64,000 nucleotides of DNA, from NCBI GenBank assembly GCA_028710895.1, contig JAQTTH010000004.1:1-64000 (forward strand). Reading direction: 5' to 3'. The position numbers and the translations under genes are program-made. The stretch's first letter is position 1; each line of letters opens with the position of its first letter. The notes beneath the pieces are model-generated. The model searched no databases. It saw only the letters and a list, made by a program, of their open reading frames with translations, and was not told the origin of the DNA. The DNA comes from Paludibacter sp. (GTDB lineage: Bacteria > Bacteroidota > Bacteroidia > Bacteroidales > Paludibacteraceae). This document shows, one piece after another, positions 1-64,000 of the stretch.

Positions 1-78
1 ATTGAATTGAAAGGTGAAAGTTTAAGAAAAAAACGGTAATTTTGTCAGACCATTGTGTTTAGCGATACACAACCTAAG

Positions 79-122
79 GGATGGTCAATATCACCGGAAT
101 GGATGGTCAGTATCACCGGAAT
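79..122. repeat. Tandem 22-bp direct repeat (two copies)
   Basis: Two adjacent 22-bp copies (79-100 and 101-122) begin GGATGGTCA and end TCACCGGAAT, differing at one base. Short repeats of this size occur at the ends of some insertion sequences, for example the multiple terminal repeats of the IS21 family, so this may be the edge of an element lying left of the window. No transposase is visible here and that reading is a guess. The rest of 1-200 shows nothing else recognisable. Confidence 0.5.
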
Positions 123-200
123 ATCCAGCATTATAATACTGCACACTTTTCAATTTGTTGTAAAAGCGTTTGTGACATGAAATACAGAAGTCAAACACTC

Positions 201-1718
201 CTAAAAAGTAACTTTATTGACATAGAAAACACTGCGCCTGGTCTTATCAGTACTATTCTTTACAACCTGAGAACCATATACTAAAAAGTTATTTCCATAC
301 CAATAATCAGCATTTGAAATTGTCCATGAAACTCTTTCGCTGTCATTACCTGAACTTATTAAATCTCTTTTCACATCATTCTCAACAGTGCCATCAAAAC
401 CAATAATTTTAGAAACCATATAATTTCCTGAGGTATAGACCAAAGCAATATTTTTATCTGTTTGTTCAGAAATACGGATAAAGCGCTTGGGATAATAAGG
501 CATCTCCGAGGGATTCATTTCGAAACACTGATCCCAGAGAAGTTTTCCATCGGTCGAGAATGCTGAAGCAAATGCATGGGTATACCGGTAACCGTTGAAC
601 ATTGTTGTATAATATGTCTGCGTCATCATCATACCATTTATCATAGTTGTTGTGGTATGTGGTATTGATGTATAAGAGGGGTAATACGCTTCGCCTACGA
701 GTAAATAACCACCTGGAATGGGAATAATGTCATGAGCAGCTATATTATAGTTTATGCTATATTCTCTTCCATTATTATTGAATAGCTTTTTAATCGTTTT
801 AATTACTTTCTGCGAGAATTCGGGTTGATATGAAAGGAAATTTTTCATATCCAGAAAGTTTACATAATTGATAAAGCTTAGTTTATTTCCGTCTGCTTTG
901 GCAAAAAATAATCCTTCTGACCGATTCATATTCGTTCGTGAATAAGTACCGGTATATACCATCTCATTGTCGGATACCCGATAACCCGAGACGGATGAAA
1001 TCACTTTATCACCTGTTCCGGTAAGTTGAATATTATCACACAATTCGCAAGATCCATTCACGCGCATCTGACTCAGTTCGCACACTCCTCTTTTAATGTA
1101 TTTATTCAGGAACACGAGCAATTCACCCGATTGAGGAGCCATCTGATAATTCACAATACTTGTTTTACGACTCCACTTCTTTTCTATAAATTCACTCACT
1201 TTAGTTTCTCCCGATCGCAAGTTGACCTGAAGTATACATGTTTTCGATTTCATCTTCGATTGAAACCAGGCTTTTGAGTCAACCACTTTCATGTCGAGTA
1301 AATCGATTCCCTTAGGTAAAGTACCACGGATCGTATCAACGCTCAAACCGGTAATAGTAACACGTGTAATAAGAAAAGCCTGTTTGTTGTTTTTATACAT
1401 TTTATACACGCAACTATCATCGCTATATGTATTATTGCAATACATATCGGAAGGAACGTACAGAGAGGCTGTCTTTAGCTCGTTCAATCCGGCATTGTAC
1501 AATTCATATCGTACTTCCTGTTTGTTGTGCAATTTCTTCTCTGCTTCGGCTTCGAGTATAAAATAGCCTTTGATCGATTTATAAATTTTCTCGTTTTTAA
1601 ATCCGTCTTTGAGTATAATCTCCAATCTGTTATCCGGATTCATCTGAGCCATTGTAACTCCGGTAAATAACATCAATGTACCTATAGCTAAGGCTCTTCT
1701 TAATCGTATTAAATGCAT
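201..1718 (-). CDS. Secreted hypothetical protein
   Basis: 505 residues. The N-terminus is a basic stretch, a hydrophobic core and an Ala-Gln end near residue 25, a classical Sec signal peptide, so the protein is probably periplasmic or surface exposed. I recognise no catalytic domain. The body has many short beta-like segments and an unusual Met/Thr/Tyr-rich stretch around residues 355-385. No C-terminal sorting module is evident. It starts 19 bases after the stop of the frameshifted gene upstream, so the two are probably co-transcribed, with the Yip1-type and thioesterase genes possibly in the same unit. Function unknown. Confidence 0.8.
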   Translation of the reverse strand: MHLIRLRRALAIGTLMLFTGVTMAQMNPDNRLEIILKDGFKNEKIYKSIKGYFILEAEAEKKLHNKQEVRYELYNAGLNELKTASLYVPSDMYCNNTYSDDSCVYKMYKNNKQAFLITRVTITGLSVDTIRGTLPKGIDLLDMKVVDSKAWFQSKMKSKTCILQVNLRSGETKVSEFIEKKWSRKTSIVNYQMAPQSGELLVFLNKYIKRGVCELSQMRVNGSCELCDNIQLTGTGDKVISSVSGYRVSDNEMVYTGTYSRTNMNRSEGLFFAKADGNKLSFINYVNFLDMKNFLSYQPEFSQKVIKTIKKLFNNNGREYSINYNIAAHDIIPIPGGYLLVGEAYYPSYTSIPHTTTTMINGMMMTQTYYTTMFNGYRYTHAFASAFSTDGKLLWDQCFEMNPSEMPYYPKRFIRISEQTDKNIALVYTSGNYMVSKIIGFDGTVENDVKRDLISSGNDSERVSWTISNADYWYGNNFLVYGSQVVKNSTDKTRRSVFYVNKVTF

Positions 1719-1737
1719 AATTTCGCGTTTACATGGT

Positions 1738-3377
1738 TTATAATTTATTTTTTTTCATGTACTTATCATATTCAGTTTTAGTCATCTTACGATGGGTTAT
1801 AATTGGTTTTACTATAGGCATTTTATAAGTTGCAGTTTCTATCATGTTACTATTAGGGACATACACTAAACCTTTATCAACAACCTTTTGCGCCAAAGCT
1901 CTATTGTTGAAGCGAACGTAGTACATAGCATACTCATAATACGTGTTCTCAATGTTTATTTTAAAACTCACATTTGGCAATGGCAATTTAAACTCTGATT
2001 CGAATATGGAGATATATTTTAGACCTTCTTTGAGTTTGTTCCGCAGAAAATATTTCTTGGCAAGATCAAGGCACATAAACATTTTAGTATTATTAATCAG
2101 GCTCAAAGATTCAGGGCTATTCAATTCCTTTTCGTAACGGGCAAGGGTATCTAGTAACGCCTCCTTATTGTCTTCGGAATCAGACAAACGGCTTAAATTA
2201 TTTTCCAGAAGACTTAAAGCCGGTTTATCATTTGGTTTTAGTTTAAGAGCCTGAATAGCCGGTTCAAGATTTATAATATTGTCGAAATTAGGACAAAAAG
2301 CAGCACCCATATAATAGGCATAACTAATTTCATCGGCAAGTAAAACATCGTCTATCTGTGGCAACAATCGTTTATAAGCAGCTGTGCAAAAGGGCAAATC
2401 AGTCTGAAATCCCAAATTGTGTCGATCATTAGCAACTTTATTGCCAATAAGGTTCCAGAAAGTTCGTTTGATATAATCAAAATTATTATCCTTGAATCGG
2501 GATAATTGACCCAGCAAATCAACATCCTCTACCTTATCGAATTTACATACTTTTAGTCGGGCATCGGTTATCGCATACATCGCATTTACAAAGGTTTCAT
2601 CTGGAAATAGATAACAAGCTTTACTGATTAGGCTATAAGCTTCATCCGTGTTTTTCTCATTGAGTTGATTCACTGCTTTGTAGAAGTAAATCGTAGCCGC
2701 TAGTTGATTGGTCTTCAAAACCTCCGAGTCTTTAAACCTAACCACTGAGTTTCCCTGATTGGAATTATACTGATATTCGGAGCCTATCCGTATATTTTTA
2801 TCTAGCAAATCCACAATATATCCTTTATTATCACTGCTATTGAAATACCCATTTTCATCTTTCTGATTCTGGGTTTCGAGAATAATCTGGTCGGCATTTG
2901 GATTTAAAATAATATCCGTCTTACTTAGCGTAAACAGATAATATGAAGGTATATTCAACTGCTTCAATACGAGCGAATACAGAATAGAAGAGGTTACATA
3001 ATTAAAATAACCATTATTGAGGATATCTGAGAATTCGGCATTAGGAAAATACTGCATTTGAGATTTATAAAAAATAACCTTATGAGCATCCTTAAACTTT
3101 TGTCGGATATTCTTTGCCGTCAGATTTCCAGTTGAAAGTTGTTTAATTATTTCGTCGAAGTTATTCTTCAGAGAAGTCATTTTTTCGGCTGTCATGTTTT
3201 TGTCGGTAGCCATGCACATAGTAAACTCATCGACCTTCTTACTGTTCAGAAAAGCTTGCTTTTCAAACTCAGAGTGAAAACGAAGATCGGAAAAGCGAAC
3301 AAGTGAATCGGAAGGTTATTTGCGTACGCAGACAAGCAAATGAACAATACTAAAGCCGATAAGCAATAATGTTTCAT
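1738..3377 (-). pseudogene. Frameshifted secreted protein with degenerate transglutaminase-like fold
   Basis: The long frame (1738-3219) has no signal peptide. A perfect signal peptide (start MKHYCLSALV at 3377, ending AYAN) lies just upstream in another frame. Past about 3317 the long frame reads a hydrophilic continuation (SDSLVRFSDLRFHSEFEKQA) that joins smoothly onto it, while a stop codon sits in that frame just before. One missing base near 3310-3317 would explain this, so it is a frameshifted gene or a sequencing error. The part reading YFNYVTSSILYSLVLKQLNI resembles the active-site helix of transglutaminase-like proteins but has Tyr where the catalytic Cys is expected, so it may be an inactive fold member. 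The C-terminal half looks like helical repeats. It lies in the same orientation as the neighbouring gene at 201-1718. Confidence 0.6.
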
Positions 3378-3437
3378 GTATTTATTTGTATTATTTGATT
3401 TCCAAACAGGTAGTTTATTCTGCCGATAAAGCTTCAA

Positions 3438-4097
3438 TCAGACCGGTTGAATTAATTTGAAAAACAGTACGATTATAAAAAGGGGAACACCTATGAATAA
3501 AACAGGCAAAACCATATTCAATATCGATTTCCAAATAGAGAATTTCTGAACTTCGGCTATTCCGAGTATAAATAATATGAGTGACCATGTACCCAGGCAA
3601 ACACTTATAGCTTCGAGAAAAATAATGAGCTTATCATCGATCCAACCAAAGAAAAACGGCTGTGCATCAGATTTAAAAAGATCAATACCATACAAGGCAA
3701 TTTCAGGAATAAGAAAAATCAGCGAGACAAGAGAAGGAATCAGGGCATAGGACATAATTCGCAGAATTGAATCGGTATCGCCCGCTCCTTTTAACCAACC
3801 ACCGGTCCAACTAATTAAAGCGGCATAGATATAATAAGATAACCATCCAAATAATGCTCCTCCTACAATGGCAACTCCTAATACACCCCACAATGGTAAA
3901 TGATCGCCCATGTGTTTCAACATGGCTTTATCCAGGGAATTGTATATTCCGGCAAGGATAAGCAGCATGGTTACGTATTCACCATATTGTTTGTCGTTGA
4001 TATACTTAAATACCAATCGGGGGGAAGTCCAGATTTTGAGAAAAATATCTTTGTCAGTCAAATGCAGTTCTTCTTTGCTATCAATTGAATTCTCCAT
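3438..4097 (-). CDS. Yip1-family integral membrane protein
   Basis: 219 residues with a soluble N-terminus (about 1-30) followed by four or five hydrophobic segments. The arrangement, with a WTSPRLVFKYI-type entry segment, a Gly-rich loop before GGWLKGAGDTDS and a SYALIPSLVSLIFLIP helix, matches bacterial Yip1-domain proteins. ATG at 4097 is preferred to the TTG three codons upstream. It follows the thioesterase gene by about 40 bases and precedes the frameshifted secreted-protein gene, so it probably belongs to one transcription unit. The family is linked to membranes, but its bacterial role is unknown. Confidence 0.75.
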   Translation of the reverse strand: MENSIDSKEELHLTDKDIFLKIWTSPRLVFKYINDKQYGEYVTMLLILAGIYNSLDKAMLKHMGDHLPLWGVLGVAIVGGALFGWLSYYIYAALISWTGGWLKGAGDTDSILRIMSYALIPSLVSLIFLIPEIALYGIDLFKSDAQPFFFGWIDDKLIIFLEAISVCLGTWSLILFILGIAEVQKFSIWKSILNMVLPVLFIGVPLFIIVLFFKLIQPV

Positions 4098-4137
4098 ATG
4101 TATCAATGGTTTTTATTTATCGTTTAAATTTCAGAAA

Positions 4138-4587
4138 TTAATGGTTTGTATGTACTTTCAGCAGTTCGGGATTCTGTTCAAAATCTGCCATGGCCTTTCT
4201 CCAGGCTTCCGAAATGGGGCGTGTCGTTTTGGTAATAGCATCAAAGCAAACCATTACGGTCTGACAGATACATTTCACTTGCTTTGTATCCAGGTCTATC
4301 AAGTGTTGTAAGAGTTTAAAGCTTTTATTTCCTATTTCCACAACGGCAGTTTCTACTGCCACGTTTTCGCCGGGATAAACCGACAGCAGAAAACTAACTT
4401 CGATATGTCCGATTACAACTCCTACTTCTTTACTGACGCTCACATCGGGCATTACCTGATTGAAATAAGCTGTTTTTCCCAAATCGTAGAACGAAAAGTA
4501 AACCGAGTTATTTACATGCCCCAGCGCATCAAAGTCGTTAAACCGCAATTGGATAGGCGTTATGTGATTAAATTTTAGATTGTCCAT
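4138..4587 (-). CDS. Acyl-CoA thioesterase, 4HBT hotdog family (YbgC/FadM-like)
   Basis: 149 residues, normal for single-hotdog thioesterases. The family signature is near the start: Asp20 in FNDFDALGHVNNSVYF with His24, Asn26 and Asn27, where the Asp is the expected catalytic residue. These cytosolic enzymes hydrolyse acyl-CoA or acyl-ACP thioesters; substrate length cannot be judged here. It is the first gene of a likely minus-strand unit that continues into the Yip1-type membrane protein about 40 bases downstream. Confidence 0.88.
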   Translation of the reverse strand: MDNLKFNHITPIQLRFNDFDALGHVNNSVYFSFYDLGKTAYFNQVMPDVSVSKEVGVVIGHIEVSFLLSVYPGENVAVETAVVEIGNKSFKLLQHLIDLDTKQVKCICQTVMVCFDAITKTTRPISEAWRKAMADFEQNPELLKVHTNH

Positions 4588-4714
4588 GTCTATATATTTC
4601 TGTAAAAATAGTTATCTAAATACCAACAACACATTGTGAGTGGAAAAACATCCCACACACAAATGGTCCCGATTTACTATCCGGGGGAATTAGTTGAAAA
4701 AACACTAAGACCTT

Positions 4715-4969
4715 TTATTTCCAACGTTCGAGGCGTTTCAATCCTCTTGAGAACAACCATGCCATAAAGCCTGAATGTCCACCTTCTTTCATTTTTATGC
4801 GGCAATGTTCCTGGAACTCAGTTACAGTCCCATTAAACGTAAATTCACCGCTTTGATAACAATAGCTACAGTACTTTTCGCTTTTGGTACCATCGGCATT
4901 GGTGCCGCCACCCTGTGGATCCTTGCTCAACGGCATACCACAACTCTGACACATTTGTTTTGCACTCAT
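4715..4969 (-). CDS. Small zinc-ribbon protein
   Basis: 84 residues. Cys7-x2-Cys10 and Cys34-x2-Cys37 form a four-cysteine zinc ribbon, with the CQSCGMPL start and a Gly-rich loop typical of the 'putative zinc ribbon' family (PF12674-like). The C-terminus is basic. No signal peptide, so cytosolic. It appears monocistronic, with a good promoter directly upstream (4997-5028). Members often sit beside regulators or stand alone; function unknown. Confidence 0.8.
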   Translation of the reverse strand: MSAKQMCQSCGMPLSKDPQGGGTNADGTKSEKYCSYCYQSGEFTFNGTVTEFQEHCRIKMKEGGHSGFMAWLFSRGLKRLERWK

Positions 4970-4996
4970 AGTTTTTGAAGTTTTTCATTAGCTCAC

Positions 4997-5028
4997 CAAA
5001 GATAAACACTATTATTTAATTAACCTAA
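4997..5028 (-). promoter_or_regulatory. Bacteroidetes-type promoter for the zinc-ribbon gene
   Basis: On the minus strand a TATCTTTG box (4997-5004) matches TAnnTTTG exactly and lies 20 bases from TTAG, a one-mismatch version of the upstream TTTG box. Transcription would start roughly 20 bases before the ATG at 4969. Confidence 0.6.
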
Positions 5029-5041
5029 TTAAATGCAGACA

Positions 5042-5076
5042 AAATAAAACCCCCAACAACAAAAAGTTATCGGGGG
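5042..5076 (-). terminator. Rho-independent terminator of the nuclease gene
   Basis: On the minus strand CCCCCGATAAC pairs with GTTGTTGGGGG across a T5 loop (11 pairs, two of them G-T) and is followed by TTTTATTTT. It lies 42 bases after the nuclease stop codon. Confidence 0.75.
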
Positions 5077-5117
5077 AATTGAGTGTATGAGATAATAATG
5101 CTGTAAACAGGGTATTT

Positions 5118-5669
5118 TCAACTTTGCGATAACGTACGACTGTTTATTCCGGGTGTTTTATGGCATTTCCGTACGTAAGCCGGCCAAACAGGATATTTGT
5201 CGGCCCATATACCTCTTTTCGCAATGCGGGCTTCTAATTCGAGCTTATACAAATTACTGTCGGAATTGTATTTTTTATAATGCCAGGCAAACCCCGACCG
5301 CACCATTTCGTGACTTAGTTCCAGACCACCCGTCAGGTAAGTAAATCCGATTCGTTTGTTGAACTTGTTTATGCCATTGGGTTTAAACAACACGGTATGA
5401 CCGTAACACAATTCGTACAGGTATTTTTTCGACTCCTTGTAATAACGCATTCCTTTTTCAGGAGCATCAATACCCTCCATCTTCACACGTATTGTCTGAT
5501 TTCCTACCTTCAAATCGTAGGTATCGCCATCAACAATTTTCACAACCTCTCCTTCAATGGGTGTATTGTTGGCGTTGATTGATGTTTTTTGTTTGCAACC
5601 GCCACATGCCAGTAGCACAACAATAGCGCCAACGCAAAAAGAAAGAAAAATAGACCTGTGTGTTTTCAT
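5118..5669 (-). CDS. Staphylococcal-nuclease-like lipoprotein
   Basis: 183 residues from ATG at 5669; this start gives a clean lipoprotein signal with lipobox LLAC (Cys22), whereas the upstream in-frame ATG adds 17 unlikely residues. Residues about 37-165 form a thermonuclease (SNase/OB-fold) domain: VDGDTYDL calcium-site Asp residues, IRVKMEGIDAPE with the expected Arg and Glu, and KRIGFTYL carrying the second Arg. It probably degrades extracellular or periplasmic DNA/RNA while tethered to a membrane. It stands alone between two strong hairpin terminators. Confidence 0.87.
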   Translation of the reverse strand: MKTHRSIFLSFCVGAIVVLLACGGCKQKTSINANNTPIEGEVVKIVDGDTYDLKVGNQTIRVKMEGIDAPEKGMRYYKESKKYLYELCYGHTVLFKPNGINKFNKRIGFTYLTGGLELSHEMVRSGFAWHYKKYNSDSNLYKLELEARIAKRGIWADKYPVWPAYVRKCHKTPGINSRTLSQS

Positions 5670-5774
5670 TGAAATTGATTCTGAAATTTTGTGGACACAA
5701 AAATAGGCATTCTGTTTCAATGGATCTCACTGTTTCAATGGATTCTTCGATTTTATCAGTAAAAAGATCCCTGT

Positions 5775-5816
5775 TAATTATTTAGGGAAAGGTCACAACC
5801 TTTCCCTAAATAATTA
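5775..5816 (-). terminator. Perfect 19-bp-stem hairpin after the T9SS repeat-protein gene
   Basis: TAATTATTTAGGGAAAGGT (5775-5793) and its exact complement (5798-5816) are separated by four bases. It sits 64 bases after the repeat-protein stop and before the nuclease gene. The AT-rich outer stem supplies the U-rich tail, so termination or 3'-end stabilisation is likely. Confidence 0.7.
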
Positions 5817-5880
5817 GATTCTCTTCAAATAACCTTTAAACGTCTATAATATATAGATCAATTATAAACGCCGTGAAAAC

Positions 5881-8800
5881 TTATTTTTTTATTATTTTCA
5901 TCGTTTTACTATCGTCAATAGTTACTAACTTCAAAATGTATAATCCACTCTGTAATGTATTTACAGAAATAAATTCATTATCAATAACTTGTTTAGTAAT
6001 CCATGTCCTTCCATTTAAATCAGAAATTGTAAGCAATCCATCACCTCTAACTCCGGAAAGATGTAGAACATCAGCAACCGGATTAGGATAAACAGTTATT
6101 GACGGTATTGATTTATTAGATACTTCGGTTGTCATCGGAGCTATTATAAAGCCATTGGGTATAGATAGGTTTCCATCAAGTGAATTGCTCACATTTACAT
6201 CATAATTACCCCATGAAACATCCTCCGGTATTTTGAAAAATGCTTTTATCGATGTATCATTTACCATAGTAATAATACTTGAATTGATAATTGTGCTACT
6301 GCTTGCCTGACTAAAACTGATAGCAGTACTACTTGCCTGATTAAAATGAGTGTTTGCCCCGGTTATTGTTACTTCTAATGTCTGACCCCGTGTGGCCCTT
6401 ATCTGACTAATTGAAACCAACCGTATGGTTGGGTTTGCTTTAATTTGAAATCCATCTGTCAATATAAGAGAACCATCAGTTGTATCATATACACCTAAGT
6501 CATATTTGCCTACAGGAGCGTTCAGTGGTATTATAAATTGAACCTGAAGAGCTGTATCACTTATCTTTATAATTGAATCTGAATTAATGGAAGTGCCACT
6601 ACTTACCTGATAAAGCCCCGTGCTACTTGCCTGACTAAAATGGGTATTTAAACCGGTTATTGTCACTGTAAGCTTTTGACCTTGTGTAGCAACTGCAGGA
6701 GTAACTGACACCAATTCGATTTTTGGTGTTAACTGAAATCCATTAGGTATTAAAAGATTTCCATCAAGCAAATTAGTCAGATTAACATCATAATTACCTG
6801 CCGAAGCATTTGCAGGTATTGTGAAACTGGCGCTTATCGATGTATCACTTATCTTTGTAATAGTACTTGCATTAATTATTGTACCACTTGCCTGACTAAA
6901 ACTGATAGAGCTACTTGCCTGATTAAAATGAGTGTTTAATCCGGTGATGGTAACTGACAAGGTTTGACCTTGCTTAGCAGTTGCGGGGCTCACAGAAACT
7001 AATCTTTTGGTGGAATCAGCAGTTATTAAAAAACCATTGTTCAAGGTGAGATTACCATCCAGATAATTGCTTAGATTTACATTATAAGTACCTCCCGAAG
7101 CACTTGATGGTATTGTAAAATCTGCACTTATCGAAGTATCATTTATTCTGGAAATTGTACTCGCATTTATAACAGTACTGCTACTTGCCTGACTAAAACT
7201 GATAGAGCTACTTGCCTGATTAAAATGAGTGTTCAATCCGGTGATAGTTACAGCCAGAGTTTGACCTGGCTTGGCAGACGAAGGACTGACTGAAACCAAC
7301 CCTATTTTGGGGATTACTTGAAATCCATTAGGTAATGATAGGTTTCCATCGAGCGAATTACTCAAATTTACATTGTAATTACCTACTGAAGCATTTACCG
7401 GCAGAATAAAACCTGCACTTATCGAAGTATCATTTATTCTGGAAATTGCACTTGCGTTTATGGTGGTACTACTACTTGCCTGGCTAAAACTGATTGAACT
7501 ACTTGCCTGATTGAAATGAGTGTTTAATCCGGTGATGGTGACTGATAAAACTTGACCTTGCATAGCTGATGCCGGACTTACCGAAATCAATCTTTTAATA
7601 GAATCAGAATTAATCAAAAAACCATTGTTCAGCGTTAGATTTCCATCCAGATAATTGCTTAGATTTACATTATAAGTACCTCCCGAAGCACTTGATGGTA
7701 TTGTAAAATCTGCACTTATCGAAGTATCATTTATCCTGGAAATTGTACTCGCATTTATAACAGTACTGCTACTTGCCTGACTAAAACTGATAGAACTACT
7801 TGCCTGATTAAAATGGGTGTTCAATCCGGTAATGGTGACTGCAAGCGTTTGACCGGGTTTGGCAGTTGCTGGACTAACAGACACCAACCCCATTTTGGGA
7901 GTTATCTGAAATCCTTTGGGTATCGATAGACTTCCATCCAGCGGATTCGTCAGATTAACATCGTAATTGCCTCCCGAAGCACTTGCCGGTATAATAAAAC
8001 TGGCATTTAAAGAAGTATCATTTATTCTGGAAATAGCACTCGCATTTATAATAGTACTACTACTTGCCTGACTAAAACTTACAGTACTACTCGCCTGATT
8101 GAAGTGTGTATTTACACCTGTCAGGGTTACATCCAGGGTTTGACCTTGCATGGCAGTTGACGGACTAACTGAAACTAATCTTTTAGTAGAATCAGCAGTT
8201 ATCAGAAAACCATTATTCAATGTTAGGTTCCCATCAATTGGATTACTCAGATTAACCGTATAATTTCCTATCGCAGCATTAATCGGCAATGTGAAGTCAG
8301 CTTGGACAGAAGTATCAGTTATCATATGGAATGTATTTGCATTGATAGTTGTACCACTTGCCTGACTAAAACTGATAGAACTACTCGCCTGATTAAAATG
8401 GGTATTAATTCCGGTTATGGTGACTGCAAGCGTTTGTCCTTGTTTAGCCGAGGATGGACTAACCGAGGCAAGTGCTGCATTTAATTTTACTTGAAATCCG
8501 TTAGGTATCGATAAACTTCCATCAATTGGATTACTCAGGTTTACATCGTAATTGCCCAATGAAGCATTGGCAGGTATTGTAAAGCTGGCACTTATAGAGG
8601 TATCGTTTATTTTTATAATAGATCCGGCATTGATAACCGTACTACTACTTGCCTGACTAAAACTGATAGAATTGGTTGTTTGATTAAAATGGGTGTTTAA
8701 GCCTGATATAATAACTGATAAAGTTTGACCTGGTATAGCTGCTACCTGACTAATTGAAACCAATCTTTTAGTGGAATCAGCAGTTATCAAAAATCCATTA

Positions 8801-9123
8801 TTCAATGTAATTAATCCATCAATCGGATTACTCAGATTCACCGTATAATTTCCTAAAGAAGCATTAAGAGGCAACGTAAAATAAGCTTGGATAGACGTAT
8901 CGGTTATCATATGAAATGTAGTTGCATTGATAGTTGTACTGCTACTTGCCTGACTGAAACTAATAGAGCTGCTTGCCTGGTTAAAGTGCGTGTTTGCTCC
9001 GGTTATTGTCACGGTTAAGGTTTGACCCTGCTTAGCCGTTGATGGACTGACAGACACTAATGATGCCGAATACACACCAAACGAAAGAAGCAATAATGTA
9101 CTGATAAAAATGATTCTTTTCAT
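5881..9123 (-). CDS. Ten-repeat surface protein with T9SS sorting domain
   Basis: 1080 residues with a Sec signal peptide. Ten tandem units of about 97 residues follow; each has the pattern LVSVSP..A..GQTL.VTITG.NTHFNQASSSISFSQASS and an NLS.DG..L..GF end, resembling IPT/TIG-like immunoglobulin-fold repeats. Units alternate between endings of the LNNGFLITADSTKR type and the IPNGFQ..PK type, giving a two-unit superperiod. The last about 75 residues (VYPNPVADVLHLSG to KTMKIIKK) form a type A T9SS sorting module, so the protein should cross the outer membrane and be anchored at the surface. It starts 12 bases after the O-antigen-ligase-like gene ends, implying one operon. Likely role: adhesin or surface fibre, inferred. 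Confidence 0.88.
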   Translation of the reverse strand: MKRIIFISTLLLLSFGVYSASLVSVSPSTAKQGQTLTVTITGANTHFNQASSSISFSQASSSTTINATTFHMITDTSIQAYFTLPLNASLGNYTVNLSNPIDGLITLNNGFLITADSTKRLVSISQVAAIPGQTLSVIISGLNTHFNQTTNSISFSQASSSTVINAGSIIKINDTSISASFTIPANASLGNYDVNLSNPIDGSLSIPNGFQVKLNAALASVSPSSAKQGQTLAVTITGINTHFNQASSSISFSQASGTTINANTFHMITDTSVQADFTLPINAAIGNYTVNLSNPIDGNLTLNNGFLITADSTKRLVSVSPSTAMQGQTLDVTLTGVNTHFNQASSTVSFSQASSSTIINASAISRINDTSLNASFIIPASASGGNYDVNLTNPLDGSLSIPKGFQITPKMGLVSVSPATAKPGQTLAVTITGLNTHFNQASSSISFSQASSSTVINASTISRINDTSISADFTIPSSASGGTYNVNLSNYLDGNLTLNNGFLINSDSIKRLISVSPASAMQGQVLSVTITGLNTHFNQASSSISFSQASSSTTINASAISRINDTSISAGFILPVNASVGNYNVNLSNSLDGNLSLPNGFQVIPKIGLVSVSPSSAKPGQTLAVTITGLNTHFNQASSSISFSQASSSTVINASTISRINDTSISADFTIPSSASGGTYNVNLSNYLDGNLTLNNGFLITADSTKRLVSVSPATAKQGQTLSVTITGLNTHFNQASSSISFSQASGTIINASTITKISDTSISASFTIPANASAGNYDVNLTNLLDGNLLIPNGFQLTPKIELVSVTPAVATQGQKLTVTITGLNTHFSQASSTGLYQVSSGTSINSDSIIKISDTALQVQFIIPLNAPVGKYDLGVYDTTDGSLILTDGFQIKANPTIRLVSISQIRATRGQTLEVTITGANTHFNQASSTAISFSQASSSTIINSSIITMVNDTSIKAFFKIPEDVSWGNYDVNVSNSLDGNLSIPNGFIIAPMTTEVSNKSIPSITVYPNPVADVLHLSGVRGDGLLTISDLNGRTWITKQVIDNEFISVNTLQSGLYILKLVTIDDSKTMKIIKK
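6130..9070 (-). repeat. Coding tandem repeat, about 290-bp units, ten copies
   Basis: The DNA encoding the ten protein repeats is itself highly repetitive. Two blocks, about 7050-7230 and 7640-7820, are almost identical over about 180 bp at an offset of 588 bp, exactly two units. This implies duplication or gene conversion in two-unit steps. The ninth unit is the most diverged. Confidence 0.8.
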
Positions 9124-9135
9124 AATTAATTCAAT

Positions 9136-11130
9136 TTATAATTTATGATCCAAAATGTATTGTAGATATGCGATATTACTTTTTTTCGATGCAAAATAGA
9201 ACTCAATCATCTTGGTTTGTGAGTTTCTGATAGTTGATATTTTCTGTATCGCAACTTCATCTTTTTGATTAGGAAGTATTACCCCAAGCCAGGAATTTAA
9301 AATAACCGGTAAGTATATTTGGTACTTTTCATCCTTTGTGGTCACGTCTACTTTATCGATACTGTGAAAAGCTTTCTCATATTTCTTTTCATTAAAATAC
9401 ACAGCACTTAAATTCAAGCGGGCTTCATCAAAGCGGGGTGAAATAAGTAATGCCTTCAAATACATTTCTTCAGCTTCTTTGTGTTTGCCTTCTGTTTCGT
9501 AGCAACTTGCCAGGTTATTCAACACATGAATGTTGTAGGGATGAATTAATTTTGCTTTCTCAAAACAACCCTGAGCTTCCTTCAAATTCCCTGAAGTGTA
9601 AAGTGCAACACCTTTATACCAATTAATCGGTATTGATGTTGGATCAGTTACGTAAAATGGATTTACTGAGTTGTCTGCTTCTGAGATCAATTGATTCCAA
9701 TCACCCTTGCTCTGGCATTCATATATTTTCCGGGTGTGAAACTCACCCGAAAACCTGTTTGTACTTACAACAAACGAAAATAGTACCGGTACAAAAATCA
9801 TCAAAGTCAGCATACCGAAATTAAAGCTATTCGTTGATGTTTTTACCTTTTCATGGGAACAATAATACTTTGCAACTACAATGGAAAGAATCAAATAGAA
9901 TAGGATTTGATGTTCAATTCTTTCAAGTGGAAAATCGAAAAATGATATAAATGCATATCCCGCTATTGTTGCAAAAAATGCATACAATAAAAGCTTATCC
10001 TCCAGATTGGGTTTTATTTTGTTTCGCAGTAATTTGATAGTATAAAATAATGCAACAATAAAAACGCTTATGTAAGTAATTAAACCTAAAATACCCGTTT
10101 CGCAAAGTACCCATAAAAAATCATTGTGTGGTCTTTGATAGGTAAGAGAAGCGTTATCCATAAACACATCATTGAACTTCTCAAGCCCATACTTTGGAAA
10201 CTGAAACTGCCAGTTTCCGGCTCCTACACCCTGAAAGATGTTTTCTTTTGCCATCTGGAGTGAGTTATTCCATACCAGCAACCGTTCGGGCAACGATCTC
10301 GAATCAATAAGATTGCTGTAGTAACTACTCCCTTTCAGGTAGAATAGCACAGCTCCTATTATACACAACGAAATAATCAAAAAAGGAATTAACTTCAACA
10401 AATGCCTTTTCAACAAATGTCCTTTTTGGAAAATTACAACTATTAGAAAGAAGAGAAAGGTAGCAAACAGTACTGCCCTGGTCTGAATGAGCAGGAGTAA
10501 TGTAATAATAGAACAGAGGAGTACGATTGACGTAACTTTCCATTTTCTTAATATTACTATGCCACCAATTACAAATGGAAAAGTAAGAAATAACACCGAT
10601 GAAAACAGATTTTTATTGGCGTAGGTGGATGTAATTTGATAGATATTATATCGAAAACTGTTAGAGAAATCTAATGTTACCGCCTGATATAAAGCAATGG
10701 ATATAGATACTATGCAAAAGCTCACAATTGCTTTAATCAACCCATCTGTTGTTAGCTTATTTTGTGCGATTAAATAAGTACTAATTACAAAAAAGAGTAT
10801 CTCAATTGTAAACTTCGATAAAACATAAATTCCATCAGCTATCGATGTTGCTTTGAATAATGAAAGACAATTGATGAGTAAGAATATAAAAAGTAGTATG
10901 GGTAACGTAAGTTTTAGAAATGAAAAGTCAGGAACCAATTCCTTTTTCGAAATCTGAAATAATATAATAACCCCGAGTATACAAACAAATGCTGTCAGAT
11001 AAAGCTGCCTTGGAACTAAAACAGGATCAATGACCTTATCCGAATAGACAAGCGGTAACAAAAGAAAGAAGTAAAAATATAGCTTATCAACTATTTTTGA
11101 ATTCGTTTTTTGAGTCTTAGTCTTCATCAA
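9136..11130 (-). CDS. O-antigen ligase/polymerase-like membrane protein with C-terminal TPRs
   Basis: 664 residues. Residues 1-460 contain about ten to twelve hydrophobic segments with a large periplasmic loop carrying RPHNDFLWVLCETGILGL, the signature of the Wzy/WaaL O-antigen ligase superfamily (PF04932). Residues about 490-620 hold tetratricopeptide-like helices (YKGVALYTSGNLKEAQGCFEKA, NLASCYETEGKHKEAEEMYLKAL). Such proteins join polysaccharide or glycan to lipid A core or other acceptors at the periplasmic face; the exact substrate is not predictable. The ligase and the T9SS repeat protein downstream are 12 bases apart. Promoter proposed at 11271-11302. Confidence 0.82.
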   Translation of the reverse strand: MMKTKTQKTNSKIVDKLYFYFFLLLPLVYSDKVIDPVLVPRQLYLTAFVCILGVIILFQISKKELVPDFSFLKLTLPILLFIFLLINCLSLFKATSIADGIYVLSKFTIEILFFVISTYLIAQNKLTTDGLIKAIVSFCIVSISIALYQAVTLDFSNSFRYNIYQITSTYANKNLFSSVLFLTFPFVIGGIVILRKWKVTSIVLLCSIITLLLLIQTRAVLFATFLFFLIVVIFQKGHLLKRHLLKLIPFLIISLCIIGAVLFYLKGSSYYSNLIDSRSLPERLLVWNNSLQMAKENIFQGVGAGNWQFQFPKYGLEKFNDVFMDNASLTYQRPHNDFLWVLCETGILGLITYISVFIVALFYTIKLLRNKIKPNLEDKLLLYAFFATIAGYAFISFFDFPLERIEHQILFYLILSIVVAKYYCSHEKVKTSTNSFNFGMLTLMIFVPVLFSFVVSTNRFSGEFHTRKIYECQSKGDWNQLISEADNSVNPFYVTDPTSIPINWYKGVALYTSGNLKEAQGCFEKAKLIHPYNIHVLNNLASCYETEGKHKEAEEMYLKALLISPRFDEARLNLSAVYFNEKKYEKAFHSIDKVDVTTKDEKYQIYLPVILNSWLGVILPNQKDEVAIQKISTIRNSQTKMIEFYFASKKSNIAYLQYILDHKL

Positions 11131-11270
11131 CCTCTATCTTCTTATTACTTAATTAATGTATGTTTATATTATATAATCCTGATTTATTGCATTTCATCAA
11201 TCATTCTGGTCGACTACATATATGGATCTGTCACCCGATATCCAACAAAATCTAAAAACACAATTTTATG

Positions 11271-11332
11271 CAAAAATACGAAACATACTTAACATGTCCA
11301 ACTGTTTTCCCATTTATTTTTTAAGCTAATTA
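11271..11332 (-). promoter_or_regulatory. Promoter of the ligase operon with extended conserved upstream block
   Basis: Minus strand: TATTTTTG (11271-11278), 20 bases, then GTTG (11299-11302), followed upstream by an AT-rich block rich in AAAAAATAAAT and ending TAATTAGCTTAA. The same block recurs at the promoter of the leucine-rich-repeat gene (21430-21491). The predicted leader is about 130 bases. The rest of the 359-base gap 11131-11489 shows nothing else recognisable. Confidence 0.65.
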
Positions 11333-11489
11333 AAAATTCCTTTATTGGTGCGGGTTTTATTAAAACAAAACAACCATTCCCATCTTTCAATTGCGAACGG
11401 TTGAGTGCTACAGGTTTATTTGTGGTTGATTAATTATCTCTGGAAATTCATCATCAGGTCATGCTCAACCTGAATTTTGTAAACCTACG

Positions 11490-11972
11490 TTATTCCCTAA
11501 ACTTCTTTCCATTGGCAAGGCGGTTAAGCATCTCGGCTATGCGTTCAACCTTAGTGTTGTCGGTTTTGGCGGCATAAATCCAGTCGATAAATTCCTTTTG
11601 CTGCCCATCCGTGCAAGCCAGAAACCATGTGTATGCCTCCGGATCTTCCTTCAAACAAACAAGTAATTCTTCGGGTATTTCGGTAGGTGCATTGTCGGCA
11701 TATAAAATAACATGCACCCAATCGCCTTCGTTTTTACCGATTCTTTTTCTGATTTCCGCTTTCACCGGCAGAAAAAGCTGCCCGTTACCCATTGGCATTA
11801 ATCTGTAGTTTTTAATCTCAAAGTCATCAATGAATCCTTTTACCTTCACCCAACCAAAATAAGCATGCTTGTCTTGCAGCACTTCGGGAATAGCAGCATA
11901 CGTCCAACCTCCTTTACCCGGATATTTTTCGAGCAAATACTTTTTATTTACCAAAGGCTTATCTGTTTCCAT
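11490..11972 (-). CDS. YdeI/OmpD-associated family protein with DUF1905 domain
   Basis: 160 residues, cytosolic. Residues about 20-95 match the DUF1905 beta-barrel (GWVKVKGFIDDFEIKNYRLM, then LPVKAEIRKRIGKNEGDWVHV). Residues about 100-157 match the YdeI 'bacteriocin-protection' helical tail (PEELLVCLKEDPEA, then WIYAAKTDNTKVERIAEML). The biochemical role of the family is not established. Its leader and first codons are duplicated at 16092-16160, beyond the SusD fusion block. Confidence 0.82.
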   Translation of the reverse strand: METDKPLVNKKYLLEKYPGKGGWTYAAIPEVLQDKHAYFGWVKVKGFIDDFEIKNYRLMPMGNGQLFLPVKAEIRKRIGKNEGDWVHVILYADNAPTEIPEELLVCLKEDPEAYTWFLACTDGQQKEFIDWIYAAKTDNTKVERIAEMLNRLANGKKFRE

Positions 11973-12032
11973 TTTTGTGTGAATTGTAGTGTTCTAAAGT
12001 TGACTGACATTGTTTCAATTATCAATCACTGG
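11942..12032. repeat. Leader and first codons of the YdeI-like gene, copy 1 of 2
   Basis: This block (start codon region ATGGAAACAGATAAG on the minus strand plus about 55 bases of leader containing CAATGTCAGT and TAATTGAAACAATG) recurs in degenerate form at 16092-16160. A shorter relative of the leader (TGACTTTGTTTCAATTA) lies near 17770. Copies 1 and 2 bracket the SusD fusion and its partner gene. Confidence 0.55.
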
Positions 12033-12061
12033 ATAATTACTGACCAGCAATAGTTTTTAAA

Positions 12062-15000
12062 TCAATTTAGTTTCTCAGCCTTTATTGTCATGTCATTTTG
12101 ATTCAACGTTATTCTATAAACTCCTTCAAATGGAAGTGTACTTAAACCCACTACGTTGCCACTATTTCCGACAACACTGGTTGAATTAAATGGAGATGAA
12201 ACGGTATAATTTGTTGATAGTTCTTCATGTCCATCCCACCAACCACGTTTATGGAAGAATTTAAAATTAAGCGTTCCAAGCACATCTGATATAGCATCAT
12301 TCTTACAATAAACAGTAACCTGATATACACCAGGAGAAACTAACCTACACGGAGCATAATCCAACGGATTGTTCCAATTCCAGCTTGAAGTGATTGCCAA
12401 AGGTGTTTGTGGTCGTCCTAAACCTGTTCCACATATCCAGAGGGCATCAGGATAAATAGCATCCGGCAGAGGTTCAACATATAAATAACCGGCGGTAGTC
12501 AAATAATAAGCTTTATATAAACCTGTTTTTCCAAGAAATTTTGCTGTATTTGTGCCTGTAACCTGAAAGTAATCCGGTGATAAATTGTTGGCCAAATTGG
12601 TTATACCAGTGAAAGTAATTTCTACTCCCTCACCAAAATAGATACTTGCTCCACGAAATCCCGTATTGTTGACCAGACTTGTCGGATTTGCAACCAGATC
12701 TGTTGTCACATCAAGTGTTTTAACCGCTTGAAGTTTATTACCTCCAACTTTCGCTGTAAAATTATAAGCATCAAATGAAAATTCTGTAATTCCTATTAAT
12801 GAAGCATCCGATGAAGTAATAGAAAGACCTGTAGAATCGATAATTCCAATCCCGTCTCCCACCTTTCCAAAAACCAACCCACTCCAATCCACTTTTTTGA
12901 ATGCTGTCTTTACTTTAGTTGCTAATTTATAGCTGATAGATGTTCCAGAAGTCAGTCCGGAAATAGAATAGATATAATTTGCTGCATCAGTTAATGTGAG
13001 TTTCTTTCCAATAGATGCTCCATCAAGCACCAGATATAAATCTGGCATCGACGGTCGGTTTGCTTTTGTAGTACTGATTACTGTATCTTTTGAGTAACCC
13101 GCTATATTCGTAGATGTCAGAGATATTTTTATATCTGTATTATCGTTGGCTTGCTTAACTAAAGGTATACGATAAGTCCGATTAAAATCTGACTGATTCC
13201 CTGAGGTGATTACAGTTTCGGAAGAAACTGTTGTATTATTTATTATTATGTTTACCTTAACGGCCAGCAGAGGTGTAACAGGATCTGAAACTGTTACATG
13301 TAAGTCAATCGGGTCTCCGAAATTGATAACAGTTTGTGTCACATTAGCCACATCAAAACCTGGTACTGACTTTGGATACAACGGTTTTCCATCATATCCC
13401 GGATTTTGAACAAGAAGTGGGTTTTGATCTATCTGGAATTGTGGAATAGGAAGTATAAGCTTGTTTTCAGTTATGGGATATATTGGTAAACGGCCAACAT
13501 CTCTGTAATTGAGCGTATTCATTACCGTAGAAACTTTATCATTACGTACAAGGTCAAACCAACGTTGGCCTTCAAATGCCAACTCCAAACGTCTTTCGTT
13601 CAACACATCATCAATCGTAACAGATGACAGATTAGCGAGTTTAGCTCTTGTTCTAACTTTGTTTACGAGTGTTGTTGCGTTTGTAACATCACCCTTACCT
13701 AAGAATGCTTCAGCTTTCAGCAATAATATGTCAGCCAGTCGTACTTTTATTACACTATGAAATTTAGAGCGGTATTTATACATGAACGGATAGCCTTTTG
13801 AGGGGTATTCATCGCTCCATGTTACATCGGCATTAATAATGGTTTCAGCCTTACGAATCACATCGCCGGCTTTATCAAAAGCAGCGATTAAATCGCGCGA
13901 TGGAGTACACCATTTTACCCAATCATATTTACTGTTCGGGTCAGATTGATCAATACCAACCAACCAGGTAAACCACAGACCACCTCCTGAAAAATTAATT
14001 TCAAATATTGATTCAGATGTATTTCTGTTTTTTACATCTGTATTAGTTGCATTCATATCAAACAGGTCGCCATAATTTGGAACCAATGTAACATCTTTCT
14101 CAACTTCATTGCTGTAATAAATTACTTTATCATAATCTCTCACAGGTTTTTCTGCATAAATCTTAGCCAAAAGAGCATTAGCTACTGTTCGTGAGAATTT
14201 GAATTTATTAGCCGGATCAATTCCAGGTGCACCTCCGGTTTCCAAAGCAACATTCAAATCTTTAATCAGTTGGCGGTATACAGTTAGTACTGAATCGCGC
14301 TTTGGTAAATACAGATGATAATTTACCGAAGTGAGATTAGCTAGAACAACAGCGGGTATTTCTGTTGTAACCAACGGAACTGCTCCCCACAACCTTACCA
14401 TGTCAAAATAAATCATAGAACGCATGATTAATGCTTCTGACTTCCATTGCTTACGTTCTGCAAGAGTCAAAGTTGGATCCTGAACTAAATCAATATTACA
14501 TATTACTTTATTTGTAGTACTAATCAGATTATAAAAATAAACCCAATCCCGATTGATATTTTCATTGTACCTATTTTGATTATGTTGTTCCAGTTGGGTT
14601 AATTCAATACCAGTTGATCCGTGGTATGAATTGTCGGAATGAGTATCACTTAGTATTAACGCATCGGCCGTCCAAGCTTCCGTGCCAGCATTCTGTGTCA
14701 ATTGATAATACATGTTATCATATTGAGCTTTCATATCGGCTTTTGTCGAAATATTATTCGTTATGTCAGGATTTGAATTGGTAGTGAAAGTTACCGTATT
14801 CCCATAATTTGTTCCAAAGTAATTTGATGCATACGCTCTGACATAATAATTACTCAAGGGGGTGAGGTTGGATAAGTAATCAACTGTAGTAGCTGACCCC
14901 GGTCCATTTATGGTCATTCCTTCGTTGGAGAAAACAGTTGGATTCTGTGATTTGCTCCACACTAAACCACTTGCAGTTATTGGCGATCCACCATTGTCAA

Positions 15001-15613
15001 TTGTAGCACCACCAACAGCAGTAGTTGAACAGATTCCTGTTAATGCATTGGTCGTTAATGTTGGTAATGTCCCGGGATTAAAACTAATTTCATCTCCATA
15101 ATACGTTGTCGAATTAGTCAAGACATACGCTCTTACATAGTACTTGATTCCAGAGGTTAACCCATTAATAGTAGCTGAGTATTCTCCTGATTGATTTCCA
15201 TTGACAGTTTTTCCAAGATTGTTTTCATAGGTTGGGTTCGTCGATGTACCCCAAACAAATCCTCGCTCAAGAATCAATGATCCATCGTTTATAGTTACAA
15301 TTCCTTTACACGTAACAGCGTTCGATGTCAAATCTGAAATAGAATGTGTTATTACTTTATCTGAAGGATTTAATACACGTATACTATCGACATTTCTCAC
15401 AGCATAAAGCGTATTGTTTTTGTTAGCCTGATTCAAAATAACCGCTCTGGTTTTCAATACACCTTTCTGTTCAAGAAAGGATAAGCTGTCAACCAAATTT
15501 GAAAGAGTTTCCACCTTAGAATGATCCTTGAGATAAATCACCGCCTTTTGATTTTGTGCCGTAATAACCAACGATACAAGTATAAATATTACTGAAATAA
15601 TCGTTGTTCTCAT
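12062..15613 (-). CDS. Orphan multidomain FN3 / SusD / SusE-F-like fusion protein
   Basis: 1183 residues. Sec signal peptide (1-20, ending TAQ) without a lipobox Cys. Residues about 21-85: small module shared with the upstream gene (VIYLKDHSKVE, then VDSIRVL). About 105-280: two fibronectin-III-like repeats ending YYVRAY. About 284-738: RagB/SusD domain (EALIMRSMIYFDMVRLWGAV, VRLADILLLKAEA, ERRLELAFEGQRWFDLVR, end LVQNPGY). About 738-1183: beta-rich domains resembling SusE/SusF starch-binding proteins (SPGVYQVTVYC, FKFFHKRGWWDG). SusD proteins normally are separate lipoproteins next to a SusC porin; none is present. The ATG overlaps the stop of the upstream gene by one base (TAATG), implying coupled translation. 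Probable surface glycan-binding protein, by inference. Confidence 0.8.
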   Translation of the reverse strand: MRTTIISVIFILVSLVITAQNQKAVIYLKDHSKVETLSNLVDSLSFLEQKGVLKTRAVILNQANKNNTLYAVRNVDSIRVLNPSDKVITHSISDLTSNAVTCKGIVTINDGSLILERGFVWGTSTNPTYENNLGKTVNGNQSGEYSATINGLTSGIKYYVRAYVLTNSTTYYGDEISFNPGTLPTLTTNALTGICSTTAVGGATIDNGGSPITASGLVWSKSQNPTVFSNEGMTINGPGSATTVDYLSNLTPLSNYYVRAYASNYFGTNYGNTVTFTTNSNPDITNNISTKADMKAQYDNMYYQLTQNAGTEAWTADALILSDTHSDNSYHGSTGIELTQLEQHNQNRYNENINRDWVYFYNLISTTNKVICNIDLVQDPTLTLAERKQWKSEALIMRSMIYFDMVRLWGAVPLVTTEIPAVVLANLTSVNYHLYLPKRDSVLTVYRQLIKDLNVALETGGAPGIDPANKFKFSRTVANALLAKIYAEKPVRDYDKVIYYSNEVEKDVTLVPNYGDLFDMNATNTDVKNRNTSESIFEINFSGGGLWFTWLVGIDQSDPNSKYDWVKWCTPSRDLIAAFDKAGDVIRKAETIINADVTWSDEYPSKGYPFMYKYRSKFHSVIKVRLADILLLKAEAFLGKGDVTNATTLVNKVRTRAKLANLSSVTIDDVLNERRLELAFEGQRWFDLVRNDKVSTVMNTLNYRDVGRLPIYPITENKLILPIPQFQIDQNPLLVQNPGYDGKPLYPKSVPGFDVANVTQTVINFGDPIDLHVTVSDPVTPLLAVKVNIIINNTTVSSETVITSGNQSDFNRTYRIPLVKQANDNTDIKISLTSTNIAGYSKDTVISTTKANRPSMPDLYLVLDGASIGKKLTLTDAANYIYSISGLTSGTSISYKLATKVKTAFKKVDWSGLVFGKVGDGIGIIDSTGLSITSSDASLIGITEFSFDAYNFTAKVGGNKLQAVKTLDVTTDLVANPTSLVNNTGFRGASIYFGEGVEITFTGITNLANNLSPDYFQVTGTNTAKFLGKTGLYKAYYLTTAGYLYVEPLPDAIYPDALWICGTGLGRPQTPLAITSSWNWNNPLDYAPCRLVSPGVYQVTVYCKNDAISDVLGTLNFKFFHKRGWWDGHEELSTNYTVSSPFNSTSVVGNSGNVVGLSTLPFEGVYRITLNQNDMTIKAEKLN

Positions 15614-16074
15614 TATTTTATAAATTTAAGTTGTTGGTTATTAACTACCACAATGTAAACTCCGGACTTTAATGAACTTACATTTATAGATAAATTAAAC
15701 AGTGAGCTTTGTGTAAGAATCTGATGACCGGCAATATCAACTATTGATGCTCGCAACATTTCATTCATATTATTACTCTTTATATAAATTATGTTGTCAA
15801 AATAATAGCATTTTAGCTTGTCATTTTGAATAGGAATAATGTTGTTGGGCGAGCTTGAAAACAAAACTTTCTGGATATCACCCAGCTGAAAAGTGGATGA
15901 AATAGTGTTGTTATTCCAAACAACCATATTGTCTGTGTCAGTAAAGGTCAATTTACTTGTAAGTAAATCAAACTCCTGTTTTGAACCATCGTTTAATAAC
16001 ACATTCAATTTTGTTTGGCTTTGTGCCAAAAACAAAAAAAACAAAAAGTAAAAACTAAAAAGGATTCTTTTCAT
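15613..16074 (-). CDS. Small secreted protein with T9SS sorting domain, partner of SusD fusion
   Basis: 153 residues from ATG at 16074 (MKRILFSFYFLFFLFLAQSQ is a clear signal peptide). Residues 20-75 (KLNVLLNDGSKQEFD, then FQLGDIQKVLFSS) are the same short module that opens the downstream SusD fusion. Residues about 85-153 look like a type A T9SS sorting module (MLRASIVDIAGHQIL, LKSGVYIVVVNNQQLKFIK), although the usual YPNP start is weak. An in-frame TTG ten codons upstream is rejected because that extension (INKLLEKSS) is a relic of the YdeI-like N-terminus. Stop and start overlap with the SusD fusion gene: two-gene operon. Confidence 0.75.
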   Translation of the reverse strand: MKRILFSFYFLFFLFLAQSQTKLNVLLNDGSKQEFDLLTSKLTFTDTDNMVVWNNNTISSTFQLGDIQKVLFSSSPNNIIPIQNDKLKCYYFDNIIYIKSNNMNEMLRASIVDIAGHQILTQSSLFNLSINVSSLKSGVYIVVVNNQQLKFIK

Positions 16075-16091
16075 ACTAGATTTTTCTAAGA

Positions 16092-16160
16092 GTTTATTTA
16101 TCAAGACTTATCTGTTTCCATTATGATTTGTACTGCTCTGAGGCTGATTAACATTGTTTC
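16092..16160. repeat. Degenerate copy 2 of the YdeI-like leader and first codons
   Basis: On the minus strand this copy reads a leader ending in ATGGAAACAGATAAG, then breaks frame at once (stop codons after five codons) while still resembling the YdeI-like coding sequence for about 40 bases. It shows that a piece of the YdeI-like 5' end lies upstream of the two-gene SusD block. A 10-bp-arm hairpin (TTCGGTATAG with CTATGCCGAA, one mismatch) follows at about 16170-16200. Confidence 0.5.
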
Positions 16161-16217
16161 AGTTACATGGTTCGGTATAGTATGGAGGCTATGCCGAACA
16201 CGCTACGCCAAACTAAG

Positions 16218-16676
16218 TTAATGCACCATGCCTCTCGAAAAACTAAAAATAAATATGACCGGAATCATTATCAGGTATGCCGCTATCATTACAATAGTCA
16301 TGATCCCTAAAAATTTAAATGTTCTTTTCAAATTCTTCAAACTCTCGTCCAATTCTGCTTGTCTGTTATTATACAATGCCGATTTTATTTTAGTTGCAAA
16401 AGAATATAAATAATAGGATGGAAAGGCATATAAAACTGCTAATGGCAGATATATTAAACCTAATATAACTGTTGGAAACCCAAAATTTGAACCGGATTTC
16501 ATCATAGGTGAAATAACCAGCATAATTACTCCCACTAAAACCAATATTCCTGATCCAATGAAACCTAATATTGCCAAAAATGTGGCCCATTTAGCGGTGG
16601 TGTTCAAATAAGTTCTTCCATCCGACGTAATAGAAAGCGTTGCTTCCTTTTCGATACTTGTAATTTCGTTTTCCAT
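16218..16676 (-). CDS. DUF5362-like small membrane protein
   Basis: 152 residues. A hydrophilic N-terminus (about 1-28) is followed by a transmembrane helix (ATFLAILGFIGSGILVLVGVIMLV), a second (TVILGLIYLPLAVLYAFPSYYLY), a charged linker (ELDESLKNLKRTFKF) and a third helix (GIMTIVMIAAYLIMIPVIFIF). The topology and linker match the DUF5362 family common in Bacteroidetes, whose function is unknown. It appears to be a single-gene unit. Confidence 0.7.
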   Translation of the reverse strand: MENEITSIEKEATLSITSDGRTYLNTTAKWATFLAILGFIGSGILVLVGVIMLVISPMMKSGSNFGFPTVILGLIYLPLAVLYAFPSYYLYSFATKIKSALYNNRQAELDESLKNLKRTFKFLGIMTIVMIAAYLIMIPVIFIFSFSRGMVH

Positions 16677-16762
16677 GATAAATTGTATTTTTAATTATTT
16701 ATGATTGCTTCTTTTTTTTATTCTAGTCATTAGACCGATTGATTTTTTAAATAACTCTGAGT

Positions 16763-16824
16763 GCAATGGGGATAGAAGTTTACAACTTCTGTTATCAGTT
16801 TCTTAACTGATTTATTCCCATCGC
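16763..16824. other. Cloverleaf-like nested inverted repeats beside the RAYT gene
   Basis: An outer stem (GCAATGGGGATA with TATTCCCATCGC, 10 of 12 pairs) encloses two perfect hairpins: AGAAGTT-tac-AACTTCT (16774-16790) and ATCAGTT-tctt-AACTGAT (16794-16811). The whole could fold as a three-way junction. It abuts the first copy of a 67-bp direct repeat that flanks the REP-associated transposase. Confidence 0.55.
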
Positions 16825-16889
16825 AAGTTATGTTTCGCTAAACTTGCTCTAGACACAGACTGCAAAGCTACATGCTTGGACGAAGAGGG
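16823..16889. repeat. 67-bp direct repeat, copy A, left of RAYT
   Basis: Copy A (16823-16889) and copy B (17811-17879) agree at about 52 of the first 60 positions, sharing TTCGCTAAACTTGC, CTAGACAC and CTGCAAAGCTACA. Copy A also contains GCAAGTT and AACTTGC as an internal inverted repeat. The two copies bracket the RAYT gene and its palindromes. Confidence 0.65.
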
Positions 16890-16895
16890 CGCCTA

Positions 16896-17426
16896 TTATA
16901 TCGTCAAATTATCAGGTTCGTTTAAAACATCATCCAACCATCTGGCTGCGTTATTGGTAATATAATTGTAAATGGATTCATACCTCACGGCATCGGTTAC
17001 AATATAGTCGTAAAAAGAGCGCTGCCATTCGAAATTCAAATTACCTTGTAAATGTATTTGTTTTGAAGAGGTGGTTTTGAACGCACCCATCAATTCCGAA
17101 ACCGATTTAATCTTTATACCATCATCACCCTGTAGGAACAAGTCGCGACCTGTCCTTTTGCGGAATACCTTTTGCGGATTTATTTCAAATAACAGATGCA
17201 CGTGGTTAGGCATTACAACCGAATTATGCATTTCCAAATACGCATATTGATTCTCCAACCAGGTTATTTGATCTTCAACAATTTCACCGAAAACATTCAA
17301 TTGCATTTCATTATTTTCAATCGCTCCCAAATGATATATGCGGTATTTACAGCAAATGGTGATGAAATAAATGTTGTTCGATGTGTAATCAAATCCTTTT
17401 TTTCGATTGCGTTTACGTTTTTTCAT
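16896..17426 (-). CDS. REP-associated tyrosine transposase (RAYT, Y1/HUH family)
   Basis: 176 residues from ATG at 17426; the longer frame adds a hydrophobic stretch not seen in the family. Motifs: ICCKYRIYHL near the start, the HUH pair His75-x-His77 in MPNHVHLL, and candidate nucleophile Tyr139 or Tyr141 in SFYDYIV, followed by RYESIYNYITNNAARW. These single-stranded-DNA transposases act on short REP palindromes. Perfect palindromes lie upstream at 17501-17520 and 17641-17660. A degenerate palindrome copy lies inside the coding region (residues about 92-99, TGRDLFLQ). Length and motifs appear intact, so it may be active. Confidence 0.88.
   Translation of the reverse strand: MKKRKRNRKKGFDYTSNNIYFITICCKYRIYHLGAIENNEMQLNVFGEIVEDQITWLENQYAYLEMHNSVVMPNHVHLLFEINPQKVFRKRTGRDLFLQGDDGIKIKSVSELMGAFKTTSSKQIHLQGNLNFEWQRSFYDYIVTDAVRYESIYNYITNNAARWLDDVLNEPDNLTI
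17132..17155. repeat. REP-like sequence inside the RAYT coding region
   Basis: This 24-base stretch matches the left flank plus palindrome at 17497-17520 at 22 of 24 positions and is read in frame as part of the transposase. The centre GTCGCGAC is intact. Confidence 0.7.
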
Positions 17427-17496
17427 TTGTATCGTTCCGCATATTATTCCGATTATAAAAATAAAATCAATTGCCAAAAATCACCCACGTACCCAC

Positions 17497-17525
17497 GTAG
17501 GGACAGGTCGCGACCTGTCCGAATA
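17497..17525. repeat. REP-type palindrome 1
   Basis: Contains the perfect 20-bp palindrome GGACAGGTCGCGACCTGTCC (17501-17520) flanked by GTAG on the left and GAATA on the right. Together with the second copy it forms a head-to-head pair upstream of the RAYT gene. Confidence 0.85.
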
Positions 17526-17635
17526 CCGTCCGAATAGGCCCAAAATACCATTGATAATTTATACGTTGTTTGTGCGTCGATTATATCGGTTATTCAATTT
17601 ATTGTAATGCGGGAATTTCTTTCTATTCGCGTTTT

Positions 17636-17664
17636 TATTCGGACAGGTCGCGACCTGTCCCTAC
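17636..17664. repeat. REP-type palindrome 2, inverted orientation
   Basis: The same 20-bp palindrome (17641-17660) flanked by TATTC and CTAC; the full 29 bp is the exact reverse complement of copy 1 at 17497-17525, which fits a BIME-like arrangement. The interval 17427-17995 holds these palindromes and the second direct repeat but no convincing gene. Confidence 0.85.
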
Positions 17665-17810
17665 ACACATACATGCAAAACCGATTTCTTTTGTTTTATG
17701 CAATCGGATTTTGAAATCTACCAACTATACTCTGTTTCTCTTTTATAAATATATTCGAAAGGATTGGGCTGACTTTGTTTCAATTACCCATCGTTCAGTC
17801 GTCATAATAT

Positions 17811-17879
17811 ACAAGTTACGCTTCGCTAAACTTGCGCTAGACACCAACTGCAAAGCTACACACTTGGACGAAAAAGGGG
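17811..17879. repeat. 67-bp direct repeat, copy B, right of RAYT
   Basis: Second copy of the repeat at 16823-16889. The preceding bases (TGACTTTGTTTCAATTA at about 17771) also resemble the YdeI-like leader near 12010, so this interval has exchanged small pieces with its neighbours. Confidence 0.65.
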
Positions 17880-17995
17880 AAAAACTCGTCCTTTTCTAGT
17901 GGGTTTGTAAACACTGCATAGTTCTAGTAAGAGCGGATGTTAGACACATAATATAATTATCTAACAGACTTGGAATAAAAGGATGAATCTCATTG

Positions 17996-20900
17996 TTAAT
18001 ATACTATGACTTTTTCATTTTTTATTCTCCCATCTACATCAACAATAACCAAATACGGGCCTGATGTCAAATGTTTAGAAAGTACTGTAACCAGACCTTC
18101 TAGACGACCACCAGTCTGCCACTGACCTGCCATATTATAAACACTTACCTTGCCCCTTAAAACATCGTTACTATTTATAACTATTTGTCTATTTCTATTA
18201 CTGTTAACACAAGCATTGACAGTATCTATTCCTATTACGGCAGTAATAGATTCTATTATCCTTGCACCATCCGTAGTACTTCCTGCACTTGAAAAAAAAT
18301 TCGTATAAGTTGAATTGGTGTTGTAATTCATATAATCTGTTTTGCTCCCCTGAGGAACGTACAATATAGCACCTGAAGATATGCCAAAAAACACACTATT
18401 ACCGATTAATGTCGGCGGTGTAGGAGTTTGCATAGTAATAGTTGCCAATTTTGAGCAAGAATTAAAAGCTGAGTTTGGCAAAATAGTTACATTGTTCCCA
18501 ATTGTTAGGTTAGCTAATTTTGTACAACCTTTAAAAACAGGAGAATAATAATCACCCATTGTAGTACAGTTGGTCGCATTGAAACTGACGGAAGTAAGAC
18601 CGGTACAACCATAGAATGCATAATTTCCGATAGTTTGTACTCCTTTACCAAAGCTTATGTCGGTCAAACCAACGCAACCGTAAAAAGCTAATTTTCCAAT
18701 ACTTGTAACAGAGTCAGGGATTGTTTTAAGTGCCAATTTAGCACAACTATGAAAAGCATAATCTCCAATACTTAATAAAGACTTACCAATGGAAACGGAA
18801 GTCAACGTGCTGCAACGAGGAAAGGCGTAGCTCGGAATCCGTTTTACCTTGTCTCCAATAGTAAGTGTAGTTAAACTTGTGCAACCAAAAAAAACCATAG
18901 TGTTAGTGTAGTTATTGGAGCTGCCCATGCTGTTACAGTTGACAGCATTGAAATTAATAGAAGTCATGCCGGTGCAACCTTGAAATGCATTATCCCCAAT
19001 ACTAATTACCGACTCAGGAATGGTTATAGAAGTCAATTTGGTGCAATACTGAAATGCATTTGCTGCAATATTTATTAAAGAGCTTCCTAAGATAACGGAA
19101 GTTATGCTACTACAATCTGAAAAAGCATTAGTTCTAATGCTATCAACCGAATCTGGTATAATAATGGAAGTTAAACTATTACAACCTTGAAAAGCATTTG
19201 TTCCAATATTCTTCATCGATTTGCCAATAGAACAAGAAATCATACCCGTACAGCCTTGAAAAGCATTTGCTCCAACGCTTGAGACCGAGTCGGGAATAGT
19301 AACAGAATTTAATCCGGTACAACCTTGAAAAGCATACTCTCCAATATGTTTCATAAATTTGCCCATTGTGCAAGAAGTCAGGCCAGTGCAACCTTGAAAA
19401 ACATTTGTTCCGATGCTATCAACCGAATCTGGAATAGTAATGGAAGTTAAACCGGTACAACCCTGAAAAGCGTTTACTCCAATGATTGCAACCGAATTGG
19501 GTATAGTAGTCGAAGTTAAATCTACACTGCCTTTAAAAGCATAATTTCCGACACTTATTACCGAGTTTGGAATAGAAACGGAAGTCAAGCCATTGCAAGT
19601 ACTAAAAGCGTCATTGCCAATAGCTGAGACCGAATAGAGTTGCGAATTGTAAGATACTTTAGCCGGGACAGTAATACTACCAGTGTAAGCTGGAAGATTT
19701 TCAACAACAGTCATTTTTTTGTTTATTGGATCTGTTATAACATACTTAATTCCTCCTTCTGTATAAAACTCTGTTCCTTCAATAATATTATCCCCCTGAT
19801 CAAAAGAAGCACCAAAGTTTGTATTATATACACTCTTTGTTCCAAATGGCACATATAACTTTGCTCTAGATGTCATATTTGAAAAAACACTTAAACCACC
19901 TAATGTCGGTGGACTAGAATTTTGCAGAATAATAGCGGATAAGCCACTACAAACATAAAATGCATAATTTCCAATAGTAGTTATGGAGTTGGGAAGAGTG
20001 ACAGAGGTCAATCCAATACAATACTGAAAAGCACTCATTCCAATGCTTGTTACCGAGTTGGGGATGATAACAGAAGTCAAGCCACTGCAATCAGAAAAAA
20101 CACCATCTCCAATAGAAGTAACAGAATTGGGAATAGTAACAGATGTCAAACCACTACAACCCCCAAAAACCCAATTTCCAATGCTCGTTATTGTGTTAGG
20201 AATGGGGATGGATGTCAAACCACTACAACCCACAAAAGCAAATTCTCCAATATTCTTCACTGAAGTAGGAATAACAAAGTTACCAGTTTTGAAAATTGGA
20301 CATTGTATCAACTTGGTTTGATCTTTATTGTACAAAATGTCATCTACTACCGAATAATTGGGATTTGTTGCATCAACTATAAAAGAACAGTTACAGCCTG
20401 CAAAAGCACCATTTCCAATACTTGTTGCAGAATTGGGAATAGTGATAGAAGTCAAACCGATGCAAAAAGAAAAAGCCTGAATTCCAATATTCGTAACTGA
20501 ATTTGGAATAGTGATGGAAGTCAAACCGTTACATCCTATAAAGGCTCGGTTTCCAATCTCGGCACATTTGGGTGTACCGTCAAAAACAACAGAACCTACT
20601 TTGGAACAACCGGAAAAAAGAGAAGCCGGCACTCTCATTACATTACTACCAATGGTAACTGCGAATACGCTACCCGTACTGGAGATACTGGTATAGGTCA
20701 AATCGTCACAGTTCGATGCATTAAAATTAACGGCAGTAAGCCCATTGCACTCCTTAAAAGCGTATTGTCCAATACTCTTTACCCCACTTCCTAATGTTAG
20801 CAAAGTAATACCATTGCAATTTGTGAAAGCATAACTCCCAATGCTCATCATCCTGCCACCTATAGTAACAGAAGTCAATCCATTACAATAGGAAAAGGCA

Positions 20901-21151
20901 TACGATTCAATACTCGTTACCGAATAAGTTACCGAATTATCAATAACCGAATCCGGAATATTAATTTCTCCAGTTGGTGTGCCGTTTCTCTTTACACTTA
21001 CGGTATTGGGTGAACCAACAGCAGTAACTGTATAAATCATTTTACCATCCGTTGACTTAAATGTGCTACCAACAGTCTGTCCATAAATTAAATTAGCTGA
21101 CAAGAAAGTCAATATGGCAATAGTCAAACTGCGAAGAAGTTTAGTTTTCAT
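17996..21151 (-). CDS. BspA-like leucine-rich-repeat surface protein with T9SS-type C-terminus
   Basis: 1051 residues with a signal peptide ending YGQ. Two blocks of BspA/LRR_5 repeats (about 23 residues, pattern IPNSVTSIGNGAFAGCNGLTSVT) span roughly 60-440 and 490-960. Each block is introduced by a similar beta-rich head (YTVTAVGSPNTVSVKR at about 38 and YVITDPINKKMTVVEN at about 465), so the protein looks like an internal duplication. The last about 70 residues (GKVSVYNMAGQWQTGG, LTSGPYLVIVDVDG, KVIVY) fit a T9SS sorting module. Probable surface adhesin or host/particle-binding protein. Its promoter (21430-21461) is preceded by the 22-bp tandem array. Confidence 0.88.
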   Translation of the reverse strand: MKTKLLRSLTIAILTFLSANLIYGQTVGSTFKSTDGKMIYTVTAVGSPNTVSVKRNGTPTGEINIPDSVIDNSVTYSVTSIESYAFSYCNGLTSVTIGGRMMSIGSYAFTNCNGITLLTLGSGVKSIGQYAFKECNGLTAVNFNASNCDDLTYTSISSTGSVFAVTIGSNVMRVPASLFSGCSKVGSVVFDGTPKCAEIGNRAFIGCNGLTSITIPNSVTNIGIQAFSFCIGLTSITIPNSATSIGNGAFAGCNCSFIVDATNPNYSVVDDILYNKDQTKLIQCPIFKTGNFVIPTSVKNIGEFAFVGCSGLTSIPIPNTITSIGNWVFGGCSGLTSVTIPNSVTSIGDGVFSDCSGLTSVIIPNSVTSIGMSAFQYCIGLTSVTLPNSITTIGNYAFYVCSGLSAIILQNSSPPTLGGLSVFSNMTSRAKLYVPFGTKSVYNTNFGASFDQGDNIIEGTEFYTEGGIKYVITDPINKKMTVVENLPAYTGSITVPAKVSYNSQLYSVSAIGNDAFSTCNGLTSVSIPNSVISVGNYAFKGSVDLTSTTIPNSVAIIGVNAFQGCTGLTSITIPDSVDSIGTNVFQGCTGLTSCTMGKFMKHIGEYAFQGCTGLNSVTIPDSVSSVGANAFQGCTGMISCSIGKSMKNIGTNAFQGCNSLTSIIIPDSVDSIRTNAFSDCSSITSVILGSSLINIAANAFQYCTKLTSITIPESVISIGDNAFQGCTGMTSINFNAVNCNSMGSSNNYTNTMVFFGCTSLTTLTIGDKVKRIPSYAFPRCSTLTSVSIGKSLLSIGDYAFHSCAKLALKTIPDSVTSIGKLAFYGCVGLTDISFGKGVQTIGNYAFYGCTGLTSVSFNATNCTTMGDYYSPVFKGCTKLANLTIGNNVTILPNSAFNSCSKLATITMQTPTPPTLIGNSVFFGISSGAILYVPQGSKTDYMNYNTNSTYTNFFSSAGSTTDGARIIESITAVIGIDTVNACVNSNRNRQIVINSNDVLRGKVSVYNMAGQWQTGGRLEGLVTVLSKHLTSGPYLVIVDVDGRIKNEKVIVY

Positions 21152-21429
21152 AAATGATTGTGTAATTATTTAGTTTCTAGTTCAATTATCTTTCTCGTTT
21201 TTTTTCTTTTTTTAATCGCCAGGGATAGTCGATTCTTTTATTTAATCAATAAGATTGCCAAAGGTAAGCACTTATATGTTAATCAAAATCTAAATTTCAG
21301 AACAGTCTTTTTTGTGCTACTCCCCTCAGTCTTAACATATAAAATTGCGCATATATTTACTATAGACTTTTTTAATTGCGTATATCTATCCGATAGAATG
21401 GCTTATATGTAGTTTATCTTTTTCGCTTC

Positions 21430-21491
21430 CAAAGATAAATAACATACTTAACACATCCAAACATTTCTCTATTTATTTTTTAAGCTAATTA
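21430..21491 (-). promoter_or_regulatory. Promoter of the LRR gene with extended block shared with the ligase operon
   Basis: Minus strand: TATCTTTG (21430-21437), exactly 20 bases, then TTTG (21458-21461), a perfect consensus. The spacer (GTTAAGTATGTT core) and upstream AT block (TTAGCTTAAAAAATAAAT) match the promoter at 11271-11332 closely. The predicted leader of the LRR gene is about 270 bases, otherwise featureless. Confidence 0.7.
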
Positions 21492-21506
21492 TAAAGTCTG
21501 TAAAAT

Positions 21507-22008
21507 TACATGACGTTTATGGGAGTTACATAAGCTATAATCGTTCATTACATAGGGTGCAAAAGGATATTACATTTAGGGTAATACCCAGTTACATGGG
21601 AGATAGTATGCTTGTACATGAGGTGCATTATGCTATTACATAAGGGTTGATAGGGTGTTGCATAGGGTGCATTATGCCATTACAAATAGGGAGATAGGGC
21701 ATTACACCAGGTGTGATAGGCTATTACACGGGGGTAATGGGTCAATACATAGAGTGAGAATGGCATTGCAGAAGGGGTAATATGGCACTACATAAGGTGC
21801 AATATAGCAATACATGAGCAGTAATATAGCAATACATAAGCAGTAATATAGCAATACATGAGTAGCAATATAGCAATACACAAGGGATAAATTGATAATA
21901 CATTCACTGAAATATAACATTACATGGGGTGCAGAATAGGAATACATAGGATATAATATAGCAATACAGCATGTGTATTATAACATTACATTGCCTGTAA
22001 TTAAATAT
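21507..22008. repeat. 22-bp phased tandem array, about 23 degenerate units
   Basis: TACA (or TGCA) recurs at 21507, 21527, 21549, 21571, 21593, 21615, 21637, 21659, 21681, 21703, 21725, 21746, 21767, 21789, 21811, 21833, 21855, 21877, 21899, 21921, 21943, 21965 and 21987. Consensus about TTACATAGGGTGCAATATAG plus two bases. Sequence identity between units is modest but spacing is almost invariant. It lies directly upstream of the LRR gene promoter and downstream of the gene at 22128-23264. The reading frames inside it are not convincing genes. Confidence 0.88.
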
Positions 22009-22127
22009 ATCACAGGCTGTAAATGATCATATCATTTACTAAAATAATAGTTTTTCTGCTGTGATAATTTGTCCGATTGAGTGACGAAATACGGGTTTTC
22101 GGGATGAAACACGGCAAACACATGCGT

Positions 22128-23264
22128 CTATTCACCCGTAACAGGTACGGTGGTGGTACTGATTTCGGGGGCGGTAAATGTCTTTCGCTCGTAGCGGGGC
22201 GTGATTGTTTTTTCTGTGTAGGTTTTATCCTCGAAATACTTTGTTTCCCACAGCACCGAAATTTTCACGTTGGTGTCAATTCCCTGAAATGTATTGTCGT
22301 TGAGCAAGCCAATGTAAAAAGTGCCCTGCGTTTTCGTTGTGTTTTTACCAAAGGCAGCAATTCCTTTTCCTTTATCGAAATGAGTAAAGGGTTTATCGTT
22401 CAGAAACAAGTCGGAGTTTTTGCTGTCGGGGATAAACCAATAGGCTACATCCTCACCCATGGTGGGCATTACAAATCCGGCAACGGTACCAATGGCATAT
22501 CCCGCCAGTGGTCCGCCTCCCAGTATGGTGGCAGCTCCCGAAGCAATGTTACGGAAGATATTCACGTTCTTTTTCCAGGCTTCGGTGGCCTCTTTGCCTA
22601 CCCCTATCCAGTAGGCCCACGCAACTACTTTCTTCGATTGTTCATCTGTTATCTCATTTTGTGGCAATGTCACTTCTATTGCTTTCAGATTTTTGCTGCC
22701 AATAATGCTTTTGGAATTTACCCGCTCCGTTTTGTCAATCACAATGTCTTCCGACAATTCGGTTCGTAGCAGTTCTTTCCGGGTTTTCTGAGTATAAAGT
22801 GTATCGTAGCCAACCACTACATCTTTTGTGTAGGTTTTGTAGGTAGTCAGTTGCTGCTGTTGCCAGGTAACGTTTGAATTAAAACCGGCTGTAAGATCGC
22901 TCGCAGGTGTACGCTGAATTTTGAACTTGCAAACCCTGCCGGTAGGAGACAGATTCTTCAACCGGAAAACATACACACCTTCTTTGGGGACTACAATTGT
23001 TTTCAAGTTTAGCTTTGTGACATTGATATCCGAATACTTTGAGTTGGTGGGGTATTCGAGCACTTCCACTTCACTCAGGTAATTCTTATCAGCCACTTCG
23101 AGCGTAAAGCTTATTTTATCGCCTGCTGCAAAACCGTAGTACAGTTTGGTTTCCTGCTGAGGTTCAATCTTTACTGTTTGTGCTGTCAGGTCGATAGTCT
23201 GTCGACCAAAGCTTGTTGCCGTAAAAAGTGATAAGCCAAAGATTGTGAGCAATAATCTGTTCAT
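22128..23264 (-). CDS. Secreted hypothetical protein
   Basis: 378 residues with a Sec signal peptide ending SFGRQ. Residues about 20-130 look like a beta-sandwich (KIEPQQETKLYYGFAAGDKISFTLEV, then VFRLKNLSPTGRVCKFKIQR). Around 230-275 a Gly/Ala-rich hydrophobic stretch (IASGAATILGGGPLAGYAIGT) may insert in a membrane. No known catalytic motif and no sorting module. Both neighbours on the minus strand are far away, so it is probably monocistronic. Function unknown. Confidence 0.75.
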   Translation of the reverse strand: MNRLLLTIFGLSLFTATSFGRQTIDLTAQTVKIEPQQETKLYYGFAAGDKISFTLEVADKNYLSEVEVLEYPTNSKYSDINVTKLNLKTIVVPKEGVYVFRLKNLSPTGRVCKFKIQRTPASDLTAGFNSNVTWQQQQLTTYKTYTKDVVVGYDTLYTQKTRKELLRTELSEDIVIDKTERVNSKSIIGSKNLKAIEVTLPQNEITDEQSKKVVAWAYWIGVGKEATEAWKKNVNIFRNIASGAATILGGGPLAGYAIGTVAGFVMPTMGEDVAYWFIPDSKNSDLFLNDKPFTHFDKGKGIAAFGKNTTKTQGTFYIGLLNDNTFQGIDTNVKISVLWETKYFEDKTYTEKTITPRYERKTFTAPEISTTTVPVTGE

Positions 23265-23314
23265 GGTATATAATTAAATAATGGTCATATTATAATTTCG
23301 TATTTTATAAAGAG

Positions 23315-23499
23315 AATAGAACGCGGAATTTTATGGATTAAGCGGATATTCCGTTGATAATAATTAAATTGATTTTAAGCTGATCTTAGTCATGCAGGCA
23401 TGACTGATAAAACAGTAAATAGTATAAAAATCATCCCGATAAACCGGGATTCCAATCCGTTTAAAAATCCGTTATTTCAGCGAATATCCGCGTTCTATT
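23315..23499. repeat. Intergenic inverted-repeat element
   Basis: AATAGAACGCGGA (23315-23327) and its perfect complement (23487-23499) enclose smaller palindromes: AGTCATGC-AG-GCATGACT (23388-23405) and CCCGATAAACCGGG. GCGGAT/AATCCG words are scattered between. It looks like the degenerate 'CGCGGAT' intergenic elements common in Bacteroidetes. The rest of the gap 23265-23755 contains the promoter at 23673. Confidence 0.6.
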
Positions 23500-23672
23500 A
23501 TTGTAATTTAAGTCGGGTTATGCAACATCATAGATTTCCACTTACTTAAATTGGCGAAACAAGTGAAAATGCTTCTCTCATCCGTCTGTTTTGTGCTGAA
23601 GCGCAAAGGTAGATGTTTAAGAGTCAATATGCAAAGCTTCCCGGCTGTTTTGTGAGTGGGCTGTATATGCTA

Positions 23673-23704
23673 TTTGCTCCGTTGCATATTAAATCCTACT
23701 TTTG
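23673..23704 (+). promoter_or_regulatory. Promoter of the phosphoglycolate phosphatase gene
   Basis: TTTG (23673-23676), exactly 20 bases, then TACTTTTG (23697-23704): a perfect match to the Bacteroidetes housekeeping consensus, about 50 bases before the ATG at 23756. Confidence 0.75.
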
Positions 23705-23755
23705 TGGCTTCAGAAAACAAGCCCTGATTTCGGAACTATTCATACAAAACAACAA

Positions 23756-24409
23756 ATGACTAAACTCGTAATATTCGATCTCGACGGAACGCTGCTCGAC
23801 ACCATCGAAGACCTCGCAAACAGTGTGAACTACGCCCTTGAACAACACAACTACCCTACTCACCCGATTGAAGCATACCGCTTTTTTATTGGCAACGGCG
23901 TGGCTAAATTGCTTGAACGGGCACTACCCGAAGATAAACGCAATGCCGACTTTGTGTCGATGCTGAAAGTGGACTTTATCCGCCACTATTATGCACATTC
24001 CGAAGAGTCGACTAAACCTTATCCCGGCATTACGGAGCTTGTAAACAAACTGTATGCCGAAGGCTATCAGCTGGGTGTAGCATCCAACAAGGTACACGAT
24101 GCCACCGTGGAACTTGTAAACCGCTTTTTCCCCGATGTGAAGTTTACAGCTGTATACGGTCAGCGCGATGGATATCCTGTAAAGCCAAACCCGGGAATAC
24201 TGGAAGAAATAATCGGACAGGCAGGCGTTGAAAAGAGCGAAGTACTATACGTTGGTGATTCGGGAGTGGATGTAGCAACAGCCTATAATGCCAAAGTGCC
24301 ATTTACAGGCGTTTTGTGGGGCTTTCGTCCCCGCAAGGAACTGGAGGAAGTTGGTGCTACCCGATTTGTTGAAACAACAGCTGAATTGTACGAAATAATA
24401 AAGAACTAA
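23756..24409 (+). CDS. gph: HAD-family phosphoglycolate phosphatase
   Basis: 217 residues from ATG at 23756; the upstream TTG-initiated extension overlaps the promoter and is rejected. HAD motif I is VIFDLDGTLLDT (nucleophile Asp8, Asp10), motif II is in LGVASNK, the motif III Lys is in VKPNPG, and motif IV is YVGDSGVDVATA. The helical cap lies between residues about 18 and 80. Family members dephosphorylate 2-phosphoglycolate; related HADs act on other sugar phosphates, so the exact substrate is a family inference. Single gene between a strong promoter and a strong terminator. Confidence 0.85.
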   Translation: MTKLVIFDLDGTLLDTIEDLANSVNYALEQHNYPTHPIEAYRFFIGNGVAKLLERALPEDKRNADFVSMLKVDFIRHYYAHSEESTKPYPGITELVNKLYAEGYQLGVASNKVHDATVELVNRFFPDVKFTAVYGQRDGYPVKPNPGILEEIIGQAGVEKSEVLYVGDSGVDVATAYNAKVPFTGVLWGFRPRKELEEVGATRFVETTAELYEIIKN

Positions 24410-24452
24410 ACACTGACCCGATTACCTTTTCACAATTGAGTGTTACAACATA

Positions 24453-24496
24453 AAACAGGCTGACTTACCAATGTAAGTCAGCCTGTTTCTTTTTCT
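24453..24496. terminator. Bidirectional terminator between gph and the acetylesterase gene
   Basis: AAACAGGCTGACTTA pairs perfectly with its complement across six bases, followed by a T-rich tail on the plus strand. It serves the convergent genes on both sides. Confidence 0.85.
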
Positions 24497-24506
24497 GATA
24501 TCCCGG

Positions 24507-26513
24507 TTATTTCCGTAAGAAAGTCATTCCCGGCCAATCGTCGGTACGAAAAGGAGATGCAGGCAATCCGGCTCCGTTATACAAATTACACACCGGATTA
24601 TTTCCCCAGGCATAGCGCACTGCAACGGGAAAAGCAACGTCGGGCGACGAAACTATAACATCATTGCCTTCGATTGTTGCATTAGCCCAATGAAACTGAT
24701 GATCGAGTCCGGCTACAACAAATCCTTTGAGAGCTAAATTGTCGGTTGTTTTTAGTCCGTTCACGGCTTGTGTAAATGTAATGCGGATTTTATTTCCTTC
24801 TATTTTATATGCACTGTATTCAGGGCCGGTAGAAACAACCTTTTCGCCGTAAGTGTTGGCACGTGCCAGCAAAGCCAATCGCAATCCAACATCTTGTTTG
24901 TTTTTTGGGTGAATATCCCTGGCTTCGCCTAAATCAATTGTAACAGCCATGCCGGTATTTGCCAAATTGAGTGTTTGCAACTGCGCTTCACGCAATTCAG
25001 CCCACACTGATTCCTGAGGATTATCATCCGTTTTCATGAAATTGGCCAACTGCACATAGTAAAACGGAAAATCATTTTTCCATTGTTTTCTCCAATCGGT
25101 AATAAGCAGCGGGAACAATTCACGGTATTGATAAGCCTTTTCAACATTGGCTTCGCCCTGATACCAGATTACTCCACGCATGGCAAAAGGAATAAGTGGA
25201 TGAATCATAGCATTGAAAAGAACAGTGGGGCGATTGGGGTTGCCAAAGTTATTTTGTGGTGGTGCAGGCAGTTCTTTTAGGTCAACTCCCACCTTGTATT
25301 TCCAGTCGCCTGCAAGGCTTATTTTTTGTTCATCAGCACCCGAGACAAACAAATTCTTTGCTTCGCCGTATAAACCACCGCCTCCAATATTGTCGACAAC
25401 CTTTACAGTTATAACAGCACTTCCGGCTTTCACCAGTTTTGCGGGGATAGTATAAACACGTGATAAGTTAAAGCCATTCGTAGCACCAATCTGCTCACCA
25501 TTAAAGTAGGTTATATCATTATCGTCAATTTCAGCCAAACTGATTTTCAAGTCTTTGCCTTCCCATGAGGCAGGTATATTTATCGTTTTGCGAAACCAAA
25601 CAATGCCATCTAAATTCGGTAATCCATTCTCTTCCCACACGCCCGGAAGATTCATGTTTTTCCAGTCAGCATCAGCAAAATCAGAGCCAGTCCAAAGGGT
25701 AGTTGCACCTTTATATCCCCGATCGGCTGCCGATAATTTCTGTGACCAGGCTTCCATGTCGGCTTTGTATTTTATTTCCTGCTCGGCCGTCGACAATGTG
25801 CTTGGTACGGGTATCGCTTTTTGATAGTCGGGCATTGTAAGCAGCGCTTCTTTACTGGTCCATGCTTCGGCCAACGTACCACCCCAGGCTACATTAATCA
25901 AACCAATGGGAATGTTTACATGTTGAAGTAAATCGCGTCCAAAGAAATAGGCCACTGATGAAAAGTTAGGAATGGAAGCAGACGAACAGGGTGTCCAACC
26001 ACCATTTTCCAGTTTTGCGTTATCCAACGGAACATCACTTGTCACTTTCGACACGTGCAACAACCGGATAGCCGGATAGTTGGCATTGGCAATTTCCTGT
26101 TCGTAGTTTTTCACCTTTCCCCAACCGGCCAAAGGCATTTCCATATTCGATTGTCCGGAGCAAATCCACACATCACCAATGAGAATATTATTCAATTTCA
26201 AGGTTTTGCCATCAGAGATACTGATAGTATAAGGCGTAAAACCCGCAACCGGAGTTTTTACTTTTACACTCCAGCTCCCATCTGCAGTAGCTGTTGTTGT
26301 GTACTTGCTATTATCCCACGACGTGATAACTGTAACTGTTTTCCCTGCTTTTGCTTTTCCCCAAATGGGCGCATCCGCTTTTTGTTGAAGAACCATGTTG
26401 TCGCTGAATACTGAAGGTAGAATTACGTTGGCCGCAACGGGATTCATTGCACCCAGCAAGAGGAACAATGCGACGATTGCCTTTGAAAGGGATTGAAGAT
26501 GTAGATGTTTCAT
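24507..26513 (-). CDS. Sialate O-acetylesterase (SGNH/SASA family)
   Basis: 668 residues with a signal peptide ending VAAN. Residues about 110-230 and 410-600 make the SASA SGNH hydrolase, with nucleophile Ser122 in CSGQSNMEMP and the GVIWYQGEANV block. A jelly-roll-like insert (about 270-400, TLWTGSDFADADWKN, then VWFRKTINIPASWEG) lies between. It removes acetyl groups from sialic acids or, in related enzymes, from xylan. A secreted alpha/beta-hydrolase esterase lies just upstream on the same strand, suggesting glycan deacetylation as a shared theme, although a 168-base gap with a terminator separates them. Confidence 0.88.
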   Translation of the reverse strand: MKHLHLQSLSKAIVALFLLLGAMNPVAANVILPSVFSDNMVLQQKADAPIWGKAKAGKTVTVITSWDNSKYTTTATADGSWSVKVKTPVAGFTPYTISISDGKTLKLNNILIGDVWICSGQSNMEMPLAGWGKVKNYEQEIANANYPAIRLLHVSKVTSDVPLDNAKLENGGWTPCSSASIPNFSSVAYFFGRDLLQHVNIPIGLINVAWGGTLAEAWTSKEALLTMPDYQKAIPVPSTLSTAEQEIKYKADMEAWSQKLSAADRGYKGATTLWTGSDFADADWKNMNLPGVWEENGLPNLDGIVWFRKTINIPASWEGKDLKISLAEIDDNDITYFNGEQIGATNGFNLSRVYTIPAKLVKAGSAVITVKVVDNIGGGGLYGEAKNLFVSGADEQKISLAGDWKYKVGVDLKELPAPPQNNFGNPNRPTVLFNAMIHPLIPFAMRGVIWYQGEANVEKAYQYRELFPLLITDWRKQWKNDFPFYYVQLANFMKTDDNPQESVWAELREAQLQTLNLANTGMAVTIDLGEARDIHPKNKQDVGLRLALLARANTYGEKVVSTGPEYSAYKIEGNKIRITFTQAVNGLKTTDNLALKGFVVAGLDHQFHWANATIEGNDVIVSSPDVAFPVAVRYAWGNNPVCNLYNGAGLPASPFRTDDWPGMTFLRK

Positions 26514-26621
26514 GATTTTTTAAACGAATGAATATAAGGTAATTTGATGCTTGTATATGCATTGAATTCTGATTACAGTTTTGAATGCGGCCTCAAAATT
26601 AGAATTATTAATCGGAATGGC

Positions 26622-26660
26622 AAAAATAAAAATGGCCATCCCTCCCGGAACAGCCATTTT
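26622..26660 (-). terminator. Terminator of the esterase gene
   Basis: Minus strand: AAAATGGC and GCCATTTT pair around a 16-base loop and the tail continues TTATTTTTG. It lies 21 bases after the esterase stop. Confidence 0.65.
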
Positions 26661-26681
26661 GAGTCTATGAACAACGATTGC

Positions 26682-27509
26682 TTACTTTCTTTTTGCGCTA
26701 TCGAAACATTGATCGAAGAACAACAACTGGTATTTGATTGAATTGGTCCAGTACTCCCAGTTATGCGACCCGGGACGTTCGATATAATCGTGATCGATAT
26801 TGAGTGACATCAAACGACGGTGCAAGGCTGCGTTTATCTGATAGAAGAAATCGGAAACACCGCAATCGATAATTAAATCAAGGTCTTTGTTTTTCAGACT
26901 ACCCACCATATTCACCACCGAACGGTCATCCCACTCCTGCGGACTTGTTTCGAAAGCACCAATTCGCTTAGCAATATCGTATTTTTTAGTTGAGAACCGT
27001 AGATCAACACCGCCACTCATACTTCCGGCGTGTGCAAAAAGGTCTTTGTTTCGGATGGCAATATATAAGGCTCCGTGACCACCCATGCTAAGTCCGGTAA
27101 TGGCTCTGCCCGAGCGGTTTGCAATGCTAGAATAGTGTGAGTCGACGAAACTTACCAAATCCTTCGCAATATAGCTTTCGTATTGGTAGGCAGTATCAAT
27201 CGGGCTATCGATGTACCAACTGCTGAAACCACCATCGGGACATACTATGATTTGTTGGAATTGTGTAGAAAGAGATTTGATTGATGGAACTGTCTTTACC
27301 CATTTAGCATAGTTGTCGCTATATCCGTGAAGCAGGTAAACAACCGGATAATGCTTCTTATCCGAATAGTTTTCGGGCAATATCACAACCGATTTCACCT
27401 CTTTTTTCATTTTGGTTGAAAAAACAGAGATGGTATCTACCTGTTGTACACGGGAAAAGGCAAGCTGACTAAGCAAAAACAGAGCGAGCAGGAAATTGAT
27501 TCGTTTCAT
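26682..27509 (-). CDS. Secreted esterase, PF00756 (esterase D/feruloyl-esterase-like) family
   Basis: 275 residues with a signal peptide ending AFSR. Alpha/beta-hydrolase core: HGYSDNYAKW oxyanion region, nucleophile Ser141 in ITGLSMGGHGALY, acid Asp220 in DCGVSDFF (Asp215 is the alternative) and His249 in RPGSHNWEYW. These match the family of acetyl xylan/feruloyl esterases and antigen-85-like enzymes. Secreted, probably periplasmic. It lies upstream of the sialate O-acetylesterase gene on the same strand. Confidence 0.87.
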   Translation of the reverse strand: MKRINFLLALFLLSQLAFSRVQQVDTISVFSTKMKKEVKSVVILPENYSDKKHYPVVYLLHGYSDNYAKWVKTVPSIKSLSTQFQQIIVCPDGGFSSWYIDSPIDTAYQYESYIAKDLVSFVDSHYSSIANRSGRAITGLSMGGHGALYIAIRNKDLFAHAGSMSGGVDLRFSTKKYDIAKRIGAFETSPQEWDDRSVVNMVGSLKNKDLDLIIDCGVSDFFYQINAALHRRLMSLNIDHDYIERPGSHNWEYWTNSIKYQLLFFDQCFDSAKRK

Positions 27510-27560
27510 TGGCTGGAATTGAGTTTAAAGTAGAGATTATTCTGATTAAGTAACACATTT

Positions 27561-27707
27561 ACCACTAAGTCACTAAGCACACTGAGACTCACTAAGTTAT
27601 AATTCGAAAGAATAAATAGCACAAAGTATAAAATACTTGTGTTTTTCTTAGTTTCCTGTATTCGAGATTTTCTAAGTGTATCTCTGTGCACTTAGTGACT
27701 TAGTGGT
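27561..27707. repeat. Intergenic inverted repeat
   Basis: ACCACTAAGTCACTAAG (27561-27577) and its exact complement (27691-27707) bound a 113-base AT-rich centre. Pairing extends imperfectly inward (GCACACTGAG against CTCTGTGC). The CACTAAGT words make it look like a dispersed intergenic repeat of this lineage. The gap 27510-27860 otherwise holds only the hairpin at 27806. Confidence 0.65.
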
Positions 27708-27799
27708 GAGTCTTAATCTTTTATTTGGCAACAAAAGTAATGATTTATACAGGAAGAAAAAGTAACCATATTGAAAATATTCCTAATAAGTTACAAACA

Positions 27800-27838
27800 A
27801 AGAAACCGGATAACAGGAATTACAGTCCTGTTATCCGG
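27800..27838 (-). terminator. Terminator of the 176-residue membrane-protein gene
   Basis: A perfect 13-bp stem (CCGGATAACAGGA with its complement, seven-base loop) is followed on the minus strand by TTTCTTTGTTTG. It lies 22 bases after the stop codon at 27861. Confidence 0.7.
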
Positions 27839-27860
27839 CACGAATCACTTTATAAAAAGC

Positions 27861-28391
27861 TTATTTCCGCTTTATGATTCTCAAAAATTCCTCCGCTTCT
27901 GCTTGCGAATGTCGTTTCACAGTTGTAATGTTTACATATTCGTGATTCATAAACGTGATTACCTGCGAAAAACACAGACTTCCGTCGTCCGTCATCAGCA
28001 CCTGCAACTTCAAAGCATGTGCAATGGAGGGTTTCAGAGCTTTCAACTCGTTTATATATCCACCTTCCAGCAGACGAACCAACTTATTAAGCTCGTTCAT
28101 GTCAAAATGAAAAGAATGCGATTTCAGCACCTGATTGCTTTGAGTGGCTAAAAAAGAATTCTTACGAAAGAAAAAGGCAAATATCGTAACAACAAGAAAT
28201 ATCAGTCCCGACATAAAAAGCAGGGGTGAAATGACACTGTTAGGCTCCCAGGTAAGCAGCGAATTGATTCCCAAAAGACTGACTCCCAGCAAGAAGTATA
28301 AAACTGACGTGAAGACTGATTTCTTTTTTTTGTATATAATTGTTGAGTCCATTGTTTCAAGGACCTGTTCTATTGATTTATTTGATTCCAT
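27861..28391 (-). CDS. Hypothetical two-helix membrane protein
   Basis: 176 residues from ATG at 28391 (MESNKSIEQVLE). An N-terminal hydrophilic region (about 1-28) is followed by two close transmembrane helices (VFTSVLYFLLGVSLLGINSLL and SPLLFMSGLIFLVVTIFAFFF) and a cytosolic C-terminal domain (about 85-176) with LNKLVRLLEGGYINELKALK and an alpha/beta-looking end. No family recognised. The upstream alternative start adds 14 hydrophobic residues and is less likely. Confidence 0.7.
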   Translation of the reverse strand: MESNKSIEQVLETMDSTIIYKKKKSVFTSVLYFLLGVSLLGINSLLTWEPNSVISPLLFMSGLIFLVVTIFAFFFRKNSFLATQSNQVLKSHSFHFDMNELNKLVRLLEGGYINELKALKPSIAHALKLQVLMTDDGSLCFSQVITFMNHEYVNITTVKRHSQAEAEEFLRIIKRK

Positions 28392-28505
28392 AAGGATATA
28401 TATAGTTTGTGTGAACAAAAAAACTTTGTTCACAATGAATGAATTGATAAATAGCTGAAAAATTGATTTTCGTCTAAAAAACGAAATCGTGGAGGATGAA
28501 AAGAA

Positions 28506-28895
28506 TCAAATCAGCAATTTGCGCAGATGGTAGAGATAATAACCATCGGTCTGCTTAAAGGCCAATTGCTGAAGAAAGAAAATAGTACCCGTTGCATATT
28601 GTTGACGGGTAACCTGGGTAAAATAACTAATGCGAAAGCTATTGGAAAACGATGGAACAAAGCGAAACGAAACTGACTGAAACAAGTGAGTCAGGCGTGT
28701 TTGTTGCGTGGTAATACCCGCCGAAACAAACAAATCGATTGCTGAGAAAGTAGCTTGTTGGTTGTTGTGTTGAGTTTGCTTGTTAGTCTGTGAATGAACA
28801 TGACTCACCACAAGTTTGCTTTCGGACACACTCAGAGCCGTCACTCCTACCATCAGAGTTACAGCTATCAAACAATGTATCAGCAAACGTTTCAT
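28506..28895 (-). CDS. Small secreted hypothetical protein
   Basis: 129 residues from ATG at 28895, which opens a clear signal sequence (MKRLLIHCLIAVTLMVGVTA). The mature part is Gln/Thr/Ser-rich with no recognised domain and no cysteines. A TATTTTTG box lies only four bases before the ATG on the minus strand, so the transcript may have almost no leader. It lies downstream of the amt gene but is separated from it by a terminator. Function unknown. Confidence 0.6.
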   Translation of the reverse strand: MKRLLIHCLIAVTLMVGVTALSVSESKLVVSHVHSQTNKQTQHNNQQATFSAIDLFVSAGITTQQTRLTHLFQSVSFRFVPSFSNSFRISYFTQVTRQQYATGTIFFLQQLAFKQTDGYYLYHLRKLLI

Positions 28896-28971
28896 GATAC
28901 AAAAATACAACAATAAGCCGGAAGAATAAAACGGAGCTCTTCCTGTATTAAATAATTGGAAAATAGCAAAC

Positions 28972-29005
28972 AAAAAAGAGAAGCCGGATTATCTGACTTC
29001 TCTTT
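28972..29005 (-). terminator. Terminator of the ammonium-transporter gene
   Basis: Minus strand: AAAGAGAAG pairs with CTTCTCTTT around a 13-base loop and is followed by TTTG. It lies 22 bases after the amt stop. Confidence 0.7.
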
Positions 29006-29026
29006 AAAATATAACTTAGACAGGTA

Positions 29027-30343
29027 TTAATGAGGTATAAAATCAAACGCCTCTTCGCCGTGTTGTGTTTTGTCCAGCCCTTTTTCTTCCTGTTCGGCAG
29101 TAACACGCATAGGTAAAATCAAATCGGTAAGCTTATAAAGCAGGTATGAACCACCAAACGTAAACACACTCACAATGAGTAATGCTAATAAATGAAACAG
29201 GAACGTATGTGTTTCACCCGAAGTAAGACCGACCCCCTTCGCAAACACGCCTGTTAGAATCATACCAACAATACCACCTAAACCATGGCAGGAGAATACA
29301 TCAAGTGTATCGTCTATACTGGTTTTCGATTTAAACCGTACGGCAGTATGACTAACCAATGCAGCTATAAACCCGATAAATATACTTTGTCCAACAGTAA
29401 CGAAACCTGCAGCAGGAGTAATAGCAACAAGTCCCACTACAGCACCCACTGCTGCACCCACAGCCGAACGTTTCTTGCCCAATGCACCATCGCCCAGCAA
29501 CCAGGTAAGCATTGCAGTAGCCGAAGCAATGTTTGTATTTACAAAAGCGGTAGTTGCAACTCCGTCGGCAGCCAAAGCAGAACCGGCATTGAACCCAAAC
29601 CAACCAAACCAAAGTAACCCGGTCCCCAACAAAATATACGGAATGTTGGTAGGTTCATTTTCGGTTTTACCCTTGCGACGACCTAAGAAAATAGCACCAC
29701 TCAAGGCTGCAAAACCGGCAGAAATATGAACTACAGTTCCTCCGGCAAAGTCGAGCACACCCCATTTGCGAAGAAATCCATCAGGATGCCAGGTCCAGTG
29801 TGCCAATGGCGAGTAAATGAAAATGGAGAAAAGGCAAATAAAAAGCAACAAGGATGAGAAACGCACCCGTTCGGCCAATCCTCCCGTAATAAGTGCCGGA
29901 GTAATGATAGCAAACTTCAATTGGAACATCGCAAACAAGGCAAAAGGGATTGTTGCTGCAAATGCCGGATTAGGGGCAATGCCAACGTTCTTGAAAAAAG
30001 CAAAAGTAAACGGATTTCCAATAAAACCGCCAATACTATCGCCAAAAGCAAGACTAAAACCCACAACCACCCAAAGTACACTGATTATTCCTAAAGCTAC
30101 AAAGCTTTGCAACAAAGTGGATACAAGGTTTTTGTAACGAACCATACCCCCGTAGAAAAAAGCCAACCCCGGAGTCATAAGCAATACGAGTGCAGAAGCT
30201 ACCAGCATCCACGCTGTATCGGCATGATTAATCAAACTTCCATCACTACTACCGTATTCAACCGGAATAAGCGATAGTAATGCAATTGCAACTAATACTA
30301 AAAATGGAATTTTATACTTCCATCCAATCTTTTCTTGTTTCAT
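29027..30343 (-). CDS. amt: Ammonium transporter, Amt family
   Basis: 438 residues from ATG at 30343 (MKQEKIGWKY). Eleven or so transmembrane helices with family motifs: DTAWMLVASALVLLMTPGLAFFYGGMV, the first pore His in FAGGTVVHISAGFAAL, GFNAGSAL, and the second pore His in DVFSCHGLGGIVGMILTG. It conducts ammonium or ammonia across the inner membrane. No PII (glnK) gene is adjacent, unlike many amt operons, so nitrogen control would have to come from elsewhere. A TACTTTTG promoter box lies about 100 bases upstream. Confidence 0.93.
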   Translation of the reverse strand: MKQEKIGWKYKIPFLVLVAIALLSLIPVEYGSSDGSLINHADTAWMLVASALVLLMTPGLAFFYGGMVRYKNLVSTLLQSFVALGIISVLWVVVGFSLAFGDSIGGFIGNPFTFAFFKNVGIAPNPAFAATIPFALFAMFQLKFAIITPALITGGLAERVRFSSLLLFICLFSIFIYSPLAHWTWHPDGFLRKWGVLDFAGGTVVHISAGFAALSGAIFLGRRKGKTENEPTNIPYILLGTGLLWFGWFGFNAGSALAADGVATTAFVNTNIASATAMLTWLLGDGALGKKRSAVGAAVGAVVGLVAITPAAGFVTVGQSIFIGFIAALVSHTAVRFKSKTSIDDTLDVFSCHGLGGIVGMILTGVFAKGVGLTSGETHTFLFHLLALLIVSVFTFGGSYLLYKLTDLILPMRVTAEQEEKGLDKTQHGEEAFDFIPH

Positions 30344-30443
30344 TGTTTCTTGTTTTTTGAGATTTACAGAGATGAAAAGTGCCATTCGAGACATTTTATC
30401 ATCAATATTTTATTTTTGCTTTCTTATTTTCTCAATTTTGGCG

Positions 30444-30451
30444 CAAAAGTA
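30444..30451 (-). promoter_or_regulatory. Promoter box of the amt gene
   Basis: Minus-strand TACTTTTG matches TAnnTTTG; the upstream box at 20-base spacing is CATG, a poor match. Together with the ppnP promoter it makes 30344-30665 a divergent promoter region; nothing else is seen in it. Confidence 0.5.
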
Positions 30452-30573
30452 GTGATTTTTCTTCTAAACACCATGAAACTATAACTCACAAAACTAATTT
30501 AGGGCATCTACAGTTCGAATTGTATACTTTTTGGAAGAAATATGCCCGAATAAGTTAAACACATAAGCGTAAA

Positions 30574-30605
30574 TTTGCAACTAACTGGAAATAATCCTAC
30601 CTTTG
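30574..30605 (+). promoter_or_regulatory. Promoter of ppnP
   Basis: TTTG (30574-30577), exactly 20 bases, TACCTTTG (30598-30605): a perfect consensus about 60 bases before the ATG. Confidence 0.75.
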
Positions 30606-30665
30606 CATAAAAATTACATATTTCGCTTTTTATTGTATATAAATAAACTATAAATACAAAATATC

Positions 30666-30947
30666 ATGTTTAAAACAAATCAATATTTCGATGGAAAAGT
30701 GGTTTCTATCGGATTGGAATCGGTAGAAGGAACAGCAACTGTAGGCGTTATGGCTGCAGGAGAATACGAATTCGGAACAGGTTCAATAGAAGTAATGACT
30801 GTTATTTCGGGCCAGTTGACTATTCAACAACCGGGAGAAACAGAATGGAAAACTTACAAAAAGTTCGAGAGCTTTGTTGTAGCCAAAGATGTAAAATTCA
30901 AAGTGAAATGTACCGAAGATACTCCTTATCTTTGTTTGTACAAATAA
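30666..30947 (+). CDS. ppnP: Pyrimidine/purine nucleoside phosphorylase
   Basis: 93 residues, typical length. The single cupin domain fits the PpnP (YaiE/DUF1255) family: YFDGKVVSIGLESVEGTATVGVMAAGEYEFGT, EVMTVISGQLTIQQPGE and VKCTEDTPYLCLYK. The enzyme phosphorolyses several nucleosides to base plus ribose 1-phosphate, in nucleoside salvage. Monocistronic, with a consensus promoter and a strong terminator. Confidence 0.92.
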   Translation: MFKTNQYFDGKVVSIGLESVEGTATVGVMAAGEYEFGTGSIEVMTVISGQLTIQQPGETEWKTYKKFESFVVAKDVKFKVKCTEDTPYLCLYK

Positions 30948-30954
30948 AAATATG

Positions 30955-30989
30955 AAAAGAGCTTGTTCTGTAACTGAACAAGCTCTTTT
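30955..30989 (+). terminator. Terminator of ppnP
   Basis: AAAAGAGCTTGTTC and its exact complement (14 bp) around a seven-base loop, ending in TTTT. Confidence 0.9.
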
Positions 30990-31019
30990 GCTTTCAATAC
31001 CTACAACCAACTATTTCAA

Positions 31020-31868
31020 ATGAAATTAAAATATTCAGATTCTAATCCTTCAAAAACGTTTGAAGGAAACTATAAAATGCTCGTTCTCGACCTCGACGAT
31101 ACGCTCCTTCGTCAGGATCACAGCATTTCCGACCGTAACAAAGATTTACTGATGCAGGCTCAGAAGCAAGGCGTAAAATTGGTGCTTGCCTCCGGTCGCC
31201 CCACGCCTGCCATGACGCGTTATGCCAAAGAACTGAATCTGGCTCTATACGATTCGTACATGGTATCTTACAATGGCGGCGTTGTAACTTCGATGAAAAA
31301 CGACGAAGTACTATTTGAAACAAGCCTGACAATCGACGAGATACACAGTCTTTACGACTTCAGCATCGAAAACAAGGTTCATATTCTTACCTATTCCGAC
31401 AAAGGCGTTATTTCCGAAACCGACTCGGAATACATTGATGTAGAACTTGATCTCACCGGTATTCCACATCACAAAGTCCCCAGCTTTAAATCCGAAGTAA
31501 CTTCACCGGCAGTAAAATGCATCATGTTGGAACATCCCGATTATCTGAAAAAAATAGAAGCCAAGCTAAAAGCCGAACGAAACGATTTGAGTGTCATGCG
31601 TTCCAAACCGTTTTTCCTCGAAGTAATGCCACAAGGGATTGATAAAGCAGCCAGTATTGGTTTTTTGGCCGGGAAACTTGGCATTCATCAAAGCGAAGTA
31701 ATTGCCGTGGGCAATGCCGGAAACGACCTTTCGATGGTACAATATGCCGGGCTCGGCATTTGGGTGGATAATGTAAGCGATGACCTTCGACATCATGCCG
31801 ACTTTATTGTTGCCTCCAACGAAGACGATGGAGTGGCTGAAGTGATTGAGCGCTTTATTTTGAAATAA
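31020..31868 (+). CDS. Cof-type HAD-IIB phosphatase
   Basis: 282 residues from ATG at 31020; an internal ATG at 31077 would start right at the catalytic core (MLVLDLDDTLLRQD) and is the more conventional start for the family. Motif I is DLDDTLL, motif II is LASGRPT, a large C2 cap follows (about 100-200), and motif IV is VIAVGNAGNDLSMV. The GNxGND Asn/Asp are intact. Cytosolic phosphatases of this group act on sugar phosphates, FMN or PLP; the substrate is unknown. Single gene between two terminators. Confidence 0.85.
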   Translation: MKLKYSDSNPSKTFEGNYKMLVLDLDDTLLRQDHSISDRNKDLLMQAQKQGVKLVLASGRPTPAMTRYAKELNLALYDSYMVSYNGGVVTSMKNDEVLFETSLTIDEIHSLYDFSIENKVHILTYSDKGVISETDSEYIDVELDLTGIPHHKVPSFKSEVTSPAVKCIMLEHPDYLKKIEAKLKAERNDLSVMRSKPFFLEVMPQGIDKAASIGFLAGKLGIHQSEVIAVGNAGNDLSMVQYAGLGIWVDNVSDDLRHHADFIVASNEDDGVAEVIERFILK

Positions 31869-31886
31869 AATCAAAAGTTGTAATGG

Positions 31887-31922
31887 AAAAAGCCTGCTCC
31901 GGATTATGGAACAGGCTTTTTT
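31887..31922 (+). terminator. Terminator of the Cof-type HAD gene
   Basis: AAAAAGCCTG with complement CAGGCTTTTT around a partly paired loop (TCC/GGA), ending in a T run. Confidence 0.85.
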
Positions 31923-32239
31923 ATTACGATGCGAGACATTTCAATTGAACCCCAAAGCAATGAGTGAATCACCTAGCCAGTAGTTATAAATTTGTGGAAT
32001 GAGGTTCACTTCAAACATTTAAACAGTGAAGAAATGAACTAAACCTGGCGATGCATGGAATTTTATTTAAGAATATACAACTGATTGCTTTTACATTAGA
32101 CACAATTTTGATATTTTTTGAGCAGCAAATCTCCTGAGTATTTGTTTATTGAGTGTAATTTTACAAACTGATACTTGCTAATTATTTAATTGTGCAAAAT
32201 AGTTGCTCAGAATACTCTAAATTTAATACTATTAATTCC
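31923..32239. other. AT-rich gene-free leader region
   Basis: About 317 bases between the HAD terminator and the GxGYxYP gene. No gene or convincing hairpin. Several T-rich TTTTTTG words are present, but none has a well-spaced upstream box, so the promoter of the following gene cannot be placed. Confidence 0.5.
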
Positions 32240-35200
32240 ATGCGTAAACTTTTCTCTTTATTGCTTTTAAGCATTATTTTTCATTCAGCAGGCATTGCCC
32301 AAAAGGTTTCGCGGGTAGATGGTAGCCCGTTTCCGGGTTCAACTAAGCCTGACACGCTCTACTATACAAGTAATTCCATGGCGGAATCGGAGATTTTTGC
32401 TACCGGATCCCTTAGCGGTATTTTGGCAAAGAAAAAGCCAATGATTTTACAATGGCAATACTTCCACCAGGAAATTGTGCGGGAATCGGGTATGGGATAT
32501 AAAATAATTGACACCTACAGCAACGATTTTTCAGGTTTAATCAAGTTGTTTGCCAAAAGACTGAACGGTTATATTTTATGCGATCCAAAGAGTGCAAGTT
32601 CAAATGTAGCTGCTTCATTATCAGGCATTCTAAATGCTGTTGCCATACCAACCGATATAGAAGCAAAAGCTATTGCAGCCGGATTGACGAAAGTACTCGA
32701 CGTGACAGGTAAAGATGAATTATGGGCTTTGACGAACTACAGAGGTCAGTTAAATAAAGACCTTGCTTTTTTCCAGTCATCGGCCGACTGGTTAGGCTTG
32801 GTCGATTATTCGGCGTATACAGGTGGACTTCGTTTTTACGATGCCAACGTGAATGGTGCATTGACTGACAGTATTTATAAATTTCTGAATACAGGCGCCA
32901 CAATTTACGGTTGGTGGGTTTCGGAAGACGGCTCAGTGGGTAAATTATCGCAAAAATCTTTTAAAATTATTCCTTGTGGCGGACTGAAAAACCTGGCCAC
33001 ATTTACCAATTTAGACGTTCCAATCAAGAAGCAAAAAGAAATTGTCAATCCGTACAAAGTAGTACCAAATACACACACAGTTTGTTTTGTAATTTCGGAT
33101 GGCGATAATATTGGCTGGGTAGCAGGAGCCGGATACTGGGATGCATGGATTTGGAAAAATGATAACCAGAGTCGTATGAATCTTGGATTTACCCTTTCGC
33201 CGGCACTTTGCGAGTTAACCCCGCTTATATACAACGACCTGATAAACGGCCTTCAAACAACACCCGAAGGACGTAGTGTAGCTGTTGCTTCACCATCGGG
33301 ATTGGGGTACTATTTCCCCAGCTTAAGTCCGAATCAGCCATTTCATTGCGAACAGCTAAATAAATTCATGAAAAAGGCCGATATGAGCATTGTAAATGTA
33401 ATTGATAACGACAATGGCCTACACAGTCCGAATGAATATCTGAAGCAAAGCAATATCGATGCGCTCTTTTTCTACACATATGGATCACAGTATACAGGGA
33501 TGAATGGTAAAATAAGCTGGTACAAAGGAAAACCAAGCATTGGAGGACGATTCACTTTCTGGGGAAATTCTTCGGACCGAAGTGCTGCGACGCAGGATCG
33601 GGTGGCTCAATCATTGGCTAATGTACTTAATACACAATCTACCAATATCAATACCGAATCGGGTTACAGCCTTGTTCCGGTACATATTTGGACAGAAAAT
33701 CCGACCGACGTATTAAACCTGATCAGTAAACTGGGACCAAATGTGCGTGTGGTTGCTCCCGACGAATTTGTTTGGCTTATAAAAAAAAACCTGGGTAAAC
33801 TCCCAATGGGAACAGGCAACGGACTGAAAGCTGAATATTACAAAGGAAGCGATTTCGACACATTATCATTTACAAAAATTGATAAGAAAATAGATAATGA
33901 ATGGCTCACAACTCCTGTAACAAAATCGGATAAATTTTCTGTACGCTGGAGCGGACAAATTCAACCGCTGTATTCCGAAGAATATACGTTCTCGCTAACT
34001 TCCGGAGATGGAGCACGACTAACTATAAACGGAACCACTTTGTTTGATTCATTGCAGGTTACAGGCCGTTCAACCAAAGTAGGTAAAATAACTTTGGGAG
34101 CAGGTCAGAAATACGATATTGTTGTTGAGTACCGCTCCACTGGCACTAACCGCACTTGCATGCTTGAGTGGGAAAGTGCTTCGCATCCACGCCAGGTAGT
34201 TCCATTTACTCAATTATATTCCGACCCGGTCTCTACAACAGGCGTAGTTACGGTATACAAGGACAAAACAAAGAAAGGTTTCTCGGCAGGATTGAAAATT
34301 GGTTCGTACACATCGGCACAGCTAAGCGCACTGGGAATTCAGCAAAATGAGATTTCTTCGATTAAATTAATGGAAGGTTTTAAAGCAATTGCCTATTCAA
34401 ATGATAGTTTTAAAGGAGATTCCATTGTAATTACTTCAAGTGTTGATACACTTTCAAATTACCTGATGAGTGACAATACAGCAAATTGGGATGATAAAAT
34501 AGCTTCTGTCAGAATTATGGCTAATGGAGACACGACTTTAACCGGTGCCTATTTTCTTAAAAACAAAAGAAGTAGCTTATATATGGAAGTGGCAGGTGGA
34601 ATAACAGCTACTGATTATAATACGAATGTGCAGCAAAACAGCTTAGCGAGCAGTTACAATCAAGTATTTCAGTTTATTCATTTAGGAAATGGAGTCTACG
34701 AAATAATGGCTCGTCATAGCAAAATGGCACTTACAGTTGCTAAAATGGGATTTGATGAAAATTCAAACGTCCATCAATGGAAATATCACGGATCCGAGAG
34801 TCAGAAGTTTATCGCTGTACCAACCTCAACACTCAATTCCTATAAGCTTATTTCAACATATAGTGGAATGGTTGTGAACGTTACCAATACCAGTCTTGGA
34901 GGTAATGTCCAAATGAATACTAATAACAGCCAGTTTGGTGGTGTATGGAGTTTAGTCAAAACAACAAACAGAGAAGGTACGGGAACCGGTTTAAAAGGAG
35001 ATTATTACAATGGAAAAAGTTTCACAACACTTAAACTTACACGCACCGATCCTCAGGTTAAGTTCAATTGGGGTGAGTTATCTCCAAATTCATTGTTGCC
35101 TGTTGATAATTTCTCTGTCAGATGGACCGGCACTATTCAACCACGGTTTTCAGGAGCATATACTTTTTATCTGACCAGCGATAATGGAAGACGCCTGTGG

Positions 35201-35653
35201 ATAAACGACCAATTGATAATTGATAAATGGTTAAGTGATTACGATATCACATACACAGGCACAATTACCTTAAAGGAGATGACAAAATACAACATAAAAG
35301 TGGATTATTTTGAAGAAGCCGGAGGAGCAAACATCAACCTGGAGTGGGGAAGCACTTACGAAACAAGAGAAACTATCCCTCAAAGTCAGTTATATCCCGA
35401 TATGATAATAAGTGCATTGCCCTCGTTAAACAATCCGGCTATTTTCCCTTATCCAAATCCGGTTAAAAATACATTATATATCAGTGGTTTAGAATCGCCT
35501 GCAACCATTGAAATATACGATGCTCTTGGTAAAAAAGTAATAGAAGCGAACGGAACTTCAGCAAACACTGACAGGTTGCCGGCAGGCTTATATTTCCTTA
35601 ACCTCAAATTAGATGGCAAATCGCAATCATTCAAATTCATGAAGGAAAAATAA
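32240..35653 (+). CDS. GxGYxYP / PA14 / crystallin / ricin-lectin surface protein with T9SS domain
   Basis: 1137 residues from ATG at 32240, which starts the signal peptide (MRKLFSLLLLSIIFHSAG). Residues about 30-510: GxGYxYP putative glycoside-hydrolase domain (VCFVISDGDN and SPSGLGYYFPS at about 354). About 526-655: PA14. About 667-765: beta/gamma-crystallin-like (VTVYKDKTKKG, FKAIAYSNDSFKGDS). About 768-905: ricin-type beta-trefoil lectin with QWKYHGSESQKF. About 914-1045: a second PA14 (GLKGDYYNGKSFTTL). About 1064-1137: T9SS sorting module (PYPNPVKNTLYISG, LPAGLYFLNLKLDG). Likely a surface enzyme acting on a complex glycan with several binding modules; substrate unknown. Confidence 0.87.
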   Translation: MRKLFSLLLLSIIFHSAGIAQKVSRVDGSPFPGSTKPDTLYYTSNSMAESEIFATGSLSGILAKKKPMILQWQYFHQEIVRESGMGYKIIDTYSNDFSGLIKLFAKRLNGYILCDPKSASSNVAASLSGILNAVAIPTDIEAKAIAAGLTKVLDVTGKDELWALTNYRGQLNKDLAFFQSSADWLGLVDYSAYTGGLRFYDANVNGALTDSIYKFLNTGATIYGWWVSEDGSVGKLSQKSFKIIPCGGLKNLATFTNLDVPIKKQKEIVNPYKVVPNTHTVCFVISDGDNIGWVAGAGYWDAWIWKNDNQSRMNLGFTLSPALCELTPLIYNDLINGLQTTPEGRSVAVASPSGLGYYFPSLSPNQPFHCEQLNKFMKKADMSIVNVIDNDNGLHSPNEYLKQSNIDALFFYTYGSQYTGMNGKISWYKGKPSIGGRFTFWGNSSDRSAATQDRVAQSLANVLNTQSTNINTESGYSLVPVHIWTENPTDVLNLISKLGPNVRVVAPDEFVWLIKKNLGKLPMGTGNGLKAEYYKGSDFDTLSFTKIDKKIDNEWLTTPVTKSDKFSVRWSGQIQPLYSEEYTFSLTSGDGARLTINGTTLFDSLQVTGRSTKVGKITLGAGQKYDIVVEYRSTGTNRTCMLEWESASHPRQVVPFTQLYSDPVSTTGVVTVYKDKTKKGFSAGLKIGSYTSAQLSALGIQQNEISSIKLMEGFKAIAYSNDSFKGDSIVITSSVDTLSNYLMSDNTANWDDKIASVRIMANGDTTLTGAYFLKNKRSSLYMEVAGGITATDYNTNVQQNSLASSYNQVFQFIHLGNGVYEIMARHSKMALTVAKMGFDENSNVHQWKYHGSESQKFIAVPTSTLNSYKLISTYSGMVVNVTNTSLGGNVQMNTNNSQFGGVWSLVKTTNREGTGTGLKGDYYNGKSFTTLKLTRTDPQVKFNWGELSPNSLLPVDNFSVRWTGTIQPRFSGAYTFYLTSDNGRRLWINDQLIIDKWLSDYDITYTGTITLKEMTKYNIKVDYFEEAGGANINLEWGSTYETRETIPQSQLYPDMIISALPSLNNPAIFPYPNPVKNTLYISGLESPATIEIYDALGKKVIEANGTSANTDRLPAGLYFLNLKLDGKSQSFKFMKEK

Positions 35654-35696
35654 AAAACTCAATTGGCAAAGGTAAGTTTCTACATTAAACCATACA

Positions 35697-35741
35697 TATC
35701 AAAAAAGCCTGCCCTGGATTATGGAGCAGGCTTTTTTGATA
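35697..35741. terminator. Bidirectional terminator between the GxGYxYP gene and trpS
   Basis: TATCAAAAAAGCCTGC and its exact complement with an inner partly paired loop; T runs on both strands serve both convergent genes. Confidence 0.88.
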
Positions 35742-35758
35742 TGTAAATTATAAACGAA

Positions 35759-36754
35759 TCAGAATCTTTTAAACCCAATAATCTCGCGCACTTCACGAAT
35801 CGTTTTTGAGGCGTTTTCCTGCGCTTTCTCTTTGCCGAGTCGGGCAACCTTCGAAACATACGCTTCGTCGGCTGAAATCGCTTTAATTCGCTCACGCATG
35901 GGTTCTGTAAAGGCAATCATATCCACAGCCAGTTGCTTTTTCATATCACCGTAGCGAATCTGACAGGTATTGTACATTTCGTCGAAAAAATTATAGGTCT
36001 CAGGAGCCGAAACAACCTTCAGCAACTGGAAGATATTTTGGATAGCATCCGGACGAGCCTGATTTGGTTCAGTCGGACCACTATCGGTAACTGCTTTCAT
36101 TACTTTTTTGCGGATTGCTTCGGGCTCGTCGGCAAAATAAATAGCATTCCCCTCACCTTCCGATTTTCCCATTTTTCCGCTTCCGTTTAATCCCGGAATT
36201 TTCACCAACTCATTGCCAAAATTGAATGCCTGAGGTTCAGGGAAATAATCCACATTGTATAAGCGATTGAAACGGTTTCCAAACGTGCGGGTCATTTCCA
36301 GGTGCTGTTCCTGATCTTTTCCTACCGGCACTTTCGTTGCACGGTGAATAAGAATATCCGCAGCCATAAGCGTTGGGTAAGTCAGTAAGCCGGCATTCAC
36401 ATTCTCGGGTTGTTGACGAATTTTATCTTTGAACGAAGTACAACGCTCCAACTCTCCGATATACGCATTCATATTCAGGAACAAATACAGCTCAGCCACT
36501 TCGGGTACATCGCTCTGAATATAAAGTGTTGCCTTTTCAGGATCGAGCCCTGCAGCAAGGTACTCCACCAAAATCTGACGCACATTTCCGTGCAAATCGC
36601 CCGGTGTTGGATGCGTGGTAAGCGAATGATAATCAGCAATGAAGAAGTAGCAGTTATGCTCGTTTTGCATTGTCAGAAAATTGCGCAGGGCGCCAAAATA
36701 ATTTCCTAAGTGAAGGTTTCCGGTTGGGCGAATGCCACTAACAACTGTTTCCAT
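35759..36754 (-). CDS. trpS: Tryptophanyl-tRNA synthetase
   Basis: 331 residues from ATG at 36754 (METVVSGIRPTGNLHLGNYFGAL). The HIGH-type motif is His15-Leu-Gly-Asn18, and the KMSKS-type motif is KMGKS in GSGKMGKSEGEG (about 200). Class I enzyme; charges tRNA-Trp in the cytosol. It follows the Lrp/AsnC regulator gene by about 100 bases on the same strand without a clear terminator, so the two may be co-transcribed. No leader peptide or T-box is seen. Confidence 0.95.
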   Translation of the reverse strand: METVVSGIRPTGNLHLGNYFGALRNFLTMQNEHNCYFFIADYHSLTTHPTPGDLHGNVRQILVEYLAAGLDPEKATLYIQSDVPEVAELYLFLNMNAYIGELERCTSFKDKIRQQPENVNAGLLTYPTLMAADILIHRATKVPVGKDQEQHLEMTRTFGNRFNRLYNVDYFPEPQAFNFGNELVKIPGLNGSGKMGKSEGEGNAIYFADEPEAIRKKVMKAVTDSGPTEPNQARPDAIQNIFQLLKVVSAPETYNFFDEMYNTCQIRYGDMKKQLAVDMIAFTEPMRERIKAISADEAYVSKVARLGKEKAQENASKTIREVREIIGFKRF

Positions 36755-36853
36755 AATGATAACCACTGGCTCCTAAAGGAGAACCAGAGTTTGAAAATTT
36801 ATACTGTTTATAATAAAATGTCTTATTCCCCTTTAAGGGTTAGGGGTTCTTTC

Positions 36854-37309
36854 CTATTCTATCGGAATTGTTCTCTTGATACGTTGATCCAACGAGGTCA
36901 GTGTTTCCGTAGTTGCAACACCCGGTATTTCCTGAATTCTACCATTGAGCAATTCCATTAGGTGCATATCGTTTTTGGCATACAACTTAATCAGAATAGT
37001 ATACGAACCGAGTGTGTATTGAGATTCAACAATTTCCGGAATTTTTTCGAGCTCCAATACCACTTCTTTGTACATAGAGCCACGCTCCAATGTGATACCA
37101 ATATATGCACACATTTGAAATCCAAGCATTTTTGGATTAACTGTATAACCCGAACCTGTAATAACATCAATATCTATCAAACGTTGAACACGTTGATGAA
37201 TAGCTGCACGGGATACTCCACACTCTTCAGCCACGTCTTTAAAAGGCATACGGGCATTCTGGGTGATAATTTGAAGAATTTTTCGGTCTAATTGATCTAT
37301 CTTTTCCAT
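36854..37309 (-). CDS. Lrp/AsnC-family transcriptional regulator
   Basis: 151 residues. N-terminal winged helix-turn-helix (LDRKILQIITQNARMPFKDVAEECGVSRAAIHQRVQRL) followed by a RAM ligand-binding domain (GFQMCAYIGITLERGS, then VATTETLTSLDQRIKR). Such octameric regulators sense amino acids. The gene directly downstream is trpS, so amino-acid or tRNA charging status could be linked, but that is inference. Promoter proposed at 37341-37372. Confidence 0.9.
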   Translation of the reverse strand: MEKIDQLDRKILQIITQNARMPFKDVAEECGVSRAAIHQRVQRLIDIDVITGSGYTVNPKMLGFQMCAYIGITLERGSMYKEVVLELEKIPEIVESQYTLGSYTILIKLYAKNDMHLMELLNGRIQEIPGVATTETLTSLDQRIKRTIPIE

Positions 37310-37340
37310 GGCAATTGATTTTTGTTTATCATTTAGGCAG

Positions 37341-37372
37341 CAAAATTATACAAAATAAATGGCAATTAAAAA
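37341..37372 (-). promoter_or_regulatory. Promoter of the Lrp/AsnC gene
   Basis: Minus strand TAATTTTG (37341-37348) with TTTT 20 bases upstream. TGGCAATT occurs twice nearby (about 37313 and 37360) and could be part of an autoregulatory site. Confidence 0.5.
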
Positions 37373-37446
37373 ATTATAATCACTAAAAATTGAAATTTAA
37401 GAATAAATGATAGAATTTTGTTTATTTCACCTATCGTTTTGACAAT

Positions 37447-37480
37447 AAAAAAGCCGGAGTGAATTCACTCCGGCTTTTTT
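37447..37480 (-). terminator. Terminator of the FKBP gene cluster
   Basis: A perfect 34-bp palindrome with outer AAAAAAGCCGGAGTG arms and a T6 tail, 15 bases after the last FKBP gene. Confidence 0.92.
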
Positions 37481-37494
37481 ATATGAAAAATTTA

Positions 37495-38394
37495 TTATTG
37501 TTGAACCGGTGCTTGTGGAGCAGCAGGAACATCTTTTTCGATTGAAAGTAATTCAACTTCGAAAATCAACATAGAGAATGGTTTGATAGCACCACGATCC
37601 TGGCTACCATAAGCCAATTGTTGTGGTACATACAATTTCCATTTTGAACCTACAGGCATCAATTTCAATGCTTCAGTCCATCCCGGGATTACACCAGTAA
37701 CAGGGAAAACAACTGGAGATTTGCGTTGTACTGAGCTATCGAATACCGTACCATCGATTAATGTTCCATGATAGTTTACTTTTACTTTGCTTTCAGCTGT
37801 AGGGATTGGACCGTTACCTTTGGTGATAACTTCATATTGCAAACCGCTTGCAGTTGTTGTTACACCTGCTTTTTTTGCATTTTCAGCAAGGAATTTTTCG
37901 CCGGCAGTTTTGTTGGCACCAAATTGTGATTCCATCTTTTTAGCCTGACGTTCCATCATTGTTTTTTGCAAATAAGCCTGAGCTTCCTGAGCTGTCATTT
38001 GAACTTTAGAACCTCTCAAACCGTTTACCAAACCTTGTTTAATCAAATCGATATCAACTTTCAATGTTGAATCGCCCATTAAACCTGATTTTTGTTGATC
38101 TTTCAACGAAGAACCGATTTTAGTTCCTAGGTCAACTAATTCTACGTTTTCTTTTACAACTTCGCCTTTCATGCCTTCGCTCATTCCGGCCAATAAAGCT
38201 TCGATTGATTTTTTAGCAGAGTCACCTTTGATATAATAGTTTTTGATACCATCACCGTTAGCAACACCAAATGCATAGTTCAAACTATCAAGTTGAGTTT
38301 TAAGAGCTGGTAATTCTGTTTTATTGCTTTTGCACGAAGTAAAAGCAACTGCGGCTACCAATGCTACCGCGAAAAATATTTTCAGATTTTTCAT
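37495..38394 (-). CDS. FKBP-type peptidyl-prolyl isomerase lipoprotein
   Basis: 299 residues. Lipoprotein signal with lipobox FTSC (Cys20). Residues about 30-165: helical FKBP N-terminal dimerisation domain (DSLNYAFGVANGDGIKNYY). About 185-285: FKBP catalytic domain (VKVNYHGTLIDGTVFDSS, VIPGWTEALKLMPVGSKWKLYVPQQLAYG, FEVELLSI), with the aromatic pocket residues in place. A Pro/Gln/Ala tail follows. Probably folds proteins in the periplasm. It is the last of four related genes read in the same direction and has a close paralogue immediately upstream that lacks the catalytic domain. Confidence 0.92.
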   Translation of the reverse strand: MKNLKIFFAVALVAAVAFTSCKSNKTELPALKTQLDSLNYAFGVANGDGIKNYYIKGDSAKKSIEALLAGMSEGMKGEVVKENVELVDLGTKIGSSLKDQQKSGLMGDSTLKVDIDLIKQGLVNGLRGSKVQMTAQEAQAYLQKTMMERQAKKMESQFGANKTAGEKFLAENAKKAGVTTTASGLQYEVITKGNGPIPTAESKVKVNYHGTLIDGTVFDSSVQRKSPVVFPVTGVIPGWTEALKLMPVGSKWKLYVPQQLAYGSQDRGAIKPFSMLIFEVELLSIEKDVPAAPQAPVQQ

Positions 38395-38434
38395 TTGTCT
38401 GTGTATTTCTAATTTGTTGAATGATTAATGCTAC

Positions 38435-38968
38435 TTATTGTTGTGGTGCTTGTTGAGGAGCCTCTTGCTGTGGAGCTTGTTGAGGTGCCTGACCCGGTGC
38501 TGGTTGCATAGGTGCTTTAGCTGCCTGAATTTTCATCATTGTTTTTTGAATGTATGCCTGAGCTTCCTGAGGAGTCATACCTTCTTTAAAACCGTTCAAA
38601 GCATTTACCAAACCTTGTTTTACCAGTTTTTCATCAAATTTCAAGGTAGAATCACCCATCAAACCTTTTGCTTTTTGTTGTTTGAATGAGTTACCGATTT
38701 CAAGACCCAATTTATACATTTCACCTTTATCAGCTTTTGTTTTATAAGCTTTATCCAAAGCTAACATCAAAGCTTTAATTGGTTTTTCAGATGAGTCTTT
38801 AGCCATATAATAGTTTTTGATACCATCGCCGTTAGCCAAACCCAACGCGTAGTTCAAACTATCATTCTGAGTTTTCAATGAGGTAGTTTTGGCTTCGTAT
38901 TTATTGCACGAAGTAAGTACAAAAATGGCAACCAGTGCCACCAACGAGAAAATACTTTGTTTTTTCAT
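38435..38968 (-). CDS. FKBP N-terminal-domain-only lipoprotein (no catalytic domain)
   Basis: 177 residues. Lipobox LTSC (Cys20), then a helical domain nearly identical in pattern to the N-terminal half of the downstream 299-residue FKBP (DSLNYALGLANGDGIKNYYM, GLMGDSTLKFDEKLVKQGLVNAL, MTPQEAQAYIQKTMMK). Where the isomerase domain should begin, the protein instead ends in a Pro/Gln/Ala tail (residues about 150-177). It cannot be an isomerase; it may dimerise with its paralogues or bind clients. The stop is clean and no isomerase remnant follows, so this looks like a stable form rather than a fresh truncation. Confidence 0.85.
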   Translation of the reverse strand: MKKQSIFSLVALVAIFVLTSCNKYEAKTTSLKTQNDSLNYALGLANGDGIKNYYMAKDSSEKPIKALMLALDKAYKTKADKGEMYKLGLEIGNSFKQQKAKGLMGDSTLKFDEKLVKQGLVNALNGFKEGMTPQEAQAYIQKTMMKIQAAKAPMQPAPGQAPQQAPQQEAPQQAPQQ

Positions 38969-39004
38969 TTGATTTATTTTTTTGAATATTATTTTAGTGC
39001 GAAA

Positions 39005-39826
39005 TTATTTTTTGCTTTTTGCCTTAACGGTCGATTTAGCCGTTTTTGCTTTTGCAGGAGCTTCAGGTTTTGCAGGAGCAGCTGGTGCTGGTTCTACAAA
39101 TGGTTTGATACCTAACAATTCTACTTCGAAAATTAAGGTAGCATATCCGGGGATTGGACCACCATTTGGAGTTCCTTGTTCACCATAACCTAAATTATAA
39201 GGAACAAAGAATTTGTATTTTGAACCTACTGACATTAATTGTACACCTTCTGTCCAGCCGGGAATAACCTGGTTCAATGGGAAAGTGATTGGCTGACCAC
39301 GGTCAATTGAGCTGTCGAATTTTTTACCATCCAACAAGAAACCCTGATAGTGAACAGTTACCGAATCTGTTGCTTTTGGTTTTGGACCTTCAGCAGGAGT
39401 AAGAATTTGATATTGTAGACCTGAAGCTGTTGTTTTCACTCCTTCTTTAGCCATGTTTGCTGCAAGAAATTGTTGACCTTCAAGTTTCAACTTTTGAGTT
39501 TCATTTTCTTTTGCTTTTTGGAAATATTTATTCAAAAACTCGTTTACAGCTTCCGTTTTAATCAAGGTAGAATCACCCTTAAGAGCTGTTTCAAAACCTT
39601 TGATAAATAAATCCTGATTGTATTTTCCATCAGGAAGTGTTTTCAGGTTTTTAGCTAAACCATTTCCAACATTTGTTCCCAATGCATAACTCATCGAATC
39701 AAGCGTGTTTGTAAGTACGTTTACCGGAGCTACTGGAGCTACATCTTTTTTGTTTTTTTTGTCTTTAGCATTTGCCGATGCAAACACCAAAGTAATAGCT
39801 GCTAAAATAAATACTGTCTTTTTCAT
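39005..39826 (-). CDS. FKBP-type peptidyl-prolyl isomerase, secreted
   Basis: 273 residues. Sec signal peptide (ending SANA) without lipobox. Residues about 35-130: helical N-terminal domain (LDSMSYALGTNVGNGLAKNL). About 145-245: FKBP domain (VTVHYQGFLLDGKKFDSSIDRG, VIPGWTEGVQLMSVGSKYKFFVPYNLGYG, LIFEVELLGI). The last about 25 residues form a Lys/Ala/Pro-rich tail. Periplasmic isomerase/chaperone by family. Second of the four tandem genes. Confidence 0.92.
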   Translation of the reverse strand: MKKTVFILAAITLVFASANAKDKKNKKDVAPVAPVNVLTNTLDSMSYALGTNVGNGLAKNLKTLPDGKYNQDLFIKGFETALKGDSTLIKTEAVNEFLNKYFQKAKENETQKLKLEGQQFLAANMAKEGVKTTASGLQYQILTPAEGPKPKATDSVTVHYQGFLLDGKKFDSSIDRGQPITFPLNQVIPGWTEGVQLMSVGSKYKFFVPYNLGYGEQGTPNGGPIPGYATLIFEVELLGIKPFVEPAPAAPAKPEAPAKAKTAKSTVKAKSKK

Positions 39827-39863
39827 TTTTTTTATTCTGATTATTTTTTAAGATTTTTTAATA

Positions 39864-40448
39864 TTATACGATTGCCAATAATTCTACTTCGAAAATCAGA
39901 GCTGAATGTGGAGCGATCGATTGTCCTGCTCCCTGTGCACCATAAGCCAGTTCTGACGGAATAAATAATTTCCATTTCGAACCTACAGGCATCAATTGTA
40001 ATGCTTCAACCCAACCACTGATAACCTGCGTTACACCAAATGTAGCTGGTTCGCCACGATTAACCGAACTGTCAAACACGTTTCCATCAACCAACATACC
40101 GTGGTAATGAACTTTTACGCTATCCGATGCAGTTGGAATAGCTCCTTCGGCTGCTGTAAGAATTTCGTATTGCAAGCCGCTGGCAGTTGTAACTACTTCG
40201 GGACGTTTTGCATTTTCAGCCAAAAAGGCCTTACCTTCGGCTTGTGCTTTTTCGGTCATTTTTGATTGAAGTGCCTGAAAGAAATCATTGATTACAGCCT
40301 GAGCTTCTTCGTAACTTATTTCCGGTTGTTTTTGATCTAATACATCCTGAATTCCTTTGGCTAACCGGGCCGAATCAAGAGCTGTAACTCCACTACCCAA
40401 CAAGTTATTACCCAAACTTAAACCCAATGCATAACTTACTTTTTCCAT
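39864..40448 (-). CDS. FKBP-type peptidyl-prolyl isomerase, cytosolic (FklB-like)
   Basis: 194 residues from ATG at 40448; the TTG two codons upstream is less likely. There is no signal peptide. Residues 1-85: helical dimerisation domain (MEKVSYALGLSLGNNLL). About 100-194: FKBP domain (VKVHYHGMLVDGNVFDSSVNRG, ISGWVEALQLMPVGSKWKLFIPSELAYG, ALIFEVELLAIV). Length and layout match FklB/FkpA-type enzymes. First gene of the cluster, about 135 bases after the promoter at 40590. Confidence 0.92.
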   Translation of the reverse strand: MEKVSYALGLSLGNNLLGSGVTALDSARLAKGIQDVLDQKQPEISYEEAQAVINDFFQALQSKMTEKAQAEGKAFLAENAKRPEVVTTASGLQYEILTAAEGAIPTASDSVKVHYHGMLVDGNVFDSSVNRGEPATFGVTQVISGWVEALQLMPVGSKWKLFIPSELAYGAQGAGQSIAPHSALIFEVELLAIV

Positions 40449-40589
40449 TTTCAAATTGATTAAACCCCTATGCCCTCACTGGGAATAGAGTTACTTTTGT
40501 ATATTAATATTTATTATTTCCGGATATTTTAAAACCCTGATACTATTCATCTTTAGGAAGCTAGGGCTAGTCTAATTAAAAAAACGCTG

Positions 40590-40621
40590 CAAAGATAGCT
40601 GATTTGTTGGATTATAACACG
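40590..40621 (-). promoter_or_regulatory. Promoter of the FKBP cluster
   Basis: Minus strand TATCTTTG (40590-40597), 20 bases, then CGTG (weak upstream box). Predicted leader of about 130 bases. Confidence 0.55.
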
Positions 40622-40635
40622 TTAATAATTCAAAA

Positions 40636-42420
40636 TTATCTGGATGAAACTACAACAGGAAGTTTCAGCTGCTTTCTTGTTCCTGTTTTTGGGTTAAACA
40701 TTTCAAAATAAAGCACATAAACACCCGAATTAGCTATCTTCCCTGCATCGGTTCGTCCATCCCAACTTAAAAAGCCTTCGCTCGAAAGCAATATATTTGT
40801 TGCTAAATGATAAACTTTTACACCAACTGCGTTTAAAATGATGGCATTTGCAACATATCCATCCGTGTCAGTTTTATATTTAACGAAACATACATCGTCA
40901 ACGCCATCATTATCGGGCGAAAAAGCCTCCGGTTCAAGCCAAACTGACTTTTGTATTTCATCACCCGACAGAATATCACGATACTGTGAATTCAGATAGC
41001 CCGGTGTTCCGTAATTTACTTCCGAAGCAGCCGAATGCCATGAAGTCGCTTCCTGTGTTGGTAATTCCGGATTTATACGTTCCAATGCCACTCCTTTTGT
41101 ATTCTTCACCAACACATGATGCCATTTTGCGTTGTAAGTCAGTTCATCGTAAATCGTATCTTTCGTCGCATTTGTCAACACCAATGTGGCACTTTCATTG
41201 TTGAGGCTCGACCACGAAGTTGTAATTATATTTGCATCCAAAGGGCAATGATGATAATTCCTCACCGAATCAGCATTCTCACACAAAGCCAGATACCCAC
41301 GAGGCAACATCCAGGTTTGGGCGGGGATTTTATTTCCGGTGTTCAGTGTACCATCTGTTTTGCGGGTTGTAAATACTAATCCCGATACATCAATCACCTT
41401 TTCAGAATTGTTATAAATCTCTATATATTCCAACGAATTCAGCGGATTTTCAAACATCACTTCATTAATACGCAAGTCTCCTTCCGCTTTTGGTTCAATA
41501 ATTCCAATACTCCGTTGCGTTTCGGCCAGTGCGTTTCCAGCTACATCCATCAAGCCCGAAACCTGCAAGGTATAAATAGTACCACGTTCAAAATCAGAAC
41601 TAAAATTCAAAACTATCGACGATTTATCATCTGCAATCATTTGCGAAGCAGGAGTTCCTGTTCCTTTATCCACACTAAATGTAGCCTTGCTAAAATCCAT
41701 CGGCTCCGAAAAAGCCAATCGTAGTTTATTGGGTTGCTCCAGCGTAAACGTTGTCCAGCGAGGGGCTTCCACATCGGGAGCTTTATGTCCTGTCACTACA
41801 ATATCATCGAAATAATAGGCTGATCCGGTCGTCGTAGTATTGGCATACAACAACCCGAAATAAGTTCCACCTTTTAATGCGTTATTCGTAGTTGCTCCCT
41901 CGGTTACAAAATCCGTTTCAGTTGGTTTTTTACTGTAGAGCGTAAAATTGCCCCGGGCATCACGCGTCACTTTTATTCGCATTTCCACAGGGCTTCCATC
42001 CGTTCGTTTATCCGTTCCGTCAATGATTTTTGTCTTTTTTGTGCCTTCCTGAACGAACAAGGACACCTCATCATTTGTTCCACCTATCTGAACATAATAT
42101 CCGTAGCATCCAGCCGACAAATCATTTCGGTCGGAAGTAAGGTAGATTGAAGCATAGTTTGAGGCTGAAGTAGTGTAGTCAATTTTCACCCAACATTCCC
42201 AAACTGCATCGTCAAAAGCTTCAGAGGGAGTGAAAAGCCACGAAGTGGAAGTTGCCGAGGCTTGCGATTGCAATTGAAGGGCATTATTTACTGTAAAATT
42301 GGATGTAGAACCGCTCCAAATTGGGTTATTTATAAAGTTTCCATCCAAAAATGAATCGTTTACCTGAGCGTTGCAAAAAAATGGCATCAAAATCACAAAA
42401 AACAAACTCGATTTCTTCAT
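40636..42420 (-). CDS. Secreted lamin-tail-domain protein with C-terminal sorting-like module
   Basis: 594 residues with a signal peptide ending CNAQ. Residues about 20-215: lectin-like beta-sandwich (DDAVWECWVKIDYTTSASNY). About 220-310: Ig-like domain (FSEPMDFSKATFSV). About 315-450: lamin-tail domain (LRINEVMFENPLNSLEYIEIYNNSEK). About 490-594: gliding-motility-type C-terminal domain (EPEAFSPDNDGVDDVCFVKY, then FLSWDGRTDAGKIANSGVYVLYFEMF), resembling CHU_C/type B T9SS modules. Probably exported to the surface; a role in nucleic-acid or polymer binding is speculative. Single gene. Confidence 0.82.
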   Translation of the reverse strand: MKKSSLFFVILMPFFCNAQVNDSFLDGNFINNPIWSGSTSNFTVNNALQLQSQASATSTSWLFTPSEAFDDAVWECWVKIDYTTSASNYASIYLTSDRNDLSAGCYGYYVQIGGTNDEVSLFVQEGTKKTKIIDGTDKRTDGSPVEMRIKVTRDARGNFTLYSKKPTETDFVTEGATTNNALKGGTYFGLLYANTTTTGSAYYFDDIVVTGHKAPDVEAPRWTTFTLEQPNKLRLAFSEPMDFSKATFSVDKGTGTPASQMIADDKSSIVLNFSSDFERGTIYTLQVSGLMDVAGNALAETQRSIGIIEPKAEGDLRINEVMFENPLNSLEYIEIYNNSEKVIDVSGLVFTTRKTDGTLNTGNKIPAQTWMLPRGYLALCENADSVRNYHHCPLDANIITTSWSSLNNESATLVLTNATKDTIYDELTYNAKWHHVLVKNTKGVALERINPELPTQEATSWHSAASEVNYGTPGYLNSQYRDILSGDEIQKSVWLEPEAFSPDNDGVDDVCFVKYKTDTDGYVANAIILNAVGVKVYHLATNILLSSEGFLSWDGRTDAGKIANSGVYVLYFEMFNPKTGTRKQLKLPVVVSSR

Positions 42421-42424
42421 ATAG

Positions 42425-42456
42425 GTTGCTAATTCTATAAAAATGAATTACTTTTG
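42425..42456 (+). promoter_or_regulatory. Promoter candidate for asd
   Basis: GTTG (42425-42428), 20 bases, TACTTTTG (42449-42456). It would give asd a leader of about 125 bases. Confidence 0.55.
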
Positions 42457-42588
42457 CAGTCAATTTTCAATTTTTTTACTGAAATCAATTAACTGTAGAT
42501 GACGGGCTAATGAGTTTTTAAGCTTCGCAAATATACGAAAGATTAACAATAAAACAAAAGATTACCAATAATTTTTTATACAAAAACA

Positions 42589-43599
42589 ATGAGAGTAGCA
42601 ATTGTAGGTGCCAGTGGCGCCGTCGGCCAGGAATTCTTGCGTGTGTTAGCCGAACGCAATTTCCCATTGACAGAGTTGAGCCTTTTTGGTTCATCGCGCA
42701 GTGCGGGTAGTGTTTATGAGTTCAAAGGTGAAAAACTCACCGTGAAGGAACTTAAACACGGCGACGATTTCAAGCCTTTCGATATCGTCTTTACATCAGC
42801 AGGTGCCAGTATTTCAAAAGAATTTGCCGAAGATATTACCAAGTTTGGAGCTGTTATGATCGACAACTCGTCTGCATTCCGCATGGAAAATGATATTCCA
42901 TTGGTTGTACCCGAAGTAAATGCAGCCGATGGTAAAAACCGCCCACGCGGTATCATTGCCAATCCAAACTGTACAACCATTCAAATGGTGGTTGCATTGA
43001 AAGCACTTGAAAATCTTTCACACATCAAACGTGTTCACGTATCTACCTATCAGGCAGCTTCGGGTGCAGGTGCAGCAGCAATGGACGAACTTGAATTGCA
43101 ATACAAACAAGTTTTGGCTGGTGAAAAAGCAACTGTAAGTAAGTTTGCCTATCAGTTGGCTTACAACCTTATTCCTCAAATTGATGTGTTCACTGACAAT
43201 GGTTACACCAAAGAGGAAATGAAAATGTACCACGAAACCCGCAAAATTATGCACTCCGATATCGAAGTAAGTGCGATGTGTGTTCGTGTACCGGCTTTAC
43301 GTGCTCACTCCGAAAGTGTGTGGGCAGAAACTGAACGTCCTATCAGTGTGGAAGAAGCTCGTGCAGCGTTTGCAACAGCTCCCGGAGTTGAACTAATCGA
43401 CAATCCTGCCGAAAAACAATACCCAATGCCATTGTTCCTGTCAGGCAAAGATCCGGTACACGTTGGCCGTATCCGAAAAGATTTGTCAAACCCTAACGGA
43501 ATCACATTTTGGTGCGTTAGCGACCAAATCAAAAAGGGTGCTGCCCTTAACGCTGTTCAGATTGCTGAATACCTGATTGCTGAAGGCGATATCAAGTAA
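42589..43599 (+). CDS. asd: Aspartate-semialdehyde dehydrogenase
   Basis: 336 residues. N-terminal NADP-binding motif [10 protein letters not shown], catalytic Cys128 in [10 protein letters not shown], substrate-binding Glu/Arg in [14 protein letters not shown] and the C-terminal HVGRIRKD. It converts aspartyl phosphate to aspartate semialdehyde, the branch point to lysine/diaminopimelate, threonine and methionine. Cytosolic. It stands alone between its promoter and a perfect terminator; no other pathway gene is nearby. Confidence 0.95.
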
Positions 43600-43615
43600 T
43601 AGCTTTAAATATAAC

Positions 43616-43659
43616 AATAAAAAAGCCCTGTTTCCAATTGGAAACAGGGCTTTTTTATT
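43616..43659 (+). terminator. Terminator of asd
   Basis: AATAAAAAAGCCCTGTTTCC and its exact complement around AATT; 20-bp stem with T-rich tails on both strands. Confidence 0.92.
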
Positions 43660-43782
43660 CATTCCTTTTTTGAATAAAAAATATAGACGCAATATCTCAC
43701 GTCTATATTTACCCAAAATCAAAACAATAATAAAGCAAAAATATCAACACGGTTCCCCTCTTAGCTAGGAACCGAATTGTGT

Positions 43783-44157
43783 TTAAATAGTAGCAGTAAC
43801 CTTTTCAGTCAACACCATATAATGCCGGGCAAAATTATCATCCTTCATATGCTCAATCAACTCTTTTTGCCAGGTAGCAGCTTCATTCGACAAAGCCACC
43901 AATTTCTTATTATTATCCAAATGCTCTGCATCTACTTTCTGAAATTTAGCCATATCATGAAACTCTTCAAGCCATTTTTCATACTTATCCATAAACTTCT
44001 GTTGTTCGGCATTCAGTTTAAACTCCTCTTTCTTATTCTGAATTTTTTCGGCAAAATCAGTTACCTCCGAAAATCCGGTTGCAGTAATAGCAGTAGCCCC
44101 AACAACTAATCCCAGTTTCTTCAAAAAATCACGCCTGGTCGATTCGTATCCATCCAT
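43783..44157 (-). CDS. Small Tat-signal protein
   Basis: 124 residues. The N-terminus carries a twin-arginine motif (STRRDFLKKLGL) followed by a moderately hydrophobic stretch (VVGATAITATG), so it is probably exported folded by the Tat pathway. The mature part (about 35-124) is a highly charged helical domain (EKIQNKKEEFKLNAEQQKF, then YEKWLEEFHDMAKFQK). No cofactor-binding Cys/His cluster is obvious, which is odd for a Tat substrate. A hairpin (CGGTTCC/GGAACCG at about 43749) follows. Function unknown. Confidence 0.75.
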   Translation of the reverse strand: MDGYESTRRDFLKKLGLVVGATAITATGFSEVTDFAEKIQNKKEEFKLNAEQQKFMDKYEKWLEEFHDMAKFQKVDAEHLDNNKKLVALSNEAATWQKELIEHMKDDNFARHYMVLTEKVTATI

Positions 44158-44515
44158 AGTAAATCTTTATTTATATTATTTAATCAAAGTAAAATATTTG
44201 TCTTCAGTAAAATTAGTATCTAATACAATACATCTTAGCCTAAAAATGTTCATTTCAAAATGCATTTAATTGAATAAATTAATGTCAGAAATCACCCCAC
44301 AATTCTATTTAAAACTGTGATAAATGGTCAAATTGATATATTATTTTCTCAAAATTATTTATAGCCAGGTCATAACACATAAGTCCTCACAATTTTATAA
44401 CTTTGCAACCCAAAACATTAGATATTTAGTTGTGTTATACATCAGTGGTTTAATTTCGAATAAATTGAATCATTATGTTTTATCAAAGTAACGAATAAAA
44501 AAGGAAATAAATATA
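44158..44515. other. AT-rich intergenic region upstream of mnmG
   Basis: 358 bases of AT-rich sequence between divergent genes. A TAACTTTG box (44398-44405) could drive mnmG with a leader of about 105 bases. No consensus DnaA boxes, hairpins or genes are seen. Confidence 0.5.
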
Positions 44516-46390
44516 ATGGATTTTAAATACGATGTAATCGTTGTAGGTGCAGGTCATGCCGGAAACGAAGCTGCTTGTGCTGCTGCCAATATGGGCTCAA
44601 AGACCCTTCTCATCACCATGGACATGAATAAAATTGGTCAGATGAGTTGTAACCCTGCTGTTGGAGGTATCGCCAAAGGACAAATAGTCCGTGAAATCGA
44701 TGCACTTGGTGGTCATATGGGAATTATTACAGACCGCTCAGCAATTCAATTCCGTATGCTAAACCGTTCCAAAGGGCCGGCCATGTGGAGTCCCCGCTCA
44801 CAAAGCGACCGCCACCAGTTTATACAAGAATGGATAAAAACCGTTTCCAACACAGAAAACCTGTTTATCTGGCAAGATACTGTAAAGCAACTTACAATTG
44901 AAGACGGAACTGTTACCGGAGTTATCACTGCTTTGGGGATAGAAATGAAAGCAAAATCTGTCGTTATCACCGCAGGAACTTTCCTTGGAGGACTTATGCA
45001 CTTTGGCAAAAACCAACTAACTGGAGGTCGAATTTCAGAACCTGCATCCTACGGTATAACAGAACAGCTCAAATCCATCGGCTTTTCTACCGATAGAATG
45101 AAAACAGGAACTCCTTGTAGAATTGATGGTCGAACGATTGACTTCAGCAAAATGGCCGAACAAATCGGAGAAGATGACTTTCATAAGTTCTCTTTTATGG
45201 AAGAGGCTAAGCGAGAACTTCCTCAACGGAGTTGTTGGATTACCTACACTAACGAAACTACACACAATGAATTACGTAAAGGATTATCAGATTCTCCCCT
45301 TTACAACGGACAGATTCAAAGTATTGGACCACGTTATTGCCCAAGCATAGAAACCAAGATAGTCACATTTGCCGATAAATTATCGCACCAACTCTTCCTC
45401 GAACCTGAAGGTGTCAATTCACAAGAATATTATCTGAATGGTTTTTCATCTTCACTCCCACTTCAGGTTCAAATCGATGCTATTCACACTGTTTCTGGAT
45501 TGGAAAATGCACAACTATATCGTCCGGGCTATGCCATTGAGTACGATTTCTTCGATCCTACACAATTAAAACACACACTTGAAACCAAACGAATCAAGAA
45601 TCTATTCTTTGCCGGACAAATAAACGGAACCACAGGTTATGAAGAAGCGGGTGGACAAGGACTAATTGCTGGAATGAATGCACACATAAATTGCCATGGC
45701 GGAAAAGAATTTACCCTTGCCCGCAACGAAGCATATATTGGTGTTTTGATAGATGATTTAGTTACAAAAGGAGTTGACGAACCTTACCGCATGTTTACAT
45801 CACGAGCTGAATATCGTTTGATTCTTCGTCAGGACGATGCAGACATGCGTCTTACTGAGCGTGGATACGAAGTAGGATTAGCGACAAAAAATCGTTACGA
45901 CCAACTTCAAACAAAAAAAGAAGAACAGACAAAGCTCCGCAGTTTTCTCGAAAACCACTCAATAAAACCTGCTGATATCAATGAATTTCTCACAACCAAG
46001 AATTCATCAGAATTGAAACATGGGTGCAAATTGAGTGATTTAGTACTCCGTCCGCAATTGGGAATTTCCGATTTGTCCGAAGCTATTCCAGCCTTACACG
46101 AGAAACTAGATGAGATAAAATCGCGTAAAGAAGAAATTATTGAAGCCACTGAGGTACTTTTGAAATATGAAGGCTACATTGAGCGCGAGAAACTAATTGC
46201 GGAAAAGTTGCTTCGATTAGAGCATATCCCAATCAATGGACGAATAGATTACAATTCTATTTTGTCCCTTTCTACCGAGGCTCGCCAGAAGCTAACAAAG
46301 ATAGCACCCGAAACTATCGGACAAGCAAGCCGAATTCCGGGCATATCTCCAAGCGATGTAAATATATTATTGGTTTTGTTAGGACGATAA
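44516..46390 (+). CDS. mnmG: tRNA uridine-5-carboxymethylaminomethyl modification enzyme MnmG (GidA)
   Basis: 624 residues, full length. FAD-binding GxGxxG in VVGAGHAGNEAA at residues about 8-19, family motifs SCNPAVGGIAKGQIVREIDALGG, GTFLGGLMHFGK, LKTGTPCRIDG-type (here MKTGTPCRIDG), GQINGTTGYEEAGGQGLIAG and the C-terminal RIPGISPSDVNILLVLL. With MnmE it modifies the wobble uridine of several tRNAs. gidA is often near oriC; parS-like sites follow directly. uvrC starts 121 bases downstream on the same strand. Confidence 0.96.
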   Translation: MDFKYDVIVVGAGHAGNEAACAAANMGSKTLLITMDMNKIGQMSCNPAVGGIAKGQIVREIDALGGHMGIITDRSAIQFRMLNRSKGPAMWSPRSQSDRHQFIQEWIKTVSNTENLFIWQDTVKQLTIEDGTVTGVITALGIEMKAKSVVITAGTFLGGLMHFGKNQLTGGRISEPASYGITEQLKSIGFSTDRMKTGTPCRIDGRTIDFSKMAEQIGEDDFHKFSFMEEAKRELPQRSCWITYTNETTHNELRKGLSDSPLYNGQIQSIGPRYCPSIETKIVTFADKLSHQLFLEPEGVNSQEYYLNGFSSSLPLQVQIDAIHTVSGLENAQLYRPGYAIEYDFFDPTQLKHTLETKRIKNLFFAGQINGTTGYEEAGGQGLIAGMNAHINCHGGKEFTLARNEAYIGVLIDDLVTKGVDEPYRMFTSRAEYRLILRQDDADMRLTERGYEVGLATKNRYDQLQTKKEEQTKLRSFLENHSIKPADINEFLTTKNSSELKHGCKLSDLVLRPQLGISDLSEAIPALHEKLDEIKSRKEEIIEATEVLLKYEGYIEREKLIAEKLLRLEHIPINGRIDYNSILSLSTEARQKLTKIAPETIGQASRIPGISPSDVNILLVLLGR

Positions 46391-46420
46391 ATACGGTCAA
46401 AAATTAAAACACGGCAAAAT

Positions 46421-46436
46421 TGTTCCACGTGAAACA
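46421..46436 (+). promoter_or_regulatory. parS-like centromere site 1
   Basis: TGTTCCACGTGAAACA matches the widely conserved ParB-binding consensus TGTTNCACGTGAAACA at every position. It lies 30 bases after the mnmG stop codon. Confidence 0.85.
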
Positions 46437-46477
46437 AACGCACATAAATTAATCAGAAGCATCAGCCGGCAAGTCAT

Positions 46478-46493
46478 CGTTCCACGTGGAACA
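46478..46493 (+). promoter_or_regulatory. parS-like centromere site 2
   Basis: CGTTCCACGTGGAACA has the perfect palindromic core GTTCCACGTGGAAC and differs from the consensus at two positions. It lies 57 bases from site 1 and 18 bases before uvrC. Confidence 0.75.
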
Positions 46494-46511
46494 AAATTCA
46501 AACGAAGACAC

Positions 46512-48329
46512 ATGAAATCGGACAATACATTAAAAGAACAGGTAAATGCGCTGCCGGACAGACCGGGGGTTTACCAGTACTATAATGCTAACGACGAAAT
46601 CATCTATGTAGGCAAGGCTAAGAATCTAAAAAAACGTGTAACATCCTATTTCAATAAAATTCATGATTCGGGAAAAACAAATGTACTCGTAAAAAATATT
46701 GTATCATTAAAATACATTGTTGTCGAAACTGAAGAAGATGCCCTCCTACTCGAAAACAATTTGATCAAACAATACCAACCACGCTACAATGTATTGTTGA
46801 AAGACGGAAAAACCTATCCAAGCATTTGTATTACAAACGAAACTTTTCCACGTATTTTTAAAACTCGGAATATTTTCAAAAATGGGGCGCAGTATTTCGG
46901 ACCATACAGTTCAAATTATACAATCAATTCCATTCTTGAAATTGTGCATGAACTCTACCCTATTCGAACCTGCCGTCTTCCTCTGACAAAAGAAAACATC
47001 AATGCCGGAAAGTTTAAAGTTTGCTTACAATACCACATTCATAAATGCAAAGGTGCATGCGAGGGAAAAGAAACCGAAGCGGAATATAAAAAAACAATCG
47101 AGCAGGTTCGTCAGATAATTGAAGGTGATGCAAATGAGATAAGCAAAGTACTGTTTACTCAAATGCAGGAGTTGGCAAAGGAATATAAATTTGAAGAAGC
47201 CCATCAACTTAAACTAAAATATGAGTTAATAGAAAACTACAAATCCAAATCGATAATTGCAAACACCGTGGTTGAAAATACCGACGTATTTGCCTACGAT
47301 GAAAATGATAATTCAGCATTCGTTAATATTTTGCGCATATCAAAAGGATCAATTATTCAAGGATACACGATTGAATACAAGAAACGATTGGATGAAGACA
47401 AAGGGGATATATTAGCAATGGCAATCGTTGAATTGCGAGAAAGATTAAAGAGTAACTCGAAAGAAATAGTTGTTCCGTTCAAGATAAATTATGAACTGAA
47501 AGACGCTAATGTTGTCATTCCGCAACGCGGTGATCGTAAAAAATTATTGGAACTTGCGCTTCAAAATGTTCGTCAATTTAAGCTCGACAAATTGAAACAG
47601 GCCGAGAAACTAAATCCCGATCAGCGTGCTATTCAGCTTCTTAAGAGCATACAGGAGGCTCTACACATGGACAAACCTCCAATGATAATTGAGTGTTTCG
47701 ACAACTCAAATATCTCAGGAACAGACGCTGTAGCTGCTTGTGTAGTATTCAAAAAGGCAAAGCCTTCGAAAAAAGATTACAGGAAATACAACATTAAAAC
47801 AGTTGTTGGACCCGATGATTATGCTTCAATGAAAGAAGTAGTTCGCAGGAGATACACAAGAATGTTAAGTGAGGAGACACCGCTACCCGACTTGATTATT
47901 GCCGACGGTGGAGTTGGACAAATGGAAGTAATCCGACAGGTAATAGAAGATGAACTGAAGATTAACATTCCAATTGCTGGTTTAGCTAAAGACAGTAAGC
48001 ACCATACCCGCGAATTACTTTACGGATTTCCTGCAAAAGCAATTGGGTTAAAAACAAACGATCCGCTTTTCAAATTGCTAGCTTCGATGCAAGATGAGGT
48101 TCACCGATTTGCCATCACCTTCCATCGCGACAAGCGAAGCAAGACTCAGGTGGCTTCGGAACTCGACACAATACCAGGAATAGGTGAAAAAACTAAAAAC
48201 GAGCTTATAAAGCATTTCAAGAGTGTAAAACGAATTAGATTGGCTGAAATGCCGGAATTAATTGAAGTAGTTGGAACAAGCAGAGCATCAATAATTTACA
48301 ATTACTTTAAAGGTGAATTGAAGGCCTGA
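46512..48329 (+). CDS. uvrC: Excinuclease ABC subunit C
   Basis: 605 residues. GIY-YIG nuclease at the N-terminus (LPDRPGVYQYYNANDEIIYVGKAKNLKKRV, about 12-41), UVR motif (LAKEYKFEEAHQLKLKYE, about 215), RNase H-like second nuclease (IECFDNSNISGTDAVAACVVF and LIIADGGVGQMEV) and a C-terminal helix-hairpin-helix (LDTIPGIGEKTKNEL). It makes both incisions of nucleotide-excision repair. Complete. Confidence 0.96.
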   Translation: MKSDNTLKEQVNALPDRPGVYQYYNANDEIIYVGKAKNLKKRVTSYFNKIHDSGKTNVLVKNIVSLKYIVVETEEDALLLENNLIKQYQPRYNVLLKDGKTYPSICITNETFPRIFKTRNIFKNGAQYFGPYSSNYTINSILEIVHELYPIRTCRLPLTKENINAGKFKVCLQYHIHKCKGACEGKETEAEYKKTIEQVRQIIEGDANEISKVLFTQMQELAKEYKFEEAHQLKLKYELIENYKSKSIIANTVVENTDVFAYDENDNSAFVNILRISKGSIIQGYTIEYKKRLDEDKGDILAMAIVELRERLKSNSKEIVVPFKINYELKDANVVIPQRGDRKKLLELALQNVRQFKLDKLKQAEKLNPDQRAIQLLKSIQEALHMDKPPMIIECFDNSNISGTDAVAACVVFKKAKPSKKDYRKYNIKTVVGPDDYASMKEVVRRRYTRMLSEETPLPDLIIADGGVGQMEVIRQVIEDELKINIPIAGLAKDSKHHTRELLYGFPAKAIGLKTNDPLFKLLASMQDEVHRFAITFHRDKRSKTQVASELDTIPGIGEKTKNELIKHFKSVKRIRLAEMPELIEVVGTSRASIIYNYFKGELKA

Positions 48330-48418
48330 GAATTGAATATTAGAAAACAAACGTGCAAAGGATAGGAAATACAGAAGAGAAAAAGCCTTATTTTTGTGCA
48401 AAATTAGAATCCATTAAA

Positions 48419-48832
48419 ATGAATATAGAAATTAAGTCAATCGACACAATTCAACAATCCGCTCAAAAATTTATTGAGCTAATTGGCAACAGAACCGTTT
48501 TTGCATTTAACGGAAAAATGGGTGCCGGAAAAACAACGTTTATAAAATCGATATGTGAAGTGATGGGTGTAAAGGAAACTGTAAACTCACCAACATTCTC
48601 AATCGTTAATGAATATGAAGCAGCAGACGGTCGGATCATTTACCATTTCGATTGTTATCGCATCAACAAAATTCAGGAGGCATTAGATTTGGGGGCGGAA
48701 GAATATTTATACAGCGGAAATTTATGTTTTATCGAATGGTCGGAGAACATTGCCCCTATCCTACCCGACTCTTTGGTAAACGTAAATATTGAAGAAGTTG
48801 AAAATGGAAAAAGAAATGTGATGATTGAATGA
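48419..48832 (+). CDS. tsaE: tRNA threonylcarbamoyladenosine biosynthesis ATPase TsaE
   Basis: 137 residues from ATG at 48419; the longer frame adds 22 residues overlapping a TATTTTTG promoter box (48389-48396). Walker A GKMGAGKTT at residues 32-40, family motifs NSPTFSIVNEYE and HFDCYRI, and the FIEWSENI end. With TsaB and TsaD it makes t6A at position 37 of tRNAs. Genes for those partners are not in the window. Confidence 0.92.
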   Translation: MNIEIKSIDTIQQSAQKFIELIGNRTVFAFNGKMGAGKTTFIKSICEVMGVKETVNSPTFSIVNEYEAADGRIIYHFDCYRINKIQEALDLGAEEYLYSGNLCFIEWSENIAPILPDSLVNVNIEEVENGKRNVMIE

Positions 48833-48873
48833 TGTGGTGATGCAAAAATAAAAGATATGATAATATAAGAAAA

Positions 48874-49152
48874 ATGAAACAGAAAAAAAAGAACTCCGTA
48901 TTGGAACAGGTAAAAGCGGCCCGAAAGCAAAGCCGCGATGAAGAAATTCAAACACATGGGAAATCGATTAATTATCGAAAGGTTATGGCTAGCAAGAAGC
49001 AATATAACCGCAAAAAAAATAAGGCAGACGATGAGGTTCTGCCTTATTTTTTATTTAAAGTTTCGAAATATTACCAGATACTTACCCGTTTTTCAACAGG
49101 TACAAATAATTTATTATCGGCTTTAATACCAAAGGCATCATACCACGCCTGA
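48874..49152 (+). CDS. Small basic protein; 3' end probably altered by a homopolymer indel
   Basis: The first about 50 residues form a Lys/Arg-rich, hydrophilic protein (MKQKKKNSVLEQVKAARKQS, then INYRKVMASKKQYNRKK) of a kind I believe is conserved in Bacteroidetes. After an A8 run (49012-49019) the frame goes on through a terminator hairpin and 80 bases into the oppositely oriented peptidase gene, ending at 92 residues. One extra A would give AAA TAA and stop just before the terminator. So the natural product is probably about 49 residues and the listed end is doubtful. It may be nucleic-acid binding, judged only by charge. Confidence 0.55.
   Translation: MKQKKKNSVLEQVKAARKQSRDEEIQTHGKSINYRKVMASKKQYNRKKNKADDEVLPYFLFKVSKYYQILTRFSTGTNNLLSALIPKASYHA
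49018..49053 (+). terminator. Terminator after tsaE and the small basic gene
   Basis: AATAAGGCAGA pairs with TCTGCCTTATT and is followed by TTTTTATTT. It also faces the end of the peptidase gene. Confidence 0.85.
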
Positions 49153-51092
49153 ATGTGCGGCAAAGCGCCATTTACGCGCCATTTGCCAAGCGAGTGAGGG
49201 TCAGCCTTAGTCAGCCTTGAAATCTCCTCTGTACGGATATTTCCGGCCCATACATTCGCGTACGAAAGGAAGAAACGCTGCTCAGGAGTATAACCATCAG
49301 CCTTAGTTAACGGTTTTTCGGCTGTAGCATGTTTAAACGCATTGAAAGATACCTGCAAACCACCATGGTCAGCAATGTTTTCGCCTAGAGTAAACTTCCC
49401 ATTTGCCTTTACGCCCGGTGCAACTTCAATAGCATCAAAATAATCTGCCAAACCTTTTGTGCGCGCATCAAAATTCTTTTTATCATCTGCAGTCCACCAG
49501 TTTTTGAGGTTACCTTCCTTATCAAACTGACAACCCTGATCGTCGAAACCATGAGTCATTTCATGTCCGATTACCACGCCAATAGCTCCGTAATTGAAAG
49601 CATCATCGGCATTCATATCAAAGAATGGAGGTTGTAAAATACCGGCAGGGAAACAAATCTCGTTGGTTGTTGGATTGTAATAGGCGTTTACAGTCTGAGG
49701 TGTCATCAACCACTCATCTTTGTCAACAGGCTTACCGGCTTTATCAAATTTATAGGCATGGTCAAAACGGTTAGAACGAACAATATTAGCATAGTAGCTA
49801 TCTTTCTTAATATCTAATCCGGTATAGTCGCGCCATTTATTGGGATAACCTATTTTTACATAGAAAGCGTCCAGTTTTTCTTTTGCTTTTGCTTTGGTAG
49901 AATCACCCATCCAAGGTAATGCTTTGATACGTTCGGCCAATGAAATCTGAAGGTTCTTAACCAGTTTCAACATACGTTCTTTAGCTGCCGGTGGGAAATA
50001 TTGTTTTACGTACATCTGCCCTACAGCTTCGCCTAAAACGCCATCAACCATATCAACAGAGCGTTTCCAGCGTGGTCGTTGTTCTTTTTTGCCTGATAAA
50101 ACTTTGCCATAAAAATTGAAGTTTGCTGTATAAATTGCATCGCTCAAATAACTGGCCGAACCATCAATCAGTTTCCATTGCAAATAAGCAATTTGGTTGG
50201 CAATTGGTTCTGATTCGATAATTTTACCGACCTCAACCAATGATTCCTTTTGAGAAACACTAAGCACTTTCGTGTTTTTTAATCCCAAGGCATTCAAATA
50301 ACTGTTCCATTCAATGGCGGGAACTAATTTCTGAAGTTCAGCCACAGTCATTTTATTGTAATTTGCATGCGGATCACGCAGCTTTACATTATCATAGGCA
50401 GCAGTAGCCAAACGGGTTTCAATTTTCAGAACAGCTTCCATATTGGTTTTTGCCTGATCGTCAGTAAAACCAACCTGTTTGAACATATTGATTACATGAG
50501 CTTTATATTTCTCACGAATTTCTTTTGTGTGAGCATCGTTGTCAAGGTAATATTCGCGCTCACCCAAACTAATACCACTTTGGTAAGTCTGAACAAGATT
50601 TTCCTTGCTGCTCATTTGGTCGGCCTCAACGCTTATTGCAAAATATGTATCAACACCCGACAAATAAAGATCCGGCATTAATTTTACTAGTTCAGAAGAA
50701 GATTTCAAAGCTGCAATACTTGCTAAATCAGCTTTTATCGGCTCATAACCGTCTTTGTTTAGCTTGGCACTATCCATAGACATATTGTACAAATCGCCAA
50801 TTTTTTGTTCGATAGAACCCTGACTTCCACCTTTTGAGGCAATTCCTGTAACCAGATCTTTAAGCTGGTTTAGGTTGTTTTCCCGAAGTTTATCAAAACT
50901 TCCGAAGCGGGAATACTCACCCGTTAGCGGGTTATTTTTCATCCAGCCTCCGCAGGCATATTGATAAAAATCATTACCTGCAACGGCAGTTGTATCAAGA
51001 TTTTTCAGATTGATACCGGTGGTATCTTTGGGGGCATTGCATGCGTTTGTCATAAGAACAAGGGCAATAATGGGTACTGTTAGTTTTCTCAT
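49071..51092 (-). CDS. M13-family metallopeptidase (PepO/neprilysin-like), lipoprotein
   Basis: 673 residues. Lipoprotein signal with TNAC (Cys18). The N-terminal half is the M13 helical domain (DFYQYACGGWMKNNPL). Zinc site: HExxH in VIGHEMTHGFDDQG (about 511) and the third-ligand motif GENIADHGG (about 565), with FNYGAIG and substrate-binding VNAYYNP upstream. The C-terminus ends in a Trp. A periplasmic or surface endopeptidase acting on oligopeptides. Complete. Confidence 0.93.
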   Translation of the reverse strand: MRKLTVPIIALVLMTNACNAPKDTTGINLKNLDTTAVAGNDFYQYACGGWMKNNPLTGEYSRFGSFDKLRENNLNQLKDLVTGIASKGGSQGSIEQKIGDLYNMSMDSAKLNKDGYEPIKADLASIAALKSSSELVKLMPDLYLSGVDTYFAISVEADQMSSKENLVQTYQSGISLGEREYYLDNDAHTKEIREKYKAHVINMFKQVGFTDDQAKTNMEAVLKIETRLATAAYDNVKLRDPHANYNKMTVAELQKLVPAIEWNSYLNALGLKNTKVLSVSQKESLVEVGKIIESEPIANQIAYLQWKLIDGSASYLSDAIYTANFNFYGKVLSGKKEQRPRWKRSVDMVDGVLGEAVGQMYVKQYFPPAAKERMLKLVKNLQISLAERIKALPWMGDSTKAKAKEKLDAFYVKIGYPNKWRDYTGLDIKKDSYYANIVRSNRFDHAYKFDKAGKPVDKDEWLMTPQTVNAYYNPTTNEICFPAGILQPPFFDMNADDAFNYGAIGVVIGHEMTHGFDDQGCQFDKEGNLKNWWTADDKKNFDARTKGLADYFDAIEVAPGVKANGKFTLGENIADHGGLQVSFNAFKHATAEKPLTKADGYTPEQRFFLSYANVWAGNIRTEEISRLTKADPHSLGKWRVNGALPHIQAWYDAFGIKADNKLFVPVEKRVSIW

Positions 51093-51224
51093 ATTTGTTT
51101 CAATTAAATATTTTAAAATGCAAAACTAAATAAAGTTGTTGAATAAATAATATTTATACAGAAAACAAACAGAATAAATGGTTAATAGTTTAGTGAAATG
51201 ACAAAAAAAGAAGCTTAGTACAAA

Positions 51225-52235
51225 CTAAACTTCTACTGAATCAATAATTTTAAAAAGTTCCTGCAAGGTTTCAGCTCTTAGCATGGCAATGCGTGTTTCT
51301 TTGAAATTAGGAATTCCTTTGAAAACTGGTGTTGCAGCTAAATGCCGGCGACTGTGAATAATGCCTTTTAAGCGCTTATCATAAACACTTTCAATGCTTG
51401 TGCTTTCATCTATATCGAGCCATTTAATGGAAGCAATAATGTGCTCTTTCAAAATCTCTTTCTGCTCATGAAAACTAAGAATCTGTTTCACTTCACCCGT
51501 TTTGAAATACTCTTTTATTTCTGAAAAAATCCAGGGGCGACCGATAGCTGCACGACCAATCATAACGGCATCCACGCCATAACGATCAAAACATTCGGCA
51601 GCACGTTCGGGAGTAGTTACATCACCATTTCCAATAATGGGAATATGCATACGGGGATTGTTTTTTACTTCACCAATCAAGGTCCAATCGGCATCGCCGT
51701 GATACATTTGAGCACGGGTACGACCATGAATTGCCAATGCAGCAATACCAATATCCTGCAAGCGTTCGGCCAAATCAACAATCACTTTACTATCTTCATC
51801 CCAACCAAGGCGGGTTTTTACGGTCACGGGTAAATCAACAGCTTTTACAACAGCTTCCGTAATTTCAAGTAGCTTTGGTATGTCTTTCAGTAAACCCGAA
51901 CCGGCACCCTTTCCGGCAACTTTCTTTACCGGACAACCAAAATTTATGTCAATAATATCCGGTTTAGCTTCTGCAGCAATCTTTGCAGCCTGAGCCATAT
52001 CTACAGCCCAACGACCGTATAACTGAATAGCCACAGGGCGTTCTTCTTCGTAAATCGTCAGTTTTTGTTGCGTACGGTTTACACTTCGGATAAGGGCTTC
52101 CGACGAAACAAACTCCGTACAAACCATATCCACACCAAACCGCTTGCACAAAAGACGGAAAGCCGGGTCGGTAACATCCTCCATGGGTGCTAAAAACAAC
52201 GGTTTATCAGGGAATTCTATATTTGCAATCTTCAT
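51225..52235 (-). CDS. dusB: tRNA-dihydrouridine synthase
   Basis: 336 residues. FMN-binding TIM barrel: FLAPMEDVTDPAFRLLC at the start, catalytic Cys at about 99 in NFGCPVKKVAGKGAGSGLL, VKTRLGWD, HGRTRAQMYHGDADW, IGNGDVTTPE and MIGRAAIGRPWIF. It reduces uridines in the tRNA D-loop. DusB is the nearest subfamily by motif order; the exact paralogue is a family call. Single gene. Confidence 0.92.
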   Translation of the reverse strand: MKIANIEFPDKPLFLAPMEDVTDPAFRLLCKRFGVDMVCTEFVSSEALIRSVNRTQQKLTIYEEERPVAIQLYGRWAVDMAQAAKIAAEAKPDIIDINFGCPVKKVAGKGAGSGLLKDIPKLLEITEAVVKAVDLPVTVKTRLGWDEDSKVIVDLAERLQDIGIAALAIHGRTRAQMYHGDADWTLIGEVKNNPRMHIPIIGNGDVTTPERAAECFDRYGVDAVMIGRAAIGRPWIFSEIKEYFKTGEVKQILSFHEQKEILKEHIIASIKWLDIDESTSIESVYDKRLKGIIHSRRHLAATPVFKGIPNFKETRIAMLRAETLQELFKIIDSVEV

Positions 52236-52444
52236 AATTCAATAAAATGGAGTGCAAAGGTAAGTATTTAATTGAAACAGAACAATAAAGCGATTTGAAG
52301 AACAGATTGTTCAATTGGTTTGAAATTAACCTTATTGTTGGTAACAATGTACGTCATTATACCTATTTGTGGTGATTTCAGGTACTTCAATATTCATCTT
52401 ACTTTGCACAGTGAAACAAAACAAATAATTTTATACTTACGACA

Positions 52445-53257
52445 ATGAAAAAAGGTTCTAAAAAGATTGTGTTATTGGTTGGTTTATTGGCAGTGGCTAT
52501 CGCTTCAAATGCTCAGGACAGATTATTTACGTACACCTACCAAAGTGGAGTATTAAACAAAGGTCAGCGCGAAATTGAAGTCTGGAATACCTTTCGCACA
52601 GGAAAAGCAGATTATTTTAGTGCATTGGATAACCGTACCGAATTTGAAATTGGTCTTGGAAAAAATCTCCAGACAGCATTCTACTTAAACCTCTCTTCGG
52701 CAACGAATACCGTTTCTTTGCTAGGTATAAAATCGCTTGAAACACAAAATGAAATCAGCTTTTCGAACGAATGGAAATATAAATTGTTAGATCCTGTAGC
52801 AAATCCAATCGGACTGGCATTGTATGGCGAATACGGAATAAGCGGTAAAGAATACGAGCTTGAAGGAAAAGTGATTGTTGATAAAAAAATGGGAGCAGTA
52901 ACACTTGCTGCCAATGCTATTTACGAAATGGAACTGGAGCCGGGATATAAAGGCAACGAGTTCGAACTGGAAGCAGAAGAACACAAAGCTGACCTGAATA
53001 TTTCGGCAGCCTATGCATTAAATCCAAGATTTAATCTGACTGTAGAAAGCGCTTTTCGTAACGTCATTGTAGAGGGACAATTGGAGCACAGCGCACTTTA
53101 TGCCGGTTTAGGTGTTTCATATTCTAAAGATAAATTTCTGCTTAACTTCACGGTAATGCCTCAACTCACTTCATTCAAAGGTGCAACGAACAGCACACTC
53201 AATCTGAATGAGTTTGAAAAAACCCAATGCCGTTTATTATTCTCATATGCACTATAA
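52445..53257 (+). CDS. Secreted outer-membrane-barrel-like hypothetical protein
   Basis: 270 residues with a signal peptide ending SNAQ. The mature part alternates polar and aromatic residues in many short strands (EIEVWNTFRTGKADYF, EFEIGLGKNLQTAFYLNL, LGLYGEYGI-like segments), typical of a beta-barrel, and ends in an aromatic-rich strand (CRLLFSYAL). No family name is recognised. Its stop overlaps the start of the cytochrome c gene by 11 bases, so translation is coupled and the two products probably act together. Confidence 0.75.
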   Translation: MKKGSKKIVLLVGLLAVAIASNAQDRLFTYTYQSGVLNKGQREIEVWNTFRTGKADYFSALDNRTEFEIGLGKNLQTAFYLNLSSATNTVSLLGIKSLETQNEISFSNEWKYKLLDPVANPIGLALYGEYGISGKEYELEGKVIVDKKMGAVTLAANAIYEMELEPGYKGNEFELEAEEHKADLNISAAYALNPRFNLTVESAFRNVIVEGQLEHSALYAGLGVSYSKDKFLLNFTVMPQLTSFKGATNSTLNLNEFEKTQCRLLFSYAL

Positions 53258-53546
53258 ATTCGGAAAATTTGGACTCTTTTTATTTGCTGCAATAGTTTTG
53301 TTTGCTTGCAAATCGGCTTTGTACGTTCCCTCAAAAGAGACGATAAAAGCTGATGTAAACATCGAAACTCTAAAAAAAGGCAGAACACTCTACGTAAACA
53401 ATTGCAGCAGTTGCCATGCTTTGTATTTGCCCGAAAAATACAGCAAAAACGAATGGATTAAATCGGTAGACGATATGGCACCTAAAGCCAAAATTACCAA
53501 CGAAGAAAAAGAATTGATACTAGCTTATCTGACAAAAGGTGAGTAA
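53247..53546 (+). CDS. Small c-type cytochrome lipoprotein
   Basis: 99 residues from ATG at 53247, inside the end of the preceding gene. Lipobox LFAC (Cys21) tethers it to a membrane. The haem motif is Cys53-Ser-Ser-Cys-His57 in RTLYVNNCSSCHALY, with a plausible axial Met in VDDMAPKAK and a terminal helix (EEKELILAYLTK). It should carry one covalent haem in the periplasm or at the surface. Partnered with the barrel-like protein upstream, it may pass electrons at the outer membrane, but no reductase or cytochrome oxidase gene is nearby. Confidence 0.8.
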   Translation: MHYKFGKFGLFLFAAIVLFACKSALYVPSKETIKADVNIETLKKGRTLYVNNCSSCHALYLPEKYSKNEWIKSVDDMAPKAKITNEEKELILAYLTKGE

Positions 53547-53582
53547 AAAATGGCCGAATATGCTTTATATTCGGCCATTTTT
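53546..53582. terminator. Bidirectional terminator between the cytochrome and DUF5692-like genes
   Basis: AAAAATGGCCGAATAT and its exact complement around five bases; T runs on both strands. Confidence 0.9.
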
Positions 53583-53598
53583 AGTTGAAATAGGTGAG

Positions 53599-54531
53599 TC
53601 ATTTCTTAGCAGCTATTTCTGCATAGTTAGGCTCGTCAATGTAAATTTCTTCTTTACAAGGATTGCGTTTAAATTTTACAATTTTATATAAGTGGAAAAT
53701 CAAAACATCCACGTTAAAGGCTAAAGCCAATCCACTCAACGTCCATAATGCAGTAGGATTATGGGACGATTTTACAGCAAAAGAAGATTCGTCTACAAAT
53801 ACCGGAAAACACATGGTAAACATCATCCAAATAGCCAGTGTCTGAGCCCGGTGTTGCAACCATGCCCCTTTACCCATAAAAAATGCCGGAATGGTACACG
53901 ACACCAACAATGCAGCTCCGGCATAGAAAGAATGGTCAGAAACACAGTTGTAAACATAAGCAAAATTCCACAAATCGTAGGCAATAATCCACCACCAAAG
54001 CTGATCGGGCCAAAGCATGTCTTTCTTCTTATCCTTGCTGATAAAAATTCCCATCCAACCCGAAATGGTTATGATATTAATAATTCCGGCAATACCATTC
54101 ATGATATTCCATGGGCCACCCTGCATGGTAACACCGTTGGCAACAGTGCCAAATAAATCACCATGATACATGGAATAAACCTGAAAATCCCGTGTTACAG
54201 CTTCCAGTATATTGATTGACAAAATAAGCGGTGGAAAAAGCAACAACCATTTATACGTGATGCCCTTTTTACTGTGTCGCAAATACATAAAGCCCAGTAC
54301 ACCGGCCAATGCCGAATACACTTTCACCCAATGAAACCAGGTGCCAACACTCGATTCTGGTCCGGCAGTTTTTGGCCAAACGGCAAAAGTGAGTACCGCA
54401 GGAACCAGAATATACACAACATACGAAAACCATTTACTCGAACGGGTTAATTCGTTGATTAACATCAGTCCGGCAACAACTCCGCACCACATCAGTGCCG
54501 AGTACCAGGGAATTGATTCGAAGAAAAACAT
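53599..54531 (-). CDS. DUF5692-type polytopic membrane protein
   Basis: 310 residues, about nine hydrophobic helices. The first segments read SIPWYSALMWCGVVAGLMLIN and WFSYVVYILVPAVLTFAVWP; conserved-looking polar and aromatic stretches include LILSINILEAVTRDFQVY, WWWIIAYDLWNFAYVYNCVSDHSF and ESSFAVKSSHNP. I match it to DUF5692, which has no known function. It is divergent from the TetR gene, with a perfect palindrome between them, so TetR probably controls it. Confidence 0.7.
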   Translation of the reverse strand: MFFFESIPWYSALMWCGVVAGLMLINELTRSSKWFSYVVYILVPAVLTFAVWPKTAGPESSVGTWFHWVKVYSALAGVLGFMYLRHSKKGITYKWLLLFPPLILSINILEAVTRDFQVYSMYHGDLFGTVANGVTMQGGPWNIMNGIAGIINIITISGWMGIFISKDKKKDMLWPDQLWWWIIAYDLWNFAYVYNCVSDHSFYAGAALLVSCTIPAFFMGKGAWLQHRAQTLAIWMMFTMCFPVFVDESSFAVKSSHNPTALWTLSGLALAFNVDVLIFHLYKIVKFKRNPCKEEIYIDEPNYAEIAAKK

Positions 54532-54595
54532 AACATTACTTTTTTAGCGTTATTGTATTGAAAATTAGATTCACGCTGCAATATTAGTAATAATA

Positions 54596-54631
54596 ATTCA
54601 ATAATTAGTACATTTGTACTAATTATTGAAT
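54596..54631. promoter_or_regulatory. Perfect 36-bp palindrome, candidate TetR operator
   Basis: ATTCAATAATTAGTACA (54596-54612), two bases TT, then its exact complement (54615-54631). It lies in the 159-base divergent gap between the TetR gene and the DUF5692-type gene, nearer the latter. A TAATATTG box for the membrane-protein gene lies just inside, so the palindrome would cover its promoter. Confidence 0.75.
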
Positions 54632-54678
54632 AAATTCGAGTAATTAATTAAAATGATGGAGTTTAAACGACAATTATC

Positions 54679-54686
54679 TATCTTTG
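54679..54686 (+). promoter_or_regulatory. Promoter box of the TetR gene, leaving almost no leader
   Basis: TATCTTTG ends four bases before the ATG at 54691; the upstream box is poor. Transcription would begin at or next to the start codon. Confidence 0.45.
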
Positions 54687-54690
54687 CAGG

Positions 54691-55335
54691 ATGAAAAACA
54701 AACCGCTTACAACTAAAAATAAAATTTTAGAGCTTACACTCGAAATGCTCAACGAAAAAGGTATTTCAAACGTAAAGATGCGTGATGTTTCTAAAGAATT
54801 AAAGATTAGTGTAGGCAATCTGACCTACCATTTTCCGAAATGGGAGAATCTGATTGACGAAATTGTTGCCCAGTTTATGCAGGAAATTAATCAGTTATAC
54901 GATTTTTTTCCAAAAGATATATCAGAAGTAGTTGGGTACATAGAACGAATCTATGCCATTCAAATTCGATACGCTTTCCTGTTCTCAAATTTCTATGTTT
55001 TCTTCCAACAGTTTCCAAAATACAAGGACATGGAAGAAAATTTCTTTCATCTTCGTATGCAATCTATGCGTGAAGCATTGGATAAACTAATTGAAAAAGG
55101 TTATTTATACCCAACTTCCTGCGAACATAACTACGATTTGATTGTGAAAAATACATGGTTACTTTTATCAGGTTGGTATAGCTTTTCGATGATGTTTAAA
55201 GATACGCGATATGCTATCACCAAAGAAGAATTTTTTCTATCCATCTGGAACATGTATGTATATCATCTTACGGATTCGGGCAAAGAAATAGTGCGAAAAT
55301 CGTACAATGAATTAATTTTAAATCAACAACGATGA
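54691..55335 (+). CDS. TetR-family transcriptional regulator
   Basis: 214 residues. N-terminal HTH at about 8-54 (KNKILELTLEMLNEKGISNVKMRDVSKEL, then ISVGNLTYHFPKWENLIDEI). The C-terminal domain is helical and aromatic-rich (RYAFLFSNFYVFFQQFPKYKDM, WLLLSGWYSFSMMF), suggesting a hydrophobic ligand. Overlaps the next gene by four bases (ATGA), so the two form an operon. Probable repressor of itself and the divergent membrane-protein gene through the palindrome at 54596. Confidence 0.88.
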   Translation: MKNKPLTTKNKILELTLEMLNEKGISNVKMRDVSKELKISVGNLTYHFPKWENLIDEIVAQFMQEINQLYDFFPKDISEVVGYIERIYAIQIRYAFLFSNFYVFFQQFPKYKDMEENFFHLRMQSMREALDKLIEKGYLYPTSCEHNYDLIVKNTWLLLSGWYSFSMMFKDTRYAITKEEFFLSIWNMYVYHLTDSGKEIVRKSYNELILNQQR

Positions 55336-56201
55336 AGAGAATTGGATTAATGTTGTTGGCAATTATTTCAGTTCAAATAATTTGCGGACAGACTGTAAAA
55401 TATTCTACCGCCTGGTTTGGTCCCAATGCGAATCCAGTTCCTGAGTTTACCGATGCCCGCATTCCGGCAAAAACTACCGTCAGTTTGATGGGCGATTATT
55501 ACTTTGGCTATGGCGATCAGACTGAGAATGGGTACGCAAAAATAGAGATTCCTCTCCTACCCGAGCGTGTTTCGCTAAAAATTTGGTCAACAGTATTGGA
55601 ACATTATCAAACTACGCCCGAAATAATGCAATCACGTGGCAGTAATGCCCTTTCAGGTTCCGAAGGTGGTGATATCTATGTTCAGACCAGAATACGTCTA
55701 CTGAAGGAACAAAATCACTTGCCGGACATTATACTCAACAGCACATTAAAAACGGCATCGGCTAAGACATACGCAAGCCGGCGATATTTTGATACACCCG
55801 GGTATTATTTCGACCTGGAAGTTGGTAAATCAATTTTTACCAAAAGTAAGTTTATTAGCGAAATTCGCGGCGTAGCAAATGTTGGTTTTATGTGTTGGGA
55901 AACTACCGGTAGCCGGCAGGATGATGCGCCAATGTATGGCGGAAAAATCATACTTGGTAACCCAAACTGGAAACTGGAAAACACCCTTTCGGGTTATTGG
56001 GGCTGGATACATACTTATGCACCACTAAGCCCAACAGGTGATTACGGTGATGCACCACTTGTTTACGCTACTAAATTTACAATCAAGTGTGGACGCATCG
56101 ATTATTTTGCCCAATATCAATACGGCATAACGGATTTTCCTTATCATCAAATCAGAGCAGGGATTAGTTTTTCTATAAGTAAATTGACGCCTAAATTTTA
56201 A
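55332..56201 (+). CDS. Secreted hypothetical protein, probable outer-membrane barrel
   Basis: 289 residues with a signal peptide ending CGQ. The body is rich in short amphipathic strands (TTVSLMGDYYFGYGDQTENG, GGDIYVQTRIRLL, YYFDLEVGKSIF, FAQYQYGITDFPYHQIRAGISFSIS), consistent with a beta-barrel. No family recognised. Translationally coupled to TetR and followed 20 bases later by the U32 peptidase gene, so it is probably regulated by TetR and exported to the outer membrane. Confidence 0.75.
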   Translation: MKRIGLMLLAIISVQIICGQTVKYSTAWFGPNANPVPEFTDARIPAKTTVSLMGDYYFGYGDQTENGYAKIEIPLLPERVSLKIWSTVLEHYQTTPEIMQSRGSNALSGSEGGDIYVQTRIRLLKEQNHLPDIILNSTLKTASAKTYASRRYFDTPGYYFDLEVGKSIFTKSKFISEIRGVANVGFMCWETTGSRQDDAPMYGGKIILGNPNWKLENTLSGYWGWIHTYAPLSPTGDYGDAPLVYATKFTIKCGRIDYFAQYQYGITDFPYHQIRAGISFSISKLTPKF

Positions 56202-56221
56202 AATAATGCATAATTAAAAAT

Positions 56222-57484
56222 ATGACAAGAAAAGAAATTGAAATCATGGCTCCGGCCGGATCGTGGGAAAGTCTGTCGGCAGCTATCAAAGCAGGTGCCG
56301 ATTCAGTATATTTTGGTATCGAAAAGTTGAATATGCGCAGCAAATCGAGCAGTAATTTCAGCACGGATGATTTGCGCGAAATCGTTCGCATCTGCAACGA
56401 AAACAACGTAAAAAGCTACCTCACTGTGAATACCATTTTGTATGATAATGACCTTACTTTGATGCGTGAAATCATTGATGTAGCCAAAGAATCGAAAGTC
56501 TCAGCCGTTATTTGTGCCGATGTGGCTGCACTGATGTATGCCAACAGCATTGGTGTGGAAGTGCATTTATCTACTCAACTCAATATTTCTAACGTTGAAT
56601 CGTTGAAGTTCTATGCGCAATTTGCCGACGTGGTAGTGTTGGCTCGTGAGTTGAACATGGAGCAGGTTTCTGAAATTTATCAGGCCATTGAAAAAGACAA
56701 TATCAGGGGAAAAAATGGTGAGTTGATTCGCATTGAAATGTTCTGCCACGGAGCTTTGTGTATGGCTGTTTCGGGTAAATGCTACCTGAGTTTGCACGAG
56801 AAAAACGTATCGGCAAACCGCGGTGCATGCAATCAGATTTGTCGTCGGGGTTATACGGTAAAGGACAAAGATTCGGAAATTGAACTGGAGATTGATAACG
56901 AGTATATCATGTCGCCAAAAGACCTGAAAACAATCGGGTTTGTGGACGAAATGCTGAAGGCAGGTGTGCGAGTTTTCAAAATTGAAGGTAGGGCACGTGG
57001 AGCCGAATACGTAAAAGCGGTAGTTGGTTGTTACAACGAAGCTATCGAATCGGTGCTAAACGGGACGTTTTCCGACACGAAAGTAGCCGAATGGGATCTA
57101 CGCCTTAGTAAGGTGTTTAATCGTGGATTCTGGAACGGCTATTACCTCGGACAGCGTTTGGGTGAATGGAGCAGTAACTACGGTTCGGAAGCTACCCACA
57201 AAAAAATCTATGTGGGCAAATGTACCAACTTCTTCCAAAAGCTGGGTGTAGCGGAGTTTTTACTGGAAGCGCAATACCTTTCGGTAGGAGATGAAATTCT
57301 GATTACGGGCGAAACAACCGGTGCCTATGAAGACACGGTAAAAGAAATTCGTGTAAAACTGGAACCAACGGACAAAGTAGAAAAAGGAACGTATTTCTCC
57401 ATGAAAACTAATGAATTGATACGTAGGAATGATAAGTTATTCAAGATAGTTCCAACAGAACATGCAATAAAAAAAGCGGAGTAA
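56222..57484 (+). CDS. U32-family peptidase-like protein (TrhP/YegQ type)
   Basis: 420 residues. TIM-barrel start EIMAPAGSWESLSAAIKAGADSVYFG, then LSTQLNISNVESLKF. Conserved Cys cluster in MFCHGALCMAVSGKCYLSLH and RGACNQICRRGY, and MSPKDLKTIGF with FKIEGRARGAEYV. Members are annotated as collagenase-like peptidases, but several act in tRNA/rRNA hydroxylation (TrhP, RlhA); the Cys motif fits the iron-sulphur form. Function here is by family. Confidence 0.9.
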   Translation: MTRKEIEIMAPAGSWESLSAAIKAGADSVYFGIEKLNMRSKSSSNFSTDDLREIVRICNENNVKSYLTVNTILYDNDLTLMREIIDVAKESKVSAVICADVAALMYANSIGVEVHLSTQLNISNVESLKFYAQFADVVVLARELNMEQVSEIYQAIEKDNIRGKNGELIRIEMFCHGALCMAVSGKCYLSLHEKNVSANRGACNQICRRGYTVKDKDSEIELEIDNEYIMSPKDLKTIGFVDEMLKAGVRVFKIEGRARGAEYVKAVVGCYNEAIESVLNGTFSDTKVAEWDLRLSKVFNRGFWNGYYLGQRLGEWSSNYGSEATHKKIYVGKCTNFFQKLGVAEFLLEAQYLSVGDEILITGETTGAYEDTVKEIRVKLEPTDKVEKGTYFSMKTNELIRRNDKLFKIVPTEHAIKKAE

Positions 57485-57548
57485 TATTCTCTTTTTTTAT
57501 GATCAATTATTATCTATATTTGCATATTATTTATCAAAAATAAACTAA

Positions 57549-57806
57549 ATGAAAACCCCTATTGAAGTACCAATTGATTTAATTTTATTTATTTGGGGTA
57601 GTCTTTTTTTGTATCTTGGAATAAAGGATAGAAAAAAAGCAAATGAAAGAAAAAAGAAAGCTTCAAAATTCAATGAATTTGGTTTTATTGAAGACAAATG
57701 GAGTTATGTTGATGTCGATGGATATAAATACGTATTCTTACTTGGCCTTGGAATTCTATTGATTCTTGTAGTTATGTTCCATCTACTTGAAAAATATTTA
57801 AGTTGA
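57549..57806 (+). CDS. Small two-helix membrane protein, hypothetical
   Basis: 85 residues. Two transmembrane helices (VPIDLILFIWGSLFLYLGI at about 7-26 and YVFLLGLGILLILVVMFHLLE at about 60-80) flank a lysine-rich loop (RKKANERKKKASKFNE). A TATATTTG box (57515-57522) precedes it by about 27 bases. Followed by a strong terminator. Low GC relative to neighbours; unknown function. Confidence 0.6.
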   Translation: MKTPIEVPIDLILFIWGSLFLYLGIKDRKKANERKKKASKFNEFGFIEDKWSYVDVDGYKYVFLLGLGILLILVVMFHLLEKYLS

Positions 57807-57818
57807 ATTATATTCAAG

Positions 57819-57851
57819 AAAAAAGCGAATCATAAAAGATTCGCTTTTTTT
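57819..57851 (+). terminator. Terminator of the two-helix protein gene
   Basis: AAAAAAGCGAATC and its exact complement around six bases, then T runs. Confidence 0.88.
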
Positions 57852-57888
57852 ATTGCTACCAGAGTTAGAACTTCCCACTCCATTTATT

Positions 57889-58353
57889 TCATTTAGCTGC
57901 AAGCATTTGGTCCGAAATCTTTTGCATTTCTTCGTAACTCACATCCTTTACGTGTGTTCCAATCATCCATTTATACCCAAACGGATCCATAACCTGCCCA
58001 ACGCGATCGCCGTAAAACATGTCTGCAATAGGCATAGCAACAGTGCCACCGGCATCAACTGCTTTCTGAAATGCAGCATCTACATCTTTTACATACAACC
58101 CAAACGTCATGGGGTTTCCTCCAATAGTTAGCGGCCCTTTATTGCCCCATTCAAGGTTTTCATCGGCCATCATGAGTAACGAACCTTCGATCTCAATTTC
58201 GGCATGAGCTATCGACCCATCAGGCATTAATAGCCTGCCTATTTCTTTAGCACCAAATGCTTTTTTATAAAATTCAATTGCTTCGCTGCATCCTTTTATT
58301 GTGATATATGCACTCAAAGTAGCTGCTCCCGGATATACGTGCGATGTACTCAT
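57889..58353 (-). CDS. VOC-family (glyoxalase/PhnB-like) protein
   Basis: 154 residues. Two beta-alpha-beta-beta-beta halves: IKGCSEAIEFYKKAFGAKEIGRL, IAHAEIEIEGSLLMMADE and MTFGLYVKDVDAAFQKAVDAGGTVAMPI, ending FYGDRVGQVMDPFGYKWMIGTHVKDV. It resembles the PhnB-like branch. Cytosolic. Reaction unknown; VOC members include glyoxalases, dioxygenases and resistance proteins. Confidence 0.87.
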   Translation of the reverse strand: MSTSHVYPGAATLSAYITIKGCSEAIEFYKKAFGAKEIGRLLMPDGSIAHAEIEIEGSLLMMADENLEWGNKGPLTIGGNPMTFGLYVKDVDAAFQKAVDAGGTVAMPIADMFYGDRVGQVMDPFGYKWMIGTHVKDVSYEEMQKISDQMLAAK

Positions 58354-58505
58354 AATTTCTGTGTTTTAAATGATTAGTTAGTATTAATTTGTAGAGTAAC
58401 TAACAACTAATCAGTAAAATTTGTTTTGAAATTACTTAATCCTTTGATATTTAAAATCCAATTAATTAGTTGGCCGAAATATACATTAATCAGAATAGTT
58501 TCAAC

Positions 58506-58533
58506 AAAAAAGCGGAGTAATATCCGCTTTTTT
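58506..58533 (-). terminator. Terminator of the 147-residue hypothetical gene
   Basis: AAAAAAGCGGA pairs with TCCGCTTTTTTT across six bases, right after the stop at 58540. Confidence 0.85.
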
Positions 58534-58539
58534 TATAAT

Positions 58540-58983
58540 TCAAGAAGCATATTCTAATCCTCTACCTTTTGTTATTTTTACAACATTTTTATTTTTAAAC
58601 TCAATTGCATAAGATTTCATGGTTTTGAAAATAAAAAACTTAGTTAATTTACTACAAACTATGACTATATCATAATCAGCTTCATGAGGTATTTTTATAA
58701 TATTTATTCTTAAAATATTACTAATAAAATTATCTGTTTTTTCTGAATCAACAATATTGAGATATGTAATTAATTCATTGTTTATTTTTTCAATATTCTT
58801 TTTAATATTCAAAATAAAATCATCTAAAATATCTATATTTTTTTGACTCAAAACATCAAAATAAACGTCACAAGGATAATTTTGATCCTTTAATTCAAGT
58901 ATATCTTTAAGACCAATTTCCTTTAATGAATTAATTTCATCATTTAATAAGCCTTGTGTTTTTGTTACTAATTTTTCTTCCAT
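58540..58983 (-). CDS. AT-rich hypothetical protein
   Basis: 147 residues from ATG at 58983 (MEEKLVTKTQGLL); an upstream extension of 12 residues is possible. The protein is rich in Ile, Lys and Asn, with charged helices (LNDEINSLKEIGLKDILELKDQ, DFILNIKKNIEKINNEL) and a beta-like middle (ADYDIVIVCSKLTKFFIFKTM). No domain recognised. Base composition is much lower in GC than the surrounding core genes, suggesting recent acquisition. It starts 26 bases after the AraC-like gene ends and may be in the same transcript. Confidence 0.6.
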   Translation of the reverse strand: MEEKLVTKTQGLLNDEINSLKEIGLKDILELKDQNYPCDVYFDVLSQKNIDILDDFILNIKKNIEKINNELITYLNIVDSEKTDNFISNILRINIIKIPHEADYDIVIVCSKLTKFFIFKTMKSYAIEFKNKNVVKITKGRGLEYAS

Positions 58984-59009
58984 AATATTATTTCTATTTT
59001 TTTTAATTC

Positions 59010-59426
59010 TTACCTCCAACTCGGCCTACCCATTCCTTTTCGCATCATAAAGCGGTAAAATCCTGAATAACTTCCAAATCCAAGGCGTTTTGCAGTAACT
59101 CTTAATTCATTCTTTTTATCTTTCAGCAAATCAGTAGCCATAAGCAGAACATATGCTTCCGTAAAATCGGTATATGGCATACCCGTAAGCGTCAAAATTG
59201 ATATACATAATTGTGATCGTTTAATGCCAAGCAAACGGGCATGATAATCGCTGGTATGTATACCACGCTGGTGCAGATTATTTACAAACGCATCGAGGAA
59301 AGCACTACCCGTAGGGCGAAAACCGGTTGTAGGTACTTCTATTGAGCTGTCAGCCTCCAGAGTTTCGGGTTGGTTCATGTTTATGTACAAGTCGGCAGGT
59401 TTGTACTGTTTGAATGTTGCTTGCAT
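59010..59426 (-). CDS. AraC-like HTH protein
   Basis: 138 residues from ATG at 59426 (MQATFKQYKPADL). The C-terminal about 60 residues look like an AraC-type DNA-binding domain (DFTEAYVLLMATDLL, then VTAKRLGFGSYSGFYRFMMRKGMGRPSWR), but there is only a short N-terminal region and no sensor domain. The longer reading frame adds 23 residues and overlaps the tandem array; that start is less likely. The 42-bp array lies immediately upstream, from 59503. Confidence 0.7.
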   Translation of the reverse strand: MQATFKQYKPADLYINMNQPETLEADSSIEVPTTGFRPTGSAFLDAFVNNLHQRGIHTSDYHARLLGIKRSQLCISILTLTGMPYTDFTEAYVLLMATDLLKDKKNELRVTAKRLGFGSYSGFYRFMMRKGMGRPSWR

Positions 59427-59502
59427 ACAGGTAGATTTAAAGTTATTCCGTAGCAAAAATAACAAAAATTTATATACAACATAACAAAACAGCAAGTAAA
59501 AT

Positions 59503-59754
59503 ATTGCGGTTGATAGTTCATTCGCAATATCCGAAACATGGGAAATTGCGGCTGATAGATCATTGGCAATTTCCGAAGGCTATAATATTGCCGCTGAGTA
59601 CTTATTGGCACATTCCGAAAGTTGGGAAAGTGCCGTTGATAGTTCATTGGCAATATCACATATAAAGGAAATTGCCGCTAAGTAGTTAGCGGCAATTTCT
59701 ATCAATTATTTAATTGCGAATGATACATGAGAGGCAATACTAAGAGAACTAAAA
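59503..59754. repeat. 42-bp tandem array, six units, each with an inverted repeat
   Basis: Units start at 59503, 59545, 59587, 59629, 59671 and 59713, spaced exactly 42 bp. Most units carry ATTGCC (or ATTGCG) and GGCAAT (or CGCAAT) 14 bases apart, so each can form a small hairpin; in the first unit both arms have changed together (ATTGCG with CGCAAT) and in the fifth the pairing is ATTGCCGC with GCGGCAAT. It fills the space between the AraC-like gene and the DUF3820-like gene and slightly overlaps the latter's end. The frame that reads across it repeats a 14-residue pattern and is not a convincing gene. Confidence 0.88.
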
Positions 59755-60420
59755 CACTTCATTTTCAAATAAAACCTTTATATTTTGTTGTTTAAAAAGT
59801 TGAATAAATTGATTTTTATCTATACCTATACCAGTATATTCTCTTAAAAATAGGCAATTAGCCTTTAAAGCTATCATTTGACGTAGTACTACTGGGTAAT
59901 CATCAGAAACAGTAGGTTTAATTTCTATTTTTAATGTATTTCCAATATAACCTTTATGTTTGATTTTTGATATGTAGCTTGATTCATCATATGTATCAGT
60001 AGCTGATATTATTTTAGAGAATTTTGTTACAACATTATATGATACATCAATACCATTCAGTTCAAAATTTTTATTCCAAACTATTCTTTCTTTTGTATTT
60101 CCACCTAAAGTAACTATGACATTGAAATTATTTATCTGGGTCTTATATTTTTTTTCATCTTCTACTGGTAATTCATTAGGGTAAACTTTTTTATAAAACT
60201 CTACACAAAATATATCATCGAGAAAATACCCTTGTATTGAGTTATGTTCAGGAGTTTCTGTTGGTTCTTGAAAATTATTTATAACTACAGAATAAAGATT
60301 TAAATGTTTTTCTTTAAACCATGATTGTTCTAATAACCATTTTGTGTAATCTTTATCAGAAAATAGTATTTCAATTGGTTGTCCTTTATATTTACCAAAA
60401 GGAAGAAGTTCTTTATTCAT
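59749..60420 (-). CDS. Hypothetical protein with DUF3820/exoX-like N-terminus
   Basis: 223 residues. Residues 5-45 (LPFGKYKGQPIEILFSDKDY, then WLLEQSWF) match the short domain found at the C-terminus of exonuclease X-like proteins and in DUF3820 proteins. The rest (about 60-223) is unrecognised, with a Lys/Asn-rich composition. AT-rich codon use, like the gene at 58540, suggests acquisition. nadA starts upstream on the same strand and ends 21 bases before this ATG, so it may be co-transcribed. Confidence 0.65.
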   Translation of the reverse strand: MNKELLPFGKYKGQPIEILFSDKDYTKWLLEQSWFKEKHLNLYSVVINNFQEPTETPEHNSIQGYFLDDIFCVEFYKKVYPNELPVEDEKKYKTQINNFNVIVTLGGNTKERIVWNKNFELNGIDVSYNVVTKFSKIISATDTYDESSYISKIKHKGYIGNTLKIEIKPTVSDDYPVVLRQMIALKANCLFLREYTGIGIDKNQFIQLFKQQNIKVLFENEVF

Positions 60421-60441
60421 AAAATCATTATTTATTTTCTT

Positions 60442-61371
60442 TCAGCTCATTTCAAGCATTCTCAAAATAGGTTTTACTGCTTTCAATCTTATTTCTTCAT
60501 CCACCAATATCTCAGGGGTTTCATTCAAAAGGCATTTATACAGCTTTTCGAGCGTATTCAGTCGCATAAAATTACATTCGTTGCAGGCACAGGTGCTATC
60601 ATTTGGAGGTACCGGAATAAACTCTTTATCGGGATTTTGCTTTTGCATTTCGTGTAGAATTCCACTTTCGGTAGCTACCAGAAACGATTGTTTTTCGGAA
60701 GCTGTTGCATAATTTAATAAAGCTTGCGTACTTCCAATAAAATCGGCCATTAGTAACACGGTTTTCTTGCATTCGGGGTGAGCCAAAATGAGCGAATCGG
60801 GATGTTCGGATTTTAATTTCACCAACTTTTCAACAGAGAATTGCTCGTGTACATGGCATGCTCCGTCCCATAGTAACATGCTCCTACCGGTTACACTGTT
60901 GATATAATTTCCCAAATTTCTATCCGGTCCGAAAATTAATTTCGCATCTTTGGGGAATTGATCCACAATTTTCTTGGCATTGGTAGAAGTTACAACCACG
61001 TCGGTTAGCGCTTTTACGGCCGCTGTGGTATTTACGTACGAAATGACAGTATGATCGGGGTGAGCCGAAGTAAATGCCTCAAACGCGTCGGCAGGACAGC
61101 TGTCGGCCAACGAGCATCCGGCATTGAGGTCGGGAACGAGTACTTTTTTAGTTGGAGAAAGAATTTTGGCTGTTTCGCCCATAAAATGTACGCCGCAAAG
61201 CACGATAATGTCGGCATCGGTTTGAGCGGCTTTTTGTGCCAAAGCCAAACTATCGCCTACTACATCGGCTATATCCTGTATATCGCCCATTTGGTAGTAG
61301 TGTGCCATTATCACGGCATTTTTTTCTTTTTTCAGTTGGTTGATGGCTTCTATCAATTGTATTTTTTCCAT
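60442..61371 (-). CDS. nadA: Quinolinate synthase
   Basis: 309 residues. [28 protein letters not shown] at the start, [15 protein letters not shown], and the three [4Fe-4S] cysteines in [21 protein letters not shown] and [12 protein letters not shown]. Condenses iminoaspartate with dihydroxyacetone phosphate to quinolinate in NAD synthesis. nadB and nadC are not in the window. Complete. Confidence 0.95.
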
Positions 61372-61810
61372 TTTCCGAAGTTTTCAAATAAATATAATCA
61401 TATTATTCTTTTTACTTTAAAAAAAAACTTATGAAGATAATAATAGGGTGTTGATAGAGTTGATAAATTTATTGTGAAATGCTTGTATATATCCTTTATC
61501 AAATTTTGATACATAGATTTCAACAAAAAAGAATGAATTTTTCTATTGAAAATAAGTAATTTACAAACCTTATCAACATCTTGTTTATAAGTGCAAAGTT
61601 AGAAAGTTTTTACGAAAGCCTATGCTGATAACCTGCTAAAACTGGTTAAAAGAAAACTATAAAAAAAGTGCTAACTAATTTCGATACTTCAAATCTTTTC
61701 ATATTACAGAAATGTTTCCGAATAATTACAAACTAATTTCTGAATTTGTTTCAGACGTTTTTCAACAGTTTTCAACAAGTTGTTGATAGCTTATTGGCAG
61801 GTTAGCGAAT
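61372..61810. other. AT-rich region with DnaA-box-like motifs
   Basis: No gene in 439 bases. It carries TTATCAACA (61570-61578, one mismatch to TTATCCACA), CTATCAACA-type words on the minus strand (61449-61457 and 61781-61789), TTATCAACT (58-66 of the same block, minus strand) and two TTTTCAACA (61759-61767, 61769-61777). A minus-strand TAACTTTG (61594-61601) is a possible nadA promoter box. Could be an origin or simply AT-rich. Confidence 0.4.
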
Positions 61811-61846
61811 AAAAAAAGCCTGACAAAATTCAATTGTCAGACTTTT
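61811..61846 (-). terminator. Terminator of the SDR gene
   Basis: CTGACAA and TTGTCAG pair around seven bases, extended by AAAA/TTTT with one mismatch. Confidence 0.75.
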
Positions 61847-61883
61847 ATATAAGCACTCAGAAAAGAAGCTTGTCACTAATTAA

Positions 61884-62705
61884 TCAGGCATACAATAAAC
61901 CTACTATCCAAAGACTTGTGCGTGCAGGCAGGTGTTTAAACAGCCAGCAAATGATTTTGTAATCGATGCGGGGAACCACCTGAATCTTCATTTTCTTGCG
62001 GGTAAGCTGGCAAATCATGGCTTTAGCAATAACATCGGGCAACATGCCGTTTTGTTCGTCCTTTTCCATTTTACCAACCGATTTTTTCATGGTTTCATAA
62101 TAAGCCGACGAACTGTTTTGAGACGCTTCGGTGTATTTACGTGCCGACGTGAAATCTGTTTTTGTATCTCCCGGCAAAATGGTACAACACTGAATGCCGT
62201 ACGGTTTTGTTTCCAACGCCAACGCCTGCATAAATACGATTAATGCTGCTTTTCCGGCCGAATAAAATGCCTGAAACGGAATTGGAACCACACCCGCCAC
62301 CGACGAAGTGGTGATAATTTTACCGTAACCCTGTTTGCGAAAAACGGGCAAACAGGCCTGAATGGTTTTTACTGCTCCGAAGAAATTGGTTTCCATTTGG
62401 TATTTCACTTCTTCGGACGAAGAATCTTCAATAGAACCGGCAATACCGTTTCCTGCGTTGCTAATAACGGCATCGAGACGATTATTTTCTTTCACGATTT
62501 GAGCTACAACCGACACAATTTCTGCTTCGTTGTTCACATCCATTTTTACATGAATAATCTCTCCTGCTCCGGTTGATGATTTTTGAGGAACCCCACCACG
62601 ACGCGATGCCGCGTATACTTTCATTCCTTTATTCATCATCAGATTTGCTGCTACCAGACCAATACCGGCACTAGCACCTGTAATCAATACTACCTTTGTT
62701 TCCAT
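61884..62705 (-). CDS. SDR-family oxidoreductase
   Basis: 273 residues from ATG at 62705 (METKVVLITGASAGIG). Classical short-chain dehydrogenase: nucleotide motif TGASAGIG at residues about 9-16, NAGNG, Ser in TTSSVAGVVP and the catalytic YSAGK. Substrate unknown; by motif it uses NAD(P)H. Cytosolic. Divergent from the epimerase-like gene. Confidence 0.87.
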   Translation of the reverse strand: METKVVLITGASAGIGLVAANLMMNKGMKVYAASRRGGVPQKSSTGAGEIIHVKMDVNNEAEIVSVVAQIVKENNRLDAVISNAGNGIAGSIEDSSSEEVKYQMETNFFGAVKTIQACLPVFRKQGYGKIITTSSVAGVVPIPFQAFYSAGKAALIVFMQALALETKPYGIQCCTILPGDTKTDFTSARKYTEASQNSSSAYYETMKKSVGKMEKDEQNGMLPDVIAKAMICQLTRKKMKIQVVPRIDYKIICWLFKHLPARTSLWIVGLLYA

Positions 62706-62829
62706 AAATATTAAAAATTTAAATGGCTGCAAATATAATTATAAAATAGTAAAAATCAATTTTATAGCCCGTGGATATGCCATAAAGAATCGTTACTTTT
62801 GCATTTATTAAAATTACAACAGCTAAATT

Positions 62830-63813
62830 ATGAAAGTTTTAGTCACCGGGAGCAATGGATTGTTGGGGCATCAGGTCGTTTTCGAATTACTGAAAAACCG
62901 GCACGAAGTGAGCATCATTGTCAGGAGTAAAAAGAATATTTATTTCGATTTACAAGCCATAGATACTGTTATCGAAGGAAATTTTACAGACTACAAAACG
63001 CTCAAAACGGCAGCCGAAAGTTGTGACGCCATTATCCATGTGGCAGCTGTTACAGCTACCGATTTGCTGCACTACGATGACTATGCCAGAATAAATGTAG
63101 ATGGATCGGCTACCGTACTAAAAGTAGCCGAAGAATTGAATATAAAGCGGTTGATATTTGTGAGTACGGCTAATACAATTGGTTTTGGAAGTAAAAATAA
63201 GCTATCAGAAGAAACTTCGGATATTGAATTTCCATTTTCGGAGTCGTATTATGCACAAAGCAAACTGGAGGCAGAACAGTTGTTTAAAAAGGCCTCACTC
63301 CTACCCGATCGACATGTGATTATTGTCAACCCAACCTTTCTGATTGGATCTTTTGACACCAAGCCTAGTTCCGGAAAATTGATGCTGATGGGCTATAAAA
63401 AGCGAATTATGTTTGCTCCCGGTGGTGGTAAAAATTTTGTGGCTGCCAGCGACGTGGCTGTGACTATTTGCAATGCATTGACTCAGGGGAAAAACGGTGA
63501 AAGGTATCTGGCTTTGGGAGTCAATCTTTCCTTCAAAGAGTTTTATACTCTCCAACAAGAAATAGGTAACTATAAGCAATACCTTATTCAATTGCCTGAT
63601 TTTTTGTTGAAAGCAGTTGGAAAAGTGGGCGATATTATTCGCCGGTTTGGAATAAAAACCGAAGTATGTAGCAGGAATATCCGGCAATTACTGGTGCAGG
63701 AATATTACAGCAACGCAAAAGCAAAGTCGGAACTTTCCATGCCCGAAACAGCATTGAAAACAGCCATTGGTGAAGCATTGGATTGGTTTAAGGAAACCGA
63801 AAAGATAAAATAA
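62830..63813 (+). CDS. NAD-dependent epimerase/dehydratase-like protein
   Basis: 327 residues. Extended SDR fold: VTGSNGLLGHQVVFEL motif at residues about 5-20, a Ser in FVSTANTIGFG and YYAQSKLEAEQL with the Tyr-x3-Lys pair. It resembles sugar-nucleotide epimerases, dihydroflavonol reductases and 3-beta-hydroxysteroid-dehydrogenase-like proteins; substrate unknown. A TACTTTTG box (62794-62801) lies 28 bases before the ATG. Confidence 0.86.
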   Translation: MKVLVTGSNGLLGHQVVFELLKNRHEVSIIVRSKKNIYFDLQAIDTVIEGNFTDYKTLKTAAESCDAIIHVAAVTATDLLHYDDYARINVDGSATVLKVAEELNIKRLIFVSTANTIGFGSKNKLSEETSDIEFPFSESYYAQSKLEAEQLFKKASLLPDRHVIIVNPTFLIGSFDTKPSSGKLMLMGYKKRIMFAPGGGKNFVAASDVAVTICNALTQGKNGERYLALGVNLSFKEFYTLQQEIGNYKQYLIQLPDFLLKAVGKVGDIIRRFGIKTEVCSRNIRQLLVQEYYSNAKAKSELSMPETALKTAIGEALDWFKETEKIK

Positions 63814-63824
63814 TTTACGGGATT

Positions 63825-64000
63825 TTATTTAATAACGATTTGTTTTCTCTCAGTAGTGTGCGCACTGAAAAACCCCAACACAGCACCATTCAGATTGGTG
63901 TATGGATTGGCCGGGGTCGAAGAACTCGGACCCATTCCTAAATTTCCAAAGCTGTTGAAGTATTCATACACGGCTTTATCGATGCATTGCATTTCCACGG
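63825..64000 (-). CDS. 3' end of a DUF4249-like protein, truncated by the window
   Basis: The minus strand holds 58 codons to a TAA stop at 63825. The sequence includes VYEYFNSFGNLGMGPSSST, TPANPYTNLNGAVLGFFSA and a short basic end (ERKQIVIK), which resembles the end of DUF4249 lipoproteins of Bacteroidetes. The rest is outside the window, so the call is tentative. Confidence 0.5.
   Translation of the reverse strand, partial: VEMQCIDKAVYEYFNSFGNLGMGPSSSTPANPYTNLNGAVLGFFSAHTTERKQIVIK

Follow-up and report, generated by a model that had tools for sequence, protein, structure and literature searches.

A phased 22-bp tandem array beside a dispersed surface-protein promoter in Paludibacter, and the intergenic minisatellite class to which it belongs

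The nearest described relatives of the array studied here, among the papers listed in literature searches, are three repeats of P. gingivalis: BrickBuilt (23 nt), MITEPgRS (41 nt) and a set of 22-nt tandem repeats. According to the available portion of its description, BrickBuilt consists of imperfect tandem units without spacers, present in up to 22.8 copies and always intergenic, and forms one sequence family of 19 copies with a leader, a tail and inverted-repeat ends, while promoter activity is reported for its flanks (PMC4596501). In the same portion of that source, no homology to BrickBuilt is reported for either MITEPgRS/MITE464, with its 41-nt repeats, or the 22-nt tandem repeats, and the 22-, 23- and 41-nt minisatellites are treated as separate elements (PMC4596501). 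The TAACTGA heptamer repeats are described, in the accessible text of PMC4679880, as intergenic direct repeats that mostly occur in two to six copies, including in P. propionicigenes WB4. Finally, BldC, a small regulatory protein of Streptomyces, can coat direct repeats of variable length in head-to-tail fashion (PMC5859096, available in part).

The array examined here lies within a window of Paludibacter DNA (the whole stretch analysed, 64,000 nucleotides). A first-pass annotation had reported about 23 degenerate units over 480 bases; the array is real, but this count was slightly low, since a periodic profile fit recovers 25 units (Table 1; spacings of 22 bp 21 times, 21 bp twice and 20 bp once), TRF reports 23.7 copies of period 22 at 21505–22022, and a phase set by hand yields 24 units at 21505–22028 (spacings 22 ×20, 21 ×2, 20 ×1). 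Both the fit and TRF bear out a regular period carried by units of drifted sequence, and the spacing first described as invariant is nearly so, 21 of the 24 spacings being equal to 22, but with three small slips. The comparison with shuffled sequence, set beforehand as the test of this regularity, places the array clearly above chance: the lag-22 self-identity of 21495–22010 is 0.569, against 0.280 ± 0.022 in 300 dinucleotide-preserving shuffles, of which the maximum over all lags from 2 to 79 is 0.377. Self-identity at lags 7 (0.257) and 14 (0.285) is at background level. The array is intergenic, at 348 bp from the open reading frame of the LRR protein and 84 bp from that of the 378-aa protein.

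In the hand-set phase, the units diverge from their consensus by about 32% (167 deviations over 528 positions; 22 columns, 7.6 deviations per column), and a TACA core (plus-strand reading) is kept, with T in 23, A in 21, C in 24 and A in 24 of the 24 units. Since the three slips were bridged by visual anchoring, the hand-set phase somewhat favours core conservation; in the automatic fit, too, two columns are invariant, whereas permutation of the deviations inside each unit predicts 0.00. A kept core combined with a scarcity of indels is what a phased binding array would show.

Table 1. Features of the window, with the loci of related promoter copies and array families.
Feature	Position or loci	Strand	Remarks
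Phased array of 24–25 degenerate 22-bp units, core TACA	21499..22044	no strand	profile fit, TRF and hand phase; non-coding
Dispersed promoter element of the LRR gene	21413..21498	-	TTTGG at 21461–21457, TATCTTTG at 21437–21430; similar copies elsewhere in the genome
BspA-type LRR protein, 1051 aa	17996..21151	-	T9SS sorting domain just above the cut-off; downstream of promoter and array
378-aa protein, no named family	22128..23264	-	3' end 84 bp from the array
Second, unrelated array of the same class	59490..59741	no strand	six 42-bp units, all exactly 42 apart
Promoter copies with array	L169, L171, L172, L173, L174, L180		array upstream
Promoter copies without array	L168, L175–L179		
Small array families	L161/L163/L183; L019/L029; L173 with L014; L180/L182; G026 set		
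Small array family	L059 with an array of L040		in another species

Regarding the surroundings of the array, the T9SS sorting domain of the LRR protein scores 23.8 bits for a cut-off of 23, and the 378-aa protein matches no named family in Pfam or NCBIfam. Scans of the window returned no Rfam match at gathering scores and no tRNA. Elsewhere in the window, the protein encoded at 16896–17477 resembles a REP-associated tyrosine transposase, albeit below the NCBIfam cut-off (45.1 vs. 80 bits), and a tandem repeat of about 291–297 bp (6623–9061, 7–8 copies) lies within an open reading frame of 1080 aa (5881–9123, minus strand). Each unit of the second array of the window holds a dyad, ATTGC...GGCAAT, and the array is strongly hairpin-prone (z −6.6 and −7.9).

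A search of other genomes for the same array had been suggested from the outset. By BLAST, a second full copy was found neither in the own genome of the window nor in 47 congeners, nor among 118 further genomes from the order and 59 from the phylum. Beyond the array itself, the own genome yielded only four matches of 20–28 bp (E 0.18–0.64), and the best match outside it is 27 bp long (G010, E = 0.004). A profile built from the window array and one array of genome G026, whose own match was discounted (profile R1, locus L135), gave one match in the own genome (C33:318308, E 2.7e-5) at a place without detectable array; among the matches examined, L156, which belongs to the own genome, as well as L140 and L142 lack an array at z≥5, and L143 has just a 24-lag signal inside an open reading frame. 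By profile comparison, the one well-supported independent relative is found in G033 (L138; R1 match E = 2.9e-5), where 24 units are separated by 23 spacings of exactly 22 and resemble the window array in their GGGTGYAATAT part (p = 0.003, best of seven profile comparisons). TACA is not conserved in this relative, an argument against a single protein that would recognise TACA in different species. The arrays of G026 are weakly similar to that of the window (p 0.02–0.09 for four arrays), and two of its 22-bp arrays (L148 1284–1630 and L151 1344–1670) share about 350 nt, flanks included, at about 70% identity, so that these array-plus-flank copies look as a mobile element would. The shared flanks carry AAGTGTCTA repeats, like the leader and tail of a MITE. 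The 22-bp array of L180, considered as the same family in reverse, was dropped following profile comparison (p = 0.56).

The nearest relative (G017) has no array at a position shared with the window. Its homologue of the 378-aa gene (71% identity) shows no array on the 3' side and an unrelated 21-bp array on the 5' side, the LRR gene does not adjoin this homologue, and the 378-aa protein is the only one of eight window proteins tested to match the locus. In two genomes other than that of the window, homologues of the 378-aa gene have period-21 arrays on their 5' side (L014 2630–2902, L007 5537–5851), with units unlike each other and unlike those of the window.

Similar arrays were looked for more widely with TRF (lenient penalties, consensus of 15–60, at least four copies, indels tolerated), of which the lengths are approximate, a double unit being often reported. 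Across 1.264 Mb from the own genome and G002 (one contig of 3,685,504 bases, which we take to be the chromosome of P. propionicigenes WB4), TRF found 24 non-coding arrays with a consensus of 21 (×7), 22 (×1), 40 (×3), 41 (×6), 42 (×6) or 43 (×1). The 685 kb sampled outside the genus gave none in the order (325 kb) and one, of period 33, in the class and phylum. No array was reported by TRF in 330 kb of other congeners, hence either density varies among members of the genus or the selection of short contigs plays a part. At z≥8, a lag scan recovered 16 non-coding arrays in 864 kb of the own genome (lag 14 ×1, 21 ×7, 22 ×1, 24 ×1, 41 ×1, 42 ×5), 12 in 400 kb of G002 (14 ×2, 21 ×2, 41 ×3, 42 ×5), three in 330 kb of other congeners (14 ×2, 22 ×1), one (lag 23) in 325 kb from the rest of the order and none in 360 kb of class and phylum; on visual inspection, those at lag 14 consist of 7-mers and the one at lag 24 of an 8-mer. 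The two approaches differ at the margins: the lag scan (z≥7) missed three of the 24 TRF arrays (L032, L047, L076), which have 12–17% indels, and TRF missed two arrays seen by the lag scan (L059 and L077). With 15 arrays at z≥7 and period ≥15 in the 864 kb of the own genome, a non-random sample drawn from contigs C33, C22, C37, C28 and C21, extrapolation to 4.9 Mb gives about 85 arrays.

Two side observations concern other periods. The 7-bp-unit arrays (lag 14) of three Paludibacter genomes (L041 12469–12702, L055 16388–16621, L067 12431–12627, L125 5526–6116) recall the published TAACTGA heptamer repeats, while some period-21 arrays (L173 1442–1711, L163 213–1268) can pass for open frames encoding a seven-residue repeat, and spurious heptad-repeat proteins may therefore be called at such places by gene finders.

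Profiles were fitted to 39 arrays, of which 38 belong to Paludibacter genomes and one (L086) to another member of the order. Most of them are unrelated in sequence according to profile comparison, apart from a few small families (Table 1), of which the L019/L029 family has shared flanks. Spacings equal the array's own period in 360 of 372 cases. Over 34 fitted arrays (384 units), we counted 2308 substitutions relative to the unit consensus and 11 indels, i.e., 0.005 indels per substitution, against 0.14 (88 gap openings for 627 mismatches) in 23 homologous pairs of array-free non-coding DNA (65–88% identity). Indels are thus about 29 times fewer per substitution in the arrays, in a fitted set partly chosen for register, with paired indels within one unit being invisible and gap counting differing between the fit and BLAST alignments. 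Column conservation is uneven at p<0.05 in 26 of the 34 arrays. Should many sequence-unrelated arrays, in a genus related to that of P. gingivalis, have the same two lengths in common and be refractory to indels, what they share is length rather than sequence. The cause would then be either a duplication step linked to the turns of the helix or a protein reading the register. A broader reading, which we consider rather doubtful, is that the dozens of mostly unrelated intergenic arrays of some Paludibacter, with lengths quantised to about two and four helical turns and a register protected from indels, imply such a register-reading factor. This factor, if real, would read helical register and not base sequence, and would be loaded along a single side of the double helix at selected intergenic places, a dispersed promoter being attached to some of these.

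That promoter, of the TTG/TATCTTTG type, sits between the array and the LRR gene, at 44 bp from the array (from 21461 to 21505), in agreement with the 45 bases first given. On the plus strand, its letters are CCAAA from 21457 (TTTGG on the minus strand) and CAAAGATA from 21430 (TATCTTTG on the minus strand), the two boxes being named −33 and −7 after what we take to be the Bacteroidetes promoter consensus. When 21152–22127 was searched against the own genome, the array came out as single and the promoter side as repeated. A profile of 78 positions, computed from the LRR promoter and four siblings chosen by BLAST matches of the promoter part, not by arrays, has 13 matches at E≤0.01 in the own genome. 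Leaving the window aside, a different array occurs within 1.5 kb of six of the 12 other strong copies and lies upstream in every case, for base rates of 74/1482 3-kb windows (binomial P = 1e-5) and 19/158 genes preceded by a gap of 300 bp or more (P = 0.0015); among the eight copies that did not enter the profile, three have an array (P = 0.006 and 0.06, the latter at the 12% base rate). Among the six arrays, an open reading frame intervenes between that of L171 and its promoter, and that of L172 (= L163) overlaps a possible open reading frame of 351 aa. Weaker matches (E 0.03–1) have an array in two of 12 cases, both about 1 kb upstream. Regarding other genomes, G017 has five promoter matches, including one with a 21-bp array directly upstream (L195) and one with a 16-lag array downstream (L197), while the single match in G002 is without array and G026 has no match at E≤0.05. 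The link between array and promoter likely holds in this genome, but it is not a rule. Gene orientation around 25 arrays (15 co-directional, 5 convergent, 4 divergent, 1 unknown) indicates that promoter control cannot be a general role, since five arrays lie between convergent genes.

The genes behind the promoter element include those of a caspase-domain protein, a serpin and an O-antigen ligase-like protein, and one gene with a sub-threshold DUF4062 match. An extended form of the element, TTATTTATCTTTGG with a GCGAAAA start, is seen in the window at 11271–11339 and 21413–21498 and at L160–L163. Within one genome it precedes the genes of the LRR protein, the O-antigen ligase-like protein, the caspase-domain protein and the serpin, and it could mark a regulon.

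The reading that we tentatively prefer, with less than even confidence, is that the window array is a phased minisatellite platform, in which a protein would keep the register and the array would be joined to the promoter. The array would have grown by tandem duplication of a 22-bp unit, after which point mutation would have drifted the units while register and TACA core stayed, as the pattern of the units displays. A DNA-binding protein sitting on one unit after the other, at intervals of about two helical turns, would account for the retention of register and core; as the arrays differ in sequence, this putative protein would be more nucleoid-like than a specific regulator. The array and the dispersed promoter of the T9SS LRR gene would then form one array-plus-promoter block, where the loaded array may set the local DNA topology or stop read-through from the 378-aa gene. 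The helical phasing and protein binding proposed in the first-pass annotation gain from the kept core, the few indels and the recurrence of the array-promoter pairing, but at 10.5 bp per turn an exact two-turn spacing would be 21 bp and not 22, and successive sites would rotate by about 34 degrees. Also weighing against the platform, uneven columns can stem from variants inherited by blocks of units, the fitted arrays are partly selected for register and TRF adds three with many indels, half of the 12 other promoter copies are without array, five arrays lie between convergent genes, and no position is shared with the nearest relative.

A neutral or selfish minisatellite is nearly as likely. 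Arrays would then arise by slippage or MITE-like turnover, the preference for 21 and 42 would be mutational (duplication favouring whole helical turns), and register and core would have no function. This fits units that are mostly unrelated, a position not common to the nearest relative, small dispersed families with shared flanks (G026; L019/L029), the unremarkable orientation of neighbouring genes and, in the available portion of PMC4596501, the 22-, 23- and 41-nt minisatellites of P. gingivalis in MITE-like elements. It sits less easily with the roughly 29-fold deficit of indels per substitution, itself subject to an ascertainment effect, with a TACA core that is invariant despite 32% divergence and with the association with one promoter type. 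There is a smaller chance that the array acts as RNA, its small stem-loops protecting or ending the 3' transcript end of the 378-aa gene or another read-through transcript. Minus-strand RNA of the window array is indeed more stable than column-permuted arrays (z = −3.2), and z≤−3 is reached on at least one strand by six of 11 arrays of period 41/42 and two of three of period 22, but by just two of 12 of period 21. Furthermore, the plus strand of the window array has z = −0.35, its units show no convincing pair covariation, and neither an Rfam match at gathering scores in the window nor a terminator-like site in 21100–22200 was found.

The remaining explanations are far less probable. Plasmid iterons have a comparable spacing of about 22 bp and a conserved core, and the array resembles them in both; the iteron-like reading first put forward, here iterons that would serve replication or partition (with a Rep- or Par-type protein) and be left from an integrated plasmid, is nevertheless very improbable, as no Rep or Par protein turned up in a Pfam scan of 10 window proteins (a minority of the window genes), many unrelated arrays per genome misfit one initiator and a literature search on iteron spacing found nothing. 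We regard intrinsically bent DNA, also suggested at first, as equally improbable: the position upstream of a promoter would suit it, but a wedge model predicts no intrinsic bend (straightness 0.945 vs. 0.927 in column-permuted arrays, z = +0.57), the mean z of 29 arrays is −0.21 and the A/T autocorrelation at 10–11 bp is near zero in the window array. Least credible of all is a remnant of coding sequence with a repeated peptide. Period 21 equals seven codons and can leave a frame open (the 89-aa frame of L173, the 351-aa frame overlapping the array of L163), but 22 is not a multiple of three, and a coding origin of the window array is refuted by 8 to 20 stops in each of its six frames.

Set against known systems, the window array is no more curved than permuted sequence (z = +0.57), whereas a bent-DNA element should exceed it, the window matches no Rfam family of structured RNA at the gathering threshold, and the cognate Rep gene expected near plasmid iterons is absent from the 10 proteins scanned, a minority of the window genes. 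With BldC, known here from a partly available source and from Streptomyces, the likeness is one of principle, the coating of direct repeats. Unlike the TAACTGA arrays, as described in the accessible text, the window array has no lag-7 signal, although the lag-14 arrays of the scan look like heptamers. MITEPgRS/MITE464 (41 nt) and the 22-nt repeats of P. gingivalis, likened by length alone from the available description, fall in the same two length bands as the Paludibacter arrays. The comparison with BrickBuilt, drawn from the same portion of its description, goes further: both have imperfect units without spacers, an intergenic location and a similar period, within the same bacterial order; BrickBuilt lies 49–591 nt from coding sequences, a range that includes both distances of the window array, and its flanks have promoter activity, while the window array adjoins a predicted promoter-like element. 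However, BrickBuilt has a unit of 23 nt and not 22, many copies per genome, whereas the window array is single in its own genome by BLAST, with only the promoter side repeated, and a leader and tail with terminal inverted repeats, whereas none of the seven inverted-repeat pairs in 21140–22140 brackets the array symmetrically as element ends. On account of these three differences (unit length, copy number and leader/tail ends), we file the window array as BrickBuilt-like rather than as BrickBuilt, and regard it as belonging to a class of phased, intergenic minisatellites that occurs in Paludibacter.
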